Of a stretch of 48,022 nucleotides of DNA, positions 1-48,022 are shown piece by piece. Position numbers and translations under genes: made by a program. Numbering within the stretch: position 1 is the stretch's first letter; the number at the start of each line of letters is the position of its first letter. The notes under the pieces were generated by a model. That model saw nothing but the letters and a program-made list of their open reading frames with translations. It ran no database searches and was not told where the DNA came from. Source of the DNA: a virus. The stretch covers positions 1 through 48,022 of IMG/VR virus record IMGVR_UViG_3300027880_000008. One strand, written 5' to 3'.

Positions 1-366
1 GGTGACACGGGAGACCACCACGAGCCCGACGCGGAGCCCCTCGACCGGCTGCTCGTTGTCGGCCTCCCAGGTCACCTCGGCGAGCACCGGCAGGCCGGAC
101 TCGTCGAGCTCGGTCCACAGGGAGAAGTCCTGTCGCAGCGGACCCACGCCGCCGCCTGGGGTGGTCGCGCGCGGTTCGAGCCGCACCGGCCGCGCCTCCC
201 CGGACGCCTTGGAGGTGATCGTCCCGGTGATCGGCACGCGGCTGTTCCACTCGACGCTGAGCGCCAGATTCGGGGACAGCGGAACGGTGTCGCCCTTGCG
301 CGGCTTGCGCAGCTTCTCCGGGTCGAAGCCGCCGCCCTCGGCGGTCGCCACTGGTAGAGCACTCAT
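1..366 (-). CDS. Small virion-region protein, 5' part (gene crosses the window ends)
   Basis: The ATG is at 366 and the frame is open to base 1, giving about 122 residues from MSALPVATAEGGGFDPEKL. The protein is soluble, rich in beta-formers and has no recognised domain. It follows the capsid gene and the 108-aa protein, separated from the latter by 2 bases, so a head or head-tail structural role is inferred. The same gene reappears at 47895-48022, where it ends in ...GLVVV and a TAA. In this copy the first 11 bases of the window replace that stop with further codons (SRVT), which most likely reflects a wrong contig end rather than a different protein. Confidence 0.7.
   Translation of the reverse strand, partial: MSALPVATAEGGGFDPEKLRKPRKGDTVPLSPNLALSVEWNSRVPITGTITSKASGEARPVRLEPRATTPGGGVGPLRQDFSLWTELDESGLPVLAEVTWEADNEQPVEGLRVGLVVVSRVT
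12..137 (+). repeat. Terminal direct repeat, left copy
   Basis: These 126 bases are identical to 47897-48022 at the other end of the window. Bases 4-9 also match in register, but bases 1, 3, 10 and 11 differ. The repeat lies inside a protein-coding gene, as expected for an overlapping end of an assembled circular or circularly permuted genome rather than a dedicated terminal repeat. Confidence 0.9.
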
Positions 367-368
367 GT

Positions 369-695
369 CTAGGCCCCTTGCTGGGTGTAGGCGCCGGTGT
401 TGACGTTGACCACCTGCGAGTAGGTGATGTCGAGCCGACCCTTCTCCGGCCGGCCCTTGTGGCCGGGGTACTTCCAGCCGGGCTCGTCGATGGTGGCGTT
501 GGTCAGCGGGCCGATCACCCGAGCCGGGGCGCCCTTGATGTACGGGCCGACCGGGGTGAGCGTCACGGTGGTGGCCGTGCCACCGATTGTGACCTTCACC
601 TTCGCGTCGAGCGGCATCGTGTCCCCGCCCGCTGCCGCTGCCTGTAGCGCCGGAGCCCCGAGCCCCTGGATCGCCTGAACGGTGAGAGAAGCCAT
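369..695 (-). CDS. Small putative virion protein downstream of the capsid gene
   Basis: This 108-aa protein starts at ATG 695 behind a clear AAAGGAG ribosome site and stops at 369, two bases before the next gene's ATG. It has a beta-rich middle (KVKVTIGGTATTVTLTPVG) and no signal peptide or membrane segment. Its place directly after the major capsid gene suggests a head decoration, head-completion or adaptor role, but no family was recognised. Confidence 0.7.
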   Translation of the reverse strand: MASLTVQAIQGLGAPALQAAAAGGDTMPLDAKVKVTIGGTATTVTLTPVGPYIKGAPARVIGPLTNATIDEPGWKYPGHKGRPEKGRLDITYSQVVNVNTGAYTQQGA

Positions 696-763
696 GTCGT
701 CTCCTTTCGGTTCCCCCCACCCCGCCCGCTCCTAAAGCGGGATGGGGGGAAGCTCGTCCAGGG

Positions 764-1771
764 TTAGGCGTTGACGCCGATCGAGCTGACGGTCTCCAAG
801 CGGAAGACGCACTCCTCGCGGGTGACCAGGTAGCCGACCATGTGCTTCCAGCCCTTCGACTGCAAGCGCTCGAGGTGGTCGATCCGAGGCCGGGAGGTGA
901 ACACCGGGTCCCGGCCGTAGTCGTCGCCCTTGGAGAACATCTTGCCGAACGCCTGCTTGGCGAACACGTACGAGCCGTACACGTCGATGTTGCCACCCGC
1001 GCCGGCGCCGTTGGAGGCGTTGGCGAACAGGGACGCCCGCGGCGACTCCATCCACCGGACACCGCCGAAGGTGCCGACCACCGCGTTGTAGACGCCCGAA
1101 GTGTCGACGTAGATGTGCGGGTCGGACCACTGATTGCCCGGCGCCGCCGCCCGCAGGTCGAACGCCACGTCCGGGTGCATGACCCCGAAGTAGGTGGTGC
1201 CGCCGAAGCCCATTGCGGACAGGCCGCGCAGCTTCGCCGTCGCGTAGTTGATCACCTGGGCGCTGATCAGGTCTGCGAGCCCGATCCGGTTCCGAGCCGC
1301 CTCGGTGCCGGTGACGATCGGGGTTCCGGCGTCGGAGTACACGACGTTGAGGACGCCACCGTTGGTGGTGCCTGCCGCGGCCTCGAGCCGGTTCCGGGCG
1401 ATGGTGTCGACCGAGAGACCGGCGTTGAAGCCGATGATCTCGGAGACGATCGGGTTGACCTCCATGTAGGCGGTCGCCCGCAGGAACCCGGAGGTCTGGA
1501 CCGCTGCGCCGTACTCGGACACGGTGACGGTCCGGGGCAGGTCGGCCAGTGTGACCGGGGTGACATCCGCGACCTCACCGAGCGGCGTGGTCTGCGCCGG
1601 CATGTCGGTGTAGCGGTTGAAGTTGTGCGAGGACCCGTTGTGGGTGGACTCGGTGTTGTCCAGCTCCACCAGCGAGTCGTAGAACAACTGCGGCCGCAGG
1701 TCGTACATGGCGACCGTGTGATGAGTCGCCGTGACAAGGGTGTCGTAATCGGTGCTGGTGGTGTCAGCCAT
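764..1771 (-). CDS. Major capsid protein, N4-gp56 family
   Basis: The 335-aa protein should form the icosahedral shell. It shows the pattern of the N4-gp56 capsid family: an N-terminal helical stretch (YDLRPQLFYDSLVELD), a middle helix (IARNRLEAAAGT), then a MHPDVAFDLR block around residue 200, a GTFGGVRWMESPRASL segment near 235-250, and a YGSYVFAKQAFGK strand. Length and order fit the HK97-fold members of that family. It lies immediately downstream of the scaffold-like gene, the usual order. The ATG at 1771 follows the scaffold gene by 26 bases. Confidence 0.88.
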   Translation of the reverse strand: MADTTSTDYDTLVTATHHTVAMYDLRPQLFYDSLVELDNTESTHNGSSHNFNRYTDMPAQTTPLGEVADVTPVTLADLPRTVTVSEYGAAVQTSGFLRATAYMEVNPIVSEIIGFNAGLSVDTIARNRLEAAAGTTNGGVLNVVYSDAGTPIVTGTEAARNRIGLADLISAQVINYATAKLRGLSAMGFGGTTYFGVMHPDVAFDLRAAAPGNQWSDPHIYVDTSGVYNAVVGTFGGVRWMESPRASLFANASNGAGAGGNIDVYGSYVFAKQAFGKMFSKGDDYGRDPVFTSRPRIDHLERLQSKGWKHMVGYLVTREECVFRLETVSSIGVNA

Positions 1772-1797
1772 CTAATCCATCCCGATGTGCTGGACCC

Positions 1798-2385
1798 TCA
1801 GTACCGGGGAGAAACCGCGTCCTTCTGACCTGTCGGCCGACCGTTCAGGTCGAACATCTTGACCTGCTTCGGCCGGGTCTCGGTCACCTGCCCGCCGTGC
1901 TTGCGGAGCAGCTCGAGAGCCTGTTCCTTCCCCTGCTCCCAGCCGGGCTTGCCGTACTGGGGTATCGCCGCCAGGTCCTTCTCCCACTCGGAGACATCGC
2001 CGGCCGGTGGCGCCCCGCCCTGACCCACCTCCTGCATCCGCTGGGCCGCGGCCTCGTTGTCAGGCGTGGCGTTGGACTGCGGAATCAGGTCGTACTGGGT
2101 GGCCGTGTTGCGGAACGCGTCCGCAGTCGGGTCGCCGTCGCCGTGGACCCTGATCAGGAGTTGGCCCTGCTTCGACTCGGGGTCGATCCCGAGCTTGAGC
2201 AGTGCCGCTTCCTTCTGAGCGGTTTTCGCCGTCTCCTGCGCCTGGGCCAGTTGTTCCTTGGCCCGGTCGCCGTCGACAGCGCGCCGCTCGAGGTCCTGGC
2301 GCCACTTAGGGGTGCTCTCGTTCTGTCCGGCCTGCTCGACAGGCTGATCGTCGGTGTCTGCCTGGTAGTCCGGGTCGTTGGGCAT
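1798..2385 (-). CDS. Scaffolding-like protein
   Basis: This 195-aa protein has an acidic N-terminus, a charged helical or coiled-coil stretch (residues about 25-75, e.g. LERRAVDGDRAKEQLAQAQE), low-complexity Gly/Pro-rich linkers and a short basic C-terminus (GRPTGQKDAVSPRY). That composition, with its place just before the capsid gene, is typical of phage scaffolding proteins, whose basic tail contacts the coat protein. The ATG at 2385 has a strong AGGAGG site. No protease domain is visible. Confidence 0.7.
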   Translation of the reverse strand: MPNDPDYQADTDDQPVEQAGQNESTPKWRQDLERRAVDGDRAKEQLAQAQETAKTAQKEAALLKLGIDPESKQGQLLIRVHGDGDPTADAFRNTATQYDLIPQSNATPDNEAAAQRMQEVGQGGAPPAGDVSEWEKDLAAIPQYGKPGWEQGKEQALELLRKHGGQVTETRPKQVKMFDLNGRPTGQKDAVSPRY

Positions 2386-2584
2386 TTGGGTGTGCCTCCT
2401 GTCGCCTCACGTGCGCCGGAGACTCAGCGCCCGTGGATCGTCGTGCTCGTAGGAGCGGTGGATTTCGCCGTTTAAGCCCGGCGAGGGGCGCTCACCCAGA
2501 GCCCGGAGCGGTCGGGAGGGGGACGGCCAGCTCACCCATGCCTGGGGCCAGCTCACGCCCACCTGAGCACAGGATCGGCCACAG
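2386..2584. other. Divergent intergenic region before the capsid genes and the secreted-protein island
   Basis: No convincing gene lies here. The GGCCAGCTCAC element occurs twice (from 2525 and 2547) as a direct repeat. The left end carries the ribosome site of the scaffold gene. Promoters must fire in both directions from this space, because the genes on either side diverge, but I see no strong sigma70-type match for the minus strand. Confidence 0.5.
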
Positions 2585-2618
2585 GGTGTAGCCCTGTCAA
2601 GGATGACACCACTACGAT
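2585..2618 (+). promoter_or_regulatory. GGTGTAGCCC...CTACGAT motif upstream of the first secreted protein
   Basis: GGTGTAGCCCTGTCA is followed after about a dozen bases by CTACGAT, with TACGAT as a possible -10 element. Almost the same arrangement recurs at 3763-3796 upstream of the HTH gene, where the right half is CTACACT. I read it as a promoter or promoter-operator of this phage; no TTGACA-like -35 is seen. Confidence 0.45.
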
Positions 2619-2666
2619 GCGTTTACCTGCACAAAGAGTGTGTCAGGACCCCGAAGGGAGAACGCA

Positions 2667-3173
2667 GTGAAGAAGCTCCTGCGAGCAGTCGGCGCGGTCG
2701 CGCTGTTCGTGCTCGTGTTCACCGCCGCCGGGCCGGCCGCGGCCAACCACGGCAACGAGTACAACCCTCAGAACAACGACGTGATCGAGTATCGGTCCAC
2801 CACCTACGCGTCGGTTCAGACCGCCTGGGCAGACCCGCCGAACTACATGGACCCGTGCCAGATCTACGTGATCAACCTCACCGCCTCCACGTACAAGTAC
2901 CACCCGTACGTGTGGAAGCGAAGCAACGACACCGAGATCTGGTCCGGCTCGATCGAAACCCTCGGACCGGACGAGGACTTCTCCTGGACAACCGCCGGCG
3001 GCGAGCTGATCGTCGCGGACATCGCCGACGTTCACGAGCCTTACATCAAGGTCGTGGTCTCGACCACAGGTGGTGGGTACATCACCACGATCACGATGGA
3101 CCCGTACAACTTCCTCACTGGCAAGGTCCACAGCGAGTACGACTACGAGTCCCAGGACTTCTCGCCCTGCTAA
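2667..3173 (+). CDS. Secreted protein A of a tandem paralogous pair
   Basis: The GTG at 2667 sits behind GGGAGAACGCA and gives 168 residues; the frame is also open from a GTG at 2640, but only the inner start puts the signal peptide at the N-terminus. Residues 1-28 form a classic Sec signal (KKLLRAVG, a hydrophobic core, then AGPAAA), with likely cleavage before NHGNEYNPQNND. The mature part has two cysteines, one after MDP and one as the last residue, which could form a disulfide. It is clearly homologous to the next gene over its whole length. No family was recognised. Its position on the opposite strand inside the late genes marks it as a moron-type cargo gene. Confidence 0.82.
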   Translation: MKKLLRAVGAVALFVLVFTAAGPAAANHGNEYNPQNNDVIEYRSTTYASVQTAWADPPNYMDPCQIYVINLTASTYKYHPYVWKRSNDTEIWSGSIETLGPDEDFSWTTAGGELIVADIADVHEPYIKVVVSTTGGGYITTITMDPYNFLTGKVHSEYDYESQDFSPC

Positions 3174-3182
3174 CCAAGCCAC

Positions 3183-3218
3183 ACAGCCGCCCCTCGGCCA
3201 CCGTCGGGGGGCGGCTGT
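3183..3218 (+). terminator. Hairpin between the two secreted-protein genes
   Basis: ACAGCCGCCCC pairs perfectly with GGGGCGGCTGT across a 14-base loop, ten bases after the stop of gene A. There is no clear U-tract, as is common in actinobacterial terminators. It may terminate partially or set the relative expression of genes A and B. Confidence 0.65.
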
Positions 3219-3253
3219 ATCCACCCATCCCAACTGCCCGAAAGGGGCACGCT

Positions 3254-3760
3254 GTGAAGTACCGCATCCTGCGAGCACTGCTGGTGTTCGCCATCTTCGC
3301 CGGCATCGGCCTGGCCGCGAGTGGGCCGGCGACCGCCGACCACGGCAACGACTACAACCCTCAGAACAACGACGTTCTCGAGGAGCGCACCGTCAGCGGG
3401 ACGGTGGATGTCGCGGTCGCGTGGGCGGACCCGCCCAACTATCTCGACGCCTGCCAGATCGAGGTCACCAACAACCAGTCCCAGACCTACAAGTACCACC
3501 CGTACCTGTACAAGCGGAGCAACAACGAAATCGTCTGGGAGGGTTCCCAGATCACGATTTCCGGCGGGGGCGGGGGTCCGGTCATCTGGTTCCCCACTTC
3601 GGGTGACATCGCCGACGTTCACGAGCCTTACGTGAAGGTCGTCGAGAGCACCACGGGCGGCGGATACGTGCGAACGATCACTATGGACCCGTACCAGTTC
3701 CTTTCGGACAAGACCCACACCGAGTGGGCCTACGAGACCCAGTCCTGGTCGCCCTGCTGA
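3254..3760 (+). CDS. Secreted protein B of a tandem paralogous pair
   Basis: The GTG at 3254 follows GAAAGGGGC and gives 168 residues, the same length as protein A. A Sec signal peptide (basic KYRILR, hydrophobic core, GPATA) probably ends before DHGNDYNPQNND. Shared blocks with A include the YNPQNNDV start, AWADPPNY, YKYHPY, KRSN, DIADVHEPY, TTGGGY and a terminal SPC. The middle is more diverged and contains a poly-Gly turn (GGGGGP). Function is unknown; a secreted or wall-exposed role during lysogeny is a reasonable inference. Confidence 0.82.
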   Translation: MKYRILRALLVFAIFAGIGLAASGPATADHGNDYNPQNNDVLEERTVSGTVDVAVAWADPPNYLDACQIEVTNNQSQTYKYHPYLYKRSNNEIVWEGSQITISGGGGGPVIWFPTSGDIADVHEPYVKVVESTTGGGYVRTITMDPYQFLSDKTHTEWAYETQSWSPC

Positions 3761-3762
3761 CG

Positions 3763-3796
3763 GTGTAGCCCCGTCACATCAGACGGCGCTACACTG
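3763..3796 (+). promoter_or_regulatory. Inverted repeat GTGTAGC...GCTACAC with CTACACT element
   Basis: GTGTAGC (3763-3769) and GCTACAC (3788-3794) form a perfect inverted repeat, and the right arm contains TACACT, a plausible -10 box. It lies between the second secreted gene and the HTH gene, pointing at the latter. CTACACT also precedes the terminase, the portal and the endolysin, each time in the direction of transcription. Confidence 0.5.
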
Positions 3797-3812
3797 CCCC
3801 ACCCAACGCGAA

Positions 3813-3837
3813 AGCCCCCGGCCATCAACCGGGGGCT
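3813..3837 (+). terminator. Perfect GC hairpin in the leader of the HTH gene
   Basis: AGCCCCCGG and CCGGGGGCT form a 9-bp stem with a 7-base loop. It can end transcripts from the secreted pair, but it also lies between the CTACACT element and the HTH start codon, so it may act as an attenuator. No U-tract follows. Confidence 0.6.
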
Positions 3838-3894
3838 CCGCTGAGAGAACGCAGCAGACCATGCAATCCGCCAACGCTGGGAGAACAGTAGCAG

Positions 3895-4389
3895 ATGAGC
3901 GTGCAGGCCACGACCTGGGTGTGGAACCACTCGAAAGCCACCGAAGGAGCCCTTCTGGTGCTCCTCGCGCTCGCCGACCACGCCCACCCGGACGGCACCC
4001 ACGCGTACCCGTCGGTGGCCTCGCTGGCGAGGATGACACGCCTGTCGGAGCGGGCCGTGCAGTACGCCCTGCGCGAACTGCAGCAGCTCGGCGAGATCGA
4101 GGTCACCCGCGCGGGCGGCGGAAGGGGACGAACCACCGAATATCGCCTCAGCGGAATGGGTGCAGATATTGCACCCATTGGCCCGGAAAGGGTGCAACCG
4201 GCGACACAAAGGGTGCAACGGGCTGCACCCGAACCCATTAACCCAACTACTAAGGCGACGCCGATCCCAGATCGAGTGGACCGCCGTGCCCTCGCTGCCG
4301 CTCGGGCAGGCCGGGTCCCCTCAGAGGCAGTAGCCGATCGGCTCGCGAAGACCAGGCAGCAGATTAAAGGAACCGGCCTGAAACGTTGA
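3895..4389 (+). CDS. Helix-turn-helix protein, replication-initiator or regulator type
   Basis: The ATG at 3895 follows GGGAGAACAGTAGCAG, a degenerate copy of the phage's start-associated repeat, and gives 164 residues. Residues 1-80 resemble the winged-helix domain of phage and plasmid replication proteins and GntR-like regulators: ALLVLLALADHAHPDG, then YPSVASLARMTRLSERAVQYAL, then a wing GEIEVTRAGGGRGRTTEYRL. The C-terminal half is polar and basic without a clear domain. It could bind the phage origin or control the island. A better copy of the repeat precedes an ATG at 3861, but that frame looks like a shadow. Confidence 0.7.
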   Translation: MSVQATTWVWNHSKATEGALLVLLALADHAHPDGTHAYPSVASLARMTRLSERAVQYALRELQQLGEIEVTRAGGGRGRTTEYRLSGMGADIAPIGPERVQPATQRVQRAAPEPINPTTKATPIPDRVDRRALAAARAGRVPSEAVADRLAKTRQQIKGTGLKR

Positions 4390-4404
4390 ATCCGGCCGTT
4401 CAGA

Positions 4405-4420
4405 TTAAACCTTGGTTTAA
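4405..4420. terminator. Palindrome between convergent genes
   Basis: TTAAACC and GGTTTAA flank a 2-base centre in the 32-bp gap between the HTH gene stop and the stop of the leftward late operon. The AT-rich palindrome stands out in this GC-rich genome. It is placed as a bidirectional terminator would be, though the tiny loop also allows a protein-binding site. Confidence 0.45.
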
Positions 4421-4421
4421 C

Positions 4422-5285
4422 CTAGCGGCCTGCGGTGCGCAGCCCGGTGACGCCTTCCTTCGTCGAGGCGAACCCGCCGCCGCCCTCACCAAAGTCCGCG
4501 GTGCGCGCACCGGCCGCGCTGCGGATCTTCTTGACGGCATCCACGTTCCCCTCGAACTCGGCCTCCACCAGGTCCTCGTCGGAGACGAGCTGACCCGCTT
4601 GGCCGGGAAGCTGGGTGGTGAGCCCGCGCAGCTGCGCGGCCGCGCCGAACCCCTGCAGCGCCTCCTGCTCGCTGATGCCACGCTCTGCGAGGCGCTCCGC
4701 CGTCCCAACCACGATGTTGCCGAACCCTGCGGCCAGCGCCGCACCGCCGACCAGCGCCGCCTGGGTCTGCTTCTCGATCAGCGGCAACGCGCGGGTCGGG
4801 TCGATGAAGTACGCGAACGAGCCGGCCCGCGTCGTGCCGTACGCCTGCTGGAAGTACTCGGCGCCCTGCGTGTGCTGCTCGTCGAACACGGCCTGCCAGG
4901 ACTGCAGGCGCCGCTGCATCCCGGCCGGGGACAGGTGGTTGCCGATGGCCGTGGCGAAGTCCGCTGGCTGGTCGTAGAAGCCGGGCGGGAACCCGTACGC
5001 GGTCAGCATTTCCCGAAAGGCGTTCTCGGTGCTGATGTACTCGGCCGGCGAGAGCACGTTGTAACCGTTGCGCTGCAGGAGCACGTTGCCGGCGAACCGG
5101 GTCCGCCACTCGTCGGTCTCCTGCAACAGCATCAGCATCGTGTCCTCGGAGTAGCCCTCGTCGATGTACTCGTTGATCCGCGACGCGAGCGACTCGAGCC
5201 CGTACAGCTTGAGCACCGAGTAGACGGCGACAGCAGCGTCGCGGTCGGCTCCGTACAGCCCGCCGAACGGGTCACTGGCTGGCAT
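4422..5285 (-). CDS. Putative internal virion protein, 287 aa
   Basis: The 287-aa product starts at ATG 5285 and ends the first block of late genes. It is mostly helical with charged segments (SLASRINEYIDEGYSEDTML), a hydrophobic Ala/Gly-rich stretch near residues 185-200 (AALVGGAALAAGFGNIVVG) and a Gly-rich loop near the C-terminus. It follows another 287-aa protein and the 1457-aa protein, so it probably belongs to the same internal or DNA-delivery complex. No enzymatic motif is visible. Confidence 0.65.
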   Translation of the reverse strand: MPASDPFGGLYGADRDAAVAVYSVLKLYGLESLASRINEYIDEGYSEDTMLMLLQETDEWRTRFAGNVLLQRNGYNVLSPAEYISTENAFREMLTAYGFPPGFYDQPADFATAIGNHLSPAGMQRRLQSWQAVFDEQHTQGAEYFQQAYGTTRAGSFAYFIDPTRALPLIEKQTQAALVGGAALAAGFGNIVVGTAERLAERGISEQEALQGFGAAAQLRGLTTQLPGQAGQLVSDEDLVEAEFEGNVDAVKKIRSAAGARTADFGEGGGGFASTKEGVTGLRTAGR

Positions 5286-5294
5286 CGAGTCCTC

Positions 5295-6158
5295 CTAGGC
5301 GGCGACGAAGCCCATCTTGTTGAGCAGACCGTGCACGATCGACATGGACGCGTCCTGCCGCCACTGGGTGCCGCGGGACCGGCGGTCCTTGCGCAGCTCC
5401 CGCTCCCAGTCGGTGATCGACAGGGGCGCGGCGGCGCCGGTCTTCTGGTCGCGGGCCGACAACGCGGAACGGATCTTCGGGTCGAGCATGTTGATCTGCG
5501 CCGGGTTGATCTCCAACAGCTGGGCCATCGAGTTGACGTACGGGGAGGCGATGTCGGCCAGGTCCATACCGGCCTGCAGCTCTTGGGCGAAGCCGGGGAA
5601 CGCTCGAGCGGCGCTCGTTCGGATCGCGGTCTGCACGTCCTCGACGCTGCGGTCGCCGCGCGCGATGGCCTGCACGTGGCCCTGATACCACTTGTCGTTG
5701 AACGTGTACCCGTTGGCCAGCGCGGAGGCCCGCAGCGCTTGCACGTTGACGCCGGCCTGGCCGACCATCCGGCCGTTCTGGAACCGCACGTAGCGGGACA
5801 GCCGGTCGCGCAGCTCCGCGTCGGAGTAGCCGAACAGCAGCGTGTGCTTGGCCATCAGCGAGAGCTGCTTGAAGTCCAGGTCCGAGCCGAGCGCGGCGGC
5901 CTGGTCCTTCACCGACGCGTACGTGGCGGCGAGCTGTTTCTTCCACTCGCCGGGGTCGACCTTCTGCATCGTCGACATGCGGCGCCACGTCTCACCGTGG
6001 CGGCGGAACCACTGGGTGTCGCGGAACTCTGCCTGGAACTTCTGCCGCGTCCAGTTGTGCTCCTTGGCCATGTTGAACAGGCGCCTCAACTCCGGGTCGG
6101 AGTTGATCATGGCGACGGTCCAGCCGAAGCCGGACGCGACCTCCTCGTTGGTGGGCAT
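5295..6158 (-). CDS. Putative internal virion protein, 287 aa
   Basis: ATG 6158 gives 287 residues. The protein is helix-rich and strongly charged, with tryptophans in the N-terminal third (GFGWTVAMINSDPELRRLF, EHNWTRQKF, TQWFRRHGETWRRM). Repeated RRLF/TRQKF-type helices and the lack of membrane segments fit a virion-internal or tail-associated structural protein. Its length equals that of the next gene, but I see no convincing alignment between the two. Confidence 0.65.
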   Translation of the reverse strand: MPTNEEVASGFGWTVAMINSDPELRRLFNMAKEHNWTRQKFQAEFRDTQWFRRHGETWRRMSTMQKVDPGEWKKQLAATYASVKDQAAALGSDLDFKQLSLMAKHTLLFGYSDAELRDRLSRYVRFQNGRMVGQAGVNVQALRASALANGYTFNDKWYQGHVQAIARGDRSVEDVQTAIRTSAARAFPGFAQELQAGMDLADIASPYVNSMAQLLEINPAQINMLDPKIRSALSARDQKTGAAAPLSITDWERELRKDRRSRGTQWRQDASMSIVHGLLNKMGFVAA

Positions 6159-6164
6159 CGGTCA

Positions 6165-6317
6165 CTACTTGATGACGATGGGCAGCGCCCAGGCGATGGC
6201 GGCGGCGAGCAGCCCCACCGAGACCCAGAACATGCCCCAAGCCTTGGCCATCCCGTGGATGATCGCGGCGATGAGGAAGAACAGGCAGGCGAGCGCGAAC
6301 AGGAAGTCCTCGGTCAT
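6165..6317 (-). CDS. Small two-helix membrane protein
   Basis: ATG 6317 lies behind a good GGAGGTGA site and gives 50 residues ending at TAG 6165. Two hydrophobic helices (FLFALACLFFLIAAIIHG and WVSVGLLAAAIAWALPIVI) are joined by a short MAKAWG turn. It could be an antiholin/holin-type protein or a membrane part of the DNA-delivery apparatus; its place among virion genes rather than beside the lysins leans to the latter. The parS-like site lies in its upstream region. Confidence 0.7.
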   Translation of the reverse strand: MTEDFLFALACLFFLIAAIIHGMAKAWGMFWVSVGLLAAAIAWALPIVIK

Positions 6318-6340
6318 CGGTTCACCTCCATGATCAAAGA

Positions 6341-6358
6341 ATGTTTCACGTGAAACAT
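6341..6358. promoter_or_regulatory. parS-type ParB binding site
   Basis: The 18-bp perfect palindrome ATGTTTCACGTGAAACAT contains TGTTTCACGTGAAACA (6342-6357), the consensus chromosomal parS sequence recognised by ParB in many bacteria, including actinobacteria. It lies in the 70-bp gap between the NlpC/P60 gene and the small membrane protein gene. Both strands of the palindrome read MFHVKH. I recognise no ParA or ParB gene in the phage, so the likely partner is host ParB. Confidence 0.85.
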
Positions 6359-6387
6359 CGTCGTCGCAGACAGCATGACAGGCCGTA

Positions 6388-6936
6388 TCACAGGAAGCTC
6401 GCCATCGAAACGCCCCACCAGTTCTCGTCGGGCAGGATGTCGCGGATACGCACGCTCAGCCCGGTCCGCGGCGCTTCGATGATCTGCCCGTTGCCGATGT
6501 ACATGACGATGTGGTCGGCGCCGTCGTTGCGGGTGGAGTTGTCGGTGCCCAGTAGGTCTCCGGGCTGCAGCTGGTCGAGCGGGATGCGCTCGCCGATGTT
6601 GGCCTGGTCCCGCGACACGCGGGGCAGTTCGATGCCGAACGCGCGGTACACCTGCTGGATCAGCGCCGAGCAGTCGATGCCGCCCCGGCCGTTGCCGCCG
6701 AAGTCGTACGGCGTCCCGAGCCAGGTCATCGCCTCCCGCACGATCTTCCCCCGGATGCCGTCGGCGATCAGCGACCCGCCGGGGAACGCCCGGCTGAACT
6801 CCTCAGCCGTGAGCCGGGGAAGTGTCCACGGTTGAGGAATCCAGTCGGTGTCGAGCTCGGCCGGAATGTCCGCCCCGAGGTCGAGCATGTCCGGGGTGGT
6901 GATCCCGGTCGGCGGTTCGGCGGTCGTCACGCTCAT
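6388..6936 (-). CDS. NlpC/P60-family peptidoglycan peptidase in the virion gene block
   Basis: The 182-aa protein has a C-terminal NlpC/P60 fold: the nucleophile in GGIDCSALIQQVYRAFG (Cys about 92), the catalytic His in ADHIVMYIGNGQIIEAP (about 141) and the preceding TWLGTPYDFGG signature. Members cut the D-Glu-to-diamino-acid bond in cell-wall stem peptides. The 60-residue N-terminus is a proline-rich adaptor. It sits among virion genes, far from the lysis cassette, so it probably acts during entry as a virion-associated hydrolase. ATG 6936 is 3 bases after the previous stop. Confidence 0.85.
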   Translation of the reverse strand: MSVTTAEPPTGITTPDMLDLGADIPAELDTDWIPQPWTLPRLTAEEFSRAFPGGSLIADGIRGKIVREAMTWLGTPYDFGGNGRGGIDCSALIQQVYRAFGIELPRVSRDQANIGERIPLDQLQPGDLLGTDNSTRNDGADHIVMYIGNGQIIEAPRTGLSVRIRDILPDENWWGVSMASFL

Positions 6937-6939
6937 CGG

Positions 6940-7749
6940 CTACACCGGGGTTCCGAGCGACTCGAACAGTTCGGGCATGAACTCCGTGGCGACCTGGTAG
7001 TCGCCCTCCTCGGTGCCGAATTCGCGGTCGGCGAAGTCCTGCGCGAACACCTGCGGGTTCACCCCGCCCGTCGTGGTGGAGGACACCTGGGCGCCGCCGG
7101 CGCCGTAGTGGGTGGTGGTGACCGACGGGTTGGCCCGCTGCGCCTGGTTGAGCTGCGCCTGGAAGTCGTCCAGCTCCGACTCGGACACGTCGCGGCCGAC
7201 CGCGGCGGCGAGGACCTGCCGCAGGATGGCCCGCGCCTCCTGCGGTGTGGTGATGTTGATCTGCTTGTTGACCACGGTGCGCGGGCCGGTGCCCTCGCCG
7301 CCGCCGCCGGGCGCCTGCCCCATCAACGCCACGATGTCGAACGGGGTCATCGACTTGCCCGCGGCGTACACGTCGGCGGCGGTGCGCACCGCGTTGGCCC
7401 AGGCGGAGGCGAGCTGCTGGTCGGTCCAGTCCTGGGGGATGATCCCGGCGGCGACGAGCCGCTCGGCGATCCTCTTGCGCTCCTGCGGGTCGGTGTAGAT
7501 CAGGTTCAGCGCGGCCGACAGGCCGACCGTCTGCTGCTGGCGCACCATCGCGGTTGTGATGCCGGACACGTTGGCCTCGAGCCGGGGCTGCCGCAACTGC
7601 TGGCGCACCTTCTCGTAGCCCATCAGCACGGACGGTTCCCCGCCCATGCCGGGCATGCCGGGCATGCCGAGCTGGGCGGTCGACGGGATGCTCATGCCGA
7701 GGATCGCGCCCAGCGTGGCCGCGTCGTTGTTGTCGGCCCCGAACGGCAT
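6940..7749 (-). CDS. Putative virion protein with MPGMPG repeat
   Basis: ATG 7749 overlaps the stop of the 1457-aa gene (ATGA) and gives 269 residues. Near residue 30 is a short Gly-Met-Pro repeat (GMPGMPGMGG). A helical ERKRIAERLVAAGIIPQDWTDQQLASAW segment around 90-120 and a Gln-rich helix (DDFQAQLNQAQRAN) follow. Translational coupling to the large protein suggests assembly into the same complex. No catalytic motif was recognised. Confidence 0.65.
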   Translation of the reverse strand: MPFGADNNDAATLGAILGMSIPSTAQLGMPGMPGMGGEPSVLMGYEKVRQQLRQPRLEANVSGITTAMVRQQQTVGLSAALNLIYTDPQERKRIAERLVAAGIIPQDWTDQQLASAWANAVRTAADVYAAGKSMTPFDIVALMGQAPGGGGEGTGPRTVVNKQINITTPQEARAILRQVLAAAVGRDVSESELDDFQAQLNQAQRANPSVTTTHYGAGGAQVSSTTTGGVNPQVFAQDFADREFGTEEGDYQVATEFMPELFESLGTPV

Positions 7750-10700
7750 CACACACCCCTTTGCAGCGTGTCGTTGTCGAGCCACCTGGCCTGGATCGAC
7801 GCGAACGCGAGATCGGTGGATCGCAGCTGGGCGACGTACGCCTCCCACATGAACCGAAGGTCGGCGTTCTGTTCGGCCTGCAGGTTCAGCGACCCGCCGG
7901 CCTGGTCGCGGGCCCGCAGCACGGCGAGGAACGCGTCCCGCTTGGCCGCGTACTCCCGCAGCGACGCCCAGCCGGCCGCGTCCCGCAGGCGCGGGTCGTC
8001 CATCGTGGCCTTCACCGCGGCCATGACGTTCGCGGCCTTCTCCGTGTCGTAGGTGGTGTAGTCGGCGTACCAGTCGGGGAACTTCTGCTGCAGCGCCAGC
8101 CGCACCGCCGTCTTCAACTGGGCCAGGTCGGCCGCTCGAGGGTCGGACAGCGAGGCGACGCCGCGTGCCTTCATCTGCCCGTCGAGCCAGCGCGACGCGG
8201 CGATCCACTTCTCCCAGCCCTGCGAGCGGTTGATCTCCAACAGGGCGGCCTGCGGGTCGAGCGGCTTACGCATCCGCTCGGTGGAGCCGGTGCCGGCGCC
8301 GGTGCGGAACTGCCACTCGTACACGGCGCGGGAGAACTTGCCGTCACCAACATCGTCGCCAACAAACAGGCCCGAATACTCGGGGTAGCGGCCGATCAGG
8401 TCCTTCATCTGCCTGTAGGCGTGGAAGCCCTCCTTGGTGGGGGCCACCGACACCGCCGCCTTGGACATGGCCAGGGTAAACGGCCAGTACTCTTCGCCGA
8501 AGTCGCGGATAAACATCGACTCCCAGCTCTGCCCGTCCGGCCCGCCGTCAGCGCCCCACTTGTCCTGGTACTCCTTGGCCCGGTCGATGTAGAACTGGTA
8601 CGGCGACTGGTATTGGGGGATCGCGGGGAACGTCAGGTTGACGAACGTGCGCAGGTGAAAGAAGCTCTTGGCCCGCCGCTTCGCCTCGTCGATCAGCTCC
8701 GCGTCCGACATCTGGTTGCGGCCGGTGTTCCGCTCGTACACCAGGTCGGAGAAGATCCGCGTCCAGGTGCGGGTAAACGCCTCATCCTCCGACGTGGACG
8801 AGCGCAGCCGCTTGGCCCACGCGGGAATGAACTGGTCGAGCGCGTCGTCGCCGGGCCCGAACGGCAGGATGAACTTGATCGAGTCGGCCACATCCGGCCG
8901 GTCGCGGGCGAACGCGGCGGCGGGGATCGCAACCATGTACCCGGCGCCGGGGATCATCGGGTTCTGCCCGGAGGTCATCGGCAGGATCGACGCCTTGGTG
9001 AACCCCATCGCGCCCAGGTGTTTCGCGCCGGGGATGTGCTTGCGGGCCCACTCCGGGACCGGCAGCACGAGCACCTGGTCGCCGTACTCGTTCTCCTTGA
9101 CCCAGCCGGCCTTGTCGGGCATGTTCCACAGCTGCAGGCCGCGGCCGATCCGGGACGGGTCCTCGACGAACAGCTGGCCCCACGTTTTCATCATGTCGTG
9201 CCACGCCCCGTAGAACGGGACCAGGAACCGCACCGAGCGGGCGATGTTGGGCTGCTCGGTCAGCTCGTACATGGTTTCGCGGGTCTGCCGCAGCGCGTAG
9301 GCGCGGGAATGGTCCTGCATGCGCCGCAGCTCGGCCTCGTCGAGGATGCCCTTCCCGCCGGGGTCGTAGGCGTGTAGCAGTTCGCGCATCTTCGCCCGGT
9401 AGGACAGTTCGGCGAAGGGGTGCCGCACGAGCACGTCGTTGGGTGCGGCGCCCAGCGCGTCCATCGCCCGGTCGACGCTGCTGCGCAGGAACCGCATCGG
9501 GATGGACGCCCCGGACGCGATTTTCAGCTGCTCGGCGTGGACGGTGGGCCGCAGTGTCGCCTCGGGCACTGCCCGTTCGAGGTCGGAGAACTTCATCCGC
9601 TTCCGGCCGGCGGCCACGGCCCGCAGTTCTGGGGTGGGCAGCAGATGTTCGACGTGCATTCGGGCTTCCTGCGCCCACAGGTTCGGGTTGCCGCCGCGCA
9701 GGCCCATCCGGCGGCGGATCTGACGGCCCTCGCTGGTGCGCAGCCAGCGCACGATCTGCTCGTCGGTCTGGCCTTCGAGGACCTTGCGGAACACCGGCCC
9801 GGAGAGGATCTGGTCGTTGACCGCGCGCAGCCACGCGTCCTTGTAGCCGTCGTCCAGCGGCGCCTTCTCCACCCAGTCCGACGCGGCGGTGCGCATCCGG
9901 TTGATCAGCGTGCCCTGGTCGGTGGTGAGCTGCCGCAGGTGGTCGCGGGCGGAGATCAGCGACCGCAGCGCGGCCGCGCCTTCCCCGCCGTACAGGTCTT
10001 CCACCTCGTACCGGCCCAGCTGCACGGTGCCGCCGAACAGCCGATCAACCTCGGTCTGCGCCTCCTTGAGCCGTTCCAGCACGCCGAGCTCGACATCGGT
10101 GGCCCGGCCGACCGATGCCTTCTGCTCCAACCGTGCGATGGCCTTCTCGGTGCGGTCGGCGACGTTCTCGACGTGCCGGCCCTTGAGCGCGCGGCCGACC
10201 ATCGGCAGGTAGGAGATGACGCCGTGGACGGCGATGGTGCGCAGCGACTCGTCGGTGATGTTCCGCACGGTGTAGCCCAGGCGGAGCAGCTGCGCCGGTT
10301 TCCACACGTTGTTGAACGCCTGCCCGACCTCCTCCAACCCGGCCAGGAATTGGGGGAGCGGCTTGCGGCGGCGGATCGCGTCGAGCACCACCTCGAGGTC
10401 GGCTTCGCGGCCTTTCAGCTCGGGCGCGTAGCGGCGCAGCACCCGGTCGAGGTCGGTGAGGTCGAGCAGCGCGTGGTAGTTCTCGTTCTGGGACACGTCG
10501 ATCGGCACCCGCAGCACCGACTTGTCGTCGAGGATCGAGTCGATCCGCTGCCCGTCGCGGGTGACCGTCGAGTACATGGGGTCGGACAGGCGGGCGAACA
10601 CCTCGGAGCGGCGCACCTGCCCGTGCTTGAGGATCAGGTCGGCGGTTTCGCGGGACACCCCGGCCCTGACGGCGGCGGCGGTGGTGGCGGCGGACTCGGC

Positions 10701-12122
10701 CTTTTCGAGGACGGTGCGCATCCCGGCCTCGTTGATTCCCCGGTCGGTGGCCTGCGCCCACTCCAACATGAGCCGGCCGCGGGAGTCGCGGTCGACGCCG
10801 GACTGCTCCAAGAACCGCTGCACGTTGATCCAGCTCGTGGAGTCGTGGTAGTTGACCACACCGGGCCGGATCGTCGAAGCGGCCTTGACCACCCGGATCG
10901 GCACGTTGTACGGGCTGGGCTGCCAGGTGTCCCACGACACGTGGTCGCCGATGGTCTGCCGCAACCCCACTGCGGGTTTGCGTTCGAGCGTTCCGGCCAC
11001 GTCGGCGAGCATCTGGTTGCGGGTGACGACCGGCTTGGCGGCTTCCGCCTCGGCCCGCAGGTCGGCGGTGGTCTTCTTGCCCCACGCCACCTGGAACGTG
11101 TTGGTTTCCCCGGCCAGCACCTTCTCCATCAGCGGGATCTTCGTGTCGACCAGGTAGTCCAGCTGTGCGGCGCTGTCGGCGGAACGCACGCGCAGTGCCC
11201 GCTCGGCGAGCGGGTCGCGCAGCATCGCCGTTCGCAGGATCATCCGAGCGTCCTCGGGGTCCTCGGCGTGGGCAAGCAGCCAAATCAGCTTCGGTGTCTC
11301 CGGGTTGCGGGAGTCGGCGATGGCCTTGTTGCGGGACAGCCACGCGGCGCGGCTGTCCGGGGTGCCGCGCTGGAACAGCTGGCCCAGGAAACGGTCGGTG
11401 CGGTTGTTGGCCAGCGTCGCGTCGATCGTGGCCTGGTTGGTGAAGGTGCGGGCTGCGCGCAGCGCCGCAGCACCTTTGCCGATGGCCACGGTCGGGTCGA
11501 AGAACACGTTGGCGTAGAAGTCCATCGCCCCAGAAATCTGCGACCCGGCCGGCAGGTCGCCGACGGCGCGGCGGATACCGTCCCCGGTGGACAGGTCGTA
11601 CTTTTCGACGCCCTGCTGGCCGGGGATCAGCATCGCTATCGCCGAACCCCAGCCGGCCGCGTTGGCCTGGCCGGGGGAAACGTGCTCCGCCTCGTGGTAG
11701 GCGCTGCCCCACTCCTCGCCGGACAGCAGCGCACCCGGCTGGGCCCCCTGAGCGCCCAACCCGAGAGCCTTCTGGAACTGGATCGACGTGGTGGCCGCCG
11801 GTTGGGACACCACGTTCGACCACATCCACATGTACGCCTCGGACGCTCTGGCCAGGGGCGCGGCGAACGCTTCATCAACACCGAACATGGCCTGGTCGAG
11901 ACCGCCGCCGATCCGGCCGAACCCTTGGCCGACATCGCCGAACCGGACCGAAGCCCGGCTGCGGATCTTGTCGAGGAGACTGTCGAACTCGGGGTCGTCG
12001 GTGAGCGGCATGAACGCGATGTCGGCGACCATCCCCACGGGCGCGTACAGTGCTTGAGCACCGCCGGAGATCGCATCCCCTATGCCTGCCGCTGCGCGCC
12101 CGAGCCGGTCGGTCCAGCCCAT
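7749..12122 (-). CDS. Very large putative internal/DNA-ejection virion protein, 1457 aa
   Basis: This is by far the longest gene. The N-terminus is hydrophobic and Gly/Ala-rich (ALYAPVGMVADIAFMPL). Long charged helical stretches follow, and around residues 960-1060 lies a less polar block (IARSVRFLVPFYGAWHDMM, then PMIPGAGYMVAIPAAAF). The C-terminal third is again helical and polar. Such a single giant protein beside portal and capsid genes matches internal core or ejection proteins of short-tailed phages, which cross the cell envelope during infection. A tape-measure role is the alternative, but tail-tube genes were not found. No lysozyme motif was seen. Confidence 0.72.
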   Translation of the reverse strand: MGWTDRLGRAAAGIGDAISGGAQALYAPVGMVADIAFMPLTDDPEFDSLLDKIRSRASVRFGDVGQGFGRIGGGLDQAMFGVDEAFAAPLARASEAYMWMWSNVVSQPAATTSIQFQKALGLGAQGAQPGALLSGEEWGSAYHEAEHVSPGQANAAGWGSAIAMLIPGQQGVEKYDLSTGDGIRRAVGDLPAGSQISGAMDFYANVFFDPTVAIGKGAAALRAARTFTNQATIDATLANNRTDRFLGQLFQRGTPDSRAAWLSRNKAIADSRNPETPKLIWLLAHAEDPEDARMILRTAMLRDPLAERALRVRSADSAAQLDYLVDTKIPLMEKVLAGETNTFQVAWGKKTTADLRAEAEAAKPVVTRNQMLADVAGTLERKPAVGLRQTIGDHVSWDTWQPSPYNVPIRVVKAASTIRPGVVNYHDSTSWINVQRFLEQSGVDRDSRGRLMLEWAQATDRGINEAGMRTVLEKAESAATTAAAVRAGVSRETADLILKHGQVRRSEVFARLSDPMYSTVTRDGQRIDSILDDKSVLRVPIDVSQNENYHALLDLTDLDRVLRRYAPELKGREADLEVVLDAIRRRKPLPQFLAGLEEVGQAFNNVWKPAQLLRLGYTVRNITDESLRTIAVHGVISYLPMVGRALKGRHVENVADRTEKAIARLEQKASVGRATDVELGVLERLKEAQTEVDRLFGGTVQLGRYEVEDLYGGEGAAALRSLISARDHLRQLTTDQGTLINRMRTAASDWVEKAPLDDGYKDAWLRAVNDQILSGPVFRKVLEGQTDEQIVRWLRTSEGRQIRRRMGLRGGNPNLWAQEARMHVEHLLPTPELRAVAAGRKRMKFSDLERAVPEATLRPTVHAEQLKIASGASIPMRFLRSSVDRAMDALGAAPNDVLVRHPFAELSYRAKMRELLHAYDPGGKGILDEAELRRMQDHSRAYALRQTRETMYELTEQPNIARSVRFLVPFYGAWHDMMKTWGQLFVEDPSRIGRGLQLWNMPDKAGWVKENEYGDQVLVLPVPEWARKHIPGAKHLGAMGFTKASILPMTSGQNPMIPGAGYMVAIPAAAFARDRPDVADSIKFILPFGPGDDALDQFIPAWAKRLRSSTSEDEAFTRTWTRIFSDLVYERNTGRNQMSDAELIDEAKRRAKSFFHLRTFVNLTFPAIPQYQSPYQFYIDRAKEYQDKWGADGGPDGQSWESMFIRDFGEEYWPFTLAMSKAAVSVAPTKEGFHAYRQMKDLIGRYPEYSGLFVGDDVGDGKFSRAVYEWQFRTGAGTGSTERMRKPLDPQAALLEINRSQGWEKWIAASRWLDGQMKARGVASLSDPRAADLAQLKTAVRLALQQKFPDWYADYTTYDTEKAANVMAAVKATMDDPRLRDAAGWASLREYAAKRDAFLAVLRARDQAGGSLNLQAEQNADLRFMWEAYVAQLRSTDLAFASIQARWLDNDTLQRGV

Positions 12123-12123
12123 G

Positions 12124-12600
12124 TCAGGCCCCGGCGAGGAGCCGCTGCACCCACGACACGTAGCTCGGTGACGCTCCGGCGCGGGACGCGTGGAACACGA
12201 ACGCGGGCACGTACGGCTGCAACGCCTGGTAGTCGCGGCGGGTCACATCCAGCTCGGGGTTGACCAGGCCGAGCGCTTCCGGGCCGGGTCCGGCTCCGAG
12301 GGCGGCGCCGGCGGTGACCGGCTCGCTCAGGTCGTCGGGCGGGCCGAGCAGGTCGCCCATGCTGCCCGCCTTGACCGCGCCGTCGGGGAACGCGGGCGGC
12401 ATCCCAGTCGGCTGCTGCGGCGGCGCCATCGGCACGGCCTGCTGCGCGGCCATCTGCTGGGTCGCGGCGCCGTACTCCTGCCCCTTGGTGGCCTGCGCGG
12501 GCAGCGGTTTGGCCTCGTTGAGGTCGGTGCGGTTGCCGTACGCGGTGCCGGGTGTGCCCTGACGCGGACCGCCGCGGTTGCCGGGAGCTTTGCGGGGCAT
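12124..12600 (-). CDS. Proline/glutamine-rich linker protein between portal and giant protein
   Basis: ATG 12600 overlaps the portal stop (ATGA) and yields 158 residues. The first 90 residues are low-complexity Gly, Pro, Gln and Met (QQMAAQQAVPMAPPQQPTG); the last 60 are more folded and aromatic (DYQALQPYVPAFVFHASR, SYVSWVQRLL). It may be a portal-associated or head-completion protein. No family was recognised. Confidence 0.6.
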   Translation of the reverse strand: MPRKAPGNRGGPRQGTPGTAYGNRTDLNEAKPLPAQATKGQEYGAATQQMAAQQAVPMAPPQQPTGMPPAFPDGAVKAGSMGDLLGPPDDLSEPVTAGAALGAGPGPEALGLVNPELDVTRRDYQALQPYVPAFVFHASRAGASPSYVSWVQRLLAGA

Positions 12601-14393
12601 CAGCCACCTCCGAACGCGGCGGCGAGCGCGGCCTGCAACGACCGCGGGCCGATCTCGGTGGGCTGCTCGCCGCCCATGCCTGGCAGCGCCAGACCCGGCT
12701 GGGCCTCTGGCGAGCCGGGTGGGACCGGCCCGGCCGGGGTGCCCGGCTCGCCGGATGAGGCTTGCCGTTCCTGCGCTTCCTGGTTGACCCGATCGAACGC
12801 GTCCTCGATCGACATGCCCTGCTTGCGGTAGCGGATCAACTTCGCCAGGTCGGGTGGGGTGATCTGCCCGGCCTGGGCTTGGGTGAGCACCGCCGCCAGC
12901 CCGGCGTCCTCGAGCGCCTCCACCTCGATCTGGGTTTGCTCCTGCTCCGGGTTTTTGATCAGCGGAGACAGCGCCATCGACGTGCGGCGCGACATCTGCC
13001 GGGTGCCGATCATCTGCCCGGTCTGGATGGTCAGGTTCTCCGAGTCGGTGCCCGCCAACGGCTGCTCGACGGCGACCACATCGGAGTCGAAGTCGCGGTC
13101 CGGCACGTAGGTGACCGAACGGTCGGCCACCTTCACGTACAGCTTGACCTGCCGCTTGCCGAACCACGCCTGCGCGATCTTCTGCGCCAGGCGGGTTTCG
13201 ATCTCGCGGGCGCGGGCCATGAGCATCTGGATCTCGGCGAGCATGAAGTCGATCTGCGCGCCCATCACCTGCCGGCCGCGGCGGGCGGTGCGGATGTTCG
13301 TGTTCGACTCGCCGCCGAACTCCGAGGCCACGAACGAGTTGACGCCCTGCGCCCGCTCAAGCCGGTCGATCATGTTTGTGGTCAGCGCCCCGGTGGGCTG
13401 GCCGACGGCCTGCGGGAGGCCCTCCACCTCGTTCCACTCGCCTGTGCGGCCGTCGAACGGGCCTCGGATGAACCGTGGGGTCTCACCAGGCTGGCGGGAG
13501 ATCAGGAACATGTCGGGGAACACGTCCCGCTCGACCGCGATCAGCCCGAGCGCCATCAGCTTCGACTGCGCGTGGTATTGGCCGATCGCGCCGTCGAACT
13601 GGCCGCGCGGCCGGTCCAGGGTGATCCGGCCGGGCATCACCACCTGGCATTCGCCGATCAAGTTCTGCATCCGGTCCAACTCAACCGCCATGCCGAACAC
13701 CCCGGACACTCCGGTGGAGTAGTACGGGTTGTGCACGGGGTTGGCCAGGCCGACGATCACAGCCTCGTGCTCGTCGAACCATTCGATGACCTCGAACAGC
13801 TCCGACGGGTCGATCTCGTTCGGGCGCCGGCCGCGCAGCAGCATCGGCGCCGCGGGGTACTTGGAGGCGAGCCAGGCGTAGGTGTGGCGGACGATGAACG
13901 CGCAGTCCTTGGGCGCCATGTCCCGCACCGGGTTGCCGGTGGGTGGCGGGGGGTAGGCGGCGAGCGGGTCGCGGATCTCCCAGCAGGGCAGGCCCTTGCC
14001 GATGTCGGGGCGGATGATCGTCGCGTAGGAGCCGTAGCCGGACAGCCAGCGGGCCCGCTGCGCGTCCGCGATCTCAAGGTCGGCGTACTCCCACCAGCCG
14101 AAGATCGCGTTCCTGCGGATAGCTGCCCGTTCGACGGACAGCTCGTCCATCGGGTCGTCGGGTGGGCAGCGCAGCATCGGCTGCACCGACGCGGCGCGGG
14201 TCGCGGTCTGGTCGATCCCCGTCAAGATCAGGTTGGGGACGAACGGCCGCTCCGTCTTGTCCATTTCCGGCAGCGGAACCACGATGTCGGTGTTGTACAC
14301 GTCGCGGATTTCCCGCATGGCCTCGATGACGGAACCGCGCTTGCGCCGGCGACCCTCGACGATGGCGTGGATCTCCTCGGCCGAGTAGCTCAC
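12600..14393 (-). CDS. Portal protein
   Basis: The protein (597 aa from GTG 14393, or 601 aa from TTG 14405) should form the dodecameric DNA-entry ring. It has the usual portal features: about 600 residues, an N-terminal helical region with NLILTGIDQTATRAASVQP, a beta-rich wing in the middle, a long stem helix near 370-420 (RRGRQVMGAQIDFMLAEIQMLMARAREIETRLAQ), and a disordered Pro/Gly/Gln C-terminus. It follows the terminase genes and precedes the head genes. GTG 14393 is preferred because GGGGG lies a few bases upstream. Confidence 0.85.
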   Translation of the reverse strand: MSYSAEEIHAIVEGRRRKRGSVIEAMREIRDVYNTDIVVPLPEMDKTERPFVPNLILTGIDQTATRAASVQPMLRCPPDDPMDELSVERAAIRRNAIFGWWEYADLEIADAQRARWLSGYGSYATIIRPDIGKGLPCWEIRDPLAAYPPPPTGNPVRDMAPKDCAFIVRHTYAWLASKYPAAPMLLRGRRPNEIDPSELFEVIEWFDEHEAVIVGLANPVHNPYYSTGVSGVFGMAVELDRMQNLIGECQVVMPGRITLDRPRGQFDGAIGQYHAQSKLMALGLIAVERDVFPDMFLISRQPGETPRFIRGPFDGRTGEWNEVEGLPQAVGQPTGALTTNMIDRLERAQGVNSFVASEFGGESNTNIRTARRGRQVMGAQIDFMLAEIQMLMARAREIETRLAQKIAQAWFGKRQVKLYVKVADRSVTYVPDRDFDSDVVAVEQPLAGTDSENLTIQTGQMIGTRQMSRRTSMALSPLIKNPEQEQTQIEVEALEDAGLAAVLTQAQAGQITPPDLAKLIRYRKQGMSIEDAFDRVNQEAQERQASSGEPGTPAGPVPPGSPEAQPGLALPGMGGEQPTEIGPRSLQAALAAAFGGG

Positions 14394-14428
14394 TCGCGCC
14401 CCCAAGGGTGATCGTTGCTGCTGAGGGC

Positions 14429-14443
14429 AGTGTAGGGCCGTCG
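14429..14443 (-). promoter_or_regulatory. CGACGG...CTACACT element before the portal gene
   Basis: Read on the minus strand it is CGACGGCCCTACACT, close to the elements before the endolysin and the terminase. TACACT would be the -10 box about 30 bases upstream of the portal start. It lacks the upstream GTAG half seen at the other copies. Confidence 0.45.
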
Positions 14444-14469
14444 CTGTCCACAGGACGACAGGCGCGTCA

Positions 14470-14730
14470 TCAGGTGCGCTCCCGGTCGCTGTCGGTCGGC
14501 ATGTCCATCTGCTCGGCGATGCGCAGCATGCCGACCCGCTCGAACCAGGTCAGCCCGTCCGACCAGCAGGTGGTGAGCCGCACGTCGCCGTTCTCCTCGA
14601 TCACCTTGATGACCACAACCGCACCGCCGACCAGCTCCCCGTCGGCGATGGTGGCGACACAGCCGGCCGCGTCGAGAATGTGCCCGATCGGCTTCTTGGT
14701 TTCGCTGTTGTCGTCTTCCCATGCGCTCAT
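14470..14730 (-). CDS. Small conserved-type protein between terminase and portal
   Basis: ATG 14730 overlaps the terminase stop by 4 bases and gives 86 residues. The sequence looks like a small alpha/beta protein: a Lys-rich start, the strands GCVATIADGELVGGAVVVIKVIEE and an aromatic CWSDGLTWFERVGM stretch. No domain was recognised. Coupling to the terminase suggests packaging or early head assembly. Confidence 0.65.
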   Translation of the reverse strand: MSAWEDDNSETKKPIGHILDAAGCVATIADGELVGGAVVVIKVIEENGDVRLTTCWSDGLTWFERVGMLRIAEQMDMPTDSDRERT

Positions 14731-16619
14731 GCGCTTCTCCTCAGCCGCGCCGCGGCGTACCTGTCTTTGACGGCGACGAAGCCGGGCCGGTGCTGTTTGC
14801 GGCGCTTGTTGTTGACCGGCGGGAAGATGCTGCGGTAGCGCAGCTCCGCGAACCAGTCGGCCATCACCGTGTCGTCGGTTTTGGCGAACGGGAAATTGGT
14901 GTGCTCGTAGACGAATACCCTCATATTGGGGTCCTGCCTCGATTTTCCGGGCAGCCGGATCCGGCCGTATTTGAACGGGTCGCGGAGAATGTCGGGGCCG
15001 GTCTCCTCGTCGGGTTTGTTCTTTCCGGTGGTGTAGTGCGGGACCAAAATCACATTCCGCTGCGCCCGCCAGTCCTCCCACCTGCGGTTGTGGAAAAGGA
15101 GCCGCTGCAGCGCGTTGTATTCGGGGATCACATGGGAGGGCCGGAATCCGAGTTTGGTGGCCCGCTGCCACATGTCCTCGACCTTGCCTTTGAACTTGCC
15201 CGAATACACTTCCTGTTCGAGCAGGTCGTCCAAGCCGAGCGGTTCACGCACACAGTCGATAAGCCAGCGTTTCTCCAACTTGGAGTGTGTGATCCACGTT
15301 TCGATGGCCCAGAACTTGGTACCGGACGGGTCGATGGTCATGAGCGTCTTGCAGCCGGGCGGGAGGTCCTTCGGGATCTCGAGGAGTGCCCGGTCCATGT
15401 CCCAGCAGCCGACGAAATCCTCCCCGGTTTCGGGGTCGATTCCGCCGTTGACCCACAGCGCCGGCACGAGCACCGAATCGGGGTCGGTTTCTTCCTGCTG
15501 GTAGGTGACCCGATAGCGGTGGTGCCGGTCGGCCATCTTCTTGATGAGGTCGACCCACGGGAGCCGTTTCGGGTCGAGCAGGCATCCCCCTTCGCCGTAC
15601 GGTTTCGCGTCGGGGCCGTGGTCGTCTTTGCATTCGAGGTCGAAGTGGGCGGGCAGCACGAAATGCTGGTAGACGGGTTTCCCGTCCAAGTCGACCTGAT
15701 CCAAACAATGCCGGGATATGTCGGTGGCGCCCAACCGCTGCATGACGAGCAGGAACAGCCCGCCCGGTTCGAGCCGGTTTTCGGCGACCTGCCCCCACTG
15801 GTTGAAGAAGGTCTCGCGTACATCCTCGGACGCTTTGATGGTCTTGAGGTCGTCAACGTCGTCCCACACGATCAGCCGATAGCGGCCGCCGAGATAGCCG
15901 CCGTCGAATCCGAACGCAGTAACCGAGGGTTCTTTGTCGACGGTGGGTTCGCCGTCTTTGGACACGACGGTGAATCGGTTCTGGGCCCAGAAGTTGGTCT
16001 CGCCGCGCTGGTCGGGGCGGAACCGGCCGTAGTCGCCCATCAGCGTCGACTCGGCGTCGGTGGCAAGGCCCAGCTCGAGGTCTCGGACACCGGCGCGCAG
16101 CGGCAGGGTGCGGGTGAACTCGTCGCGGATCTGGACCGTGTTCAGCGTGGCCTGGTCGATGATCCGCGACCCCCACATGGTGGACAGGGTGCGGTCCTTG
16201 GTGGTGAGCCAGTTCACCAGGTCCCGGACGAACGTGGTCTTGCCGACGCCCGGCGGCAGATTGACCACGGCGTACACCCGCTCGGGCGCGTACAACCACT
16301 CGTCGATCTTCTGCGCCAGCTCGGCAGCCCACGGCACCTCAGCCCGCCCGTAGAAGCGGCGCCGGAAGTACAGGAAGTCGGCAAGCGCTTTCTCAGCGGG
16401 CTTACTCAGCCGCCGGCCGCGTTTGATGTCCTTCCCCGACGTGGACGACATCCAACGGCGGTAGGCGGCGGCGCCGGAAGTGGAGTCGGGATCGGCGAAC
16501 ACCCGGTCGGCCTGGTGGGTGCTGATGTTGGCGAGCTCGGCGGCTTCTTTGCGGGTGCGGCCACGGGCCAGCAAAGCGAAGAACGCGTCCCACTGCTCGT
16601 TGCTGATCAGACGCGGCAT
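14727..16619 (-). CDS. Terminase large subunit with N-terminal HTH
   Basis: The 630-aa protein powers DNA packaging. The Walker A motif NLPPGVGKTTF lies near residue 120, Walker B LIVWDDVDD near 250, a coupling-motif-like VMQRLGATD near 290, and a first nuclease acidic residue in LMTIDPSGT near 420. Residues 15-60 (RTRKEAAELANISTHQADRVF) look like a helix-turn-helix of small-terminase type, and no separate small terminase gene was recognised, so DNA recognition may be built in. ATG 16619 lies only 6 bases after a possible TACACT -10 box. Confidence 0.9.
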   Translation of the reverse strand: MPRLISNEQWDAFFALLARGRTRKEAAELANISTHQADRVFADPDSTSGAAAYRRWMSSTSGKDIKRGRRLSKPAEKALADFLYFRRRFYGRAEVPWAAELAQKIDEWLYAPERVYAVVNLPPGVGKTTFVRDLVNWLTTKDRTLSTMWGSRIIDQATLNTVQIRDEFTRTLPLRAGVRDLELGLATDAESTLMGDYGRFRPDQRGETNFWAQNRFTVVSKDGEPTVDKEPSVTAFGFDGGYLGGRYRLIVWDDVDDLKTIKASEDVRETFFNQWGQVAENRLEPGGLFLLVMQRLGATDISRHCLDQVDLDGKPVYQHFVLPAHFDLECKDDHGPDAKPYGEGGCLLDPKRLPWVDLIKKMADRHHRYRVTYQQEETDPDSVLVPALWVNGGIDPETGEDFVGCWDMDRALLEIPKDLPPGCKTLMTIDPSGTKFWAIETWITHSKLEKRWLIDCVREPLGLDDLLEQEVYSGKFKGKVEDMWQRATKLGFRPSHVIPEYNALQRLLFHNRRWEDWRAQRNVILVPHYTTGKNKPDEETGPDILRDPFKYGRIRLPGKSRQDPNMRVFVYEHTNFPFAKTDDTVMADWFAELRYRSIFPPVNNKRRKQHRPGFVAVKDRYAAARLRRSA

Positions 16620-16625
16620 GCCCCG

Positions 16626-16649
16626 AGTGTAGGGGCGTCAGATGCTACG
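16626..16649 (-). promoter_or_regulatory. GTAGCA...TGACG...CTACACT element, possible leaderless terminase promoter
   Basis: On the minus strand GTAGCATCTGACG is followed by CCCCTACACT, then six bases and the terminase ATG. If TACACT is the -10 box, transcription would start at about the ATG, giving a leaderless mRNA. The copy before the endolysin (40050-40072) has the same order and spacing. Confidence 0.5.
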
Positions 16650-16782
16650 GCCCGTCAGTGTCGTCGTAGGCGTCGAGCGCGATACGGAACTCCGCAACGA
16701 GCAACTCTGTGATCTCCCACGGGGCCGGTTCGCGGCCGAGCTTGGCCCGGAACGCGGCCCGGATCTCCTCCTCGGAGATCAT
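16645..16782 (-). CDS. 45-aa small acidic protein
   Basis: ATG 16782 overlaps the preceding stop (ATGA) and the frame ends at TAG 16645 just before the terminase promoter element. The peptide (MISEEEIRAAFRAKLGREPA...) is probably one or two helices with an acidic tail. It is the last gene of the leftward small-gene operon. Function is unknown. Confidence 0.6.
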   Translation of the reverse strand: MISEEEIRAAFRAKLGREPAPWEITELLVAEFRIALDAYDDTDGP

Positions 16783-17228
16783 GACCAGCGAGGATCGCCA
16801 GGTTTGATGATCCCGCCGCCGGGGGCGATGATCTGCCCGGCGCCGTTGCCCTGGATCTGCTCGTGCCGCAACGCCTCCACCAAATGCTGGGCGAGAAAGT
16901 GCTCGTTGAACCGCTTCACCGACTCCCACACGTCGCCGGTGCTGCTGACGGTGCCGATCCCGAACCCTTCACCCTGCCGGAAGTAGTACATGACCAGGAA
17001 CCCGTCGATGCGGTCGATCCCTGCGGCCGCGGCCAGGTCGGTCACGAACTGGGCCGCGTCGTCCTGCCGCTGCCGGTGGACAGCTATCGGGGAGCCGTCG
17101 CGGATCACACCGCGGTCGAGGAGATCCTGCACGGAGGCGATGAGACGTTGCCTGGTCTCCTCGTCACCGTCGGCCCACATCTTGGTGGTCTCGAACCACT
17201 CCTGCGCGATGCGCTCAGCGGGTGTCAT
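16779..17228 (-). CDS. Uncharacterised 149-aa protein
   Basis: ATG 17228 overlaps the previous gene by 14 bases. The product is a soluble, mainly helical protein (EETRQRLIASVQDLLDRGVI, DDAAQFVTDLAAAAGIDRID) with a Gly-rich tail. It resembles no family I can name. Continuous overlaps with its neighbours show that it belongs to the leftward operon from 22.3 kb. Confidence 0.65.
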   Translation of the reverse strand: MTPAERIAQEWFETTKMWADGDEETRQRLIASVQDLLDRGVIRDGSPIAVHRQRQDDAAQFVTDLAAAAGIDRIDGFLVMYYFRQGEGFGIGTVSSTGDVWESVKRFNEHFLAQHLVEALRHEQIQGNGAGQIIAPGGGIIKPGDPRWS

Positions 17229-17529
17229 GGCGGAATCCTCGGTTTCCCAGCATGTGCTTGACGGCTTCGATCCGCTCGGCGTCGAGCTTGTCCCGATCGA
17301 CGACGTACAGCCGGTCGTCGCTCACGTACTTGGATACCACCACGTTGATGATCTGCTCGCCGATGCCGTGGGCGGCGAGGATGCCCTTCACGCGGGACTC
17401 GTTCTCCGGGGAGCACAGGATCGTCTTGCGGTTGTCGAGGAGCACCTGCACCCAGAAGCGCACCTCGTCCAGCGGGGAGAGCCGACCGCCGTCCTGCTGC
17501 GGCCGGTCTCCCACGCTGAATGCATCCAC
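17215..17529 (-). CDS. Uncharacterised 104-aa protein
   Basis: GTG 17529 overlaps the upstream TAG. The core is alpha/beta: VRFWVQVLLDNRKTILCSPEN, then IINVVVSKYVSDDRLYVVDRDKL. The closing helix AERIEAVKHML and basic end suggest a small soluble protein. Similar small proteins are common in actinophage accessory operons, but I cannot assign a function. Confidence 0.65.
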   Translation of the reverse strand: MDAFSVGDRPQQDGGRLSPLDEVRFWVQVLLDNRKTILCSPENESRVKGILAAHGIGEQIINVVVSKYVSDDRLYVVDRDKLDAERIEAVKHMLGNRGFRHDTR

Positions 17530-17960
17530 TAGGCGGCGACCTTCTGGTGCGTGTCGAGGTCGTGGTTGCACATCATGCACAGCTCCGGGTTGCCGCTGGC
17601 GTGCCCGTCGCGGAACTCGGCGCATGAGCACAGCTGGCACTTGCCGCCCTGCGGTTCGGGCGGCAGCATCCCGGCTATTTCGTCGCGCTTGACGAACTGG
17701 GACAGGTCGAGGTCGAGCGGCCGACCGCTCTTGATCTCCTCGATGTCGCCTTGGAGGGTGGCGATGGCGACGAACGGGTCCGCCCCGTCCTGCGCGGTCT
17801 TGGTCTTCTCCAACTCGGCGACGCGCTGCTCGAGCGCCGAGAACTGCTCGTCGGTGGTCTGCGCGCCGCCCTTGACACCGTCGGTGAGCGCGGCGACCTG
17901 CTGCTCGAGCGCGGTCAACCGCGCGGCGGTGGTGGGTGGCTTCGTGGTCTGCTCGGTCAC
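17529..17960 (-). CDS. Coiled-coil protein with C-terminal zinc ribbon
   Basis: GTG 17960 gives 143 residues. Residues 12-75 form heptad-like coiled coil (LTALEQQVAALTDGV, EQFSALEQRVAELEKTK). The C-terminal 40 residues hold CQLCSC and CMMCNHDLDTH, a likely Zn-binding ribbon. The layout suggests an oligomeric adaptor or DNA/protein-binding factor. It overlaps the next start (TAGTG). Confidence 0.7.
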   Translation of the reverse strand: MTEQTTKPPTTAARLTALEQQVAALTDGVKGGAQTTDEQFSALEQRVAELEKTKTAQDGADPFVAIATLQGDIEEIKSGRPLDLDLSQFVKRDEIAGMLPPEPQGGKCQLCSCAEFRDGHASGNPELCMMCNHDLDTHQKVAA

Positions 17961-17977
17961 GTGTGTCGCTCCTTCTG

Positions 17978-18283
17978 CTAGATCTTCTCAGGCCAGTGCC
18001 AGGTGCCGCCCGCGAAGACGGCGCCGCCGCACATGTTCGTCGGCTGCAGGTGGTCGACCTGCCCACCGTCGGCAGGGCAGCCGCCGGCGGCGAGCGGGTG
18101 AAAGAACATCCCGGTCGGGTTCAGCACGGCCAGGCCGACCTTCTCGGGGAGCATCGCCTGTATCGCGGTCAGGTTCTCGCCCTGGACCTCGGTGACGACC
18201 GCGGCGCGGCACTCGCGGTTGAACTCGCCGCCCGGCGTGCCGTAGCTGACGTAGTGGACGATCAGGCCGACGCTGGGCTTCAC
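17978..18283 (-). CDS. Conserved actinophage-type protein, 101 aa
   Basis: GTG 18283 overlaps the stop of the previous gene. The order of motifs (GLIVHYVSYGTPGGEFNREC, AAVVTEV, VGLAVLNPTGMFFHPL, GGTWHWPE) matches a small protein family I know from many Streptomyces-type phages and actinobacterial genomes. It looks like a compact beta-barrel-like protein with conserved Trp and His near the end. Function is unknown. Confidence 0.72.
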   Translation of the reverse strand: MKPSVGLIVHYVSYGTPGGEFNRECRAAVVTEVQGENLTAIQAMLPEKVGLAVLNPTGMFFHPLAAGGCPADGGQVDHLQPTNMCGGAVFAGGTWHWPEKI

Positions 18284-18756
18284 CTGTGGACTCCTCTCAC
18301 ATGCCCGCACCTGCAGCGGAGCGGGGAAGTGGGTTGCGGCTCGAACCCCAGGCAATCGCATGGGGCGTTATCGACGACGGTACGACACGCCGGACCGACC
18401 ACCAGAGCATCCTCGGCCGCTCGCTGCCCGGCTGTGATTGTCGCGGCCACGGCGTCCTGCACGCTGGGGATGCCGCCTTCGGCGTGTTCGACCGGCTCGA
18501 AGCAGGTGTGCGGCGCGCCGTGATAAGGCAGAACTCGCTGGCAGTCCGGGCAGGACCGGCCACGCCAGTCGTCGGCCCGCGGTTCGGCCACCGTGCCGTA
18601 CGGGTTGTCGATGGCGACCGTGACCTTGCCGTCCACGTAGTCATCGAGAGCCGCTGCGATGATCTCAGAGACGGTGGTGCCGTTCGCCTCGGCGCGGGCC
18701 TTGGCCTGCTCGTAGCGGCCCTGCGGGTAGCGGTAGGTGTGCCGCTTCTCGCTCAC
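18280..18756 (-). CDS. Ribbon-helix-helix-like protein with Cys-rich C-terminus
   Basis: GTG 18756 gives 158 residues. Residues 5-45 (THTYRYPQ-like strand, then YEQAKARAEANGTTVSEIIAAALDDYV) look like a ribbon-helix-helix DNA-binding unit. Downstream CPDCQRVLPYHGAPHTC, then DCLGF and CRCGHVRGVH, form two possible zinc-binding clusters. A dual DNA-binding regulator is plausible; this is inferred from motifs only. Confidence 0.65.
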   Translation of the reverse strand: MSEKRHTYRYPQGRYEQAKARAEANGTTVSEIIAAALDDYVDGKVTVAIDNPYGTVAEPRADDWRGRSCPDCQRVLPYHGAPHTCFEPVEHAEGGIPSVQDAVAATITAGQRAAEDALVVGPACRTVVDNAPCDCLGFEPQPTSPLRCRCGHVRGVHR

Positions 18757-19190
18757 TGGTCGACCTCCGGGTGCGGGCCGGTCACCAGGGTGTTGGGGTC
18801 GATCCGCAGTTCCCACGTCACCAGCAGCCCGGTCGCTTTGGCCCACGCCTCGGTGAAGCACTGCGGGCAAGTGATCTCGCCGGGGTCCATGACCCGGTTC
18901 CACTCGTGGCTGGCGACAAACCAGGACTTCACGTTCCGACCGCCGCACCGCTGACAGCGGTCCTCGGGGTGACTGGTCCGGGTCCAACGGCGCAGATTCC
19001 GGCCGTACACGAACATCAAGGCGACGGCGAGTGGCAGCAGCCCCCACGCCGCGTACAGCACCGCGAACGCGACCCATCCGGCCTGGCCGACCAGCCCGAG
19101 CACCCACGCGACCGGCCGCTTCGACCCGGCGAGCCACATGACGGTGATCGTGTTCGCCGACAGCAGCCACGGAAGGATCTGGCGGATCAC
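18753..19190 (-). CDS. Membrane protein with PnuC-like helices and a cytosolic zinc ribbon
   Basis: GTG 19190 gives 145 residues. Three hydrophobic helices lie in residues 5-70 (ILPWLLSANTITVMWLAG, VAWVLGLVGQAGWVAFAVLYA, LLPLAVALMFVYGRNLRRW), with a pattern like half of a PnuC nicotinamide riboside transporter, a family seen in actinophages. The rest is cytosolic and contains CQRCGG and CPQCF, a zinc ribbon. The fusion is unusual. Confidence 0.72.
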   Translation of the reverse strand: MIRQILPWLLSANTITVMWLAGSKRPVAWVLGLVGQAGWVAFAVLYAAWGLLPLAVALMFVYGRNLRRWTRTSHPEDRCQRCGGRNVKSWFVASHEWNRVMDPGEITCPQCFTEAWAKATGLLVTWELRIDPNTLVTGPHPEVDQ

Positions 19191-19825
19191 AGCATCCCCG
19201 CAGCATCGAGGGCCTGCCTGGCCTGGTCGAGCCGGTCCCACTTGTCGGGGTCGCCGCCCCGGTCGGGGTGGTAGTGCTTGACAAGCAGTCGGTAGATGTC
19301 TCTCGGTGTGGCGTTGGCGTAGTCACCGGTAACTTGCCGCCGCATCCACGCCTCGGCTTCGACGGCCGACGTGAACCCGCCCTTGCTCGTGCCGGCGGAC
19401 AGCTGCTTCCAGCCCGTGTACTGCTCGCCGCGGTTGGTCACCCCGTAGCGGTCCACGGCGCGCAGCGCCTCCAACGACAAGGCGATAGCGCGCACGTTCG
19501 CCTGCCAGGAGGTCAGCCCGCCCTGCCACCGCTGTTCGTAGGCGTCGGTGGCGTAACGCAGCGGCCCGTGACGGGAGTTGAGGGTGATCACCACACCGGG
19601 ATAGCCGACCGTGGCGTGGGTGCGGAGCATCCCATCGCGGCGCAGGTCGGCCTCGGTCACGTCGATCTGCAACACGATCAGATCGGCGCCGAGTTTCTCG
19701 GCCTCGAACCGCAGCAGCCGCAGCGTGCTGTCCCAGTTGGCTTGGAACACCGACGCGGAGCGGCGCTTGGTGGTGACCGGATCGGTCCAAGCACCCAGCG
19801 GCCGGATCTCGTAGCGGACGGTCAC
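19187..19825 (-). CDS. J-domain (DnaJ-like) protein
   Basis: The 212-aa protein ends in a J-domain: ATPRDIYRLLVKHYHPDRGGDPDKWDRLDQARQALD, with the invariant HPD that stimulates DnaK. The N-terminal 140 residues form a separate alpha/beta domain (LIVLQIDVTEADLRRDG, YPGVVITLNSRHG). Phage J-proteins may recruit host Hsp70 for replication or head assembly. The start is GTG 19825, overlapping the upstream stop. Confidence 0.82.
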   Translation of the reverse strand: MTVRYEIRPLGAWTDPVTTKRRSASVFQANWDSTLRLLRFEAEKLGADLIVLQIDVTEADLRRDGMLRTHATVGYPGVVITLNSRHGPLRYATDAYEQRWQGGLTSWQANVRAIALSLEALRAVDRYGVTNRGEQYTGWKQLSAGTSKGGFTSAVEAEAWMRRQVTGDYANATPRDIYRLLVKHYHPDRGGDPDKWDRLDQARQALDAAGML

Positions 19826-20136
19826 AGCGGGTCACCCGGTTCGTCGTCCGGCGGGTCGCCTGGCAGGGTAAGTCCGCCAGCGTCCTGCGCCGGGTCCTTC
19901 TCCTCGACGAGGGGCATGCGTGGGATGCCGTCCTGCCACACCGACTCGTGGACGGCTTGGATGACCACCCACCGGCCGGACTGGTCGTGCTGCAACGCGA
20001 ACGGTGTCTGGGCCGGGATGCCTTCAAGGTCGGCCTCATCGATGAACGCGCGCAGATCCCCGAGGGTCAAGTACTGGCCGTTGTCGGCGCCGACCGCGAC
20101 GGTCACCCGGTTGAACGTGCCGTGCACCGCTGTCAT
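19822..20136 (-). CDS. Uncharacterised 104-aa protein
   Basis: ATG 20136 gives a protein whose first 75 residues look like a small alpha/beta fold (FNRVTVAVGADNGQYLTLGDLRAFIDEA, GRWVVIQAVHESVW) and whose tail is acidic and Pro-rich. It is coupled to the J-domain gene by a 4-base overlap, so the two may work together. No family was recognised. Confidence 0.62.
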   Translation of the reverse strand: MTAVHGTFNRVTVAVGADNGQYLTLGDLRAFIDEADLEGIPAQTPFALQHDQSGRWVVIQAVHESVWQDGIPRMPLVEEKDPAQDAGGLTLPGDPPDDEPGDPL

Positions 20137-20137
20137 G

Positions 20138-20419
20138 TCACATCCTCGGGATCGGCTGGTATTGGCCTTGGTCGTCGCCGGGTAGGGCCATCGGAACGAA
20201 GTGGGTGTCGTTGCCGGCGAGGAACACCTGCAACGCGAAACCAGGTTGGAGGTCGGCCACGACGATCGCTGGGAGCTGCTGCCCCGGCGAGTGGTAGAAG
20301 CCGTGGAACGTCGGCTCCGGGACCTGCCCGCCGGCTCGCAGCAGCGGGAACCGCCGTGTTTCGATCTGCCCGCAGTCGTATGAGGCGAGCCGGTACAGCA
20401 CTATCCGGCCGAGGTTCAC
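20138..20419 (-). CDS. Uncharacterised 93-aa beta-rich protein
   Basis: GTG 20419 overlaps the stop of the winged-helix gene. The sequence is mostly strand-forming (LGRIVLYRLASYDCGQIETRR, LPAIVVADLQPGFALQVFLAG) and ends in PRM. Proteins of this kind occur in actinophage small-gene operons with no known function. Confidence 0.6.
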   Translation of the reverse strand: MNLGRIVLYRLASYDCGQIETRRFPLLRAGGQVPEPTFHGFYHSPGQQLPAIVVADLQPGFALQVFLAGNDTHFVPMALPGDDQGQYQPIPRM

Positions 20420-20742
20420 CGGACGGCCACCCACACGATCGCCGGGTTGCCGCCGACGGTGGCCCGCCGACGGCCGGAGTCCTCCACCAGCCCGGCTTCG
20501 ACCAACTCGAGCCGGCGTGGCCGGACCGAGTTCTGCGACAGGCTGAGCGCGTAGCCGATCTCCTCGTCGGTCAGCCCCCCAACACCGCGGTCGCGGATCA
20601 GGTCCAGCACCCGCTGCCGTTGGGTGGGTGTCTTCGGCGAGACCGCCAGTGCCGCCGCGACCTGGGTGTCGGTCGGCCGACTGGGCAGATACGTGTGCTG
20701 CCGCTGGGGCTGGTTGAACATGTCACCCTGGGTTACTGTCAC
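20416..20742 (-). CDS. Winged helix-turn-helix protein
   Basis: GTG 20742 gives 108 residues. Residues 40-95 have the winged-helix order: TPTQRQRVLDLIRDRGVGGLTDEEI, recognition helix SLSQNSVRPRRLELVEAGLV, wing DSGRRRATVGGNPAIVW. It is likely a DNA-binding regulator, or possibly a recombination-linked protein. It sits in the middle of the leftward operon rather than at its promoter. Confidence 0.75.
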   Translation of the reverse strand: MTVTQGDMFNQPQRQHTYLPSRPTDTQVAAALAVSPKTPTQRQRVLDLIRDRGVGGLTDEEIGYALSLSQNSVRPRRLELVEAGLVEDSGRRRATVGGNPAIVWVAVR

Positions 20743-20894
20743 CGCCGGACACCTCCTCGCACGTGGTCGCGTTTCATCCGCCGGTACAGCCACCGCCACA
20801 CGCGGCGCTGCTCCGGGCCCGACCGGGCAACATCGGCGGCGTCGACCGCCTCCCACGCCTCCCGCCGCAGACGGCGCGCCACGGTGCCTCTCAC
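20739..20894 (-). CDS. 51-aa basic helical protein
   Basis: GTG 20894 overlaps the upstream TGA, and the stop overlaps the next GTG. The peptide is rich in Arg and Trp (RRLRREAWEAVDAADVARS, RVWRWLYRRMKRDHVR), probably two amphipathic helices that could bind nucleic acid. Chain overlaps on both sides support it as real. Confidence 0.6.
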   Translation of the reverse strand: MRGTVARRLRREAWEAVDAADVARSGPEQRRVWRWLYRRMKRDHVRGGVRR

Positions 20895-21028
20895 AGCTGG
20901 TGCCTCCCGCCCATCGCCCGGTTCCACTTGTGCCGCATCCGCTGCTGCTGCCTCGCCGTCGGACGTTTCCGTCCGCGTAGGTACACCTGCCGGCGTCGCT
21001 CGATTCCCATCGGGGTGGCGGTGCTCAC
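20891..21028 (-). CDS. 45-aa very basic protein
   Basis: GTG 21028 and TGA 20891 are each part of a 4-base stop/start overlap. About a third of the residues are Arg, Lys or His (IERRRQVYLRGRKRPTARQQ, then RMRHKW). It is too small for a named domain; nucleic-acid or ribosome binding is possible. Confidence 0.55.
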   Translation of the reverse strand: MSTATPMGIERRRQVYLRGRKRPTARQQQRMRHKWNRAMGGRHQL

Positions 21029-21426
21029 TGCCCGTCGCCTTCCGGCTCCTCACCGAGCGCCTTGTCGATCTCGGCGAGCTTGGCCGGGCTGAAAAACTCG
21101 GCGTACCAGTACATGGTCGGCTCGGGCCAGCGACCGGCCAGCGGCCCCTCATCCCCGGCGTAGATCGTCGGCGGGTGCGCCCAGATCCCCTTGCCGTCCC
21201 GCGCCGCGATCTCGGTCACGGACAGCAACACGTTGTACCGCAGCACCTCCTCCACGACCTCCCGCGGCAGGTTCCCCGCGTAGACCGCCGCCGCGTAACG
21301 CTCGGGCAGGAACATCTGCTCCCGCAGCGTCGCGTAGTCGGTGAACGGCACCGCCCGCACCAACCCCATGTGGTAGCCGATCTCGGAGCCGTGCCCCAGC
21401 CCGTCGCCGCTCGGCGCGTCCGTCAC
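21025..21426 (-). CDS. Paralogue 1 of a small-protein pair, 133 aa
   Basis: GTG 21426 gives 133 residues. The stretch PREVVEEVLRYNVLLSVTEIAARDGKG, an aromatic WAHPPTI segment and YWYAEFFSPAKL parallel the gene at 21515-21880, so the two are diverged duplicates flanking a 31-aa gene. Fold looks alpha then beta. No function is known. Confidence 0.65.
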   Translation of the reverse strand: MTDAPSGDGLGHGSEIGYHMGLVRAVPFTDYATLREQMFLPERYAAAVYAGNLPREVVEEVLRYNVLLSVTEIAARDGKGIWAHPPTIYAGDEGPLAGRWPEPTMYWYAEFFSPAKLAEIDKALGEEPEGDGQ

Positions 21427-21518
21427 TCGGGTTCCACCTCGTTCAGGTACACGCCGGGATGCTCCGGATACTCGGCGCCGGAGTCGATCGGCTCATAGGT
21501 GACATCCGGGTCGCTCAC
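21423..21518 (-). CDS. 31-aa acidic peptide between two paralogues
   Basis: GTG 21518 overlaps the preceding stop and TGA 21423 overlaps the next GTG. The product (MSDPDVTYEPIDSGAEYPEH...) is acidic and Pro-rich, without structure I can name. Only the tight overlaps and its own frame support it. Confidence 0.5.
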   Translation of the reverse strand: MSDPDVTYEPIDSGAEYPEHPGVYLNEVEPE

Positions 21519-21880
21519 TGCTTGACCCCCAGCTCGTCGGCCGCGGCGTGCAGCCCAGCGCGGCGCAGCCACGAATCACGCTTGGCGTTCGGCCAGTACT
21601 CGGCGCGCCACTCCATGACCCGCCCGCCCGGCGACACCGACGCGAGACTGCCCTCAACCTCAGGGAACGGCAGATCCCGCACCGTTATCTCCGGCAGCCG
21701 CACCCAGTCGCCGACACCTTCCCGAGCGACCACCACGGTCAGAGCAGTCCACAGGTTGTAGGTGACGATCTCCCGCATCGCCTCCTCCGAGACACCCGCC
21801 TGCCACAGCACCCCGCTGCCGTACCGCTGAATCCCATCCGGGTCGTCCGGGAAGTACTGCGCCGTCGGAGCGTCGCTCAC
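21515..21880 (-). CDS. Paralogue 2 of a small-protein pair, 121 aa
   Basis: GTG 21880 gives 121 residues. EEAMREIVTYNLWTALTVVVAREGVG, DWVRLPEITVRD and a closing EWRAEYWPNAKRDSW segment line up with the same elements of the 21025-21426 product. Both are acidic overall with conserved YN and Trp positions, pointing to a shared fold. Function is unknown. Confidence 0.65.
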   Translation of the reverse strand: MSDAPTAQYFPDDPDGIQRYGSGVLWQAGVSEEAMREIVTYNLWTALTVVVAREGVGDWVRLPEITVRDLPFPEVEGSLASVSPGGRVMEWRAEYWPNAKRDSWLRRAGLHAAADELGVKQ

Positions 21881-22299
21881 TGCGCCTCCCCCAAGACCCG
21901 CAGCACGGTGTCGGCCAGCCGCTCACACGCGCCACGCCGCGACAACACCGCCCCACCCGGATGCGCGACCAGCGGATCCGAGTTGAACGCGACAGCCAGC
22001 CGATCCCGAAGATCAGCAACACCCTCGGCGTCCTTCGTCACCCACACCGGGTCATACGTCGCGGCGAACACCACCGGGTCCACCAGCTCAAGCCGGCCAC
22101 CCTCCGTCTTCACCACCCACACACCCGGCCGCGCCCACTCCGACCGCAGATCCGCCCGCCGCACATACAAGCCACCGTCCGGCGCGATATAACCCCCATC
22201 CGACCCGTCGAACAACTGCCACACAGCCGCCTCATTCGACCCCGACCACTGCACAGCCTCAACCACCAGCCGCCGCCGCTCGAACCGTCCAACTGTCAT
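21877..22299 (-). CDS. First gene of the leftward operon, phage protein with a PGVWVV core
   Basis: ATG 22299 lies at the edge of the control region, and the ATG itself overlaps a GTCATGAC palindrome. The 140-aa product has the order of a phage protein family seen in many genomes: RRRLVVEAVQWSGSN, a short loop, LYVRRADLR, then PGVWVVKTEGGRLELVDPVVFAATYD. The second half (residues 85-140) is helical. Function is unknown. An in-frame upstream ATG exists but lacks a ribosome site. Confidence 0.7.
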   Translation of the reverse strand: MTVGRFERRRLVVEAVQWSGSNEAAVWQLFDGSDGGYIAPDGGLYVRRADLRSEWARPGVWVVKTEGGRLELVDPVVFAATYDPVWVTKDAEGVADLRDRLAVAFNSDPLVAHPGGAVLSRRGACERLADTVLRVLGEAQ

Positions 22300-22343
22300 G
22301 ACCGACACCCTAACAGCCGTCATGACACCACACCAGTCATGAC
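22295..22343. repeat. Three GTCATGAC palindromes at the leftward operon start
   Basis: GTCATGAC occurs at 22295-22302, 22319-22326 and 22336-22343, two of them extended to GTCATGACAC. The first contains the start codon of the leftward operon. Their clustering fits operator sites for a phage regulator that controls this operon. Confidence 0.55.
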
Positions 22344-22512
22344 ACGGACGATCATGTGATAAAGGCCACCTGGACAGACGTAGGAGGGGGGGAGGGGCCG
22401 GGGGGTCCGGGCACACCCCCGGTCAAACCTGCACGTGTGAGAGCGGTCTCACGCCTGTGACCTGCGACGCTTACGAGAACACGCACGGCTATCGACCGTA
22501 GGTGTGGTGGTG

Positions 22513-22531
22513 GTGTCAATGGGGTGTTGAC
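22513..22531. promoter_or_regulatory. GTGTCAA-N7-TTGAC inverted repeat, copy 1
   Basis: GTGTCAA (22513-22519) and TTGAC (22527-22531) are spaced by 7 bases, the same geometry as copy 2. The last bases are GT instead of AC, so the right arm is shorter. Likely operator. Confidence 0.45.
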
Positions 22532-22575
22532 GTGGGGTTGCGTATGCGTGCGTGCGTAGGTGGCGTGGGCTCTGC

Positions 22576-22686
22576 GGTCCGCTGTGGGTGCGGGTGAGGG
22601 TGGATGGGGCGCTGGGGTGCGCTCGGGTTGGCGTGTGTGTGTGCGGGGTCCGCTGTAGGTGGGGTGCGCTGGTCCGCTGGCAGGTG
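22576..22686 (+). repeat. Three GGTCCGCTG direct repeats (iteron-like)
   Basis: GGTCCGCTGTGGGTG (22576), GGTCCGCTGTAGGTG (22647) and GGTCCGCTGGCAGGTG (22671) are near-identical 15-16-base units in a G/T-rich tract. Spacing is uneven (71 and 24). They could be initiator-binding sites of an origin or activator sites for the rightward promoter. Confidence 0.5.
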
Positions 22687-22704
22687 TCAAGGCCGTGTTG
22701 ACAC
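22684..22704. promoter_or_regulatory. GTGTCAA-N7-TTGACAC inverted repeat, copy 2
   Basis: A perfect 7-bp inverted repeat about 30 bases upstream of the -35 box of the rightward promoter. A TTGACACC sequence recurs at the promoter itself and at 24517. A repressor or activator dimer site is likely. Confidence 0.55.
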
Positions 22705-22732
22705 GGGTTTGAGATCCGATGTCATCACCCTA

Positions 22733-22762
22733 TTGACACCTTGCCCGAACCTGTCCTAATGT
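22733..22762 (+). promoter_or_regulatory. Strong sigma70-like rightward early promoter
   Basis: TTGACA (22733-22738), an 18-base spacer and TAATGT (22757-22762) make the best housekeeping-type promoter in the window. It would start transcripts about 30 bases ahead of the HTH gene at 22801 and drive the rightward early operon. Confidence 0.75.
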
Positions 22763-22800
22763 CTGCCTAGACAGTGCAACATGGAAGCGGGTGAGCTACG

Positions 22801-23385
22801 GTGCCAGCCATCGACACGGACACACTCCGGGGCGCAGCCGACCTACTGGACACGCTGCAGACCTTGGACAGTCCCGAGGATGTCGCCGTACTGGCGGGTG
22901 AAATGCGAGCCATGCTCGACAACCTGGCGAACGCGGTCACACGCGCGCGAGAGGCATCCGCTGCCAGCATGTGGCGCGCCGGTATGAGCGCAGCCGAGAT
23001 CGGAGCAGCGCTAGGCGTGTCCCGCCAACGTGCGCACGTGCTCGCAACCGCTGGCATGCGCGACGGATGGGGAGTCGCGTCGATCCCGGACGCGTCCGAC
23101 CCTCGGGCGGAGTACGACGCGTACCTACACGCGGAGTACCTGGCCGCTGAGGCAGCCACCTCCGGGCAGATGGTCAAACCCGAGTACCGCTCCGGTCCGG
23201 CCGCTGTTGACCCGCGCCGTTTCTTCTGGCTGCAGGGCAAGCCGCCCATGTACGCCGCATCTGAGGAGCTGCAGCGGTATTGGTCGGCCGGCGAGCACGC
23301 GACAGCCGGCCCGGACGGTCTGCCGCTCACCTACACCGCGTGGCTAGCACTGCGACGCGAGCCGCACCCCAGCACACACGCATGA
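22801..23385 (+). CDS. HTH protein, first gene of the rightward early operon
   Basis: GTG 22801 gives 194 residues. Residues 50-80 (ASMWRAGMSAAEIGAALGVSRQRAHVLAT) form a helix-turn-helix like sigma region 4 or a resolvase-type HTH. A helical N-terminus precedes it; the C-terminal half is aromatic and acidic (FFWLQGKPPMYAASEELQRYW). As the first gene after the strong promoter it is a candidate early regulator. The start lacks a strong ribosome site. Confidence 0.72.
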   Translation: MPAIDTDTLRGAADLLDTLQTLDSPEDVAVLAGEMRAMLDNLANAVTRAREASAASMWRAGMSAAEIGAALGVSRQRAHVLATAGMRDGWGVASIPDASDPRAEYDAYLHAEYLAAEAATSGQMVKPEYRSGPAAVDPRRFFWLQGKPPMYAASEELQRYWSAGEHATAGPDGLPLTYTAWLALRREPHPSTHA

Positions 23386-23395
23386 GACAGGCATC

Positions 23396-23415
23396 GAGAG
23401 AACGGAGCACAGATC
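23396..23415 (+). promoter_or_regulatory. Start-associated repeat GAGAGAACGGAGCA, copy 1
   Basis: GAGAGAACGGAGCACAGATC ends directly at the ATG of the next gene. The same GAGAGAACGGAGCA core precedes starts at 24571, 26509, 26822 and 33331, and variants precede 23956, 3861, 3895 and 2667. The GGAG within it can pair with 16S rRNA, but conservation extends well beyond that. Confidence 0.75.
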
Positions 23416-23613
23416 ATGACCCAACGTGAGCAGCGCGAGAGGGTGGCCGAACTGTTCGCCACCCACGGACGCACCGAACCGCTGCCCGCCAACGACTGGC
23501 GCGCCATGCCGCCCGCAGCGTTTGACCCCTCCGTCAAGCCGCAACCCCTCGCGCTGTTCCCAGCGCCCGACCCCACCGGAACCCCAGACCTGTTCGACAC
23601 CGAGGAGAGCTGA
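23416..23613 (+). CDS. 65-aa small acidic protein
   Basis: ATG 23416 follows the start-associated repeat exactly. The N-terminal helix REQRERVAELFATHG and a Pro-rich tail ending LFDTEES make a mostly unstructured small protein. It closely precedes the next gene, whose GAGGAGAGC ribosome site overlaps its end. Function is unknown. Confidence 0.65.
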   Translation: MTQREQRERVAELFATHGRTEPLPANDWRAMPPAAFDPSVKPQPLALFPAPDPTGTPDLFDTEES

Positions 23614-23615
23614 TC

Positions 23616-23873
23616 GTGACCATGATCGACGACTACGGGCTGACCGCAGAGTCAACCGAAACCCGCGCAGCCACCGAGCCCGCGCACGCCGACTACCCGC
23701 ACGAGCCCGGCACGCTGTACGACTGCCCCGCGTGCGAGTCCCGCTGCTTCTGTGGCGACATCCGCCGCGCCCCCTGGTGCATCTACTGCACGGGCGGCGA
23801 CGCCGAGGAGACCGGCGCCAACGGCGAGCGCCTGTGCGGGTGCGGCCTCCACCACGACCAGCACACCGACTGA
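23616..23873 (+). CDS. Cys-rich small zinc-binding protein
   Basis: GTG 23616 (or ATG 23622) gives about 85 residues. Cysteines fall in CPACESRCFCG, CIYC and CGCGLHHDQH, consistent with one or two structural zinc sites. The N-terminus is acidic and disordered. Zinc-ribbon mini-proteins are common in actinophage early operons; the role is unknown. Confidence 0.65.
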   Translation: MTMIDDYGLTAESTETRAATEPAHADYPHEPGTLYDCPACESRCFCGDIRRAPWCIYCTGGDAEETGANGERLCGCGLHHDQHTD

Positions 23874-23879
23874 CACTGC

Positions 23880-23928
23880 CTCTCGCGCACGGTCTGCCGA
23901 CGTGCGCGGGAGAGTGTGCCAGACGCAC
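23880..23928 (+). terminator. Two adjacent stem-loops after the Cys-rich gene
   Basis: CTCTCGCGCAC pairs with GTGCGCGGGAGAG (one small bulge), and GTGTG...CACAC forms a second short hairpin just before the next start-associated repeat. They may reduce read-through or protect a processed 3' end. Confidence 0.45.
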
Positions 23929-23934
23929 ACGCCC

Positions 23935-23955
23935 GAGAGAACAGGAGCACCACCC
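23935..23955 (+). promoter_or_regulatory. Start-associated repeat, variant copy 2
   Basis: GAGAGAACAGGAGCACC lies directly ahead of ATG 23956. It differs from the consensus by one inserted A and moves the GGAG one base closer to the start. Confidence 0.65.
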
Positions 23956-24486
23956 ATGCGCACCTACAAGACCGGCGAGATCAGCCCGCAGAGCATCACC
24001 GCGCTGGGCCGCATGATCGAGACACGCGGACCCGAGCCGCTGCGAGACCTGCTGACCGAAGTACGGGACCTGCTCGCACGCGGTGAGGACGTGACCATCG
24101 GCAGCGAGACCTACAACGGGTGGGCCAACCACGAGACGTGGGCCGTGAGCCTGCACCTGGGCAACGACCAGGGCCTCTACAACGACACCAGGCAGCGGCT
24201 CGCCCGCGCCTACATCGAGGCTGAGTCGCCGTGGGCGGACAACATCGCAGACGAGGACAAGCGGTTCCGCACCAGCAAGGCGGCGGACGCGCTCAAGGAC
24301 TGGGTGACAGACGAGCTGCTCTCGCCCGACTTCTGGCGCGACGACATGGGCGCGCCGATGCCCAAGGATCTCGAAATGATGCGCGTCGACTGCGGCAGCT
24401 TGTGGCGCGTCGACTGGTCCGAGATCGCCGGGAACTGGCTCGGCGACATCCACGCGGACGAGCTGGCCGAGCTGGCCCAGGACTGA
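23956..24486 (+). CDS. DUF7249-like phage protein
   Basis: ATG 23956 gives 176 residues. TYNGWANHETWAVSLHLGNDQGLYND (residues 55-81) matches a motif (NGW-NYETW...LWIDND-GLY) shared by a widespread family of phage and plasmid proteins of unknown function. The rest is helical and acidic, with a conserved-looking aromatic end (LWRVDWSEIAGNWLGDI). Its start-associated repeat suggests independent translation control. Confidence 0.75.
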   Translation: MRTYKTGEISPQSITALGRMIETRGPEPLRDLLTEVRDLLARGEDVTIGSETYNGWANHETWAVSLHLGNDQGLYNDTRQRLARAYIEAESPWADNIADEDKRFRTSKAADALKDWVTDELLSPDFWRDDMGAPMPKDLEMMRVDCGSLWRVDWSEIAGNWLGDIHADELAELAQD

Positions 24487-24498
24487 GCCCCCACCGTG

Positions 24499-24527
24499 GG
24501 CGGTGTCAGCACCCCGTTGACACCGCC
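24499..24527 (+). terminator. 10-bp hairpin between early genes
   Basis: GGCGGTGTCA and TGACACCGCC form a perfect 10-bp stem with a 9-base loop, shortly after the stop at 24486. It can serve as a terminator or RNA-stability hairpin. The right arm contains TTGACACC, also found at the early promoter, so an operator role is possible. Confidence 0.6.
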
Positions 24528-24552
24528 ACGCGGCGGGCACTCAGCCCGACCT

Positions 24553-24570
24553 GAGAGAACGGAGCAAGCG
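24553..24570 (+). promoter_or_regulatory. Start-associated repeat, copy 3
   Basis: GAGAGAACGGAGCAAGCG runs into ATG 24571. The first 14 bases match the consensus exactly. Confidence 0.72.
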
Positions 24571-24753
24571 ATGGCACGGCGACCAATCGACGGGTTCACC
24601 CGCGTGGCGCGAACACCCGAAGAAGTGGCCAGCGGACGCGGCCGACGCACCGGGATAGTCCGGTGCGACCGCTGCGGCAAGCGGATCGAGGCGAGCGGCA
24701 TGGGCATCGGCTCGCACCGTCGCAAGCACGCACGGGAGAGGCAGGAGCAGTGA
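24571..24753 (+). CDS. Small C2H2-type zinc-finger protein
   Basis: The 60-aa product has an Arg-rich start and VRCDRCGKRIEASGMGIGSHRRKH, a C-x2-C...H-x3-H arrangement typical of a single zinc finger. It is translationally coupled to the methyltransferase gene (GTGA overlap), so the two may be co-regulated. DNA binding is plausible. Confidence 0.7.
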   Translation: MARRPIDGFTRVARTPEEVASGRGRRTGIVRCDRCGKRIEASGMGIGSHRRKHARERQEQ

Positions 24754-26423
24754 GCATCACCTACACCGACATTTTCTGCGGGGCGGGCGGCTCGAGTATC
24801 GGCCTATCCGGCTCGGGCATGGAATTGAAGCTCGCCGCCAACCACTGGGCGCGCGCCATCGAAACCCACTCCGCCAACTACCCGGACGCCGAGCACCTGT
24901 GCGCCGATGTCAACAACTACGACATGAGGCGTCTACCCACCACCGATGTCCTGTGGGCCTCGCCGATCTGCACCGAGCTCTCACCCGCCGGGGGGAAGCG
25001 CAAGACACGCGGGCAGCTCGACCTACTGGCCGAAGGGCCGATCGACTCCGCCGGGTACGAGCGGACGCGGGCCACGTTCCACGACGTGATCCGGGCGACC
25101 GAGGTTCACCGCTACCGCGCGGTAATCGTTGAGAACGTGGTCGATGTGCTCGCCTGGGAGCTGTTCGACTGGTGGTTGGGCGGCATGAAACTGCTCGGCT
25201 ACCGCTGCCAGTTCGTGTCCGTGTCGTCGGCGCACGTGGGCGGGCCGACCAACCCGCACGCGCCGCAGTGGCGGGACCGGCTGTACATGGTGTTCACCCG
25301 CGAGAGCATCCGCGAGCCGGACGTGACCCCGCGTCCGCTGGCCTGGTGCTTCGACTGTGGGGAGAACGTGCAAGCCGTGCAGTCGTGGCGTCGGCAGGGT
25401 GTGCGGATGATCGGCAAATACCGGCAGCAGTACGACTACCGCTGCCCCAACTCGGAATGCAAACACGCGATCGTAGAGCCGTACGTACTCCCGGCCGCTG
25501 CCGCTATCGACTGGTCGAACCTGGGCACCCGGATCGGCGACCGCACGAAGCCGCTCGCCGCGAACACCATGCGGCGCATCCAAGAGGGCCTACGCCAGTT
25601 CTCGCAGCCCGTCATAACCAACGTGGGCGGCAACACCTGGGAACGGCCAGGCTCCGGGTATGTGCGCGCCTGGCCGACCGGCGAGGCGCCGATGATGGCC
25701 CGCACCGGCACCCCCGCCGATGCGCTGGCATGCCCGCCGCTGGTGGTCAACATCAACCACCCGGACAACCGCAGCTTCCCCGCGCACGACGGCCCGTTGC
25801 CGTCGCGCACCATCAAACTCGGCGAAGGCATGCTCGTGCCCTCGGGCGGCACCTGGAACAACGCCCCGACCTGGACCGATGAGCCGATGCGGACCCGCCT
25901 CGCCAACGAGAAGGGATACGAGGGGATCTGCGTCCCGTTCATCACCGAGGCGCGCCGCAACTCTCAAGCCGCGTCCGTCGAGGATGACGCGCTGGCCACG
26001 GTCACCGCTGGCGGCAACCACCACGAGCTGACCATCCCGCCGGGCGCGTTCCACATGAAGGTCAACAGCGGGAACTGTGTGCCCGGCCAGGCCACCGACG
26101 AGGTTGGTCGCCCGTTCGGGTCCATCACCAGGCGGGACACGACCGCGCTGGTGATCCCCTATCGGCGCGGCCGGGCCAAGACCAGCGACGAGCCGTTGCA
26201 CACGCTGGGCACCCACGACAGCGCCGGGCTGGTACGCCCGGAGATCGAGGTGGACGACTGCCTGTTCCGCATGCTGCAGCCACGCGAGCACCTGCGCGCG
26301 CAGCGGTTCCCCGACAGCTACATCGTGACCGGCAACAAAGGCGAGCAGACCATGCAGGCCGGTAACGCCGTATCCGCTAACGTCGCCCACTGGCTGGGCG
26401 AGCAGCTGCTAGCGGTTCTCTGA
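24750..26423 (+). CDS. C5-cytosine DNA methyltransferase
   Basis: The 557-aa protein transfers methyl from SAM to cytosine C5. Motif I is DIFCGAGGSSIGL (residue 7), the catalytic Cys is in WASPICTELSPAG (motif IV, near 70; Ile replaces the usual Pro before Cys), motif VI is VIVENVVDV, motif VIII QWRDRLYMV, and the C-terminal GNAVSANVAHWLGE is motif X. The variable region is long and holds a probable zinc ribbon (CFDCGENV...RCPNSECKH). It has no partner restriction gene here, so protection of phage DNA from host restriction is likely. GTG 24750 overlaps the zinc-finger gene stop. Confidence 0.9.
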   Translation: MSITYTDIFCGAGGSSIGLSGSGMELKLAANHWARAIETHSANYPDAEHLCADVNNYDMRRLPTTDVLWASPICTELSPAGGKRKTRGQLDLLAEGPIDSAGYERTRATFHDVIRATEVHRYRAVIVENVVDVLAWELFDWWLGGMKLLGYRCQFVSVSSAHVGGPTNPHAPQWRDRLYMVFTRESIREPDVTPRPLAWCFDCGENVQAVQSWRRQGVRMIGKYRQQYDYRCPNSECKHAIVEPYVLPAAAAIDWSNLGTRIGDRTKPLAANTMRRIQEGLRQFSQPVITNVGGNTWERPGSGYVRAWPTGEAPMMARTGTPADALACPPLVVNINHPDNRSFPAHDGPLPSRTIKLGEGMLVPSGGTWNNAPTWTDEPMRTRLANEKGYEGICVPFITEARRNSQAASVEDDALATVTAGGNHHELTIPPGAFHMKVNSGNCVPGQATDEVGRPFGSITRRDTTALVIPYRRGRAKTSDEPLHTLGTHDSAGLVRPEIEVDDCLFRMLQPREHLRAQRFPDSYIVTGNKGEQTMQAGNAVSANVAHWLGEQLLAVL

Positions 26424-26436
26424 CCTGGCACGGTCG

Positions 26437-26466
26437 TTGGCCAACGTTGACCAACGGTGACCAACG
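26437..26466 (+). repeat. Three tandem 10-bp repeats after the methyltransferase gene
   Basis: TTGGCCAACG, TTGACCAACG and GTGACCAACG follow one another without gaps, and the first lies in the 12-bp palindrome CGTTGGCCAACG. A regulator-binding array or transcript hairpin is possible. The array is about 30 bases upstream of the next start-associated repeat. Confidence 0.6.
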
Positions 26467-26490
26467 GCCGCGCCCGACCAGCGGGCGATT

Positions 26491-26508
26491 GAGAGAACGG
26501 AGCACGAC
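26491..26508 (+). promoter_or_regulatory. Start-associated repeat, copy 4
   Basis: GAGAGAACGGAGCACGAC ends at ATG 26509, with a perfect 14-base core. Confidence 0.72.
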
Positions 26509-26688
26509 ATGGCGCAGTACTACGTCACGTGGGAGGAGCGCGTCCTACGCGGCACGCACATCGAGGCCAAGAATGCGGCCGAGGCCATCAAGAAGGGCAA
26601 GCGGGTCGCCGAGCAGGCTGGCGGGCAGCTTGTCGAGCCGATCGAGGACAGCGACTTCCACGCGGAGCGGTCCGATGTCTACGCCTAG
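26509..26688 (+). CDS. 59-aa small protein
   Basis: ATG 26509 directly follows the start-associated repeat. The protein (MAQYYVTWEERVLRGTHIEA...) has a strand-helix-strand look: a Tyr-rich first strand, KNAAEAIKKGKRVAEQ helix and QLVEPIEDSDF. Small phage proteins of this shape are common; function is unknown. Confidence 0.65.
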   Translation: MAQYYVTWEERVLRGTHIEAKNAAEAIKKGKRVAEQAGGQLVEPIEDSDFHAERSDVYA

Positions 26689-27217
26689 CGCCGAGCCGCC
26701 GGTCGAGCACGACTGGAACGGGGCATTCTGCTCCGACTGCGGCGCCGACGAGGCGAGCAGCCTCGCGAGCGAGCCGTGCCGGGGCTTCTCACCCGGCATC
26801 ACGAGAGAACGGAGCACGATCATGAGCAACACCGACGACACTGCCGCGCGCCCAGAGCTGACGTGGGAGATCTCGTGGCAGCCACGCGTGGAGTACCCGA
26901 CCAACCCGCACTACACCCGGCACAGCGGCCACCAGCTGAGGTGGTCACTGGACGGCTCGTCGGCCGCAATCGTGCGGCGTCTGATCGGAATGCCCGAGCA
27001 AACCGTCATCGCCTTCGCAGCGTCGGAGATCCGCACGGTCGTACAGGTGACCGAGCCCGACCCGCACGTGGACGAGTTTCTGTCGCTGCTCGCCAAGGCG
27101 CAGACCGAGGACGACCCCGACGACGGGAGCGTGGCCAGCCTCACCGTCTGGCACGCGCTGCAGGCCGCTGTCGGCCTGTTGAAGAAGCGGGGCGTCGTCC
27201 CGGTGGGGAGCCTGTGA
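26675..27217 (+). CDS. Possible longer form of the 26822 gene with a zinc-ribbon N-terminus
   Basis: From ATG 26675 the frame runs without a stop into the next gene. The first 48 residues look like a complete small zinc-binding protein (HDWNGAFCSDCGADEAS, then CRGFSPG) whose own stop codon is missing. Either both a 180-aa and a 131-aa product are made, or the upstream unit lost its stop. I treat the inner start at 26822 as the main one. Confidence 0.35.
   Translation: MSTPSAEPPVEHDWNGAFCSDCGADEASSLASEPCRGFSPGITRERSTIMSNTDDTAARPELTWEISWQPRVEYPTNPHYTRHSGHQLRWSLDGSSAAIVRRLIGMPEQTVIAFAASEIRTVVQVTEPDPHVDEFLSLLAKAQTEDDPDDGSVASLTVWHALQAAVGLLKKRGVVPVGSL
26803..26821 (+). promoter_or_regulatory. Start-associated repeat, copy 5, inside an open frame
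   Basis: GAGAGAACGGAGCACGATC precedes ATG 26822. Unlike the others it is translated in the longer frame (as RERSTI). Its presence strongly supports 26822 as a start. Confidence 0.72.
26822..27217 (+). CDS. Uncharacterised 131-aa protein
   Basis: ATG 26822 follows the start-associated repeat. The product has a beta-rich first half (ELTWEISWQPRVEY, LRWSLDGSSAAIVRRLI) and a helical second half (VDEFLSLLAKAQTE, SVASLTVWHALQAAVGLLKK). The acidic DDPDDG loop separates them. It overlaps the next start as TGATG. No family was recognised. Confidence 0.65.
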   Translation: MSNTDDTAARPELTWEISWQPRVEYPTNPHYTRHSGHQLRWSLDGSSAAIVRRLIGMPEQTVIAFAASEIRTVVQVTEPDPHVDEFLSLLAKAQTEDDPDDGSVASLTVWHALQAAVGLLKKRGVVPVGSL

Positions 27218-27417
27218 TGGGCAACCGCGCACCGAAGCACGAGAGGTACGAGCAGATGGCCCGCAACGCCATCCGGGGCACCACCGCCGACGAACGCGAT
27301 GAGGAGTACTTCGAGCCTCGGGAGGCGCTGGTCTATGCGTTGCTGTCTATGGCCGCGCAGATCGGGGAGCTGGCCGCAGCCGTGCGAGAGAGCCGCACCG
27401 AACAGGGGAGCCCGTGA
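27217..27417 (+). CDS. 66-aa helical protein
   Basis: ATG 27217 overlaps the previous stop, and its own stop overlaps the next ATG. The sequence is basic at the start (NRAPKHERYEQMARNAIRG) and then forms a long helix (EALVYALLSMAAQIGELAAAVRE). It may oligomerise. Function is unknown. Confidence 0.6.
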   Translation: MGNRAPKHERYEQMARNAIRGTTADERDEEYFEPREALVYALLSMAAQIGELAAAVRESRTEQGSP

Positions 27418-27686
27418 TGGACTACAGCACAACTCTGTCCGACCAGGACCGGACCAGAACATTCCGGGTGAACATCGTGCGGCTGCTGCTGGTGCAAACG
27501 CTGCTGCTCGCACTGATCGCAGCCGCGACGACAACGCTGCTGGTCCTCACAGTGTGGGGGAAGGCGCCGCTGAGCCCGCGCTGCGACGGCATGAACTGCG
27601 TGGTCGTGATCCAGGAGGACGGCCGAGCGGTCTGCTACGAGGAAGGCGACCCGTGGGCCGACTGCCAGCCCTGGGAGCGCCCGTGA
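27417..27686 (+). CDS. Single-pass membrane protein with two-Cys outer domain
   Basis: ATG 27417 (TGATG overlap) gives 89 residues. A transmembrane helix at about 22-47 (LLLVQTLLLALIAAATTTLLVLTVW) is followed by a 40-residue tail with four Cys (RCDG, MNCV, AVCY, ADCQ), which could form two disulfides outside the cell. It is coupled to another membrane-anchored gene, suggesting a joint envelope function such as superinfection exclusion; that is inference. Confidence 0.68.
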   Translation: MDYSTTLSDQDRTRTFRVNIVRLLLVQTLLLALIAAATTTLLVLTVWGKAPLSPRCDGMNCVVVIQEDGRAVCYEEGDPWADCQPWERP

Positions 27687-28264
27687 ACAGGCACCGTAGG
27701 CCACGGCACCGTGGCGCGAGCGGAGAACCCAACCTGGGCCAGCGGCTCGGGCTGTCGGTGGTCGCCCTCTCGGTGATCGCCCTCTTCTTCATCGACTTCA
27801 GCCTGAGCGACCGCATCATGTGGCTAGAGCTGCAGCACCTGCCAGGCCGGGGCGACGTGCACAGCAGCGTCGAGGAGTTTGCGCCCCCGCCCGTCGCGCA
27901 GGTCGAGCCCCCCAGCATCACCCGAGGTGCAGGCATCCGCCGCACCGATGGGACATGGGGGCCGATCGTCAACACCGCGCACGCCAACACGCTCGTGCTC
28001 TCGGTTGACACCGAAAGCGACGGCGACATCCGGGTGGACTTCCTGCCCGGCGGCGGGAAGGTCATCTACGGCAGCGCCGGTGACGACGAGTCAACGGTGA
28101 CACCAGCGCTGGGCATGGACTGCGGCCCGTCGATGGCACCGGACTATATGATCATCCGCTGCTATGACCAGGTGACCGGGGCGTTCGTGCCCGGCTGGTC
28201 AACCAAGTGGAACGGGCCGAACACCAACCTGTGGCTGCTGACCGTGCAGGAGGATGCGGCATGA
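27683..28264 (+). CDS. Membrane-anchored extracytoplasmic protein
   Basis: GTG 27683 gives 193 residues: a basic cytosolic start, one transmembrane helix (residues 21-40, LGLSVVALSVIALFFIDFSL), then a beta-rich outer domain with VDTESDGDIRVDFLPGGGKVIYG and a Cys pair (MDCG, IIRCYD). It overlaps the previous membrane gene by 4 bases. The pair is placed among early lysogeny-region genes. Function is unknown. Confidence 0.68.
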   Translation: MNRHRRPRHRGASGEPNLGQRLGLSVVALSVIALFFIDFSLSDRIMWLELQHLPGRGDVHSSVEEFAPPPVAQVEPPSITRGAGIRRTDGTWGPIVNTAHANTLVLSVDTESDGDIRVDFLPGGGKVIYGSAGDDESTVTPALGMDCGPSMAPDYMIIRCYDQVTGAFVPGWSTKWNGPNTNLWLLTVQEDAA

Positions 28265-28608
28265 CGTATCCCTGTCGAGCACCGGGCTGCCGCTGCCCAG
28301 ACCACACCACCGCAGCGGACGAGCAGATCGGCCCGTGCCACCGCTGCGGCCACGCATGGTCGGAGCATCAGCACCGCCAGGAGGCAACGATGGCCACGAC
28401 TGAGACAGGCCACGATGAGCTGCGCCTGCATCTGGCCGTGACGCTGCGGAAGGACAGCTCCGGGCCAGACCGCACGCCGGCCGAGGTAGCCGAGCAGCTC
28501 GGCCGGGACATCATGGAGATCGTGCGCACGGTGTGGGTCGATGACGAGGACGGGCCTGACACCGCGTACGAGATCGTGAAGGTGGAGGCAAGCGATGGTC
28601 ACGACTGA
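28261..28608 (+). CDS. Zinc-ribbon protein with C-terminal alpha/beta unit
   Basis: ATG 28261 overlaps the previous stop. Residues 5-38 carry CRAPGCRCPDH and CHRCGHAWSEHQH, a probable zinc site. A second start, MATTETGHDE, at 28390 has its own CAGGAGG site and would make only the C-terminal 72 residues (LRLHLAVTLRKDS..., AYEIVKVEAS). Both forms are possible. Confidence 0.62.
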   Translation: MTYPCRAPGCRCPDHTTAADEQIGPCHRCGHAWSEHQHRQEATMATTETGHDELRLHLAVTLRKDSSGPDRTPAEVAEQLGRDIMEIVRTVWVDDEDGPDTAYEIVKVEASDGHD

Positions 28609-28930
28609 CATAGGCATCCGCAGCGCGATGCTGCGAGGGTGCCCGGTGCGCCCGTGGCGTCGAAAGCCGCAACTGCTGTGCGCGGCATGCTACTGCCAGG
28701 CCACCAGCTTCGTTGTAGACCGCGACCGGCGCATAGCCACCTGCCCCTGCCACTACGGCACCGAGCTTGACCGGATCTGGCGCAGCACATCCCGGTGCGA
28801 GGGGTACCCGCGGTTGCGGCAGACCTGGCGCGAGTTCGCCCCCGAGGCGCCGGGGCTGCTCCGCCGCAAGGCGAGAGCAGTTAGGAGACGACTGCGCAAG
28901 AAGATGAGGAGATCCCGTGCCCACGGGTGA
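28595..28930 (+). CDS. Basic Cys-rich protein, 111 aa
   Basis: ATG 28595 lies inside the end of the previous gene with AGGTGGAGG upstream. Cysteines occur as CAACYC and CPCHYG in the first half; the C-terminal 25 residues are extremely basic (RRKARAVRRRLRKKMRRSR). Zinc-dependent nucleic-acid binding is plausible. The end overlaps the next GTG. Confidence 0.62.
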   Translation: MVTTDIGIRSAMLRGCPVRPWRRKPQLLCAACYCQATSFVVDRDRRIATCPCHYGTELDRIWRSTSRCEGYPRLRQTWREFAPEAPGLLRRKARAVRRRLRKKMRRSRAHG

Positions 28931-29159
28931 GACTGGCCAGTTCCACCGGCGCATGCTTCGCCAGTTATACCGTGGCAAAGCCATCTGGTCGCTGGGCTGC
29001 ACATGTGGCTGGCGGTGTGCCCAGACGAGGATGAAAAAGACGGTGGCAATTGGGCTCTACCGCGATCACCTGCTCGACATTCGGCGAGAAGTAGCCTTCC
29101 TGGCACCCGTGGGAGACGATTCGGGAGACACACCCACCAGCTCAGCCGAGCCAACGTGA
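28917..29159 (+). CDS. 80-aa protein beside attP
   Basis: GTG 28917 gives 80 residues with a CTCGWRC motif and basic N-terminus, then an acidic tail. The tail is coded by the left copy of the GGGAGAC repeat (29110-29129), and the stop lies within the 10-bp repeat array. So this gene's end doubles as the attP left arm. Function is unknown. Confidence 0.58.
   Translation: MPTGETGQFHRRMLRQLYRGKAIWSLGCTCGWRCAQTRMKKTVAIGLYRDHLLDIRREVAFLAPVGDDSGDTPTSSAEPT
29110..29129 (+). repeat. Left attP-flanking repeat
   Basis: TGGGAGACGATTCGGGAGAC has a near copy at 29310-29329, exactly 200 bases to the right, on the other side of the tRNA-derived core. Each copy contains two GGGAGA units. It fits an integrase arm-type site. 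Confidence 0.5.
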
Positions 29160-29187
29160 GCCTACATGAGGCTAGGTGAGCCCAGGT
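29148..29187 (+). repeat. Four 10-bp phased repeats (GAGCC) left of the attP core
   Basis: GAGCC, GAGCC, GAGGC and GAGCC start at 29148, 29158, 29168 and 29178, exactly one helical turn apart, each followed by a five-base A/T-containing spacer ending in T. Such phasing suits cooperative binding of a small protein such as Xis on one face of DNA. Confidence 0.65.
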
Positions 29188-29230
29188 TATTAGTCCTAAC
29201 AGATCCGTGCTGGTCGGGTTCGGCCCGGCA

Positions 29231-29280
29231 CCTCGTTCGCATCGAGGGGGTCGCCGGTTCGAATCCGGCCAGCTCCACCA
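29231..29280 (+). other. attP core: 3' part of tRNA-Ala(CGC)
   Basis: The 50 bases fold as the last two thirds of a tRNA: anticodon arm CCTCG-TTCGCAT-CGAGG (anticodon CGC, alanine), variable loop GGGTC, T arm GCCGG-TTCGAAT-CCGGC, acceptor strand CAGCTCC, then ACCA. CAGCTCC would pair with GGGGCTG including the alanine G3-U70 pair, but no such 5' half precedes it, so it is not a working tRNA gene. It is the segment that restores a host tRNA-Ala gene on integration, 565 bases from the integrase stop. Confidence 0.85.
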
Positions 29281-29308
29281 GCACAAACACACGACGGGGA
29301 GAGGCCCA

Positions 29309-29428
29309 ATGGGAGACGTTTGGGAGAAGGTGTCCGACGCCGTTCTGTGGCCGACCGACGCACGATCACCGCTGATGATCCACCTACATGACAGCGGCCC
29401 ACCGCCAACCTGTGGGCCGAGATGGTGA
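29309..29428 (+). CDS. 39-aa possible protein right of attP
   Basis: ATG 29309 follows GGGGAGAGG and yields MGDVWEKVSDAVLWPTDARS... The start overlaps the right GGGAGAC repeat. After integration its upstream region would be host tRNA sequence. Support is only a ribosome site and an open frame. Confidence 0.4.
   Translation: MGDVWEKVSDAVLWPTDARSPLMIHLHDSGPPPTCGPRW
29310..29329 (+). repeat. Right attP-flanking repeat
   Basis: TGGGAGACGTTTGGGAGAAG matches 29110-29129 at 16 of 20 positions without gaps, including the first 9. Candidate integrase arm site on the integrase side. Confidence 0.5.
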
Positions 29429-29444
29429 TGGAAGGGACAGCGCC

Positions 29445-29660
29445 GTGACCCCGAAGATCAAGGCCGGAGCCAAGGTCACTATCCTCTATGGCCGCTGGTC
29501 TGGTCGATCGGGGCGATTCGACGGCTGGGACTGGGGTTACGCTGGCTTTCGAATGGCCCGCTACGCAATCGTGATCCTGGCGCCACACGGTCGGGCCAGC
29601 GAGCGATGGGTGCGGGTATTGCCGAGTTCGGTGCAAGAGATTGGTACGGAGTGGCCGTGA
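29445..29660 (+). CDS. 71-aa protein with KOW-like start
   Basis: GTG 29445 behind GGAAGGGACA gives a small beta-rich protein. KAGAKVTILYGRWSGRSGRFDGW resembles a KOW/SH3-like strand-turn-strand; the rest is aromatic and strand-forming. It overlaps the next gene as GTGA. Function is unknown. Confidence 0.55.
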   Translation: MTPKIKAGAKVTILYGRWSGRSGRFDGWDWGYAGFRMARYAIVILAPHGRASERWVRVLPSSVQEIGTEWP

Positions 29661-29848
29661 CCTTCCACGACAGCGGCTACCTGCACAACCACCCGCACGG
29701 GCCGTGGTGGGCCATCGCCGTCCTAGTGGTGATGGCGCTCGCGGTGTACGCCGCTGGGCTGTACGTCCAGGACCCCACGTTCGCTCGGGTGCGGCGGGCC
29801 TGGACGCTGCTAGTGACGGCTGCCCGGTGGTCCGTCCGTAAGCACTAG
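29657..29848 (+). CDS. 63-aa single-pass membrane protein
   Basis: GTG 29657 overlaps the previous TGA. One transmembrane helix (WWAIAVLVVMALAVYAAGLYV, about residues 17-37) is preceded by a His-rich start and followed by a basic tail. Its stop overlaps the integrase stop by 4 bases from the other strand. Confidence 0.6.
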   Translation: MTFHDSGYLHNHPHGPWWAIAVLVVMALAVYAAGLYVQDPTFARVRRAWTLLVTAARWSVRKH

Positions 29849-30963
29849 CCGATCGCAGCGGCACGAGCGGAGGAGACTTCGCCGTGCCGCTGCCCCATGT
29901 CGTCAAGAAGCCGTTGACGCATCACAGCGGACACGTGCGAGTACACCCCGGCGATGCCCGACTGCTCATGCCCGAGCCGCTCGCACTGCAGCACCTCCGG
30001 CACCCCGAGTTCGAGCAGCAGCACCTTGTGCGAATGGCGCAGCCCATGAAACGACAAGCCTGGTGCGAGATCGGCCACAGCCGGCCCGAGCACCCGGCGG
30101 GAGAAGTTCGACCGTCGGTGCAGACCACCGCGGGGACCGCAGAACACGTGCTCGTGCGGCCAGGTGGCAAGGTGAGCGGCCAGCTCGTCGGCGAGGAACT
30201 CAGGGAGGTCGACCTCGCGGGCACCATTGGGGGGCTTCGGTGGCCCGAGGACAAGCTGGCCGCTGTCCAGTTCGTGGAGCGCGCCACGCTGCGCGTCCAC
30301 GACGATCACATGCCTGGTGGGATTGCTACGCAGCAGCACGCTACTGGCCCGGTGCAGCCCGGCCAGCTCGCCCCAGCGCATCCCGGTCCAGTACGCAGTA
30401 CGAAGCAGTAGGTTATCGGCGTAGCGCGGGGTGCAGATCCGCCCGATAATATCGGCCGTCACCCACACCCGCTCGGCGGGCTTGGCCCGCCGGCGCCCCC
30501 ATTCCCGGCGTCTACGGTGCAGCGGGTTGCCCACCAGCCGGTCGTCATCGACCGCGGCCTGCAGCAGCATCGACAGCATGCTCACCGCATCCTTGACGGT
30601 GCGGTACGCCAGGCCCGAGTCCTCGAGCCGGTTGGCCCAGGCTTTGACCGGCAGCCACGTGATGTCGCCGAGCTCGACGTGGCCCCAGCGTGGCAGAACG
30701 AACCGGCGCAGCAGGTAGTCGTAGCTGCCCGCGGTGCGGTCGCCCAGGCGCAGCGAGTCGCGCCAGACGGGCACGAACTCGGCGATGGTGACACGGCCAC
30801 GGCGGGGGTCCTTCGCCCGGCCACGCCGCAAGTCCGACTCCTGATCGTCCCCCCACTGCTCCGCCGCCCGCTGGGTGAGAAACCCCGACTCGGAACCCCA
30901 CGTACCATCCGGCAGGCGGTAGCGGACCCGCCAGGTGCTACCCCGCCGTTCGGCGTACGCCAC
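29845..30963 (-). CDS. int: Tyrosine integrase
   Basis: The 372-aa recombinase inserts the phage at a tRNA-Ala gene. The N-terminal arm-binding domain (ERRGSTWRVRYRLPDG) precedes a SAM-like core-binding domain (about 60-150). Catalytic residues are visible: Arg in TGMRWGELAGL (about 195), HGLRHSH (His and Arg, about 310), GH in ERLGHEQSG, and the nucleophile Tyr in GVYSHVSAVM near 345. It starts at GTG 30963 and its C-terminus points at attP, the usual layout. It lies in the lysogeny block with the repressor upstream. Confidence 0.93.
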   Translation of the reverse strand: MAYAERRGSTWRVRYRLPDGTWGSESGFLTQRAAEQWGDDQESDLRRGRAKDPRRGRVTIAEFVPVWRDSLRLGDRTAGSYDYLLRRFVLPRWGHVELGDITWLPVKAWANRLEDSGLAYRTVKDAVSMLSMLLQAAVDDDRLVGNPLHRRRREWGRRRAKPAERVWVTADIIGRICTPRYADNLLLRTAYWTGMRWGELAGLHRASSVLLRSNPTRHVIVVDAQRGALHELDSGQLVLGPPKPPNGAREVDLPEFLADELAAHLATWPHEHVFCGPRGGLHRRSNFSRRVLGPAVADLAPGLSFHGLRHSHKVLLLELGVPEVLQCERLGHEQSGIAGVYSHVSAVMRQRLLDDMGQRHGEVSSARAAAIG

Positions 30964-30977
30964 GAGTCAACCGACCC

Positions 30978-31298
30978 TCACCCGCCGTCGACGATTTGGA
31001 GCGGGCTTGCCGTGCCGAGTTTCCGTTCCACATCGTCGCGGGCCCTACGCTCATGCAGTTGGATCACGTCGGCCCGGTGGGTGATGCCTTCCAAATAGCC
31101 GCTGATCTCCGCCTTGCGAACCATGTCTGAATCGGTGCGCGGGCGCACCCACAGGATCACACCGAGGCCCACAGCCGTGAGGGCCAGAAGCCGGGGAAGC
31201 ATCATCAGCAGGTGCCCCTGTGCGACCAAGCCGACGATTGACCCGACGATGCTGGCCGCGAACAGGATCAGCAGAATGCGGCGCGTGATGACAGACAA
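30978..31298 (-). CDS. Two-helix membrane protein between integrase and repressor
   Basis: The likely start is TTG 31298 behind GGGGGAAG, giving 106 residues; an ATG at 31370 would add 24 polar residues. Two hydrophobic helices (RRILLILFAASIVGSIVGLV and LLALTAVGLGVILWV) are followed by a charged cytosolic helix (ISGYLEGITHRADVIQLHERRARDDVERK). As a gene next to the repressor it may be expressed in the lysogen and act in superinfection exclusion; this is inference. Confidence 0.6.
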   Translation of the reverse strand: MSVITRRILLILFAASIVGSIVGLVAQGHLLMMLPRLLALTAVGLGVILWVRPRTDSDMVRKAEISGYLEGITHRADVIQLHERRARDDVERKLGTASPLQIVDGG

Positions 31299-31422
31299 GG
31301 AACTTCCCCCTCTGGAAGCGGTGGGTTGGAGCAATCGAGAACGTACTGACGGTGACGGGGTGGGCGCCATGCACGGATCACCCGACTTCCCCTCCACCGT
31401 TTGGGGGATGGACCCTCGACTA

Positions 31423-31794
31423 CTACACACCTTCGCGCCGCAGTCCGGTGGGTTCGTCGTCCATCTGTTCGGCCATGATCCGCATCGTCTCGGCCCGGTG
31501 TCCACGAATCCAGTCCCGTGCGATGCGTTCGGCCTGTCCATACACCAAAGGCGAGTCGACCGGCCCGTCCCGGAGCAGCCGCAGCAGCTCATCCTCGGGC
31601 ATGCCGTACACGAGCGTCAGCTTCACAATGGTCGCGTTGCTGGGCTTGCGTTCGCCGGACTCCGCTTTCAGCACAGTGTCCTTGGAACCCAAGCCGGCGC
31701 GCTTCGCGGCCTCCTCGGCTGACCATCCCCGTTTGGCGCGTTCGAGCGCGAGCCGTTCAGACAGCTCAATCCAGTACAACTCGGTGCGGGCCAT
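31423..31794 (-). CDS. XRE-family repressor
   Basis: ATG 31794 gives 123 residues. Residues 10-60 form an XRE helix-turn-helix (LALERAKRGWSAEEAAKRAGLGSKDTVLKAESGERKPSNATIVKL). The C-terminal half is helical (RIARDWIRGHRAETMRIMAEQM), perhaps for dimerisation. It diverges from a second XRE gene at 31926, the layout of a CI/Cro-type switch. The start codon lies about 10 bases after a TACTAA -10 box, so the mRNA is nearly leaderless. Confidence 0.8.
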   Translation of the reverse strand: MARTELYWIELSERLALERAKRGWSAEEAAKRAGLGSKDTVLKAESGERKPSNATIVKLTLVYGMPEDELLRLLRDGPVDSPLVYGQAERIARDWIRGHRAETMRIMAEQMDDEPTGLRREGV

Positions 31795-31804
31795 GAGGCA
31801 CATG

Positions 31805-31832
31805 TTAGTACAGGTTGGGGCAGGGTTGTCCA
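31805..31832 (-). promoter_or_regulatory. Repressor promoter
   Basis: On the minus strand TGGACA (31832-31827), a 16-base spacer and TACTAA (31810-31805) lead to the repressor ATG at 31794. AGGTTGG lies within the spacer and recurs at 31904, and as CCAACCT at 31846, so these may be operators. Confidence 0.6.
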
Positions 31833-31889
31833 CAGCTTCGGGCATCCAACCTGGGGACTTGCCTGCCTAAATCCTGGACCGAGTTGGGC

Positions 31890-31918
31890 TAGACAGGGCC
31901 TAAAGGTTGGTCTAACTT
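31890..31918 (+). promoter_or_regulatory. Rightward promoter of the Cro-like gene
   Basis: TAGACA (31890-31895), a 17-base spacer and TAACTT (31913-31918) end 7 bases before ATG 31926, implying a leaderless or nearly leaderless transcript. An AGGTTGG element lies in the spacer. Confidence 0.62.
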
Positions 31919-31925
31919 ATACCGC

Positions 31926-32177
31926 ATGAGGAAAAACGTGCTGTACGGACGCCAGGTCATCGGCCACAAGCTCGCCGCAGCACGTGTCGCGGCCCAGCTC
32001 ACCCAAGAACAGGCCGCCGAGAAGGTGTGCACCTTGGGCGTCAGGCTGAGCGCGTACCACTTCGCCAGCATCGAGCGGGGCCGTAAGCAGCCCTCGCCTC
32101 AGACTCTCGCCGCGATCTGCGCAGCCCTCGACATCGAGGAGAGCGCGATCACCAAGCGGGTCCGCGTCCGAGCATGA
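31926..32177 (+). CDS. XRE-family Cro-like regulator
   Basis: ATG 31926 gives 83 residues that are almost all one XRE domain: GHKLAAARVAAQLTQEQAAEKV, then YHFASIERGRKQPSPQTLAAICAALDI. There is no extra domain, as in Cro-type proteins. It is the first gene of the rightward unit opposite the repressor and is coupled to the Xis-like gene (ATGA). Confidence 0.8.
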   Translation: MRKNVLYGRQVIGHKLAAARVAAQLTQEQAAEKVCTLGVRLSAYHFASIERGRKQPSPQTLAAICAALDIEESAITKRVRVRA

Positions 32178-32365
32178 CGCTGGACCTGCTCACCGAGCAG
32201 CAGGCCGCGGCGCGGCTCAACGTGCCGCCGTCGTGGCTCGCCTCGCAGCGCAAGGCCCGGCTCATCCCCTACACCGCGCTCGGACAGCGGTATGTCCGCT
32301 ACTCCGAAGCCAACCTGGCGGAGATCATCCGCCGCTACCAGACCGCAGCAAAGAGAGGCCGCTAA
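32174..32365 (+). CDS. Excisionase-like (MerR/HTH_17-type) DNA-binding protein
   Basis: The 63-aa protein has a winged-helix excisionase pattern: LLTEQQAAARLNVPPSWLASQRKARLIPYTALGQRYVRYSEANLAEIIRRYQ. This helix-turn-helix binds att arms and directs excision in many actinophages. It is made after the Cro-like protein, as expected for an Xis. The phased GAGCC array at 29148-29187 is a candidate target. Confidence 0.78.
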   Translation: MTLDLLTEQQAAARLNVPPSWLASQRKARLIPYTALGQRYVRYSEANLAEIIRRYQTAAKRGR

Positions 32366-32523
32366 TGCCAGGACGCCGCAAGCACGACAACAGCGGATCT
32401 GCCCGCAACCACCGAAAGATGCGCTCAGGCCGCAAGAGCCACCAGAAGGGCCAGCTCGGGCGCAGCAAGCGGCTGCGCGGTCGGACACCGCAGACGAAGG
32501 GAGTCGGACCTTATGGGACGTAA
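32365..32523 (+). CDS. 52-aa highly basic protein
   Basis: ATG 32365 overlaps the previous TAA. About 40% of residues are Arg, Lys or His (RRKHDNSGSARNHRKMRSGR, KSHQKGQLGRSKRLRGR), with little hydrophobic core. It probably binds nucleic acid non-specifically. It overlaps the next start. Confidence 0.55.
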   Translation: MPGRRKHDNSGSARNHRKMRSGRKSHQKGQLGRSKRLRGRTPQTKGVGPYGT

Positions 32524-32626
32524 GGACGGAAGCAGCGGCGGCGGTGGCAGCCAGACCAGCGGCGGCGGAAACCAGCCGCAAGCGCCGAGGCCACCCAAAT
32601 CCGGGCAGACCCCGCCCCGGCCATGA
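32513..32626 (+). CDS. 37-aa Gly/Pro-rich peptide
   Basis: ATG 32513 follows GAAGGGAG and gives a low-complexity peptide (GSSGGGGSQTSGGGNQPQAP). The frame overlaps its neighbours at both ends (ATGA at 32623). It is likely disordered; it might be a remnant. Confidence 0.42.
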   Translation: MGRKDGSSGGGGSQTSGGGNQPQAPRPPKSGQTPPRP

Positions 32627-32838
32627 CCACACAGACCGACACGCCGGCCACCGGCCAGGCGACGGGCGACGACAAGCCCGTCCACCTGCAGTGCTGCGTG
32701 GTCGCGAACATGGCCCTGTGCGGGTCACCGCTGTCGGGACCGCGGCTGGCCGACGGGCACCCTATTGACTGCCGCGTCTGCGACTACCTCCTACGCGAGA
32801 ACTTCTGCCCGCTGCGGCAGTGTCCGGCTCTGGGGTGA
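32623..32838 (+). CDS. 71-aa Cys-rich protein
   Basis: ATG 32623 gives a disordered N-terminus and a Cys-rich rest (LQCCVVANMALCG, DCRVCDYL, FCPLRQC) suggestive of zinc binding. Its 3' end overlaps the tail of a minus-strand HTH gene by 77 bases, unusual for this compact genome, so one of the two ends may be misplaced. Confidence 0.5.
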   Translation: MTTQTDTPATGQATGDDKPVHLQCCVVANMALCGSPLSGPRLADGHPIDCRVCDYLLRENFCPLRQCPALG

Positions 32839-33169
32839 CCTCTTGCTGCAGGCGAAGCAGGTAGTCGGCGACGCTGGTCAGCGCGATCCGCAGGTCCGGG
32901 TGGAGCAGGTTGAACCGGCCTGGCAGCTCGAGCGGCTGGGCGGTGAGGCTCGTGTGTTGTGCCTCCCGCACCCGTTCGACCGGCACCCGCAGCGCGAGCG
33001 CGAGCGCCTGCACCTTGGCCGGGGTGATGTTGACCCGCTTGCCGAGCTGCAGGTCGCTGATGTCGGCCGCGACCAGGACAGGTTCGTAGGGGCGGGCCGC
33101 TTCGCGGACGCCAAGCCCGAGTTCGTCGAGCCGGCCGCGCACGAGCTGGGCGAGCGTTTCGGTTGTCAT
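32762..33169 (-). CDS. Second minus-strand HTH regulator
   Basis: ATG 33169 gives 135 residues. Residues 8-60 look like an XRE-type domain with an inserted loop (RGRLDELGLGVREAARPYE, DISDLQLGKRVNITPAKVQALALAL). The C-terminus is Arg/Ser-rich and disordered. It sits back to back with the recombination operon starting at 33331 and has tandem CCTTGCGCAAA repeats in its upstream region, consistent with autoregulation and control of that operon. Confidence 0.65.
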   Translation of the reverse strand: MTTETLAQLVRGRLDELGLGVREAARPYEPVLVAADISDLQLGKRVNITPAKVQALALALRVPVERVREAQHTSLTAQPLELPGRFNLLHPDLRIALTSVADYLLRLQQEVTPEPDTAAAGRSSRVGGSRRRGSQ

Positions 33170-33196
33170 GCCGTCAGTGTGTCCCATTAGACACGG

Positions 33197-33218
33197 TTGG
33201 CGCAAGGTTTGCGCAAGG
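33197..33218. promoter_or_regulatory. Tandem operator-like repeats
   Basis: TTGGCGCAAGG and TTTGCGCAAGG follow directly on each other upstream of the minus-strand HTH gene, whose probable -10 box is TCTAAT on the minus strand. Likely operators for that regulator. Confidence 0.55.
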
Positions 33219-33251
33219 TCGGGTCACAGTTCGGTCACGGTAGCTGTTGGG

Positions 33252-33310
33252 GTGTCGTATCTGTCGGACGACAGGCGTAGAACTGAGGGTGTAGCACCGT
33301 AGCACCACAC
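33252..33310 (+). promoter_or_regulatory. Promoter region of the recombination operon
   Basis: The stretch holds the palindrome CTGTCGGACGACAG, then GGTGTAGCACC and a second GTAGCACC. GTAGCA resembles the left half of the elements before the terminase and endolysin genes, though no CTACACT follows. The exact -10 and -35 boxes are unclear. Confidence 0.4.
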
Positions 33311-33330
33311 GAGAGAACGGAGCACAGATC
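33311..33330 (+). promoter_or_regulatory. Start-associated repeat, copy 6
   Basis: GAGAGAACGGAGCACAGATC is identical over 20 bases to copy 1, which lies about 10 kb away in another operon, and ends at ATG 33331. Confidence 0.75.
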
Positions 33331-33726
33331 ATGCGCTACATCGCAGCAGGGGACGGGATCACCTACGGTCCCTTCCCACCGGCCCCGCCGGTCGAGGTCG
33401 AAGCAGTGCCGCACCTGACGGTCAGCGAGCTGGTGGAGCAGTTCGCTGGGCATCTTTACGCCCGGCCGTTCCACCTGGGCCAGTCGATGACCCTGGACTA
33501 CATCACCGGCACCGACGACCTGGCCCGCACGCGGGACACGCTCGCGTGGTGGAAGGAGAAGGTCGGCGGTGAGGTGACCGCCGAGCGGTGGCCCCCCGGC
33601 GACGCCTACGTGTGGCTGACGATCCCCGGTATCTGCATCCAGGTGATCGTCAGCACCGTGGATGACGACGCCGAGTTCCCGTGGTACGGGCGGCTCGGCC
33701 TGACCGCCGCAGAGGTGAAGGCATGA
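33331..33726 (+). CDS. First gene of the recombination operon, 131 aa
   Basis: ATG 33331 follows the start-associated repeat. The N-terminus is Pro-rich, followed by a helical HLTVSELVEQFAGHLYARPF and an alpha/beta part (RTRDTLAWWKEKVGGEVTAERWPPG, VWLTIPGICIQVIV). No domain was recognised. Its stop overlaps the next ATG, so it is made with the SSB-tailed protein downstream. Confidence 0.65.
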   Translation: MRYIAAGDGITYGPFPPAPPVEVEAVPHLTVSELVEQFAGHLYARPFHLGQSMTLDYITGTDDLARTRDTLAWWKEKVGGEVTAERWPPGDAYVWLTIPGICIQVIVSTVDDDAEFPWYGRLGLTAAEVKA

Positions 33727-34193
33727 GCAACACGAAGGGCGACATCCGCCGCGTCGCAGACATCGCCGATGGGCTGAACAAGCTCGCCGCGTTTGTCCGC
33801 ACCCACCCGGAGCTGGCCGAGGACCTGAACCTCCTGTTCGCCCACACGCTCGTGCCGGTGGGGTTCCGCACCGACCAGGCCAGCCGTCTCGCCAGCTTCG
33901 CCCGCGCCGGCAAAGCCAGCGGTGTTGAGGTCACCAAGAACTACGACGACGACTGGGCTGCGGTGAACCTGCAGTTCGGCGAGCAGGTCGCGCTGTGGGT
34001 CTACGCGGGCCGTAGCCAGGTGTGCGAGCGCATCGTCACTGGCACCACGTGGGTCGAGAAAGAAGTCGTCGACCCCGGCGCCCCCAAGATCAAGCAGATG
34101 GTGCCCCAGCACACCGTGGAGTGGAAGTGCTCCCCGCTGCTCGCTGAGGTGCCCGAGCGCGAGGCGACTGTCGCCGAGGAGGTGCCGTTCTGA
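33723..34193 (+). CDS. 156-aa protein with SSB-like EEVPF tail
   Basis: ATG 33723 overlaps the previous stop. The first 70 residues are helical (DIRRVADIADGLNKLAAFV); the rest is beta-rich (AAVNLQFGEQVALWVYAG, VEWKCSPLL). It ends TVAEEVPF, closely like the DDDIPF tip by which SSB docks replication and repair partners. It may be a phage single-stranded-DNA binding or partner-recruiting protein for the Rad52-like annealer nearby. The GAGGAGGTG codons of the tail also form the next gene's ribosome site. Confidence 0.68.
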   Translation: MSNTKGDIRRVADIADGLNKLAAFVRTHPELAEDLNLLFAHTLVPVGFRTDQASRLASFARAGKASGVEVTKNYDDDWAAVNLQFGEQVALWVYAGRSQVCERIVTGTTWVEKEVVDPGAPKIKQMVPQHTVEWKCSPLLAEVPEREATVAEEVPF

Positions 34194-34531
34194 TGAAGAC
34201 CACACACCGAGGTGACGACATCACCATCCGCCGAGCGCAGAGCAATGCGCTGGCCGTGTTCCTGCAGGTTCGCGGGATCGCGCTGCGGGACCACCTGCAG
34301 GACATCGCGGCCATGACCACCGTCGAGGCGTGGAAGGACGCCGTGGTCGCCACCGAGTACATGACCGACCCGCCCGCGTACGGCATGACGCACGAGCAGG
34401 CCGAAACCAGGCTGCTCGACGCGCTGGACCGTCTGGCCGAGCAGGTCGGCATGGCCCACTTCACGATGGGCCCGGTGCAGACCGGCCGGGTCCGCGCGGA
34501 GCTGGACGTGGCCATCGGCGGTGCCGCGTGA
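34193..34531 (+). CDS. Uncharacterised 112-aa helical protein
   Basis: ATG 34193 overlaps the upstream TGA and uses the GAGGAGG of that tail. The product is mainly helical (NALAVFLQVRGIALRDHLQDIA, EQAETRLLDALDRLAEQVG). It ends coupled to the next gene (GTGA). No family was recognised. Confidence 0.62.
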   Translation: MKTTHRGDDITIRRAQSNALAVFLQVRGIALRDHLQDIAAMTTVEAWKDAVVATEYMTDPPAYGMTHEQAETRLLDALDRLAEQVGMAHFTMGPVQTGRVRAELDVAIGGAA

Positions 34532-34704
34532 GCGACTTCGACTGGACGGAGAACCTGACTGACGGCCAGGTCGCGGAGGTCTTGGCGGACGACGAGTACC
34601 ACGCACGTCACGATTCGCCCGAGCCGGACTACCAGGACGCGGCGCTCGACGACCGCGACGCGGACGGCTACTACCGCGAGCCCGCCGAGGAGGTGCCGTT
34701 CTGA
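34528..34704 (+). CDS. 58-aa acidic protein with SSB-like EEVPF tail
   Basis: GTG 34528 gives an acidic peptide (DFDWTENLTDGQVAEVLADD, then a Asp/Tyr-rich linker) ending EPAEEVPF. The last codons and downstream bases repeat those of the 33723-34193 gene, again supplying the ribosome site for the following ATG. It resembles a detached acidic SSB tail and could compete for SSB-binding proteins. Confidence 0.6.
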   Translation: MSDFDWTENLTDGQVAEVLADDEYHARHDSPEPDYQDAALDDRDADGYYREPAEEVPF

Positions 34705-35009
34705 TGAAGCGCCGACGCGGGTACCGCCCCAACTGGTGGGTGCGGCTGATCGGGCTCGGCCCCCCCTGGTTGATCCGCTCCCACTGGGGCTGGCACGACG
34801 ACATCGCCGCGGCGTGGGACCGCCACGTCACAACGCACTACCTCGATCCGATGCACGGACGCGGCCACCGGCCGGCCGTCGAGTCGGAGTCGAAGCCCAA
34901 GCTGGACGGCTCCCGGCCCAGGCCGTGGCCGGACATGTTCCTTGAGCTTCACCCATTCCATCGGGTGCCCCCGCCGGCGGCGCTGCCGAAGAAGGAAGAC
35001 GAGTCATGA
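34704..35009 (+). CDS. Uncharacterised 101-aa Trp/Pro-rich basic protein
   Basis: ATG 34704 overlaps the previous stop (TGATG). The N-terminal 45 residues are Trp-rich and basic (RRRGYRPNWWVRLIGLGPPW); the remainder is Pro-rich and disordered. It may associate with membrane or nucleic acid. No family was recognised. Confidence 0.58.
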   Translation: MKRRRGYRPNWWVRLIGLGPPWLIRSHWGWHDDIAAAWDRHVTTHYLDPMHGRGHRPAVESESKPKLDGSRPRPWPDMFLELHPFHRVPPPAALPKKEDES

Positions 35010-35128
35010 GGCTGGACCTGATCGCGTTTTGGATTCTGATCTGGTGCGCGGTCGCGCTGATCCTCGGCCTGATCATCGGGCCGATGATCAGCGGTCGCCG
35101 CAAGGAGGACGACGATGGGCAACACTAA
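35006..35128 (+). CDS. 40-aa single-pass membrane peptide
   Basis: ATG 35006 overlaps the previous stop (ATGA), and the reading frame ends at TAA 35126 inside the annealer gene. Nearly all of residues 3-29 is hydrophobic (LDLIAFWILIWCAVALILG), followed by a charged RRKEDDDG end. The tail codons GCAAGGAGG provide the ribosome site for the annealer gene. Confidence 0.62.
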   Translation: MRLDLIAFWILIWCAVALILGLIIGPMISGRRKEDDDGQH

Positions 35129-36146
35129 GAGCACGGCCACCGCTGCGGGAAGGCAAGGGGAAGCTCCCGCTGCGGTGGCCGCACCACGGATGAGCGGCGT
35201 CGACATACTCGGCGAGTTGGAGCTGCTGCACGGGCCCAAGTGCTTGACCCAGGAGCAGCGGGAGTACCTGATCGCGGGGATCAAGACGACTCGGGTGAGC
35301 CAGCTCAGGAAGGTTGGCAGCCCGTCGTACATCGAGGCGTACGACGTGCGCGCCCACCTGACCCGGATCTTCGGGTTCGCCAACTGGTCCGAGGACATCC
35401 TCGAGGTCGCCCAGACGTTCCAGGCCAGCGAGCAGCGGTGGAAGAAGGACAAGAAGACCGACGAGCCGATCCCGGACTCGGAGTACACCGCGTGGACGGT
35501 GGGCTACCGGGCCACGGTGCGGTTGACCATCTGCTGCCCGCACGGGGTGCCGATCGCGTCGTACACGGAGGTCGCCGCCGACGTGTCGGATGCGCAGCCG
35601 CAGCTCGGCGAGGCGCACCACAACGCGCTGTCGGCCGCTGCGTCGACCGCGTTGAAGCGGGCCGCTGCCAACCTGGGCGACCAGTTCGGCCTGTCCCTGT
35701 ACCGGAGGGGGTCGACGGCGGCGCTGGTCGCCACCACCCTCGTGCACCCGTGGGATGGGGAGAAGCGCATCGGGAAGCTGGGGGCACGGCCGGACGAGCA
35801 CATCGACGAGCAGCTGCCCCGCGAGCAGGAACCCCGCGAGTCCGTGTCGGTGCCCTACGAGGGCGACGACTACCCCACCGCTGCCCAAGCGACCGAGGAC
35901 GACCCGAACTTCCCGCCGGCCGAGGACGGCGCGCCGCGTGGCCCGGAGCAGATCAAGGCCGACGCGATCGCGGCGAAGGACCTGGGGTCCAAGGATCGGA
36001 TGCAGCGTCTCACCGACCTGATGACGGAGCTGACCGAGATCGGCGGCGACCCGCCCACGCGGGCGTTGCTGATCGGCGAGTTGGCGTCGGCGAGGCAGGC
36101 TGTCGATCGGGCTGATCGGGCCGAGGCGCACGCGGCAGGGAAGTAG
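35115..36146 (+). CDS. Rad52-like single-strand annealing protein
   Basis: The 343-aa protein should anneal complementary single strands during phage recombination. Residues 45-200 match the Rad52/22 pattern: SYIEAYDVRAHLTRIFGFANWSEDI, a beta-rich TAWTVGYRATVRLTICCPHG, and AHHNALSAAASTALKRAAANLGDQFGLSLY. The C-terminal third is acidic and flexible with a final helix. It is followed at 4 bases by a Cas4/RecB-like nuclease, its expected partner. ATG 35115 has a strong AAGGAGG. Confidence 0.87.
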   Translation: MGNTKSTATAAGRQGEAPAAVAAPRMSGVDILGELELLHGPKCLTQEQREYLIAGIKTTRVSQLRKVGSPSYIEAYDVRAHLTRIFGFANWSEDILEVAQTFQASEQRWKKDKKTDEPIPDSEYTAWTVGYRATVRLTICCPHGVPIASYTEVAADVSDAQPQLGEAHHNALSAAASTALKRAAANLGDQFGLSLYRRGSTAALVATTLVHPWDGEKRIGKLGARPDEHIDEQLPREQEPRESVSVPYEGDDYPTAAQATEDDPNFPPAEDGAPRGPEQIKADAIAAKDLGSKDRMQRLTDLMTELTEIGGDPPTRALLIGELASARQAVDRADRAEAHAAGK

Positions 36147-36150
36147 CGCC

Positions 36151-37125
36151 GTGGTCTATTCGGAGCGGGAGTTCGCGGCGCGCTTTGACACGGCGCTGGT
36201 GATGCACGATGTGACGCGTCCCCGCTCCATGCAGGTCGAACTGGGGTTCTCGGACCTGACCTGTAGGGAGCGGGCGCGTCGCAAGGTGGTCGGCATCGCG
36301 CCCACCGACGAGCCGTCCCGCTGGGCGGCGCAGGTGGGCAGCGCGCTGCACAAGCTGTGGGCCGAGGCGCTGGACCCGCCGGCCCCCATGCCGAAGGCGC
36401 TTCCCGGCGCGCTGGTGGAGCAGGAGTTCACCGTCAAGCTGCCGTCCGGGCTGGTGGTCACCGGCCACCCTGATGTGATCGACCCGACCGAGCCGTCGTG
36501 CAGCGACGGCAAGAGCGTCGACGGGCCCGGTGCGCTCTCGCTGCGCGAGCGCCACGGTCCCGAGGATGACCAGTGGGCGCAGGTGACGCTGGGCTACGCG
36601 GCGGCGATGCAGGCCGGGATCATCCCCCACGATCAGGGCATTGTGCGGATCTTCTGGCGGGACCGCTCCGGTAAAAGCGACCGCACCGTGGTCAAGCAGC
36701 AGCAGTACGACCCCGAGTGGCTGCACTACGCCGACCGCTTCTACGAGGACGTTGCCTACGCCGTCGAGGTCGGCGAGGAGGCGATGCGCGACAAGCACTG
36801 GACGTGGTGCGCTCGCTGGTGCGAGCACTTCACCGGATGCCGCGGCGGGCTGGCCGCGTTCGGCCCGCGCATCGACGACGACGTGCTCGTCCAGGCTGCC
36901 CGCGACGCCTACGAGGCCAAGGAGCTGCGCGACCACTACGACGCCGAGAGGGAAGCCGCCTGGGACGTGCTCGACGACCTGTGGCACGGCGTCACACCTG
37001 GGGACAAGATCCCCACCTTCGACATCGGCGGGATGCGTGCCCGCCGCTCGTGGGTCAACCGCGAGGACACCGAAGACGGCGGCTACTGGCGCCGCGAAGT
37101 GCAACCAATGAAGGAGAGGACCTGA
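36151..37125 (+). CDS. Cas4/RecB-like PD-(D/E)XK exonuclease
   Basis: GTG 36151 gives 324 residues. Nuclease core features are the SALHKLW helix (His), VVTGHPDVID (Asp), DGKSVD (acid-x-Lys) and QVTLGYAAAM (Gln-x-x-x-Tyr). Four cysteines, one in LTCRERAR near residue 37 and three in WCARWCEHFTGC near 225, are placed as in Cas4/AddB iron-sulfur clusters. It probably resects DNA ends to give single strands to the Rad52-like protein. It ends in a TGATG overlap with the clamp gene. Confidence 0.85.
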   Translation: MVYSEREFAARFDTALVMHDVTRPRSMQVELGFSDLTCRERARRKVVGIAPTDEPSRWAAQVGSALHKLWAEALDPPAPMPKALPGALVEQEFTVKLPSGLVVTGHPDVIDPTEPSCSDGKSVDGPGALSLRERHGPEDDQWAQVTLGYAAAMQAGIIPHDQGIVRIFWRDRSGKSDRTVVKQQQYDPEWLHYADRFYEDVAYAVEVGEEAMRDKHWTWCARWCEHFTGCRGGLAAFGPRIDDDVLVQAARDAYEAKELRDHYDAEREAAWDVLDDLWHGVTPGDKIPTFDIGGMRARRSWVNREDTEDGGYWRREVQPMKERT

Positions 37126-37838
37126 TGCTCAGCATCCCGACTGGCGAGCTCGTCGGCACCATCGCCGACGTGCTCCCGTTCGCCAGCCAAGACAAAGAGC
37201 TGCCCGCGATCAACGCGGTGCGAGTCGAGTGGGACGGCGACCGGCTGCACGCGTTCGCCACCGACCGTTTCGTGGCCGCATGGTCCCGCTGGCACCCCGG
37301 CGACGACCCCACCGCGGACCACAAGGAAGGCGCCCAGGACGGGCTGTTCGACGACTGGGGCAGCGCCGACAAGCCGTGGTCGTTCGTGATCCCCCAGCCC
37401 GACGCGGCCGAGATCGTCAAGATTTTCAAGCTGCCGACCAAGGTGGACCGGCACCCGCTCGAGGTGGACGTGGACTACCCGAAGGTGACCATCCGGCGCC
37501 GGCCGGGCAGCGACTTCTCCGCGATCACATTCCAGTTCGAGGCGCCGCTGGGTTCAGCGTTCCCCGAGGTGCGCAACCTGCTTGGCCGCACGGGTGTCAG
37601 CGAGCTGCTCGGCGAGTGCGTGTCGTGGGACCCGAAGAAGCTGGCCACGTTCGCCAAGGTCCGCTACCACGGGGTGCCCCGGTTCTACCTCGACGGCCCG
37701 CACCGGCTGACCCTGGTGGAGATCGGGGAGCGGTTCACAGGCGCGATCATGCCGATCCGCGTGAACGACGACGACGAGCCGAAGCCCGAGCCTGTGGAGC
37801 AGGTCGACGGGCAGTCGGCCATCGGTGACGACGCATGA
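37125..37838 (+). CDS. DNA polymerase III beta (sliding clamp)-like protein
   Basis: ATG 37125 behind AAGGAGAGGA gives 237 residues. LPAINAVRVEWDGDRLHAFATDRFVAAW and the end GERFTGAIMPIRV match clamp signatures (…GDRLRLVATD-R and …VMPMR). The host clamp is about 370-390 aa in three domains; this one is shorter, perhaps two domains. It could load on phage DNA or modulate the host polymerase. No phage DNA polymerase was recognised. The acidic tail is disordered. Confidence 0.75.
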   Translation: MLSIPTGELVGTIADVLPFASQDKELPAINAVRVEWDGDRLHAFATDRFVAAWSRWHPGDDPTADHKEGAQDGLFDDWGSADKPWSFVIPQPDAAEIVKIFKLPTKVDRHPLEVDVDYPKVTIRRRPGSDFSAITFQFEAPLGSAFPEVRNLLGRTGVSELLGECVSWDPKKLATFAKVRYHGVPRFYLDGPHRLTLVEIGERFTGAIMPIRVNDDDEPKPEPVEQVDGQSAIGDDA

Positions 37839-38017
37839 CCGTGCGCGTCGCGGCCCGAGCCGGATACGTGCTCACCGACCGCGCCTACCGGGCGCTCGCC
37901 GAGCCGCCTGGGCTGATACCGGAAACGGCCAGGGTCGCGGCCAGAACCCGGTGGGTGCTGACCGACCGGGCCCGCGCCGCGCTCGGCCCCGACAGGCAGG
38001 GAGAACACGATGAGTGA
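37835..38017 (+). CDS. 60-aa protein made of an internal duplication
   Basis: ATG 37835 overlaps the clamp stop. The sequence contains two similar halves, RVAARAGYVLTDRAYRAL and RVAARTRWVLTDRARAAL, separated by a Pro-rich PPGLIPETA link. Each half is strand-turn-helix. It might be a tandem mini-domain that binds DNA or itself. Function is unknown. Confidence 0.58.
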   Translation: MTVRVAARAGYVLTDRAYRALAEPPGLIPETARVAARTRWVLTDRARAALGPDRQGEHDE

Positions 38018-38393
38018 CGGCACCTGGATCAAGGTCGGCTGCGGTGAGCGGGACGACGCGGTGCGCAAGGCGACGATGGCTGGCAAGGGAGCCTTGTCCA
38101 CGTACGGCACGCCAACCGGCGCTATCGAGTTCCGGTTCAGCGACTCCGACCTGCCGCTGGTGCGGGACATCGAGGTGTGGGGCGCTGGTGTCGGGCACTG
38201 CTCGCACGAGCGGTTCGTGCCAGCCAAGCCGGACCGGGCCAGCCGCCAATTAGTCGCCTCGCATGTTTGGACGAAGCTGGGCGACAGCGGAGTCCAGGTG
38301 CGGCACACCGAGGGCCACAGCCTCGTCATTGACGTGACCGAACCGATCACGCCGGCGCCGTGGCTGCACTGCACGAGGAGCAGCGGTGACTAA
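38010..38393 (+). CDS. Uncharacterised 127-aa protein
   Basis: ATG 38010 lies in the end of the previous gene with CAGGGAG upstream. The protein is alpha/beta with a Lys/Arg-rich helix (ERDDAVRKATMAGKG), GAIEFRFSDSDLPLVRDIEV and a His/Cys pair (VGHCSHERF). It overlaps the deoxyribosyltransferase-like gene by 8 bases. No family was recognised. Confidence 0.6.
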   Translation: MSDGTWIKVGCGERDDAVRKATMAGKGALSTYGTPTGAIEFRFSDSDLPLVRDIEVWGAGVGHCSHERFVPAKPDRASRQLVASHVWTKLGDSGVQVRHTEGHSLVIDVTEPITPAPWLHCTRSSGD

Positions 38394-38754
38394 CCGGCCC
38401 ACGATTGTCTGCCTGTGCGGTTCGACCCGGTTCGGCGAGGCGTTCCAGGAGGCCAACCTTCGGGAGACCCTCGCCGGCCGGATCGTGCTGAGCATCGGCT
38501 GCGACACGAAGTCGGACAGTGAGCTTTGGTCTGGGAGCCCGGAGGAGGCCGCGCAGATCAAGGCCGCTCTGGACGAGCTGCACAAGCGGAAGATCGACCT
38601 TGCCGACGAGATCCTGGTGCTCAACGTGGGCGGGTACGTCGGCGAGTCGACCCGCAGCGAGATCGCGTACGCGGAGCAGCACGGCAAGTACGTGCGCTAC
38701 CTGGAAGCGACCGGCCTGTACGGCACCGTCCTGGTGGGTGACACCGATGGATGA
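38386..38754 (+). CDS. Nucleoside 2-deoxyribosyltransferase-like protein
   Basis: GTG 38386 gives 122 residues with the order of that fold family: VCLCGSTRFGEAFQEANL at the N-terminus, a helix EAAQIKAALDELHKRKIDLADEILVLNVGGYVGESTRSEI and a closing strand KYVRYLE. The glycine-serine-threonine start and ES-x-R-x-E segment fit nucleotide-binding enzymes or the related phage DUF4406 group. It may act in nucleotide salvage or modification. The stop overlaps the next start. Confidence 0.72.
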   Translation: MTNRPTIVCLCGSTRFGEAFQEANLRETLAGRIVLSIGCDTKSDSELWSGSPEEAAQIKAALDELHKRKIDLADEILVLNVGGYVGESTRSEIAYAEQHGKYVRYLEATGLYGTVLVGDTDG

Positions 38755-39190
38755 GCCGATGACACCGCAACGGCTGGCAGCGACCATCGCTGCCGAGTTG
38801 GAACGCAGAGGCTTCATGGGTTGGTTCGTGGCCAATTCTCAGAGCCCACTGTGGAGTGAGCGGACCCCGGAGCAAGAGATTGGCCGGGTGGCCGCTATTG
38901 CCGCTGCTCCACTATTGGACGACCTGGCGCAGTTGCGGCAGCGCATCGACGCGGCGCTGGCCGAACACAGCTCCTACGTTGAGGAGTTCTCCGGCGAACG
39001 ATGCTCTGAGGACAACCAACCCTGGCCTTGCGCGACGGTGCGGGCGTTGACTAACGGCCTGCAGCAGAAGGTCACTCTAAGCCCCGAGTACCCACGACAA
39101 GATTCCACGACCCTTGGCACTGCCTCTGGTACTGGATACGGCGTGGGTGCTCGGATCGCCCGCGACTACGGCACGGAGGTGAGCGGGTGA
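38747..39190 (+). CDS. Uncharacterised 147-aa protein
   Basis: ATG 38747 overlaps the previous gene end by 8 bases. The first 90 residues are helical (LAATIAAELERRGFMGW, LLDDLAQLRQRIDAALAEH); a Cys pair (RCSEDNQPWPC) follows, and the end is Gly/Thr-rich. Proteins with this helical pattern are frequent in actinophage early regions, with unknown function. Confidence 0.6.
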   Translation: MDEPMTPQRLAATIAAELERRGFMGWFVANSQSPLWSERTPEQEIGRVAAIAAAPLLDDLAQLRQRIDAALAEHSSYVEEFSGERCSEDNQPWPCATVRALTNGLQQKVTLSPEYPRQDSTTLGTASGTGYGVGARIARDYGTEVSG

Positions 39191-39375
39191 TGACGCCGCA
39201 GCCGATCCCGCCGCGGCCGAGGTCCGACATCCCGTGGCTGTGGATCATCATCCTTGTGCTCTCGACCGGCATGTTCCTGGCCTGGCTGAGTCACGAGCAG
39301 CAGGAGTGCGAAGACCGTGGTGGCCGGTACGTGCGTGGCCTCATCTGGTTTGAGTGCATCGGGGAGGGCCGATGA
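39187..39375 (+). CDS. Small single-pass membrane protein
   Basis: Start GTG 39187 or ATG 39190 gives about 62 residues. A Pro-rich N-terminus precedes a transmembrane helix (IPWLWIIILVLSTGMFLAWL) and a tail with two cysteines (ECEDRGG, FECIGEG). It is coupled to the VRR-NUC gene (ATGA). Confidence 0.62.
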   Translation: MMTPQPIPPRPRSDIPWLWIIILVLSTGMFLAWLSHEQQECEDRGGRYVRGLIWFECIGEGR

Positions 39376-39731
39376 CCGCGCAGCCGCTATCCCCGCAGCT
39401 CGCCTTGGCGATGACGGAGAAGGAGCTGCAGCGCAACGTCGTCGACCTCGCGCTGACGCTGCGCTGCCGGGTCAACCACCAGCTCCCCGCCCGCACACCG
39501 ACCGGCAGGTGGCACACCGCCACCCAAGGCCACAAGGGCTGGCTGGACACCACGATCGTCGGGAAGCGGGGGGCGCTGTTCCGCGAGTTGAAGTCGCACC
39601 GCGGGCGGATCGACCCGGAGCAGTACGCGTGGATCACAGCGTGGACGGTCGCCGGTTTCGACGCTGCGGTGTGGAAGCCGCTGGACTGGTACTCGGGCCG
39701 GATCGAACGCGAGATCCGCGCCATCGCGTGA
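39372..39731 (+). CDS. VRR-NUC domain nuclease
   Basis: The 119-aa protein fits the compact VRR-NUC fold of Holliday-junction or flap nucleases: an N-terminal helix with EKELQRNVVDLALTLRC, then WLDTTIVG (Asp), LFRELKSHRGRIDPEQYAWITA (Glu-x-Lys plus Gln) and a closing VWKPLDW strand. Such enzymes process branched DNA in phage recombination. It is coupled to the HNH gene (GTGA). ATG 39372 is chosen over an upstream ATG at 39354. Confidence 0.82.
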   Translation: MTAQPLSPQLALAMTEKELQRNVVDLALTLRCRVNHQLPARTPTGRWHTATQGHKGWLDTTIVGKRGALFRELKSHRGRIDPEQYAWITAWTVAGFDAAVWKPLDWYSGRIEREIRAIA

Positions 39732-40048
39732 AACGCAGCCGCATCGAACGAAGCACTCCGCTGCGGGCTGGCAAGGGGCTCGAGCGGCGCACTCGTTTGC
39801 GCTCACGGCCCTCCCGCAGGGCGCGGCCCGACGAGCCGCTGGCTGACCGCTGCGAGGCGAACGTGCCTGGGGTGTGCACTGGGAGACCCGAGCATCGCCA
39901 CCATCGCCTGAGGCGCTCTCAGGGTGGCGGGGACGAGGTGGAGAACACGCTGGACGTGTGCTACCGCTGCCACGACTGGATACACCGCCACCCCTGGGCG
40001 GCGGTGGCTCGGGACTGGCTGCGATTTCGCATGCGCAAGTTGTCATGA
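39728..40048 (+). CDS. HNH-type endonuclease
   Basis: GTG 39728 gives 106 residues. The C-terminal half shows an HNH/zinc arrangement: HRHHRLRRSQGGGDEVENTLDVCYRCHDWIHRHP, with Cys pairs (CEANVPGVC and CYRC) likely holding zinc. The N-terminus is very basic. HNH proteins next to nucleases in actinophages aid packaging or recombination. This is the last gene before the endolysin promoter element. Confidence 0.82.
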   Translation: MKRSRIERSTPLRAGKGLERRTRLRSRPSRRARPDEPLADRCEANVPGVCTGRPEHRHHRLRRSQGGGDEVENTLDVCYRCHDWIHRHPWAAVARDWLRFRMRKLS

Positions 40049-40049
40049 C

Positions 40050-40072
40050 GTAGCACCCGACGGTCCTACACT
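40050..40072 (+). promoter_or_regulatory. GTAGCA...GACGG...CTACACT element before the endolysin
   Basis: GTAGCACCCGACGG is followed by TCCTACACT, nearly identical in order and spacing to the terminase element. TACACT would be a -10 box 24 bases before the endolysin ATG. It probably starts the lysis operon. Confidence 0.55.
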
Positions 40073-40096
40073 GACCGCAACGAAGGGAGCACCACC

Positions 40097-40750
40097 ATGA
40101 GCGTCCGAAAGGGCGAAGCCGCGGTGCACAACGCGTCGACCTGGGTTGGACACTCGTACCCGGCCGGCTGGTGTCTGCGGTGGGTGCGGGAACGCTTCGG
40201 CATCGGCCTGCTGTACGGGTCGGCCGCGCTCGCGTGGCGGTCCGCCAAGCACCGTCACCAGTCCGGCCCGCCCCCGCGCGGTGTGCCCGTGTTCTACACC
40301 GGAGGCCGCTCCGGGTTCGGCCACGTCGCGATCTCCGCCGGCGGGGGCTACATCTACACCACCGACCTGCCGAACATGGGCAGGGTTGGCAAGGTCCACT
40401 GGAAGGAGCCGATCCGCCGCTGGGGGATGACCTACGCGGGCTGGACGAACGACCTCAACGGTGTGTCGACCTGGTGCCGCACCGTCGACCTGTCCAGGCT
40501 GCGGTACGCGGCCAAGGACCACCCGATGCACTACCAGTACGGCACGTTCGCCGTGCAGCGGCAACTCGCGATGGTGGGGCTGCTGCCGTGGGCGAAGGTC
40601 AACGGCTGGTGGGGCACCTCCACCACCAAGGCGTACGCGGCGTGGCAACAGCGCCTCGGCTACAGCCGGATGGAGGCCGACGGGATACCCGGCCTGACCA
40701 CGCTGCGCCACCTCGGCCAGCACTCGCCGTTCATCATCGCGAAGTCGTAG
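40097..40750 (+). CDS. Endolysin: CHAP-like peptidase/amidase with peptidoglycan-binding domain
   Basis: ATG 40097 gives 217 residues after AAGGGAG. The N-terminal domain has the CHAP arrangement: nucleophile Cys in GWCLRWVRERFGIG (about 26) and His in GFGHVAISAGGGYIY (about 75). Residues 150-212 (YGTFAVQRQLAMVGLLPW, GWWGTSTTKAYAAWQQRLG, ADGIPGLTTLRHLG) form a PG_binding_1 module. It cleaves the cell-wall peptide part and is paired with a lysozyme, then a holin-like gene. Confidence 0.85.
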   Translation: MSVRKGEAAVHNASTWVGHSYPAGWCLRWVRERFGIGLLYGSAALAWRSAKHRHQSGPPPRGVPVFYTGGRSGFGHVAISAGGGYIYTTDLPNMGRVGKVHWKEPIRRWGMTYAGWTNDLNGVSTWCRTVDLSRLRYAAKDHPMHYQYGTFAVQRQLAMVGLLPWAKVNGWWGTSTTKAYAAWQQRLGYSRMEADGIPGLTTLRHLGQHSPFIIAKS

Positions 40751-40752
40751 CC

Positions 40753-41742
40753 ATGCTGCGCGGCTTCGACGTTTCCCACCACCAGGGCGCCGAGGACTGG
40801 CCTGGGATGCAGCTCGCCCACGGGATCTCGTTCGGGTTCGCGAAGGGCACCCAGCGGGAAGACTTCCGCGACTCCCGCTTCCCCGAGAACTGGGCGGCGA
40901 TGCGGGTGCTGGACGCGCGCGGCGCCTACCATTTCGCCGAACCGGACCTGGACCCGTACGACGACGTAGAGCTGTTCCTCAACTACGTCAACCCCACCGA
41001 GCCGACCGACCTGCTCGTGCTCGACCTCGAACGGTCGACGCTGAGCCAGGAGGACACGAGCGCGTGGGCGCAGGGCTGGGCGCAACGCTGTCGCAGCCTC
41101 GCCCCGGCGTACGTGCCGGGCATCTACATGGGCGGCGGGTACCTGACCAACCGCACCGGGCTGGGTTTGCGCGGCCCGTTCGGCTGGCTGTGGTACCCGA
41201 GGTATCCCAGCTCCCTCGCCAACCGCCCGGTCTGGCCCGAGTTCAACCCACCCCAACCGTTGGACAGACTCGGCTACACGGTGGCCTGGAAGAACACCGC
41301 GTGGGGGCGGATGCCGGACTTCTGGCAGTTCTCCGCCACATTCCCCGTCGAAGGCGAGAGCCACGACGCCAACGTGTTCGGCGGCACCCTCACCCAGCTA
41401 CTCGACCTGAACAAGGAGCCACCCGTGGACATCAACCCGGATCAGAAGATCAGCCTGCTCAAGCCGGACGGCAAGGGCGGCATGATCCGCAACGCCGCCG
41501 GGGTCGTCCTCAACCTGGACGAGATCACCCTCGGCAGCGCGATCGGCCTTGCCGCGGCAGCCGGGCACCTCGCCCCGAAGATCGCCAACGCGATCGCGGT
41601 GCTGTCCGGCGCCGTCGCCGGGGTACCCGAAGCGGTGGCCGCGAAGCTCGCACCCCACCCGGTCGACCTCGAGGTGCTCAAGCAGGCCGTGACCGAGGTC
41701 CTCACCGACTCCGGGCTGCTCGGTCTGCTGCCCGGCCAGTAA
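40753..41742 (+). CDS. GH25 lysozyme (second lysin)
   Basis: The 329-aa protein begins with the glycoside hydrolase 25 pattern: RGFDVSHHQG (catalytic-side Asp), FGFAKGTQREDF, YHFAEPDLD, LLVLDLERS (Asp and Glu near residues 96-98) and DFWQFSAT. It cuts glycan MurNAc-GlcNAc bonds. The last 100 residues are helical and Ala-rich, with a hydrophobic IAVLSGAVAGVPEAVAAK stretch, perhaps a wall-binding or oligomer segment. It follows the endolysin stop by 2 bases. Confidence 0.88.
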   Translation: MLRGFDVSHHQGAEDWPGMQLAHGISFGFAKGTQREDFRDSRFPENWAAMRVLDARGAYHFAEPDLDPYDDVELFLNYVNPTEPTDLLVLDLERSTLSQEDTSAWAQGWAQRCRSLAPAYVPGIYMGGGYLTNRTGLGLRGPFGWLWYPRYPSSLANRPVWPEFNPPQPLDRLGYTVAWKNTAWGRMPDFWQFSATFPVEGESHDANVFGGTLTQLLDLNKEPPVDINPDQKISLLKPDGKGGMIRNAAGVVLNLDEITLGSAIGLAAAAGHLAPKIANAIAVLSGAVAGVPEAVAAKLAPHPVDLEVLKQAVTEVLTDSGLLGLLPGQ

Positions 41743-41762
41743 CCCCGAAGGAGGGTTAAGCA

Positions 41763-42113
41763 ATGCTAGACAAGATCAAGAAGGCGCTTGCTTATCTGCG
41801 CGACTTCGAGCCGGCCCGGCTCGCGGCTATCAAGACCGCCGCGTTCGGGCTGCTCGCCACGCTCGGGCTCACCGTGTCACCCGCGCTCGACGCGCGGGCT
41901 GGGGCTGTGGTGGTAGCCGCGACCGGGATTCTGACGCTGATCCAGTCGGTCCTGACCCGCAGCACCGTGTGGTCCCCGGCCAGCGTCGACCAGCTCACCG
42001 CCGCGGCCGCATCTGGGCAGGACAGCTTCCTGTCGACCCCCACCGACATTCCGCAGCCGTCGCCGTACGCCCCGTACGACGACGCCGCCGACGCGACCCC
42101 GGAAGGGTTCTAG
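41763..42113 (+). CDS. Holin-like membrane protein
   Basis: ATG 41763 behind AAGGAGGG gives 116 residues. A basic start (DKIKKALAYLRDF) leads to two short hydrophobic helices (AAFGLLATLGLTVSPAL and AVVVAATGILTLIQSVL) and an acidic, Pro-rich tail. Size, topology and place after two lysins fit a holin. It is the last rightward gene before terminators. Confidence 0.78.
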   Translation: MLDKIKKALAYLRDFEPARLAAIKTAAFGLLATLGLTVSPALDARAGAVVVAATGILTLIQSVLTRSTVWSPASVDQLTAAAASGQDSFLSTPTDIPQPSPYAPYDDAADATPEGF

Positions 42114-42120
42114 GAAGATT

Positions 42121-42152
42121 CCCCGCCGTTTCCGGTGCCAGAAACGGTGGGG
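42121..42152. terminator. Terminator hairpin after the holin gene
   Basis: CCCCGCCGTTTC and GAAACGGTGGGG pair with one mismatch across an 8-base loop, eight bases after the holin stop. It is the expected end of the rightward lysis transcript. Confidence 0.75.
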
Positions 42153-42181
42153 AGGGCGGGTTGCCGACGTACCCGCCTCGG

Positions 42182-42211
42182 AGCCGCCCCCGGTTCAGGC
42201 TGGGGGCGGCT
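42182..42211. terminator. Terminator hairpin ending the leftward tail operon
   Basis: AGCCGCCCCC and GGGGGCGGCT make a perfect 10-bp stem. The stop codon of the leftward gene lies in the loop, and the stem resembles that at 3183-3218. Together with the hairpin at 42121 it separates the converging operons. Confidence 0.72.
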
Positions 42212-42482
42212 TCGCATGTTCGGCGATGTGCTGGTCGAACCGGCCCTTCTCGTAGGCGGCTGCGGCTGCCACGTCCTCGACCTTCTTCTCGATCCGGGTT
42301 AGTTTCCCGATCACGTCGTCAGCGAACCCGTTGCCCACATTCTGGGTATGCTGCTCGATCCTGGCCAGCGGCTTTCTGGTACTGCGGTTGTTCAGCCAGT
42401 GCAGCAGCAGCGGCGCGAGGATGGCAGTAACGATGAGCCCGGCGAGCGCCCACCCGCCGCTGAGGCCCTGCTCCGACCCCAT
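42195..42482 (-). CDS. Membrane protein with coiled coil, last tail-operon gene
   Basis: ATG 42482 overlaps the fibre gene stop (ATGA). The 95-aa protein has one transmembrane helix (WALAGLIVTAILAPLLLHWL, residues 11-30) and a charged helix (ARIEQHTQNVGNGFADDVIGKLTRIEKKVEDVAAAAA). This resembles DUF2746-type small proteins next to actinophage lysis genes, possibly a second holin or antiholin. Confidence 0.7.
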   Translation of the reverse strand: MGSEQGLSGGWALAGLIVTAILAPLLLHWLNNRSTRKPLARIEQHTQNVGNGFADDVIGKLTRIEKKVEDVAAAAAYEKGRFDQHIAEHAKPPPA

Positions 42483-43987
42483 CAGCTGCTCGTCGCATCG
42501 TCGGCCATCCAGATCGCCTCCAAGTGCGAGTCGCCCGCCGCCCCGCCGTTGGCGTTCAACCCGGCACCGGAGTTCTGCCGGCCGAAAAGCTCCACATAGT
42601 CGGTCGACCCGTTGAAGGCGATAAGACCTGCCACCTGCACGATGGTCTCCACGCCCGAAATGGATGCCAGGTGTTGCAGGGCTATCGTGGTCGTGCCGTT
42701 CTTGGTGAGCTTGGCGTCGCGGTGGCCGGTCGAGTTGGGGTCGAAGTTGACCTGACCTTTCAGCCAGTACAGCCCGGCCTTGTTCGGGGTGATCCGGGTG
42801 TTGTTGGTCGAGTTGTCGTGCATGTTGTGCGAGTCGAAGTCCTCGGCGGCGAAGACGATCGCCTCGTACGTGTTGTTGGTAAGGCTCTGGTTGCCGGTCT
42901 TGTAGATCTTCGCCCGTGGCCGCTTGTTCAGCTTCACTGTGTTCGTGCCGGCCGTCAGGTCGGCGTCCACGATCAGTGAGTCGTTGGTGCGCAGCACGTT
43001 CGCCGCGTCACGGAACAGGTTGGTGTCCAGCGCGCCCGCGCCGTCGGACCACACCAGCTTCCCGTCGGCCTGGACCCGCAGCCGGGCGTTGGCGTCGCCG
43101 TTCAGCCGGACCAGCAGCGCCTCGTCGGTGGCCGAGGCCCGCCGGAAGATCGGGTCGGCGGTGAACTCGGGCTGGCCGGAGAACACAGGCGCGCCGGTCC
43201 AGGTGCCCGCGATGGTGCCGCCGTTCTGGATGTCGAGCGCGTCGTCGGTCTTCAACCTGTTCCCGGCCGCGTCCCGGTACAGGTTCGTGTCGCGGGCCGC
43301 GCTACCCGGACCCCACTCGATCTTCCCGTCGCCGAGCACCGCGAACCGGGGTGTGCCGTCGGCGGCGACGCGCGCCAGCAGCGCGATCCCGCCCGCCGCG
43401 GCGTCCTGGAAGATCGGGTCGCCGGTGAACAGGGCAGCGCCGGTGAAGCTCGGGGCGCCGGAGAACACCGGAGTCCCGGAGAGGGTGGGGTTGCCCGACA
43501 GGGTGGGGGAGCCGGTGAACGTGCCGGACAGGGCGCCGCCGGCGTAGGCGTTCGACGAGTCGAGGGTCTTGTTGGAGATCGTCTGCGCGTCGTTGTGGCC
43601 GACCACGTTGCCTGCGACGCCGTGGACCTGGCTCGCTGCGGCGGCGTGGGCGTTGAGCAGGTCGATCTCGAACGCGGTGATACACGGGTAGACGGACAAG
43701 GGCACATCAGCGTCGTGGTTGGTCGGGGAGGTGCCGTCCTGGCCGCGCCCGGCCACACCGCCGGAGACGGTGCACGTGTCCCCGGTGCGGGACGACACCA
43801 GCACCTTCTCCACGTTCACCTTGCCCTGAGAGAGCACCACAAAGAACGGACCGCCCGAGCCGTCCGACCAGCCTGCCGAGTTGCGGACCGTGAACGAGGT
43901 CGACGCGGCGGTGATCGGGGCTGCCAGCTCGGTGATGACCGCGTTGCCGGGGTGGCTGTACCGCACGGCCGGGTTAGGCAGAGGCAC
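42482..43987 (-). CDS. Tail fibre / receptor-binding protein
   Basis: GTG 43987 after AAGGAGTGA gives 501 residues. An N-terminal anchor (YSHPGNAVITELAAPITAASTSFTVRN) is followed by short repeats rich in Gly, Ser, Thr and Phe (SGTFTGSPTLSGNPTLSG, TPVFSGAPSFTGAALFTG) typical of trimeric fibres, and two alike modules ending RVAADGTPRFAVLGDGKIEW and RLNGDANARLRVQADGKLVW. The C-terminus (from about 365) looks like a C1q/TNF-type jelly roll (NKAGLYWLKGQVNF, STDYVELFGRQ). Host recognition is likely. Confidence 0.82.
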   Translation of the reverse strand: MPLPNPAVRYSHPGNAVITELAAPITAASTSFTVRNSAGWSDGSGGPFFVVLSQGKVNVEKVLVSSRTGDTCTVSGGVAGRGQDGTSPTNHDADVPLSVYPCITAFEIDLLNAHAAAASQVHGVAGNVVGHNDAQTISNKTLDSSNAYAGGALSGTFTGSPTLSGNPTLSGTPVFSGAPSFTGAALFTGDPIFQDAAAGGIALLARVAADGTPRFAVLGDGKIEWGPGSAARDTNLYRDAAGNRLKTDDALDIQNGGTIAGTWTGAPVFSGQPEFTADPIFRRASATDEALLVRLNGDANARLRVQADGKLVWSDGAGALDTNLFRDAANVLRTNDSLIVDADLTAGTNTVKLNKRPRAKIYKTGNQSLTNNTYEAIVFAAEDFDSHNMHDNSTNNTRITPNKAGLYWLKGQVNFDPNSTGHRDAKLTKNGTTTIALQHLASISGVETIVQVAGLIAFNGSTDYVELFGRQNSGAGLNANGGAAGDSHLEAIWMADDATSS

Positions 43988-43990
43988 GGC

Positions 43991-44062
43991 TCACTCCTTC
44001 GTCTGGGCGTCTGCCGAGACGGTGCGACACCGCGCGGTCGACGATCCGATGGTTGTGGGCAT
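43991..44062 (-). CDS. Possible 23-aa peptide between tail genes
   Basis: ATG 44062 follows TAGGAGACC, a good ribosome site, and the frame ends at 43991, where the last codons carry the fibre gene's own AAGGAG. It may be a leader peptide that couples translation across the gap rather than a functional protein. Confidence 0.35.
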   Translation of the reverse strand: MPTTIGSSTARCRTVSADAQTKE

Positions 44063-44069
44063 GGGTCTC

Positions 44070-46007
44070 CTAGCCGGTCACCTGGCTGAGCTTCACGTAC
44101 AGTGTCCCGGTCCAGGCGTAGTTGGGCACCGTCTCCGCGCCCGTGTTGCGGTCGAACAGCCAGGTGATCCCGTCGACCACCACGGGCACCGATTCAAGGC
44201 CCCACCGCAGGGTGACGATGCGCTTGGTGTCGCGCAGGCTGCGCAGGAACGCCTCCTCGGCCAGCGGGTTGAACGGCAGTGCGATGTCGTGGTCGGTGAA
44301 CACGGTCTCCTGGAACAGCAGCGGGAACACCCAGCTGGACGGCTGCGGCGGGACGGGGATTGCCCGCAGCGTCCACCGCCGCAGCGTCGGCGTCGCGTAG
44401 GTGACCGTGGTCTTCCCGTTGAGGGTGAACATCAGCTCGAACAGCTCGGCGCGTTTCTGCGACCCGTTGAGCGGGCCGGGCCCGACCGATCCGGGCGAGC
44501 TGGATATGCCGATGCCGGTCTCAACCTGGTCGTCGCCGATCAGCGCGAAGTTGATGCTGGTGCCGTCGGGCAGCGGCGAGTGCCGCGGGTCGAGGAACGC
44601 GGCCAGCTTCGTGTCGGGAATGCCGTAGGAGATCAGCCCGGTGCGCAGCTCGCCAGACGCGACCGGCTTGTCGGCGATGCAACGCCACACCCCGCTGGTG
44701 TCGACGGCGAACACCGGGTGGGCGTGGTCTCCTGCGCTGGGCAGGATAGCCACCGCGTTGACCACGCCCGAGGTGGTGGCCATCACATCCGACGCGTAGG
44801 CGGGCACCAGCGCGCCGCTCTCGTCGTTGACCACCGACGGGTCGAGCCGGCCCAGCCCGGTCGAGTTGCCGTCGTAGTTCGACCAGCCGAACCACGTGAA
44901 ACGGTCCCAGGTGGTGAAGCAGCGCACCGCCGCCCCGGTGGGGATCAGGGAGCCGACGTTGAGGTCGCCGTTCTGGGTCGGGACACAGAAGCGGACCCCG
45001 CGGCTGGTGCCGAGGAAGACGAACCCGAGCGCGCCGTGGATCGAGTGGATCGTCTCACCTGGCGGCAGACCGGCTATGGCAGCGGCGGGTTTGCCGAGCG
45101 CGGTGGTCTCCTTCTCGACCGCGATCTTGTACACGTTGCCTTGGGCGCCAGCGTTCCCGGCGGCGTAGATGAACCCGTTGCCCTCGGCGAACCCCACCCA
45201 TACCCAGGCTGCGGTGACGTGGGTGAACAGCGGCGCGGGCAGCGCGCCCGAGCCGGTGATCTCGTACAGGTTGTTGTTGTGCGCGGCGAGCAGCCTGCCC
45301 TTGACGTAGGCGACCAGCGACACCGGGTTGCCGGAGGTGACGAACGCCGCCGCCGCGGTCGGGCCTCCGGCCGCGTCGGTGATGTACACCCGGTTGGTGC
45401 CCCACGCCGAGTAGACGTTCACCCCGTCGGTGCACAGGCTGGTGCAGTTCGAGCCAGGAATACCGCCCACGGCCGTCCACACCGACAGCGGGTCCGGGCT
45501 GGTGCGCAGGTTGTTGCCGCCGGAGGAGGTGTAGGCGCGGGCCGTGCCCGACGGGTTGACCACCAGCAGCGACGAACCGGAACCGCCCGAGAAGTTGTCG
45601 ACCTTCTCCGTGTCCTCGAGCAGGGACAGCTCCCAGCGGGTCCACGGGTCGACGCCCTTCGACGAGCGGAAACGGGCCCGGTCCTGGTCCGAGCCGGGAC
45701 GGTCCAGGTGGTCCTGCCCGGCGCCCTTGTGCCATGTCGACGCGGACCGCCGCCACGTCTGCTCGGGCGAGAGCGACTGTTCGCCGAGCTCGTCGGACTG
45801 GTCCGACTGGGGCCGCAGCTGGTCCTTGGTTTCCTCCCGCGCCCAGCCGTCCATCGACGGCACGTCTTTGCGGGACAGGTCCAGCATGTAGGGGTGCCCG
45901 TCGATGGCGATGTGGTAGATGCCCGGCACGAGGTCCGTGGCCGACGGCGAACCGTCAAAGTACGGGGCGTCGTACGCAGAGTCGTATCTGAGCAGCGGGG
46001 CCGGCAT
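44070..46007 (-). CDS. Beta-propeller-like tail protein
   Basis: The 645-aa protein has repeated blade-like units through residues 135-430, each with small hydrophobic strands and Gly/Asn turns (SVWTAVGGIPG, VYSAWGTNRVYITDAAGG, VAYVKGRLLAAHNNNLYEITG, VGFAEGNGFIYAAGN, HGALGFVFLGTSRGVRFC). Such propellers form the tail nozzle or stabilising ring of short-tailed phages. The C-terminal 200 residues are beta-rich and may contact the fibre. It lies between the connector-type gene and the fibre gene. Confidence 0.75.
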   Translation of the reverse strand: MPAPLLRYDSAYDAPYFDGSPSATDLVPGIYHIAIDGHPYMLDLSRKDVPSMDGWAREETKDQLRPQSDQSDELGEQSLSPEQTWRRSASTWHKGAGQDHLDRPGSDQDRARFRSSKGVDPWTRWELSLLEDTEKVDNFSGGSGSSLLVVNPSGTARAYTSSGGNNLRTSPDPLSVWTAVGGIPGSNCTSLCTDGVNVYSAWGTNRVYITDAAGGPTAAAAFVTSGNPVSLVAYVKGRLLAAHNNNLYEITGSGALPAPLFTHVTAAWVWVGFAEGNGFIYAAGNAGAQGNVYKIAVEKETTALGKPAAAIAGLPPGETIHSIHGALGFVFLGTSRGVRFCVPTQNGDLNVGSLIPTGAAVRCFTTWDRFTWFGWSNYDGNSTGLGRLDPSVVNDESGALVPAYASDVMATTSGVVNAVAILPSAGDHAHPVFAVDTSGVWRCIADKPVASGELRTGLISYGIPDTKLAAFLDPRHSPLPDGTSINFALIGDDQVETGIGISSSPGSVGPGPLNGSQKRAELFELMFTLNGKTTVTYATPTLRRWTLRAIPVPPQPSSWVFPLLFQETVFTDHDIALPFNPLAEEAFLRSLRDTKRIVTLRWGLESVPVVVDGITWLFDRNTGAETVPNYAWTGTLYVKLSQVTG

Positions 46008-46010
46008 CAG

Positions 46011-46892
46011 CTACCCCCTCGTCGACCACTGCTCGTGCAGCCGGGCCCGCTCGGCGGAAATCCGCTGCCTGCGCTGCACCGCGGCGAACTGGGCGGCGCG
46101 CAGCAGCCCACCGGAGGGGATCTGCTCCTGGCGGCGTGGCTCCGGCTGGCCCTCGCCCATGTTGCGTTTCACCTCACGCGGGCCGACCAGGGTGACGAAC
46201 GCTCCCAGCTCCGGCAGGTCGTATGCGGTGGCCGGAAGGCCGGTGGTGGTCATGTTGGCCGCTGCGGTGGCCAGCGGGGTGAACGGCGCCTTGTACAGCA
46301 GCCGCACGAGGTAGCCGTTGTGGAGCTGGGAGAAGATCCGCAGTGCGAGCCCGGACGGGAAGTCAACGATGTTGGCCGTCCGCTCCACCCGCCACCGCAG
46401 CTTGTCGAGCCGCTTCCACTCTTTGCGGCTGCCGGGCAGCTCGGCGTAGATCTCGTACTCCTGCTGCAGGTCGCTCACCCCGGTCAGGTCGAACGCCTCG
46501 AACTGGGAGTTGTAGGTGAACTCCTTCGTCTTCATCTGGAACAAGCCCTGCGCCGACAAGTCCGCGAGATCGGTGTTGACCTCCTGGAAGATGCGGTAGT
46601 CGGTGAACCGCGGGTTGACCCGCACGGTCTCGCCGTCGTTGTGGTTCTCGTCGGGGGAGCCGTCCTCGGCGGCCTGCACCACCACCACACCCGACGCGGG
46701 GCTAGACCAGACGTAGAACACGCTCTGCCCGACCGACAGCCTGGTGCCCGGCCCGATGCCGGTGGTGGGGAACTCGAGCGTGAGCGTTCCGCTGCCGGCG
46801 ACGTAGTTCTCGGCGAGCCGGTTGCGCTGCTCCGAGATCCCCGACAGCAGGCGGGCCCGCACGTTGTCGACGAGGGTCTGCCCGGTGGCCAT
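46011..46892 (-). CDS. Head-tail connector/adaptor-type protein
   Basis: ATG 46892 overlaps the previous stop (TAATG); an in-frame longer start is a shadow. The 293-aa product begins with a helix (TLVDNVRARLLSGISEQRNRLAENYV), followed by a beta domain (GSGTLTLEFPTTGIGPGTRL, VFYVWSSPASGVVVVQ) and a helical C-terminus. Position before the nozzle-like protein suggests a tail adaptor that docks to the portal. No catalytic motif was seen. Confidence 0.68.
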   Translation of the reverse strand: MATGQTLVDNVRARLLSGISEQRNRLAENYVAGSGTLTLEFPTTGIGPGTRLSVGQSVFYVWSSPASGVVVVQAAEDGSPDENHNDGETVRVNPRFTDYRIFQEVNTDLADLSAQGLFQMKTKEFTYNSQFEAFDLTGVSDLQQEYEIYAELPGSRKEWKRLDKLRWRVERTANIVDFPSGLALRIFSQLHNGYLVRLLYKAPFTPLATAAANMTTTGLPATAYDLPELGAFVTLVGPREVKRNMGEGQPEPRRQEQIPSGGLLRAAQFAAVQRRQRISAERARLHEQWSTRG

Positions 46893-47263
46893 TACTCCTC
46901 CACGGGCTTCGGGTCGGTGTATGCCATGGTCGGGTTGAAGCCGCCGTCGTCGAGCATCGTGATGGCCTCTTTGAGTTGCCTGCCGCGTTGGCCCGGATAG
47001 AGCTTGCCCCGCGTGATCTCGTACTCGTGGTCGGCGTGGCGCTCCAACGTGGCGCAACCGTTGATCTTCGGCGGCTGCAGCCCTTGCCTGCGGAGCCGGG
47101 CGTAGGCGTTCATGTCCGCCTCGGGCGTGACCGAAGCCGCGAAGCGGTACTGGCGGGAGCCGCGGTCGGCGGTGTCCAGGACGAGGGAGCCGGCCTTGCA
47201 GCCGAAGCAGCCCTCGACGTACTCGGGGTGGGTCCTCTGCTGGTGAAGGCTCGTCATAGTCAT
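46892..47263 (-). CDS. Zinc-ribbon virion-region protein with TDPKPV tail
   Basis: The 123-aa product has HPEYVEGCFGCKAGSLVLDT, a Cys-x2-Cys unit seen in similar small proteins of Streptomyces-type phages, then a helical RGKLYPGQRGRQLKEAITMLDDG. It ends AYTDPKPVEE; the neighbour at 47283 ends with the same TDPKPV. It is coupled to the connector gene. Confidence 0.7.
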   Translation of the reverse strand: MTMTSLHQQRTHPEYVEGCFGCKAGSLVLDTADRGSRQYRFAASVTPEADMNAYARLRRQGLQPPKINGCATLERHADHEYEITRGKLYPGQRGRQLKEAITMLDDGGFNPTMAYTDPKPVEE

Positions 47264-47282
47264 AGTGTCTCCTGGGACGGGC

Positions 47283-47594
47283 CTACGGTTGCGGAACCGG
47301 CTTCGGGTCGGTGGTCAGGTACGCGCCGTAGCCGCTGTTGGTGATCAGGTCGATGTCGGCCTGGTCGAGCGGCCCGTAGATGTGCCCGCCGAGGAAGCTC
47401 TTGCCGTTCACGCCGTAGGTGCCTGGCGGCTGCTCCTCGTGCAGCAGGCCGTCCAGACCGAGGTACAGGTTCGGCGGTTGCGGCGTGTGGGGGGCCATCG
47501 AGCGCCACGGCTGGCCCATCGACTCCGGGAACTGCGGGTCCGACTCCGGCACGAAGGTGCCCCGGTGCGGCGGGGTGAAGTACGTGTCGGGCAT
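47283..47594 (-). CDS. Small virion-region protein with TDPKPV tail
   Basis: ATG 47594 gives 103 residues, Pro- and aromatic-rich (DTYFTPPHRGTFVPESDPQFP), then GTYGVNGKSFLGGHIYGPL and a helix before the end LTTDPKPVPQP. The shared end with the next gene suggests a common binding partner in the virion or a copied segment. No family was recognised. Confidence 0.62.
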   Translation of the reverse strand: MPDTYFTPPHRGTFVPESDPQFPESMGQPWRSMAPHTPQPPNLYLGLDGLLHEEQPPGTYGVNGKSFLGGHIYGPLDQADIDLITNSGYGAYLTTDPKPVPQP

Positions 47595-47608
47595 CGCCGA
47601 CCTCCCGC

Positions 47609-47893
47609 CTAGGTGGGCGTTACGAAGACGACGACCGCCGCTGCCGCTGACCGCTCCACGAAGATGCCCACCTGCACCTGCACGTTCGGCAGGACCCTGC
47701 TGTCGCCTCCCGCGCCGGCGAGCACGATCTCGCCGATGATCGGCCCGGTCACGTCCAGGCTGTCGTGCAGCTTCACCGTCGCGGCAGCCGCAGCGTCCAC
47801 GGTGAACCCGACAACGCCGATCCGGCCCGTGTGGAGCAGCTGGTTGCCCGCCCCGTTCGCGAGTGCCTTGTAGTTGGCTGGCTGCTGGGACAC
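47609..47893 (-). CDS. Small beta-rich structural protein
   Basis: GTG 47893 follows the previous TAA by one base. The 94-aa protein is a compact beta-rich unit with NYKALANGAGNQLLHTGRIGVVGFTVDAA and VLPNVQVQVGIFVERSAAAAVVVFV; a capsid-decoration or tail role is likely. It ends at TAG 47609. Confidence 0.65.
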   Translation of the reverse strand: MSQQPANYKALANGAGNQLLHTGRIGVVGFTVDAAAAATVKLHDSLDVTGPIIGEIVLAGAGGDSRVLPNVQVQVGIFVERSAAAAVVVFVTPT

Positions 47894-47894
47894 G

Positions 47895-48022
47895 TTAGAC
47901 CACCACGAGCCCGACGCGGAGCCCCTCGACCGGCTGCTCGTTGTCGGCCTCCCAGGTCACCTCGGCGAGCACCGGCAGGCCGGACTCGTCGAGCTCGGTC
48001 CACAGGGAGAAGTCCTGTCGCA
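47895..48022 (-). CDS. Small virion-region protein, 3' part (continues at window start)
   Basis: This is the end of the gene that starts at 366: the frame ...EVTWEADNEQPVEGLRVGLVVV stops at TAA 47895-47897. Joined, the protein is about 120 residues. The stop here is probably the true one, because the window's first bases, which lack it, disagree with this copy. Confidence 0.7.
   Translation of the reverse strand, partial: RQDFSLWTELDESGLPVLAEVTWEADNEQPVEGLRVGLVVV
47897..48022 (+). repeat. Terminal direct repeat, right copy
   Basis: Exact match of 126 bases to 12-137. Its presence at both ends shows that the window closes on itself with a unit length of 47,885 bases. Confidence 0.9.

Follow-up and report, generated by a model that had tools for sequence, protein, structure and literature searches.

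The loading of ParB at parS as a CTP-dependent clamp is established biochemistry, and there is precedent for the use of this machinery by genetic elements other than the chromosome. The trapping of the phi29 genome in spores of Bacillus subtilis has parS as its cis element, and it reportedly depends on Spo0J, the ParB protein (Meijer et al. 2005, cited in PMC9437464). The genomic island SGI1 carries parS mimics that capture the ParABS system of an IncC plasmid (PMC10954446). A third arrangement is found in actinobacteriophages with extrachromosomal prophages, which have a ParABS partition system of their own (PMC7157519).

We have analysed a single host-type parS site in a window of 48,022 bp, which is the whole of the IMG/VR virus record IMGVR_UViG_3300027880_000008 (68% GC). 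The resemblance to phi29 is that host ParB, and not a phage ParB, acts on phi29 DNA, and that here a host-type parS is present without a phage ParB. The differences are that phi29 is small and virulent, infects a Firmicute and also uses Spo0A sites, whereas the present phage is a temperate actinophage with one intergenic site. Because of phi29, the use of host ParB by a phage is not in itself new; the present case would extend it to a temperate actinophage. Like SGI1, the phage would be a mobile element that has parS-type sites only and relies on the ParAB of another replicon for its stability, but SGI1 targets a plasmid ParB in place of the chromosomal one, has two sites and encodes a small helper protein, Sci. 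The actinobacteriophages with ParABS encode both ParA and ParB; neither gene was found in the present phage, which carries an integrase gene.

The two ends of the record share 134 bp that are 98.5% identical, implying that the record is probably one whole genome, with terminal redundancy or circular permutation, and not a prophage excised from a host sequence. From its tyrosine integrase gene, a candidate HTH repressor and a likely attachment site beside the integrase we conclude that this is a temperate phage that integrates. Its late genes lie on the minus strand and extend from the terminase (16619) to the capsid gene (764) and on over the ends of the contig. In the tail cassette the gene order is that of the Streptomyces Beephvirinae, at about 30-35% identity, and by this comparison the phage is a distant relative of that group. 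The positions of the main features are given in the table. The putative attP does not point to a particular host, since its tRNA/tmRNA-like sequence has matches of similar score in about three quarters of the genomes sampled from the class. The phage also has a gene for a C-5 cytosine DNA methyltransferase (24663-26423, plus strand).

Table. Features of the 48,022-bp window that bear on the parS site.
Feature	Position	Strand	Evidence or remark
Major capsid protein	764-1771	-	PF13252
Tail-region protein of conserved cassette	4422-5285	-	phrog_8424
287-aa protein	5295-6158	-	matches C-terminal part of Beephvirinae minor tail protein
50-aa membrane-protein ORF	6165-6317	-	hydrophobic stretches; directly downstream of parS
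70-bp non-coding gap	6318-6387	.	50% GC; holds parS and the RBS of the downstream ORF
18-bp perfect palindrome ATGTTTCACGTGAAACAT	6341-6358	.	inner 16 bp = parS
NlpC/P60 peptidase, 182 aa	6388-6936	-	PF00877, E 2e-24; phrog_329 minor tail protein; upstream of parS in late operon
Large protein of conserved cassette, 1457 aa	7749-12122	-	phrog_10618
Terminase large subunit	14727-16619	-	phrog_38, E 1e-37; upstream part of late operon
tRNA/tmRNA 3'-end-like sequence, probable attP core	29209-29280	+	adjoins integrase; below Rfam gathering score
Tyrosine integrase	29845-30963	-	phrog_1, E 7e-48; PF00589
Candidate HTH repressor	31423-31845		

The initial annotation had reported, in a non-coding gap of 70 bp between an NlpC/P60 gene and a small membrane-protein gene, an 18-bp palindrome containing the exact consensus of the bacterial chromosomal parS, and had judged a chance match very unlikely. 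Each of these statements was confirmed. The consensus TGTTTCACGTGAAACA is identical at 16 of 16 positions (6342-6357), the gap lies where it was described, and the number of exact copies expected by chance in this 68% GC genome is about 1e-6 (0.8-2.0e-6 with Markov models of orders 0-3). ATGTTTCACGTGAAACAT is also the longest perfect palindrome of the genome, the next five being G+C-rich. A scan for further sites at up to three mismatches gave no match in the 48,022 bp other than this one, where shuffled sequence gives a mean of 0.09.

The same motif is found in the chromosomes of actinobacteria. A Streptomyces genome that carries a distant prophage relative of the phage has 16 parS sites at up to two mismatches, which are confined to a stretch of about 230 kb on one contig; a reversed-motif control has no match there. 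Exact parS is present in 59 of the 148 sampled genomes of the class, and the reversed control in none. From this clustering and this distribution we conclude that the class has this motif as its chromosomal parS.

That the phage is without its own ParA and ParB, as first proposed, agrees with our searches. A six-frame search of the whole record gave no ParB_N domain (PF02195), using a procedure that was positive in 11 of 14 control genomes, and Pfam scans of the phage ORFs tested gave no ParA, CbiA or ParB family. Without a ParB gene, and with no ParA in the ORFs scanned, we do not regard the phage as encoding a ParABS system. One candidate for ParA was considered and rejected: the 122-aa product of 38386-38754 (plus strand) has a weak NifH match below cut-off and no deviant Walker motif. 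By eye, this protein resembles a nucleoside deoxyribosyltransferase.

We then asked how common host-type parS is among other phages. In INPHARED, a 36-mer query in which the 18-bp palindrome stands twice matched 213 records, and two palindromes scrambled without change of base composition matched 10 and 0; in IMG/VR the exact 16-mer occurs in at least 120 stretches and a scrambled 16-mer in 10. All of these parS counts include redundant phage records as well as unannotated contigs that are possibly chromosomal (some IMG/VR, Listeria and faecal records), so that named phages carry more weight. Among the IMG/VR matches listed (146 sites), 47% lie outside ORFs of at least 80 aa, compared with 11% of random positions on the same contigs. 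ParB_N is absent from 13 of the 14 named parS-bearing phages checked, the exception being Microbacterium phage Paschalis. In Paschalis, parS lies at 42257 within a DNA-binding-protein gene, and the phage has a ParB_N protein of its own (48945-49202).

Several of the named phages have between two and six sites. Arthrobacter JasmineDragon has six at up to two mismatches, Bacillus vB_BcoS-136 four exact ones within about 1 kb, Ruegeria DSS3P8 three and Lactobacillus Iacchus two, while Clavibacter CMP1, Rhodococcus Finch, Microbacterium Kelcole and Kozie, and Spiroplasma phage 4 have one each. The densest case is an inovirus of 5.9 kb, bajarodino virus 6 (PQ006135.1), with six exact sites (635, 662, 1414, 2857, 4096 and 5628), nearly all of them between genes, and no ParB_N; this suggests an episomal filamentous phage segregated by host ParB. 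Exact parS also occurs in microviruses (ssDNA, about 4-6 kb), at 693 in Spiroplasma phage 4 and in several Microviridae records.

Two exact sites are present in each of the Gordonia phages Harambe (2082 and 2502 of the stretch examined) and Orchid (2502 and 3467), in gaps that separate annotated genes or lie outside them. Three of these four sites are part of extended perfect palindromes of 36, 30 and 32 bp, and the outer arms of these vary by site and phage. When the 4.7-kb right ends of the two Gordonia phage genera concerned, Woesvirus and Orchidvirus, are compared, parS is the sole nucleotide similarity above chance.

The initial annotation suggested that the phage may recruit host ParB, to organise or tether its genome, to silence the late operon in the lysogen or to disturb host segregation. 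Identity of the motif, lack of a phage ParB and enrichment of the motif in phages without ParB together make such recruitment likely, and we consider that the palindrome is probably a docking site for host ParB, binding having some effect. Segregation or retention of phage DNA is favoured as the reason for the site by two experimental precedents, the use of Spo0J by phi29 and the capture of the IncC plasmid ParB by SGI1; the phi29-like phage B103 does have the motif. From the sequence we infer both ParB binding and this benefit to the phage, and we give this reading a probability of roughly 0.45. Host ParB would load on the phage parS as a CTP clamp, during infection or at times when phage DNA, after excision or in replication, is unattached in the cell, and would slide onto the neighbouring DNA. 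The ParA and SMC apparatus of the host might then handle the phage genome as it does an origin region and position it with the host origins, so that phage DNA would be kept in growing hyphal tips, daughter cells or spore compartments with no ParA or ParB from the phage. It speaks against this reading that an integrated phage is already inherited with the chromosome, so that the benefit would have to fall before integration, after excision or when the phage stays unintegrated. If ParB does load at this site, the phage has obtained a segregation system for 16 bp, with neither a ParA nor a ParB gene. This would account for the persistence of non-integrated phage DNA in dividing or sporulating cells, as in pseudolysogeny and spore carriage, and parS would be a simple tag for predicting such phages.

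Two further observations count against retention. The first is that there is a single site here, when many parS-bearing phages have several. The second is that the site is absent from every relative found: the conservation in relatives raised in the initial annotation was not seen among them. At up to three mismatches, parS is absent from four whole Beephvirinae genomes. It is also absent from the stretches examined of 35 IMG/VR relatives, the core motif at up to one mismatch being absent from the whole records of 25 of these. Three prophage regions of actinobacteria lack it too. All of these relatives are remote, at about 25-37% amino-acid identity, and their lack of the site is a weak negative result that would fit a recent gain of either kind, useful or neutral. 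Searches of IMG/VR with one protein at a time (tail protein, integrase and terminase) gave no close relatives, nor did the terminase have any in INPHARED or among 294 genomes of the order. Two actinobacterial genomes contain prophages that are distant relatives of the phage, with no parS in the stretches examined.

The position of the site points to a second potential role, in which host ParB would spread over the late operon and silence the virion genes in the lysogen or delay them early in infection. Within the late operon the site has the terminase on one side and the capsid gene on the other, in the range of the roughly 10-20 kb over which ParB spreads. ParB-family clamps can also repress at a distance, as is reported for KorB (PMC11790492), and we count this in favour of silencing. 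The phage has a candidate repressor, with which silencing by ParB would not be needed. Nor is a location in the late operon general, since other parS-bearing phages have their sites within unrelated genes or in non-structural regions such as the right end. Silencing is thus possible, if unlikely, as the reason for the site, and its position is what speaks for it.

ParB might instead load SMC or TopA and in this way untangle or condense phage DNA as it replicates. Alternatively, the additional copies of parS that arise in lytic growth might titrate ParB away from the host origins and so disturb host segregation. ParB recruits SMC, and in Streptomyces it interacts with TopA, both of which count for the loading of these proteins. 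A function outside lysogeny would also fit the presence of parS in phi29-like B103 and Lactobacillus Iacchus, two phages that are not known to be lysogenic. B103 has one exact parS, inside gene 15, and one site with a single mismatch, and has no ParB_N. The present genome has only one site, which speaks against loading and titration alike, and we think it rather unlikely that either is the explanation.

The palindrome could also be the operator of another dimeric regulator, of phage or host, or an RNA hairpin, resembling parS by convergence. For this reading, the palindrome is perfect and a small gene follows shortly downstream. Yet all 16 positions fit the parS consensus and the site occurs once; neither a terminator-like pattern nor a promoter, the latter search covering those of sigma-70 type, was found at the palindrome or in the gap; and RNA from the gap region folds no better than shuffled sequences (z 0.16). 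We regard this explanation as improbable.

The genes on either side of the gap show how it is placed among the tail genes. The NlpC/P60 gene matches the N-terminal half of the gp11-type tail protein of Beephvirinae, and a search with the 50-aa ORF gave no homologue. The NlpC/P60 domain and the next tail domain (the 287-aa protein here) form one open frame in 32 of 40 relatives, implying that in this lineage the parS gap and the 50-aa ORF split parts that are usually joined. Beephvirinae (Manuelvirus and Flowerpowervirus) have the same tail and capsid cassette, in the same order, as the present phage, but in them the NlpC domain is fused to the next domain and the four genomes searched have no parS at up to three mismatches. 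An origin of the site by chance, or as a neutral remnant of captured host DNA, would fit its absence from all relatives and the lower GC of the gap (50%) than of the genome, but is equally improbable given the chance expectation of about 1e-6 copies, the phage structural genes that flank it in conserved order and the general over-representation of the motif in phages.

Retention of phage DNA by host ParB may reach beyond this genome. We consider the odds about even that centromere mimicry is a general phage strategy, in which an exact host parS, without a phage ParB, parasitises the host ParB for retention of phage DNA. Its proposed range would take in unrelated dsDNA phages with actinobacteria, Firmicutes or a marine alphaproteobacterium as hosts, together with ssDNA inoviruses and microviruses, the present genome being one case. 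A literature search that covered few subscription papers gave no prior account of host-type parS across phages beyond the phi29 citation; its spread over unrelated phages appears to be under-described in the searchable literature. Plasmids seem to differ from phages in this respect. In a plasmid collection three times larger, 21 records have the motif, some of them chromosome-sized, although the search is somewhat less sensitive in a larger database; this scarcity raises the question of why plasmids should have so few. Among the few plasmid cases is a 4.6-kb plasmid of Corynebacterium glutamicum (NC_004533.1), with an exact parS at 2460-2477.
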